11,783 nucleotides of DNA from Porticoccaceae bacterium UBA2002 (GTDB lineage Bacteria; Pseudomonadota; Gammaproteobacteria; Pseudomonadales; Porticoccaceae). Positions 1 to 11,783 of this stretch are shown one piece after another. The notes beneath the pieces were generated by a model, which was not told the DNA's origin, did no database searches, and worked only from the letters and a program-made list of their open reading frames with translations. Numbering within the stretch: position 1 is the stretch's first letter; the number at the start of each line of letters is the position of its first letter. Made by a program: the position numbers and the translations under genes. Location: assembly GCA_002334915.1 (NCBI GenBank), contig DDCQ01000111.1, positions 1 through 11,783 on the forward strand, written 5' to 3'.

Positions 1-3000
1 GTGCTCCGGCGGGCTCAGGTAAAACCGGGCTTATTACCCAGCGGCTACTCGGGCTGCTGTGCGCCGTGGAAAATCCAGAGGAAATACTCTGCATTACCTT
101 TACTAAAAAAGCGGCCGGAGAAATGTCTAGCCGGGTTCACAGCGCGCTGCAAAAGGCTGCCTATCAGCCCAGACCCAGTGATGATTACGAGGCCCAAACC
201 TGGGACCTGGCCTCTGCGGCACTGGCACGCAACACAGAGCTCGACTGGGGTCTGCTGGAAATGCCAGCCCGCCTGCGCATTCAGACAATCGACAGCTTTT
301 GCCGCTATGTGGCCAGTCAATTTGCACTGGAGACCAGCCTCGGCGAGCTGCCTGAGCCCATGGATAATCCAGATTCTATGTATCAGGCAGCAGCACGCTC
401 TATGCTCGACTTTATAGAGGAAGACTCAGAGACTGCGCAGCAGCTGCAGCTGCTGGTAGCCCATACAGGCAATGACCTGTCTCGCTGCGAGAAACTACTG
501 GCAAATATGCTACAAAAACGCGACCAGTGGCTGCCCTATATCTTTGCTGTCAAAGATAATCGCCAGTACTTCCAACAGGTCATAGAGCAGACTATCCAAG
601 ACCATTTGCTGCAGCTGGAAACGGCCCTGGCTCCAATTGCTGGCGAACTGATTGCTATGGCTGATTTTGCCGCCGCGCACCTGCCCGATAACAAGGACTC
701 AGCTCTGGCTCAGCTAGCTGGTATTGAGCAGCTTCCTGAATCTGACCTGCATGGAATCGCTGAGTGGAAGGCCCTGCTCAGCCTGCTGATAACCCAGGAT
801 AAAGATCCAAGCCCAAGAAAGACCATTAATAAAGGTCAGGGTTTCCCCGCTGATGAAAAAGATGCCAAGGCGCGCATGCTGGAGCTGCTCAGCTGGTACC
901 GGGAGCAACCCGTGCTCCATGAGCTGGTGGTCAACTGCTGTCACCTGCCCGATGCTGATACCAATCAATCACAGCAGGCATTAGTAGAGGCTCTGGGGCA
1001 CCTGCTGCCGCTGCTGGCAGGGTTGCTCAACAAGCTGTTTTTGGAGAACAGTAGCTGTGATTACACCGCCATTATGCTGGCCTCGCTGCAAGCACTTGAG
1101 CAGTCATTAGAGGATCAGGTGATCTCGGATATCACATTGCGGCTGGATTATCAGTTGCGGCACATACTGGTCGATGAATTTCAGGATACTTCAAGCTCAC
1201 AGGTCAGCCTAATTGAGCATCTGATCGCCGGCTGGCAGCCAGACGATGGGCGCACATTATTTCTGGTTGGTGATGCCATGCAATCTCTGTACAGGTTCCG
1301 CAACGCCAATGTGGGCCTGTTCCTCAATGCCCAGCGCTACCCCATTGGCACTGTGCAGTGCACGCCTCTCAGCTTAGAGACCAACTTTCGTTCCCAGGGA
1401 GGCATTATTAACTGGGTCAATCAGGCCTTCCAGCGCGCCTTTCCCTGCGAGGCCGACAGCAGTCGAGGGGCCATTCCCTACAGTGCCTCGGCAGCTTTCA
1501 AGCAGACTGAGCCGGATCAGGCTGTGCAGTTTTATGGTTTCACCTGCAAACAGGCAGACCAGTACAGGGACGCTGAGGCCCGGCATATTGCCAGCCAGTG
1601 CCAGACTCTGGCCGAACAGCAGCCGGGGCAATCCATCGCTATCTTGGTGCGCAGCCGCAACCTGTTAAAGTCCATAGTTCCCGCCCTCAGGGATGCGGAA
1701 TTAAATTGGCAGGCCATAGAGATCACCCCGCTGGCCAGTCGCATGCCCGTGGTGGATATGCTGACATTGACCAGAGCACTGATATCACCGGCTGATAGAA
1801 TTGCCTGGCTGGCACTCCTGAGGGCACCCTTCTGCGGTCTTGGCCTGGCTGATTTACTGCACATCTCTAACTCGGGCGATCAGAGTCGCAAGAGGCCTGA
1901 GGCAATTTTAAACCGACTTCAGGCTATTGCTCGGCAGGCTCTTCCAGATTATGTCTCGCCACAGGGACAGCTAATACTGGCCAGAATAGCGCCTATTATT
2001 GTTTCCGCCTGGCATGATCGTGGGCGAGAAAATCTGCGCAATTCTGTAGAGTCCCTGTGGACGGCTCTGGGAGGGCCAGCCACCATTAACAGCAGCAATG
2101 ACCTCACCGATGTGCGCACCTATCTGGACTTATTGGAAAAGTGGCAGGTCGCCGGCCGGGTGCCAGACTGGGATGGCTTTCAACAGGCAGCAGACAAGCT
2201 CTATGCGGCGCCATTGCCAGTGACTGCGGGCAGTGCTGGCGTGCCGGTTATTCAGATTATGACGATCTTTAAAGCCAAGGGACTGGAATTTGACCATGTG
2301 TTTTTACCCGGTCTAACCAACTCATCCGCGCAGAATGACAAGCCGCTTTTGCGATGGCATGAGCAGGTGGACGAGCACAATCAGGTCAGTCTGATGATGG
2401 CGACACTGGGCGCCCATGATGCAGAGGATGACTCGGTCTACAGGTATTTAAAGTATCAGGAGACGGTGAAATCGAGACTGGAAAACACCAGAATCCTCTA
2501 TGTTGCGGCCACCAGAGCTATTCGCAGGCTCTACCTCTATGGCAAGTTGACGCCAACCAAGACAGGCTATCAAGTCCCCGCTAAAGGAACCCTGTTGGCA
2601 CCTATTTGGACAACTATTGAGGCAGGCATTGAGACCGGCAGCCATGCTGTTATAGCTCTCGAGGACAGCCCAGAGCAAACTGAGGTCTCCGCTAAATTCA
2701 ACCCCAGCTTGCGTCGCCTGCCCGGTGATTTTACTGCCACAAACGGCCCTGGCATCGGTATGAGCACTGGTATGGAAACCATCACAGATCGGACTAATCC
2801 AGCTAATGCTGAGGGTGCTCAATCTATGCGCGCACGCCATCTGGGTACTGTGCTGCACAGATCCCTAAAACAGATAGCCAACGAGGGGGCTGAGCACTGG
2901 CCTGAGCAGCGCAGAGTGCGACTGGCCACTGGCTGGACAGCTCAGCTAAAGCAACTGGGCACGGTTGCCAGCGACCAGGACCTGCAGCGATTAACCAGAG

Positions 3001-3350
3001 CGGTTGAAGCCATGCTCGCAGACCCCGACGGGCAATGGATTCTGCAGCAACATCCAGAGGCTCAGTCTGAGCAGCCGCTGGGCTATGTGCACAGTGAAAC
3101 CAATAGTATCTCGACCTCGATTATCGATCGCAGTTTTATCGATCAGGGAGTGCGCTGGATTATCGACTATAAAATGGCAGAGCCGGAAGCCGGTGAATCC
3201 AAGCAGGATTTTACCAATAGACAGACCCGTCAGTATCAGGCGCAGCTAACCCATTATGCGGGGCTGTACCGCAAAATGGAGGGCAATCCGGTTAAATGCG
3301 CCCTCTATTTCCCCCTAATGCCTATGTTTATTGAGGTTAACGTCGATTAG
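1..3350 (+). CDS. RecB/AddA-type UvrD-family helicase with C-terminal nuclease (5' partial)
   Basis: Superfamily 1 DNA helicase fused to a PD-(D/E)XK nuclease, the double-strand-break end-processing enzyme type seen in AddA and RecB. The reading frame is open from base 3, where APAGSGKT (3-26) is the Walker A motif. The gene therefore begins just upstream of the window, and the internal ATG at 66 is not its start. Further helicase motifs follow in order: DEFQDT (motif II, 1173-1190), GDAMQSLYRFR (III, 1269-1301), LETNFRSQ (IV, 1374-1397), TIFKAKGLEFDHVFLPGL (V, up to about 2315) and LYVAATRA (VI, 2496-2519). The nuclease part shows GTVLHR (His at 2856), IIDR (Asp at 3126), DYK (3165-3173) and a QAQLTHY segment, all the expected catalytic elements. 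About 1,115 residues are visible, close to full AddA length. An AddB-like partner would be expected upstream but cannot be seen. AddA and a stand-alone RecB-like enzyme cannot be separated from this window alone. Confidence 0.93.
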   Translation, partial: APAGSGKTGLITQRLLGLLCAVENPEEILCITFTKKAAGEMSSRVHSALQKAAYQPRPSDDYEAQTWDLASAALARNTELDWGLLEMPARLRIQTIDSFCRYVASQFALETSLGELPEPMDNPDSMYQAAARSMLDFIEEDSETAQQLQLLVAHTGNDLSRCEKLLANMLQKRDQWLPYIFAVKDNRQYFQQVIEQTIQDHLLQLETALAPIAGELIAMADFAAAHLPDNKDSALAQLAGIEQLPESDLHGIAEWKALLSLLITQDKDPSPRKTINKGQGFPADEKDAKARMLELLSWYREQPVLHELVVNCCHLPDADTNQSQQALVEALGHLLPLLAGLLNKLFLENSSCDYTAIMLASLQALEQSLEDQVISDITLRLDYQLRHILVDEFQDTSSSQVSLIEHLIAGWQPDDGRTLFLVGDAMQSLYRFRNANVGLFLNAQRYPIGTVQCTPLSLETNFRSQGGIINWVNQAFQRAFPCEADSSRGAIPYSASAAFKQTEPDQAVQFYGFTCKQADQYRDAEARHIASQCQTLAEQQPGQSIAILVRSRNLLKSIVPALRDAELNWQAIEITPLASRMPVVDMLTLTRALISPADRIAWLALLRAPFCGLGLADLLHISNSGDQSRKRPEAILNRLQAIARQALPDYVSPQGQLILARIAPIIVSAWHDRGRENLRNSVESLWTALGGPATINSSNDLTDVRTYLDLLEKWQVAGRVPDWDGFQQAADKLYAAPLPVTAGSAGVPVIQIMTIFKAKGLEFDHVFLPGLTNSSAQNDKPLLRWHEQVDEHNQVSLMMATLGAHDAEDDSVYRYLKYQETVKSRLENTRILYVAATRAIRRLYLYGKLTPTKTGYQVPAKGTLLAPIWTTIEAGIETGSHAVIALEDSPEQTEVSAKFNPSLRRLPGDFTATNGPGIGMSTGMETITDRTNPANAEGAQSMRARHLGTVLHRSLKQIANEGAEHWPEQRRVRLATGWTAQLKQLGTVASDQDLQRLTRAVEAMLADPDGQWILQQHPEAQSEQPLGYVHSETNSISTSIIDRSFIDQGVRWIIDYKMAEPEAGESKQDFTNRQTRQYQAQLTHYAGLYRKMEGNPVKCALYFPLMPMFIEVNVD

Positions 3351-3374
3351 TCTTCAACTATCTGCATTTTTGAG

Positions 3375-3384
3375 TACAATAAGC
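3375..3384 (+). promoter_or_regulatory. Candidate -10 region of the aroF-like gene
   Basis: TACAAT matches five of six bases of the sigma-70 -10 consensus and lies in the 69-base gap between the helicase stop and the DAHP synthase start. The -35 is poor: TTCAAC at 3353-3358, with a 16-base spacer. The ten bases TACAATAAGC recur exactly before dapE at nearly the same distance from the start codon, which supports a promoter role. No TyrR-like box was recognised. Confidence 0.4.
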
Positions 3385-3419
3385 GCCCGCTAGAGAAAGT
3401 TGAATACCAGGAATTACAA

Positions 3420-4493
3420 ATGGACTCCCACGCAGTAGAAAATATTAATATCGAGCCGCCAGAAATTCTGATCACGCCATCAGAGTTAAAGCAAGCAATA
3501 CCACTGTCAGAAAAGGCTCGTGAGACCATTTCCCGGGGTCGCACTGCAATTGAAAATATACTTGAGCGCAAAGACCACCGCATCATTGTTGTGGTAGGCC
3601 CCTGCTCTATCCATGACCTTGAGGCTGCCAATGAGTATGCACTGCGTCTCAAAGATCTGGCCGAAAAAGTCAGTGATACATTGCTGGTGGTGATGCGCGT
3701 GTATTTTGAAAAACCGCGCACCACTGTAGGCTGGAAAGGTCTGATCAATGACCCCTTTATGAACGACTCGTTCAAGATTACCGACGGCCTGCACATTGGC
3801 CGCAAGCTATTGCACGATGTGCTGGAGATTGGTCTACCCACGGCCACAGAGGCGCTGGATCCAATTTCGCCACAGTACTTGCAAGACCTGATTGCCTGGT
3901 CTGCTATTGGCGCTCGAACCACAGAGTCTCAGACTCACCGTGAGATGGCCTCGGGTCTGTCTTCCTCAGTGGGCTTTAAAAATGGCACCGACGGCAGCCT
4001 GACTGTAGCTATTAATGCTCTGCAATCTGTCGCCAGCCCACACCGTTTCCTGGGTATTAATTCCGATGGCCGAGTATCCATTATTACCACCAGAGGAAAC
4101 CCCTATGCCCATGTGGTGCTGAGAGGGGGCAATGGCAAACCTAACTATGATTCAGTCAGTGTTTCAATCTGCGAGCAGGAGCTTGAGCAGGCCGGGATCG
4201 CGGCCAATATTATGGTAGATTGCAGCCACGCTAATTCCAATAAAGACCACAACCTGCAGCCGCTGGTTCTGACCAATGTGTCCAACCAGATACTCGAGGG
4301 CAATAAGTCGATTATTGGGGTGATGATTGAAAGCCACCTCAAGGGTGGCAACCAGAAACTGTCGAGCAACCCAGATGACATGGAATATGGCGTCTCAGTG
4401 ACCGATGCCTGCATCGACTGGGAGACCACAGAAGCCTCTCTGGTCGGTATGGCCGACAAGCTGCGAGATACACTCAAGAGTCGTTTAGCCTAG
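3420..4493 (+). CDS. aroF: 3-deoxy-7-phosphoheptulonate (DAHP) synthase, AroF-like
   Basis: Class I DAHP synthase, which condenses phosphoenolpyruvate and erythrose 4-phosphate as the first step of the shikimate pathway. Its 357 residues match the usual length. Metal ligands expected from the E. coli enzymes are present: Cys62 (GPCSIHD), His270 (CSHANSNKD), Glu304 (MIESHL) and Asp329 (TDACIDWE). FEKPRTTVGWKGL (96-108) and GFKNGTDG (185-192) are the substrate-binding signatures. From remembered sequences it is closer to E. coli AroF than AroG: LPTATEALDP (139-148), WSAIGARTTESQTHREMASGLS and PHRFLGIN. Asn8, which matters for tyrosine feedback in AroF, is conserved, so tyrosine inhibition is a reasonable inference. 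One oddity is GLSSSVGF (179-186), with Ser where Cys-Pro or Met-Pro is usual. AGGA at 3409-3412, 7 bases before the ATG, supports the start. The gene appears to be transcribed alone. Confidence 0.93.
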   Translation: MDSHAVENINIEPPEILITPSELKQAIPLSEKARETISRGRTAIENILERKDHRIIVVVGPCSIHDLEAANEYALRLKDLAEKVSDTLLVVMRVYFEKPRTTVGWKGLINDPFMNDSFKITDGLHIGRKLLHDVLEIGLPTATEALDPISPQYLQDLIAWSAIGARTTESQTHREMASGLSSSVGFKNGTDGSLTVAINALQSVASPHRFLGINSDGRVSIITTRGNPYAHVVLRGGNGKPNYDSVSVSICEQELEQAGIAANIMVDCSHANSNKDHNLQPLVLTNVSNQILEGNKSIIGVMIESHLKGGNQKLSSNPDDMEYGVSVTDACIDWETTEASLVGMADKLRDTLKSRLA

Positions 4494-4511
4494 GACAATG
4501 TCTCTGGTTTT

Positions 4512-4534
4512 TTGAGCAGCCTCAAGCTGTTTTA
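4512..4534 (+). terminator. Weak hairpin terminator candidate after the aroF-like gene
   Basis: Nineteen bases after the aroF-like stop, TTGAG/CTCAA (4512-4516, 4521-4525) and the alternative CAGC/GCTG (4517-4520, 4526-4529) can pair, followed by TTTTA. The stems are only 4-5 bp and mutually exclusive, so this would be a weak intrinsic terminator. It sits between the convergent aroF-like and XRE genes. For the minus strand no U-run follows the stem. Confidence 0.3.
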
Positions 4535-4544
4535 TCATTTTATT

Positions 4545-4778
4545 CTATTCGCTATAGCTATTATCGCCTTGGTCATAGAGGTCTTTGACGCTCACATTTA
4601 AGGCCTCTGCTAACAGCGCAACTTCCTTGTCATTTACGCGCCTTACCTGAGCTTCAATCTTAGCCAGAGTGCTGCGGCTTATATCCCACTTCTTGATATT
4701 GCAGCGCGCAGCCAACGCTTCCTGGGTCAATCTTTTTGACGATCTTAAGGCTTTGACTTTGGGTCCAATTACATTCAT
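4545..4778 (-). CDS. Small XRE-family helix-turn-helix regulator
   Basis: A 77-residue protein that is essentially one Cro/C1-type DNA-binding domain. The segment from about residue 7 to 68 has the family pattern: KVKALRSSKRLTQEALAA (first helices), then the recognition region around RSTLAKIEAQVR (35-46), and VALLAEALNVSVKDLY (53-68) closing the domain. No enzyme or ligand-binding domain is attached, so it probably acts as a small dimeric repressor. The start is supported by GGAG (minus strand, 4790-4787), 8 bases before the ATG. That Shine-Dalgarno sequence lies in one arm of a palindrome (4786-4801) with a near-identical mirrored copy before the divergent 90-residue gene. By analogy with compact phage or cassette repressors, it likely controls its own expression and its divergent neighbour. 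This is inference, and the palindromes could act in RNA instead. The target genes are not otherwise visible. Confidence 0.85.
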   Translation of the reverse strand: MNVIGPKVKALRSSKRLTQEALAARCNIKKWDISRSTLAKIEAQVRRVNDKEVALLAEALNVSVKDLYDQGDNSYSE

Positions 4779-4785
4779 TTAACAG

Positions 4786-4801
4786 GCTCCGTGCGTGGAG
4801 C
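4786..4801 (-). promoter_or_regulatory. Palindrome overlapping the XRE gene ribosome binding site
   Basis: On the minus strand the sequence reads GCTCCACGCACGGAGC: a 5-bp inverted repeat (GCTCC/GGAGC) around 6 bases. Its 3' arm supplies GGAG, the Shine-Dalgarno sequence of the XRE gene, 8 bases before its ATG. It is 13/16 identical to the plus-strand element at 4832-4847, differing only in the central three bases. It could be a repressor operator, an mRNA hairpin masking the ribosome binding site, or both. Confidence 0.65.
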
Positions 4802-4807
4802 TTGATT

Positions 4808-4827
4808 CTGCCAAAAATTACTGCCAA
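4808..4827. repeat. Direct repeat CTGCCAA x2 in the divergent promoter region
   Basis: CTGCCAA occurs at 4808-4814 and again at 4821-4827, a 13-base period, inside the 28 bases separating the two palindromes. Both divergent promoters must overlap here. On the minus strand each copy reads TTGGCAG, in which TTGGCA resembles a -35 hexamer, but no well-spaced -10 was found in either direction. It may be a second protein-binding site or chance. Confidence 0.35.
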
Positions 4828-4829
4828 GG

Positions 4830-4849
4830 TTGCTCCATAAACGGAGCAA
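4830..4849 (+). promoter_or_regulatory. Palindrome overlapping the ribosome binding site of the 90-residue ORF
   Basis: TTGCTCC-ATAAAC-GGAGCAA is a perfect 7-bp inverted repeat with a 6-base loop. Its 3' arm contains GGAG (4843-4846), the Shine-Dalgarno sequence for the ATG at 4857, with 10 bases between. The core (4832-4847) is the mirrored partner of the element at 4786-4801, with centres 46 bases apart. Each copy is oriented the same way relative to the gene it precedes. Confidence 0.68.
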
Positions 4850-4856
4850 AGAATTT

Positions 4857-5129
4857 ATGGATAAAGTAACTCACCAGAGCATTATTCTTACTAAAAATAT
4901 TCAAGTTTTTAACAACGATTTTGCCAATTTTAGTCGCGACTGTTCTTTCCTATCTGATGCATTTACCGAACTGATTAATACGGAAACCCACAAAGAGGAC
5001 AGCGCCACTGTCGGACTGATCATTTTTTCACAGTGGGTAAAGTCCAGAACCAGCGAGCTCAACAAAAACATGAGCGAGATCAAGGCCAAGTCGAATAATA
5101 TTCTCTGGCAACATACAGATCAAGGCTAA
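4857..5129 (+). CDS. Unrecognised 90-residue hypothetical protein divergent from the XRE gene
   Basis: I do not recognise this protein. It has 90 residues, is polar and probably mostly helical, and has no evident signal peptide, metal-binding cluster or enzymatic motif. VGLIIFSQWV (about 52-61) is its only hydrophobic stretch and is too short for a convincing membrane helix. The ATG at 4857 is chosen because GGAG lies 10 bases upstream. The in-frame TTG at 4830 would start inside the palindrome and lacks a ribosome binding site. By hand count, 4861-4980 has 37 G/C in 120 bases, against 72 in 120 for 9001-9120 in dapE, so composition differs sharply and suggests acquisition. Its divergent pairing with the XRE regulator and the mirrored palindromes suggest coordinated control. 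It could be an effector, an antirepressor or an orphan. The gap to the next gene (5130-5242) shows no convincing terminator or promoter. Confidence 0.65.
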   Translation: MDKVTHQSIILTKNIQVFNNDFANFSRDCSFLSDAFTELINTETHKEDSATVGLIIFSQWVKSRTSELNKNMSEIKAKSNNILWQHTDQG

Positions 5130-5242
5130 CAGCCAGCCGAGATATTTGCGCTACAGAACCAAAAATACCCCAGTATTGTCTCGCCCTGCCGGTTAGAAAA
5201 AGGTATTGTTAGGCTTTTAACGTCACCGAAAAACAACATCCT

Positions 5243-5935
5243 ATGGCCAGATTACTTTTACTTGCCGCTATTGCTATCTCTATATGGTACTGGTGGTCTG
5301 TGTTCAGGCACAAACCTGCCGAGCAGCGCAGGCCATTTCTGTGGCGCACGGCTTTTTGGGGCATCCTTGGGCTATCTATTATTCTAGTGGCCACTGGTCG
5401 TATGCACTGGCTTGGCGCTGGGCTGGCTGCTCTTATTCCGATTGGCAAGGGCCTTCTTGCGCTGAGTATGCGAGCACTGCCGTTTATCAATATACTCAGT
5501 CGCTTTAAAACCAGTCCATCCCAATTCCGCTCAAAGTCCCTGCTGGTAGAAATTAACTTTGCCAGCCGTCAGATGGATGGCGAAGTTCTGCAGGGCGACT
5601 ATGCTGGCAAGCGGCTCTCAGAACTCAGTGAGACAGAACTCCAGGACCTTGCAACCTGGCTCAAAGGATTTGATCGCGAATCTTTTGTACTGCTACAGGC
5701 CTATCTTTTGCGCAGCGGCAATAGCCAATACAGCCCGGGTAATGAGCAGCCAGCTAGTTACGCTGACTTTTCCAGAGAAGAGGCCTATAAAATACTGGGC
5801 CTTGAAGATGGCGCCTCATCTGAAGAGGTAATTAAAGCCCATAAACGCCTGATGCAGCGGCTGCACCCGGATCGTGGGGGCAGCGACTATCTGGCAGCCA
5901 AGATCAACAGTGCCAAAGATAAACTAGTGTCCTAA
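5243..5935 (+). CDS. Membrane-anchored J-domain (DnaJ-like) protein
   Basis: A 230-residue type III J-domain protein that would recruit and stimulate DnaK at the inner membrane. The N-terminus has a hydrophobic segment at about 3-20, then one or two more between about 35 and 75. A soluble linker (about 85-175) follows, then a C-terminal J-domain (about 178-229). The HPD motif that contacts Hsp70 is at 208-210. The surrounding pattern AHKRLMQRLHPDRGGSDYLA strongly recalls mitochondrial Pam18/Tim14, and AAKINSAKDKL is the matching last helix. A C-terminal J-domain behind membrane anchors is the Tim14-like arrangement, opposite to DnaJ itself. The client is unknown. The ATG at 5243 lacks a clear Shine-Dalgarno sequence, but starting there gives a sensible membrane N-terminus. 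A hairpin terminator follows immediately, so it is probably expressed separately from the ABC gene. Confidence 0.88.
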   Translation: MARLLLLAAIAISIWYWWSVFRHKPAEQRRPFLWRTAFWGILGLSIILVATGRMHWLGAGLAALIPIGKGLLALSMRALPFINILSRFKTSPSQFRSKSLLVEINFASRQMDGEVLQGDYAGKRLSELSETELQDLATWLKGFDRESFVLLQAYLLRSGNSQYSPGNEQPASYADFSREEAYKILGLEDGASSEEVIKAHKRLMQRLHPDRGGSDYLAAKINSAKDKLVS

Positions 5936-5937
5936 CT

Positions 5938-5966
5938 TTGGGCCGCAGTGCTGGCCCAATAATTTT
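5938..5966 (+). terminator. Rho-independent terminator candidate after the J-domain gene
   Basis: TTGGGCC (5938-5944) pairs perfectly with GGCCCAA (5953-5959) around an 8-base loop, followed by TAATTTT. It begins 3 bases after the J-domain stop codon. The stem is GC-rich, but the U-tract is short and interrupted, so termination may be partial. Confidence 0.55.
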
Positions 5967-5990
5967 CCACTTTAATAGCAGAGCTACCAT

Positions 5991-7775
5991 ATGCGCCATG
6001 GGGACTATGGGTCGGACGCCCAGAGCAAAATAAGCTGGAAGGTATTTTCTGTTATTTGGCCCTATCTGCTCGAATATAAACTGCGTGTCGCCATAGCTAT
6101 CAGCTGCCTGGTGTTGTCCAAGGCGGCCAGCGTCAGCGGTCCCTTCCTACTCAAGCATATTGTCGATGGCCTCAGCCAGAACCCAACCCTAGGCCTGTTA
6201 CTAGTGCCAGCAGGACTAATTGCCGCCTATGGCTTTGCCCGCTTCTCAATGATTATGCTGGGTGAAATACGGGACACCGTATTTGGCCGGGTTACAGAGC
6301 GAGCCATGCGGCGCATAGGCCTGCAAGTATTTGAGCATGTCCATGGGCTGGATCTGGACTTCCATCTCAATCGGCGCACCGGCGGTCTTGCTAGGGATAT
6401 TGAGCGGGGCACCAATGGCATTAGTTTTTTAATGCGCTTCTTTGTCTTCAATATTGCCCCTACATTAATTGAGATTGGACTGGTTATCGGCTTACTGATG
6501 TATAACTATGGCATAGCCTTTGCCGCCATCACCCTGGTCTCTGTGGTGCTATATATTGGCTTTTCGATGGTGACTACTGACTGGCGCACTCAATTTGTCC
6601 GCGAGGCCAATGTGGCAGATAACGAGGCCAGCACCAGAGCCATAGATAGCCTGCTTAATTATGAAACCGTCAAGTACTTCACCAATGAGCAGTTCGAGGC
6701 TAATCGCTACGATAAATCACTGCACAGATGGGAGATCGCACGCCGCAAAAACCGACTGTCACTACTCTCTTTAAATACGGGTCAGGCACTGATAATCACC
6801 GTAGCCATGACGGCTATGATGTGGCTGGCAGCCCATCGGGTCACGGAGCAAACAATGACTATAGGTGATTTTGTTCTCATCAATGCCTTTATGATGCAGC
6901 TTTTTATGCCCCTCAACTTTCTCGGTTTTGTCTATCGGGAAATTAAAGGCTCTATGGCTAATATTGAAAATATGTTCGCACTGATGGATCTGCAGTCAAG
7001 CGTGCCAACAAATAATCAGGCCCCCTCACTGCAGGTGCGCAGCGGGCGCCTAGTCTTCGATAAAGTATGCTTCCAGTATCAGCCAGAGAGAGTAATTTTA
7101 GAGGCCATCAGCTTTACCATTGAGCCCGGCCAAAAAGTCGCCATAGTGGGTGCCAGCGGCGCGGGCAAATCCTCTCTGGTCAAGCTACTGTTTCGTTTTT
7201 ACGATCCCGGCAGTGGCGTGATCAGTATTGATGGGCAAGATATTAGTCAGGTCAATCAACAGTCACTGCGCCAGGCCATAGGCATAGTCCCCCAGGATAC
7301 GGTGCTGTTTAACGACAGTATTATTGAAAATATCCGCTACGGTAATCCCTCCGCCTCTGATGCCGATGTCTATCAAGCGCTTGAACTGGCCCATCTAAAA
7401 GCCTTTGTGGACAAACTCCCAGAGGGGGTCGACACCATGGTGGGCGAACGCGGATTAAAACTCTCGGGCGGTGAGAAGCAGCGTGTCGCCATAGCCCGGA
7501 CCATTTTAAAGCGTCCGCCTATTCTGGTATTCGATGAGGCCACATCCTCTCTGGACAGTAAATCGGAGCGCTCGATTCTCAGAGCCCTGGAGGAAATCTC
7601 CCAGGGACATAGCAGTCTGGTGATTGCCCATCGCCTGTCAACCATTGTCGATGCCGACAAAATACTGGTGCTGGATCAGGGCGCCATTATTGAGCAGGGC
7701 ACCCATGGGCAATTGCTCAGTCTGAATGGCCGCTACGCAGAACTCTGGACCTCACAACTTCGGCAGCACCAATAA
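5991..7775 (+). CDS. Atm1/ABCB7-type ABC exporter (fused membrane and ATPase domains)
   Basis: A half-transporter of 594 residues acting as a homodimer in the inner membrane. The membrane domain (about 20-330) carries Atm1-family signatures: RDIERGTNGISFLMRFFVFN (135-154) and NYETVKYFTNEQFEANRYD (223-241). The ATPase domain has Walker A GASGAGKSS (387-395), Q-loop Gln435, signature LSGGEKQR (491-498), Walker B ILVFDE (511-516) and H-loop His547, so it should be active. Known relatives export glutathione-linked sulfur or metal compounds: Atm1 in mitochondria supports iron-sulfur protein maturation outside the organelle, and the Novosphingobium homologue confers metal tolerance. Which applies here cannot be read from sequence. 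The ATG at 5991 has only a weak GAG-containing ribosome binding site, and no better alternative was found. Generic lipid A or multidrug exporters are less likely given the Atm1-specific motifs. Confidence 0.92.
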   Translation: MRHGDYGSDAQSKISWKVFSVIWPYLLEYKLRVAIAISCLVLSKAASVSGPFLLKHIVDGLSQNPTLGLLLVPAGLIAAYGFARFSMIMLGEIRDTVFGRVTERAMRRIGLQVFEHVHGLDLDFHLNRRTGGLARDIERGTNGISFLMRFFVFNIAPTLIEIGLVIGLLMYNYGIAFAAITLVSVVLYIGFSMVTTDWRTQFVREANVADNEASTRAIDSLLNYETVKYFTNEQFEANRYDKSLHRWEIARRKNRLSLLSLNTGQALIITVAMTAMMWLAAHRVTEQTMTIGDFVLINAFMMQLFMPLNFLGFVYREIKGSMANIENMFALMDLQSSVPTNNQAPSLQVRSGRLVFDKVCFQYQPERVILEAISFTIEPGQKVAIVGASGAGKSSLVKLLFRFYDPGSGVISIDGQDISQVNQQSLRQAIGIVPQDTVLFNDSIIENIRYGNPSASDADVYQALELAHLKAFVDKLPEGVDTMVGERGLKLSGGEKQRVAIARTILKRPPILVFDEATSSLDSKSERSILRALEEISQGHSSLVIAHRLSTIVDADKILVLDQGAIIEQGTHGQLLSLNGRYAELWTSQLRQHQ

Positions 7776-7952
7776 GGCCAACCAATGCTCTCTAAAAAGG
7801 GACATGAGCCGTTCAAAAACGGACCAAAATTGCGTCAGTTGGCAATAAAACGATAACTGGTTCACTTTTCCGACCGCCATAAGTTGCGCTGCGCCTTTGG
7901 CTGCATAAGAATCGCTGCTAATGAGATCAGATTCGGTTGGCGGGATGCTGAC

Positions 7953-7959
7953 AAGGAGA
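7953..7959 (+). promoter_or_regulatory. Strong ribosome binding site for the PEP-CTERM-like gene
   Basis: AAGGAGA lies 7 bases before the ATG at 7967 and is the best Shine-Dalgarno match in the window, suggesting high translation. The rest of the 191-base gap after the ABC gene has no clear promoter. CCGTT-CAAA-AACGG at 7809-7822 is a small hairpin without a U-run. Confidence 0.7.
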
Positions 7960-7966
7960 AGTAACT

Positions 7967-8626
7967 ATGAGTAAGCGCATAAGTTCATCATTGGCAATTA
8001 TCGCCAGCACAATTCTTACCTGTTTAATCAGTTCGACGGCTGTAGCCGGTACCGTAGAGATTACCTATGAGAATAGCGGAACCTCCAGCAACAACGCCGG
8101 ACTGCATGAACTCAGCATCGATGGTGTCAGTACCTATGCCATGAATGCAAAAGCAAAACCACCCAAAAAAGGCAAAACCTGGACAGCCACTGTCAACTCC
8201 TACGACGATGTGCAGGCGGGCGCTGGCAAGTTTAATAAAAAGCCCGGAGATGCCACCAAATACAACCGTACTGGCTATCTGTTCAGCTACATGGACTTCC
8301 GCGACAACCTGAGTACCAGCAGCACCGCTTGGAATGCGGCCATTAATCAGGCAGTTTGGAAAATTATGGGCAAAAAAGGCAAGCTCAGCTCTCTGGCGAC
8401 CAGCATTTACAACTATGCCACCGCAGGTTACAGCTTTATTGATAACTATAACTGGAGCGATAGCATGTCGGTCTATACATCGACAAACCTGAGATCCGAA
8501 TTCTATGCCCCTATGGCACCCATTCCCAACCCGATTCCCAGCGCAATCTTTCTGTTTGGCTCAATGTTTATTGGCCTGTTCGGTCTTCTCAGACGCAATT
8601 CAAACCAACAGGCAACAGCTGCCTGA
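7967..8626 (+). CDS. Secreted protein with PEP-CTERM-like sorting tail
   Basis: A 219-residue exported protein of unknown function. Residues 1 to about 27 form a Sec signal peptide (basic SKR, hydrophobic core, cleavage near AVA-G). The C-terminus has the three-part exosortase sorting layout: a proline motif PIPNPIPSA (185-193), a hydrophobic helix IFLFGSMFIGLFGLL (194-208) and Arg-Arg (209-210). It resembles the VPLPA-type variant, with Pro-Ile-Pro rather than Pro-Glu-Pro. An exosortase would cut this tail and release or attach the protein at the outer surface. No exosortase gene is in the window. AWNAAINQAVWKIMG (121-135) recalls the QxAIW segment of thioester-like adhesin domains. The mature protein has no cysteine (the only one is in the signal peptide), so a thioester cannot form. 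It has its own strong ribosome binding site and a strong terminator, so it is probably monocistronic. Confidence 0.75.
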   Translation: MSKRISSSLAIIASTILTCLISSTAVAGTVEITYENSGTSSNNAGLHELSIDGVSTYAMNAKAKPPKKGKTWTATVNSYDDVQAGAGKFNKKPGDATKYNRTGYLFSYMDFRDNLSTSSTAWNAAINQAVWKIMGKKGKLSSLATSIYNYATAGYSFIDNYNWSDSMSVYTSTNLRSEFYAPMAPIPNPIPSAIFLFGSMFIGLFGLLRRNSNQQATAA

Positions 8627-8665
8627 ACTGCTTCAAACTCTTACTCCTGGTGATTGAAACCTTAT

Positions 8666-8690
8666 GGGCCCCTCTGGGGCCCCTTTTTTT
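8666..8690 (+). terminator. Strong rho-independent terminator
   Basis: GGGCCCC (8666-8672) pairs perfectly with GGGGCCC (8676-8682) around a 3-base loop, followed by C and seven T. It starts 39 bases after the stop of the PEP-CTERM-like gene and cleanly separates it from dapE. This is the most convincing intrinsic terminator in the window. Confidence 0.93.
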
Positions 8691-8746
8691 ATGCCGGCAT
8701 TGAGGTTATTTGGCCTGTTGTACAAAACAGAGTGCGGGATAGATAG

Positions 8747-9949
<1,203 letters not shown>

Positions 9950-9964
9950 CTCCAGGGCGGCCCC

Positions 9965-10840
9965 ATGAATGCAACCAGCGCTTTTTTGTATGTCTCGACG
10001 GTGCTGATCTGGGGCTCAACATGGATTGCTATTACTTTTCAGCTGGGTACTGTGGACCCCCTAGCCTCGGTAATCTATCGGATGGCGCTGGCTTCCGGTC
10101 TGCTTTTCGCAATCTGCAAGCTGCGCGGCATTGATTTGCAGCTGAGCGCCAGAGATCACCGATTTGTCGCCCTGCAGGGACTCTGCTTATTCGGTCTCAA
10201 CTACTGGGCCATTTACCATTCAGAGCTATATCTGCCCAGCGGTATTATCGCCATTATTTTTTCTCTGATTGTGTTCTTTAATATTATTAATGGCCGTATA
10301 TTTCTTAAGCGGCCTATACAGATTAACTCGGTAGTTGGCGGTATTATTGGTCTTACCGGCATCTGTCTGCTGTTTTATCCAGAGCTGAGCAGGCTGTCTT
10401 CCACCACAGATGCAATAAAGGGTTTTCTGCTGGCATTCTCAGCGGTTTTTATCGCCTCTCTGGGCAATATAGCGGCCACCCGCAACGGCTTACTGGGCAC
10501 CTCTATATGGACCATTAACGCCTGGGGAACTCTGTATGGAACTCTGGCACTGGTGGCTATAGCCCTGCTTAGCGGCACCCACTTTAACTATGACAATAGC
10601 CTCGAGTATACGGTCTCGCTGATCTATCTCTCAGTGTTTGGCACCATTCTGGCCTTTGGCGCCTATCTCAAATTACTGGTTATTCTGGGGCCTGAAAAAG
10701 CCAGCTACAGTGGACTGCTGATCCCCTTCTTCGCCATTCTTTTGTCGACTATCTTTGAGGGCTATCAGTGGACCCTGATGGCTGCAGCAGGCTTTATACT
10801 AGTGGCTGCAGGTAACTATCTGATCATGGGTCGGCGTTAG
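9965..10840 (+). CDS. EamA-family (drug/metabolite transporter) permease
   Basis: An inner-membrane protein of 291 residues with about ten hydrophobic helices arranged as two EamA repeats. Family marks are LIWGSTW (14-20) at the first helix, YRMALASGLLFA (38-49), and GPEKASYSGLLIPFFAILLS (242-261) with the conserved Pro254 and the following Glu265 in the second repeat. Family members export amino acids, related metabolites or drugs, and the substrate cannot be deduced. It starts 15 bases after the dapE stop, with AGGG (9954-9957) 7 bases before its ATG, so it is almost certainly in the dapE operon. A role in exporting a lysine-pathway compound is possible but unproven. Its stop lies only 15 bases from the end of convergent rsmJ. 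Confidence 0.88.
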   Translation: MNATSAFLYVSTVLIWGSTWIAITFQLGTVDPLASVIYRMALASGLLFAICKLRGIDLQLSARDHRFVALQGLCLFGLNYWAIYHSELYLPSGIIAIIFSLIVFFNIINGRIFLKRPIQINSVVGGIIGLTGICLLFYPELSRLSSTTDAIKGFLLAFSAVFIASLGNIAATRNGLLGTSIWTINAWGTLYGTLALVAIALLSGTHFNYDNSLEYTVSLIYLSVFGTILAFGAYLKLLVILGPEKASYSGLLIPFFAILLSTIFEGYQWTLMAAAGFILVAAGNYLIMGRR

Positions 10841-10855
10841 CGCCCCAGGGTAAAA

Positions 10856-11695
10856 CTAGCCTGGCAACCTTTGCAGAGCAAAAACATCAAACCTGGTGGA
10901 CTTGCCCTCCAGCGAATAGCTAGGAGCCATACCTGCCAGATAATCTGCACTGACAGAGCGTTTGACCACCACTCGATAGCGGGCGCGCTGCATAGCCAGC
11001 TCCAATAGTTGGCCGGCATCCGGGTCTGAACCCACTATAAGGTGGAACGCCTGCATCTCTTTTTTTACCTTGGCCGATTTCTTGCGCTCGGGAAACATAG
11101 GATCCAAAAACACAATATCCTCCTGCTCCGAGGCGGGTAATCGCCCGAGAAAATCTCTGGACTCGCCTTCAATTAATGACATCCGCGACACAATATCAGC
11201 CAGCTCCGAGTCATCCTCCCCGGCTACGGCCGCCCGATCCAAGCCATCGCGAAGCAGGCTGTGGACTATGGGGTTGCGTTCTAATAACCGCACTCTGCAG
11301 CCCAGACTGGCTAGCACAAACCCATCGCCACCTAGGCCAGCTGTAAGATCAAGTACGCCTGGAACAAACTTGCCGGTCACACCCACAGCTTTGGCTATGG
11401 CTTGACCATTGCCACCACCAAATTTACGCCTGTGGGCCAGTGCTCCGCTATCGAAGTCGCAGCGAATGGGACCATGGTGCTTGCGCCTGACGGGAACCAG
11501 TGAGAGGCCCTGAGAATCGAGCTGCAAATAATAGCCAGCATTAACCCCAGCCGCCTGGTCAACAGACCGGTCAGCAGCCCTGCTTATAGCAGCAACCTCC
11601 TCAGCGTCGACAACAGGCAGACCCAAGCGCTCAGCTATGCTTATCGCTGCAGCCTGAAGGTCCGGTTGAGTAAAAGAGACTTTAATACTGGTCAT
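10856..11695 (-). CDS. rsmJ: 16S rRNA (guanine-1516-N2)-methyltransferase
   Basis: Class I SAM-dependent methyltransferase of the RsmJ (YhiQ) family, which methylates G1516 of 16S rRNA. With the start used here it has 279 residues, against about 250 in E. coli. Numbered from that start, the SAM-binding motif is DLTAGLGGDGF (116-126), followed by LLERNP (137-142), the catalytic-loop motif FLDPMFPERKKSAKVKKEM (196-214) and VVVKR (242-246). The ATG at 11695 is preferred because the family pattern begins soon after it. None of the candidate starts has a clear Shine-Dalgarno sequence: an ATG at 11713 and a GTG at 11740 are in frame, and the GTG would almost abut the divergent gene's start at 11744. 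It ends 15 bases from the convergent EamA gene. No functional link to dapE is implied. Confidence 0.93.
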   Translation of the reverse strand: MTSIKVSFTQPDLQAAAISIAERLGLPVVDAEEVAAISRAADRSVDQAAGVNAGYYLQLDSQGLSLVPVRRKHHGPIRCDFDSGALAHRRKFGGGNGQAIAKAVGVTGKFVPGVLDLTAGLGGDGFVLASLGCRVRLLERNPIVHSLLRDGLDRAAVAGEDDSELADIVSRMSLIEGESRDFLGRLPASEQEDIVFLDPMFPERKKSAKVKKEMQAFHLIVGSDPDAGQLLELAMQRARYRVVVKRSVSADYLAGMAPSYSLEGKSTRFDVFALQRLPG

Positions 11696-11743
11696 GCTGT
11701 TATTTAAACACATATACTTTAAGTTCAGGCTCAGGGGCACATC

Positions 11744-11783
11744 ATGATGGCAAAAAATTTACTGGTGGGGTTGGCCTTGCTGG
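11744..11783 (+). CDS. Start of a divergent gene, probably secreted or membrane protein (3' partial)
   Basis: ATG-ATG at 11744-11749 opens a frame reading MMAKNLLVGLALL up to the window end. This is a lysine followed by a hydrophobic run, as in a signal peptide or first membrane helix. AGGGG (11733-11737) lies 6 bases upstream as a plausible ribosome binding site, and TATACT (11713-11718) could be its -10, though without a good -35. Only 13 codons are visible, so no family can be named. Confidence 0.5.
   Translation, partial: MMAKNLLVGLALL

What the first reader, a model, noticed from the sequence alone, without database searches (positions are those of the whole stretch)
4786..4849. Mirrored 16-base palindromes that contain the ribosome binding sites of two divergent genes
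GCTCCACGCACGGAGC (minus, 4801-4786) and GCTCCATAAACGGAGC (plus, 4832-4847) are identical at 13 of 16 positions and differ only in the central three. Each precedes one gene of a divergent pair in the same relative orientation, with GGAG of the 3' arm 8 or 10 bases before the ATG. In RNA, each leader could fold GCTCC onto GGAG and hide its own ribosome binding site. In DNA, the pair could be operators for the XRE protein. The outward-directed ACGGAGC arm is kept beyond perfect palindromic symmetry, so it is not just a symmetric DNA site. I know of no named element with this design.
Basis: partly seen in the sequence, partly recalled or inferred. Interest (0 to 1): 0.72.

Follow-up and report, generated by a model that had tools for sequence, protein, structure and literature searches.

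The report
Paired self-control sites of small repressors
The two mirrored DNA palindromes are most likely the docking sites of the small regulator encoded next to them; the same two-site layout, about 46 bases centre to centre, recurs beside relatives of this regulator in distant bacteria, and its letters change together with the part of the protein that reads DNA.

Summary
The cause is most likely DNA, not RNA. Relatives of the 77-aa XRE protein were collected from Pseudomonadota, Kiritimatiellae and Verrucomicrobia. With the XRE-proximal palindrome anchored and the distal one ignored, the one strong second palindrome lies 46 bp upstream (54 loci, z 12.8), whatever the divergent gene is. Letters change in both sites together and track the recognition helix of the adjacent XRE (partial correlation 0.72, 0 of 2000 permutations, 41 loci). 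The ~30 bp between the sites holds a conserved -10 box of the XRE gene and, overlapping it, TTGA(C/T) facing the divergent gene. If that -10 is used, transcription starts inside the proximal palindrome and the hairpin's left arm is not transcribed. Best reading: a two-operator autoregulatory switch of a local XRE repressor that also controls its neighbour. The distal site sits where activators bind (about -41.5), so self-activation plus self-repression is possible but untested. RBS hiding is not supported as the conserved function; GGAG doubles as a Shine-Dalgarno in the window.

The parts
4545..4778 (-). Small XRE/HTH_3 regulator, 77 aa; recognition helix SRSTLAKIEAQ
   Evidence: Pfam HTH_3 3.1e-10; family alignment A1
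4786..4801 (-). Proximal operator GCTCC-N6-GGAGC; GGAG also usable as Shine-Dalgarno of the XRE gene
4802..4831 (.). 30-bp spacer with the predicted core promoter(s)
   Evidence: spacer is 30 bp in 44 of 57 loci, 29-32 in all 57
4805..4810 (-). Predicted -10 box of the XRE gene (CAGAAT, 4 of 6 to TATAAT, preceded by TGG = extended -10); inferred transcript start near 4798-4796
   Evidence: logo over 54 loci: T.66 A.96 n n G.79 T.95 then CAA; no mapped start
4802..4807 (+). Predicted -35 (TTGATT) for the divergent gene; -10 candidate CAAGGT at 4825-4830 is weak
   Evidence: TTGA(C/T) conserved in the logo; -10 match peaks at 17-18 bp spacing over 54 loci
4832..4847 (+). Distal operator GCTCC-N6-GGAGC; centred at about -41.5 of the inferred XRE start; GGAG also usable as Shine-Dalgarno of the divergent gene
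4857..5129 (+). Divergent 90-aa gene, no known family; predicted two-helix hairpin; found only in the window's genus (6 of 112 family genomes; otherwise 0 of 339 class genomes)

Best explanation
The two palindromes are DNA operators, each bound by a dimer of the adjacent small XRE protein. They bracket a shared ~30-bp core of two divergent promoters. The proximal site covers the inferred start of the XRE transcript, and the distal site covers the inferred start of the divergent transcript. The XRE therefore regulates itself and, in the window, its neighbour. Bound at the proximal site it should block its own promoter; bound at the distal site it should block the divergent promoter. Because the distal site is centred near -41.5 of an XRE promoter with no recognisable -35 box, it may also recruit RNA polymerase to the XRE promoter, giving activation at low and repression at high protein level. 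SHOWN by sequence: layout, spacing, co-change of both sites, covariation with the recognition helix, -10 motif. INFERRED: binding, transcript starts, repression. SPECULATIVE (about 0.4): activation from the distal site.
For: Offset scan with only the proximal site anchored (57 of 131 members anchored, 54 non-redundant): palindromicity peaks at 46 bp, mean 3.56 of 5 pairs against 1.26 background, z 12.8 (next best z 2.7); 48 of 54 loci have at least 4 of 5 pairs at 45-48 bp. Pair scan: score>=18 in 41 of 130 upstream regions against 0 of 1300 shuffles. Pairs follow the subfamily: score>=16 in 24 of 27 loci with HMM score >=110, but 1 of 37 at 60-80 and 3 of 19 below 60. Own distal and proximal arms agree in 8.73 of 10 letters against 6.34 permuted (n=41), and 8.63 against 5.42 outside the GCTC class (n=19). 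Arms track the recognition helix given the rest of the protein: 0.72, 0 of 2000 permutations, top column K40; the rest of the protein given the helix: 0.20, 7 of 2000. Classes: GCTC 19 of 19 with T37 and K40; CTTC 4 of 4 with E35 N36; GTGC 3 of 3 with G34 D36. Pattern-only search of 586 genomes: 19 matches; of the 7 with a 29-31 bp spacer, 5 (the window's among them) sit beside a family XRE, of the 12 others none does. Single target: in the three SAR92 genomes whose own site fits TGCTCYN6GGAGC, the 3 matches elsewhere lie inside long open frames.
Against: No binding or transcript-start data. 73 of 130 relatives (mostly low-scoring) lack a pair at score>=16, including 3 of 27 close ones, L014, L025, L026. 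The -10 match in the window (CAGAAT) is 4 of 6; the divergent -10 (CAAGGT) is weak. The covariation test controls for protein similarity only by partial correlation, not by a tree. The GTTC and mixed classes show no simple residue rule.
Confidence: 0.86

Rival explanations
1. Pure double repression (a narrower form of the best explanation): both operators only block RNA polymerase, giving negative autoregulation plus repression of the neighbour, with no activation.
For: Both sites overlap predicted promoter elements. In Pseudomonadota the XRE promoter looks like an extended -10 (TG.cAaAAT), which can work without a -35 box (recalled).
Against: Matches to a -35 box at 16-18 bp (0.74-1.07 of 6) are lower than at most other offsets, and the distal centre keeps the classical activator distance in the groups sampled.
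Confidence: 0.5
2. RNA hairpins in both leaders sequester the Shine-Dalgarno GGAG and control translation.
For: If fully transcribed, the 26- and 28-nt leaders fold with -8.1 and -9.0 kcal/mol. In the proximal site, mismatches that would be G-U in RNA exceed A-C ones, 12 to 4.
Against: Arms without GGAG (CTTCC, GTGCT, GTGTG) keep the layout. Start codon in or within 3 nt of the palindrome in up to 29 of 54 loci, a Shine-Dalgarno-like motif in only 23 of 54; distal mismatches G-T 10 against A-C 9. Inferred start inside the palindrome. Arms track the DNA-reading helix.
Confidence: 0.05
3. The distal site exists for the divergent partner gene only, so the pair is a two-gene module such as toxin-antitoxin.
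For: In 5 SAR92 loci the same partner family sits there; a distant partner homologue in G056 (L008) is divergent from a different XRE-like gene.
Against: The neighbour differs in most loci. The distal site is kept in the 5 SAR92 loci lacking the partner, L040-L044.
Confidence: 0.04
4. Chance or shared ancestry of an unselected cassette.
For: Some close relatives share the whole region.
Against: The sequence between and inside the arms differs freely while arms co-change across phyla; 0 of 1300 shuffles reach score 18.
Confidence: 0.01

Closest known systems
Controller (C) proteins of type II restriction-modification systems
   Same: [quoted passage not shown] The four PDB matches of our family at E<=0.001 include C.AhdI, 1y7y, E 3.1e-4.
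   Different: No restriction endonuclease family among the 10 window proteins scanned. Here the two sites are about 30 bp apart, 46 bp centre to centre; C-protein boxes are closer together (recalled).
Rco of plasmid pLS20 (B. subtilis)
   Same: [quoted passage not shown]
   Different: Rco acts as a tetramer with DNA looping between two operators with multiple binding sites (abstract and section titles); here there are two single palindromes 46 bp apart, and looping over that length is unlikely (inference).
Lambda CI at PRM / CRP class II promoters (recalled)
   Same: A dimer centred near -41.5/-42 at a promoter with a poor -35 box.
   Different: Activation not tested here; one operator on each side of a divergent core.
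LacI-family local autoregulation and recognition code (PMC2978694, abstract and section titles)
   Same: Operators near the regulator gene co-change with two residues of the protein.
   Different: Different protein family; the abstract describes no fixed two-operator layout.
RptR (PMC12255303, abstract)
   Same: Small regulator with cognate sites conserved across bacterial genomes.
   Different: Three direct repeats and a 6-bp palindrome, associated with type I restriction systems.

Membership tests
XRE/Cro-CI family regulator (HTH_3) | HTH_3 domain above the curated cut-off | tested here: met
   40.4 bits against cut-off 23
Autoregulatory operator of an adjacent XRE | Palindromes linked to the regulator gene and covarying with its recognition helix | tested here: met
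Autoregulatory operator of an adjacent XRE | Protein binds the sites and changes transcription | not testable with these tools
   needs footprint and reporter assays
C protein of a restriction-modification system | Linked restriction endonuclease or modification methylase genes | tested here: not met
   No restriction endonuclease family among the 10 window proteins scanned; the only methyltransferase is SAM_MT PF04445 at 10856-11740, an rRNA-type enzyme by recall. PADLOC Control_protein match is weak, 4.8e-07. The window is a contig of 11.8 kb, so more distant genes are not seen
Toxin-antitoxin pair | Constant partner gene from a toxin family | tested here: not met
   Partner has no Pfam, PHROG or PADLOC match at the limits used and the neighbour differs between most loci
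Class II activator promoter | Site centred at about -41.5 and missing -35 | tested here: inconclusive
   Geometry and missing -35 fit, but the start site is inferred
RNA element hiding the RBS | Whole hairpin within the transcript, covering a Shine-Dalgarno | tested here: inconclusive
   Not conserved as such; transcript start not mapped

The most novel reading that the evidence does not exclude
A portable, two-operator 'self-switch' cassette spread over distant phyla: a solitary ~70-80-aa XRE with two private operators locked about 46 bp apart around overlapping divergent promoters. Its operator specificity has diversified into many distinct classes by matching changes in the protein, so that several paralogues in one genome can each act as activator-repressor of themselves and of whatever gene lies next door.
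Probability: 0.4. Interest if true: 0.7.

Novelty: new variant of a known kind. Interest (0 to 1): 0.52.

Why it matters
It gives a natural set of small regulator-operator pairs with a partly readable protein-DNA code, useful for testing how repressor specificity evolves and for building independent genetic switches. It also predicts the target of solitary XRE proteins that are named only 'helix-turn-helix domain-containing protein' or the like. The searches made showed no description of this layout (listings of open-licence papers, of which seven papers were opened in part).

Tried and rejected
RNA hairpin control: rejected as the conserved function, not excluded for this locus. Wider regulon: TGCTCYN6GGAGC in 8 SAR92 genomes gave 16 matches, 7 of them at the XRE locus of G000, G017 and G044; the 9 others all lie inside open frames of 189-870 codons (one search had printed only 4 of the 9). 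In the other 5 genomes the XRE locus itself does not fit the pattern, so they say little. Phage or plasmid origin: 5 phage and 1 plasmid records at 36-43% identity; 3 of these 6 were looked at by eye and show no GCTCC pair. One viral-contig scan, with the single peptide TLAKIEAQ, confirmed no locus. Partner function: 20 homologues, those named being only 'hypothetical'; the model is a two-helix hairpin (pLDDT 90.7) with no PDB match at E<=0.001. C-protein operator spacing in print: the paper sought is not held.

Choices that affect counts: 131 distinct family members came from 171 hits; 1 was dropped for a short upstream region, leaving 130. The anchored test could anchor 57 of 131, 54 after removing near-duplicates. 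Four loci with pair scores 15-15.5 (L024, L128, L155, L162) were dropped by hand, leaving 61 of 65 and 54 non-redundant. The logo used 54 of 57 loci; 3 were left out because their palindrome ends were called two bases off. In one search the most upstream in-frame ATG from the palindrome on was taken as start, so 29 of 54 is an upper bound. The covariation test used the 41 of 54 loci in which both palindromes have at least 4 of 5 pairs. One search showed hits in 65 of 236 genomes; not every hit was fetched. Of the 5 pattern-only loci beside an XRE, only L080 was new: L078 is the window and L187, L191, L196 repeat places found by protein.

Full report
WHAT IS THERE. The window is contig C108 of a 2.04-Mb, 82.3%-complete assembly. 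The closest named relatives are SAR92-clade/Porticoccaceae records. A 77-aa XRE gene (4778-4545, minus) and a 90-aa gene without known family (4857-5129, plus) diverge from a 78-bp gap. Both 16-base palindromes are as described and are the only two exact matches in the assembly.

RELATIVES. Twenty loci encoding relatives of the XRE were found in genome contigs: Porticoccaceae, Cellvibrio, Thiodiazotropha, Psychromonas, Kiritimatiellae, Verrucomicrobia and others. Fourteen of the 20 have a palindrome pair upstream of the XRE (score >=16; shown). More were collected: 11 of 110 family genomes, 6 of 369 class genomes, 65 of 236 genomes of the class of G482, a Verrucomicrobia record, and 13 of 13 genomes behind earlier loci. 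After removal of duplicates there were 131 family members.

THE LAYOUT. A scan without fixed spacing found a strong pair (score >=20) in 50 of 130 upstream regions against 2 of 650 shuffles; 42 of the 50, and neither shuffle, have centres 45-47 bp apart. With centres fixed to 44-48.5 bp, score >=16 is reached by 57 of 130 against 7 of 1300 shuffles, and >=18 by 41 of 130 against 0 of 1300. The least circular test anchors only the proximal palindrome (preceded by TC[AT]A) and asks where a second one lies: of offsets 20-99, 46 stands out (z 12.8; next best 2.7; 54 non-redundant loci). By similarity to the profile, pairs are present in 24 of 27 members scoring >=110, 9 of 14 at 100-110, 11 of 14 at 90-100, 9 of 19 at 80-90, 1 of 17 at 70-80, 0 of 20 at 60-70 and 3 of 19 below 60. 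So this belongs to one subfamily. A search by DNA pattern alone in 398 Pseudomonadota and 188 genomes of the G482 class gave 19 matches. Seven have a 29-31 bp spacer; five of them lie beside an XRE of the family (L078, which is the window; L080, new; L187, L191, L196, found before by protein) and two do not (L190, L193). None of the 12 with other spacers does; L188 has only a weak XRE-like match about 1 kb away (for L196 the XRE is that of L083 at the same place).

DNA OR RNA. (i) Both sites change together: own distal and proximal arms agree in 8.73 of 10 letters against 6.34 after permutation (n=41). (ii) The letters follow the recognition helix: partial correlation 0.72 given the rest of the protein, 0 of 2000 permutations, top columns K40, T37, A43, L38, S36. 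By recall, K40 and S36 match the base-contacting Gln33 and Gln29 of 434 repressor. Classes (41 loci): GCTC with (S/G/A)36-T37-K40 in 19 of 19; CTTC with E35-N36 in 4 of 4; GTGC with G34-R35-D36 in 3 of 3; I37 with R or A at 40 in three GTGT/GTCT-type loci (L097, L099, L113). The 12 remaining loci (GTTC, mixed or single) show no simple rule. (iii) In the CTTC, GTGC and GTGT classes GGAG is absent, although GGAAG keeps GGA. (iv) The start codon lies within, or at most 3 nt behind, the proximal palindrome in up to 29 of 54 loci; a Shine-Dalgarno-like motif precedes it in 23 of 54. (v) Mismatches that RNA could bridge as G-U are not favoured in the distal site (10 G-T, 9 A-C), though they are in the proximal one (12 against 4). 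A Shine-Dalgarno constraint on the outer arm can explain the latter. In L038 and L039 the outer arms stay GGAGC while both inner arms are of the GTTCC type; in L043 and L044, where the partner gene is gone, the distal site is GTTCT-N6-AGAAC on both arms. As free RNA the palindromes would fold (-8.1 and -9.0 kcal/mol), so only transcript ends can fully exclude a role.

THE PROMOTERS. Anchored on the proximal palindrome, the last nine spacer bases read T.66 A.96 n n G.79 T.95 C.90 A.93 A.91 (54 loci): a -10 box on the XRE strand. Pseudomonadota show TG.cAaAATCAA, an extended -10. With the usual 7 nt from the -10 to the start, transcription begins at about the 4th base of the proximal palindrome, which then spans -3 to +13, and the distal palindrome is centred at -41.5. 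No -35 box is seen: matches to TTGACA at 16-18 bp average 0.74-1.07 of 6, lower than at most other offsets. On the other strand the same bases read TTGAC (TTGATT in the window), and matches to TATAAT peak at 17 and 18 bp (2.72, 2.59; next best 2.09). The ~30-bp spacer is just long enough to hold one promoter core read in both directions, which explains the fixed spacing better than protein-protein contact (inference). The starts themselves are inferred.

THE NEIGHBOUR. The divergent gene differs between most of the 57 loci with a pair: SAR92 orphan, DnaJ-like, predicted secreted proteins, response-regulator-like and others (names by eye). Of the 11 SAR92-type hits, the partner is next to the XRE in 5, absent in 5 (L040-L044, distal site kept), and one hit (L045) is a fragment. 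In G056 a partner homologue lies elsewhere, divergent from another XRE-like gene (by eye) with another palindrome, ATCCCAAAATGGGAT, between them. The XRE seems to act only here: in the three SAR92 genomes whose own site fits TGCTCYN6GGAGC, the 3 other matches lie in long open frames.

VERDICT. A real, conserved feature: paired operators of a local autoregulatory XRE. The kind is known; the fixed two-operator, overlapping-promoter layout with many specificity classes over distant phyla was not seen in the searches made, which cover open-licence papers only and were mostly seen as listings.

Noticed in passing
L008:1483-2089: A distant homologue of the 90-aa partner is divergent from a different XRE-like gene (by eye) with its own palindrome ATCCCAAAATGGGAT between them, so the partner family may pair repeatedly with divergent XRE genes.
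   Followed up: partly
L059/L018 and L066: In one Verrucomicrobia-type genome (G481) two family XRE genes lie tail to tail about 90-130 bp apart at two separate places.
   Followed up: no
L185, about 70 nt upstream of 2501: A phage record from human faeces (MT836832) encodes a 36%-identical relative preceded by GCTAATGTCAAG, the same -10/CAAG motif, suggesting that the promoter layout extends beyond the groups sampled.
   Followed up: no
L080:1501-1561: In a Pseudomonadota genome outside the window's class the two 16-base sites are exact reverse complements of each other, loops included.
   Followed up: no
L022, L027, L021, L084: The most upstream in-frame ATG of the XRE lies inside the proximal palindrome, so the operator may overlap the coding start and the mRNA may be leaderless.
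   Followed up: partly
window 7967-8626: 219-aa predicted secreted protein without Pfam family, with a hydrophobic stretch and basic residues near its C terminus, possibly a PEP-CTERM-like sorting signal (by eye).
   Followed up: no
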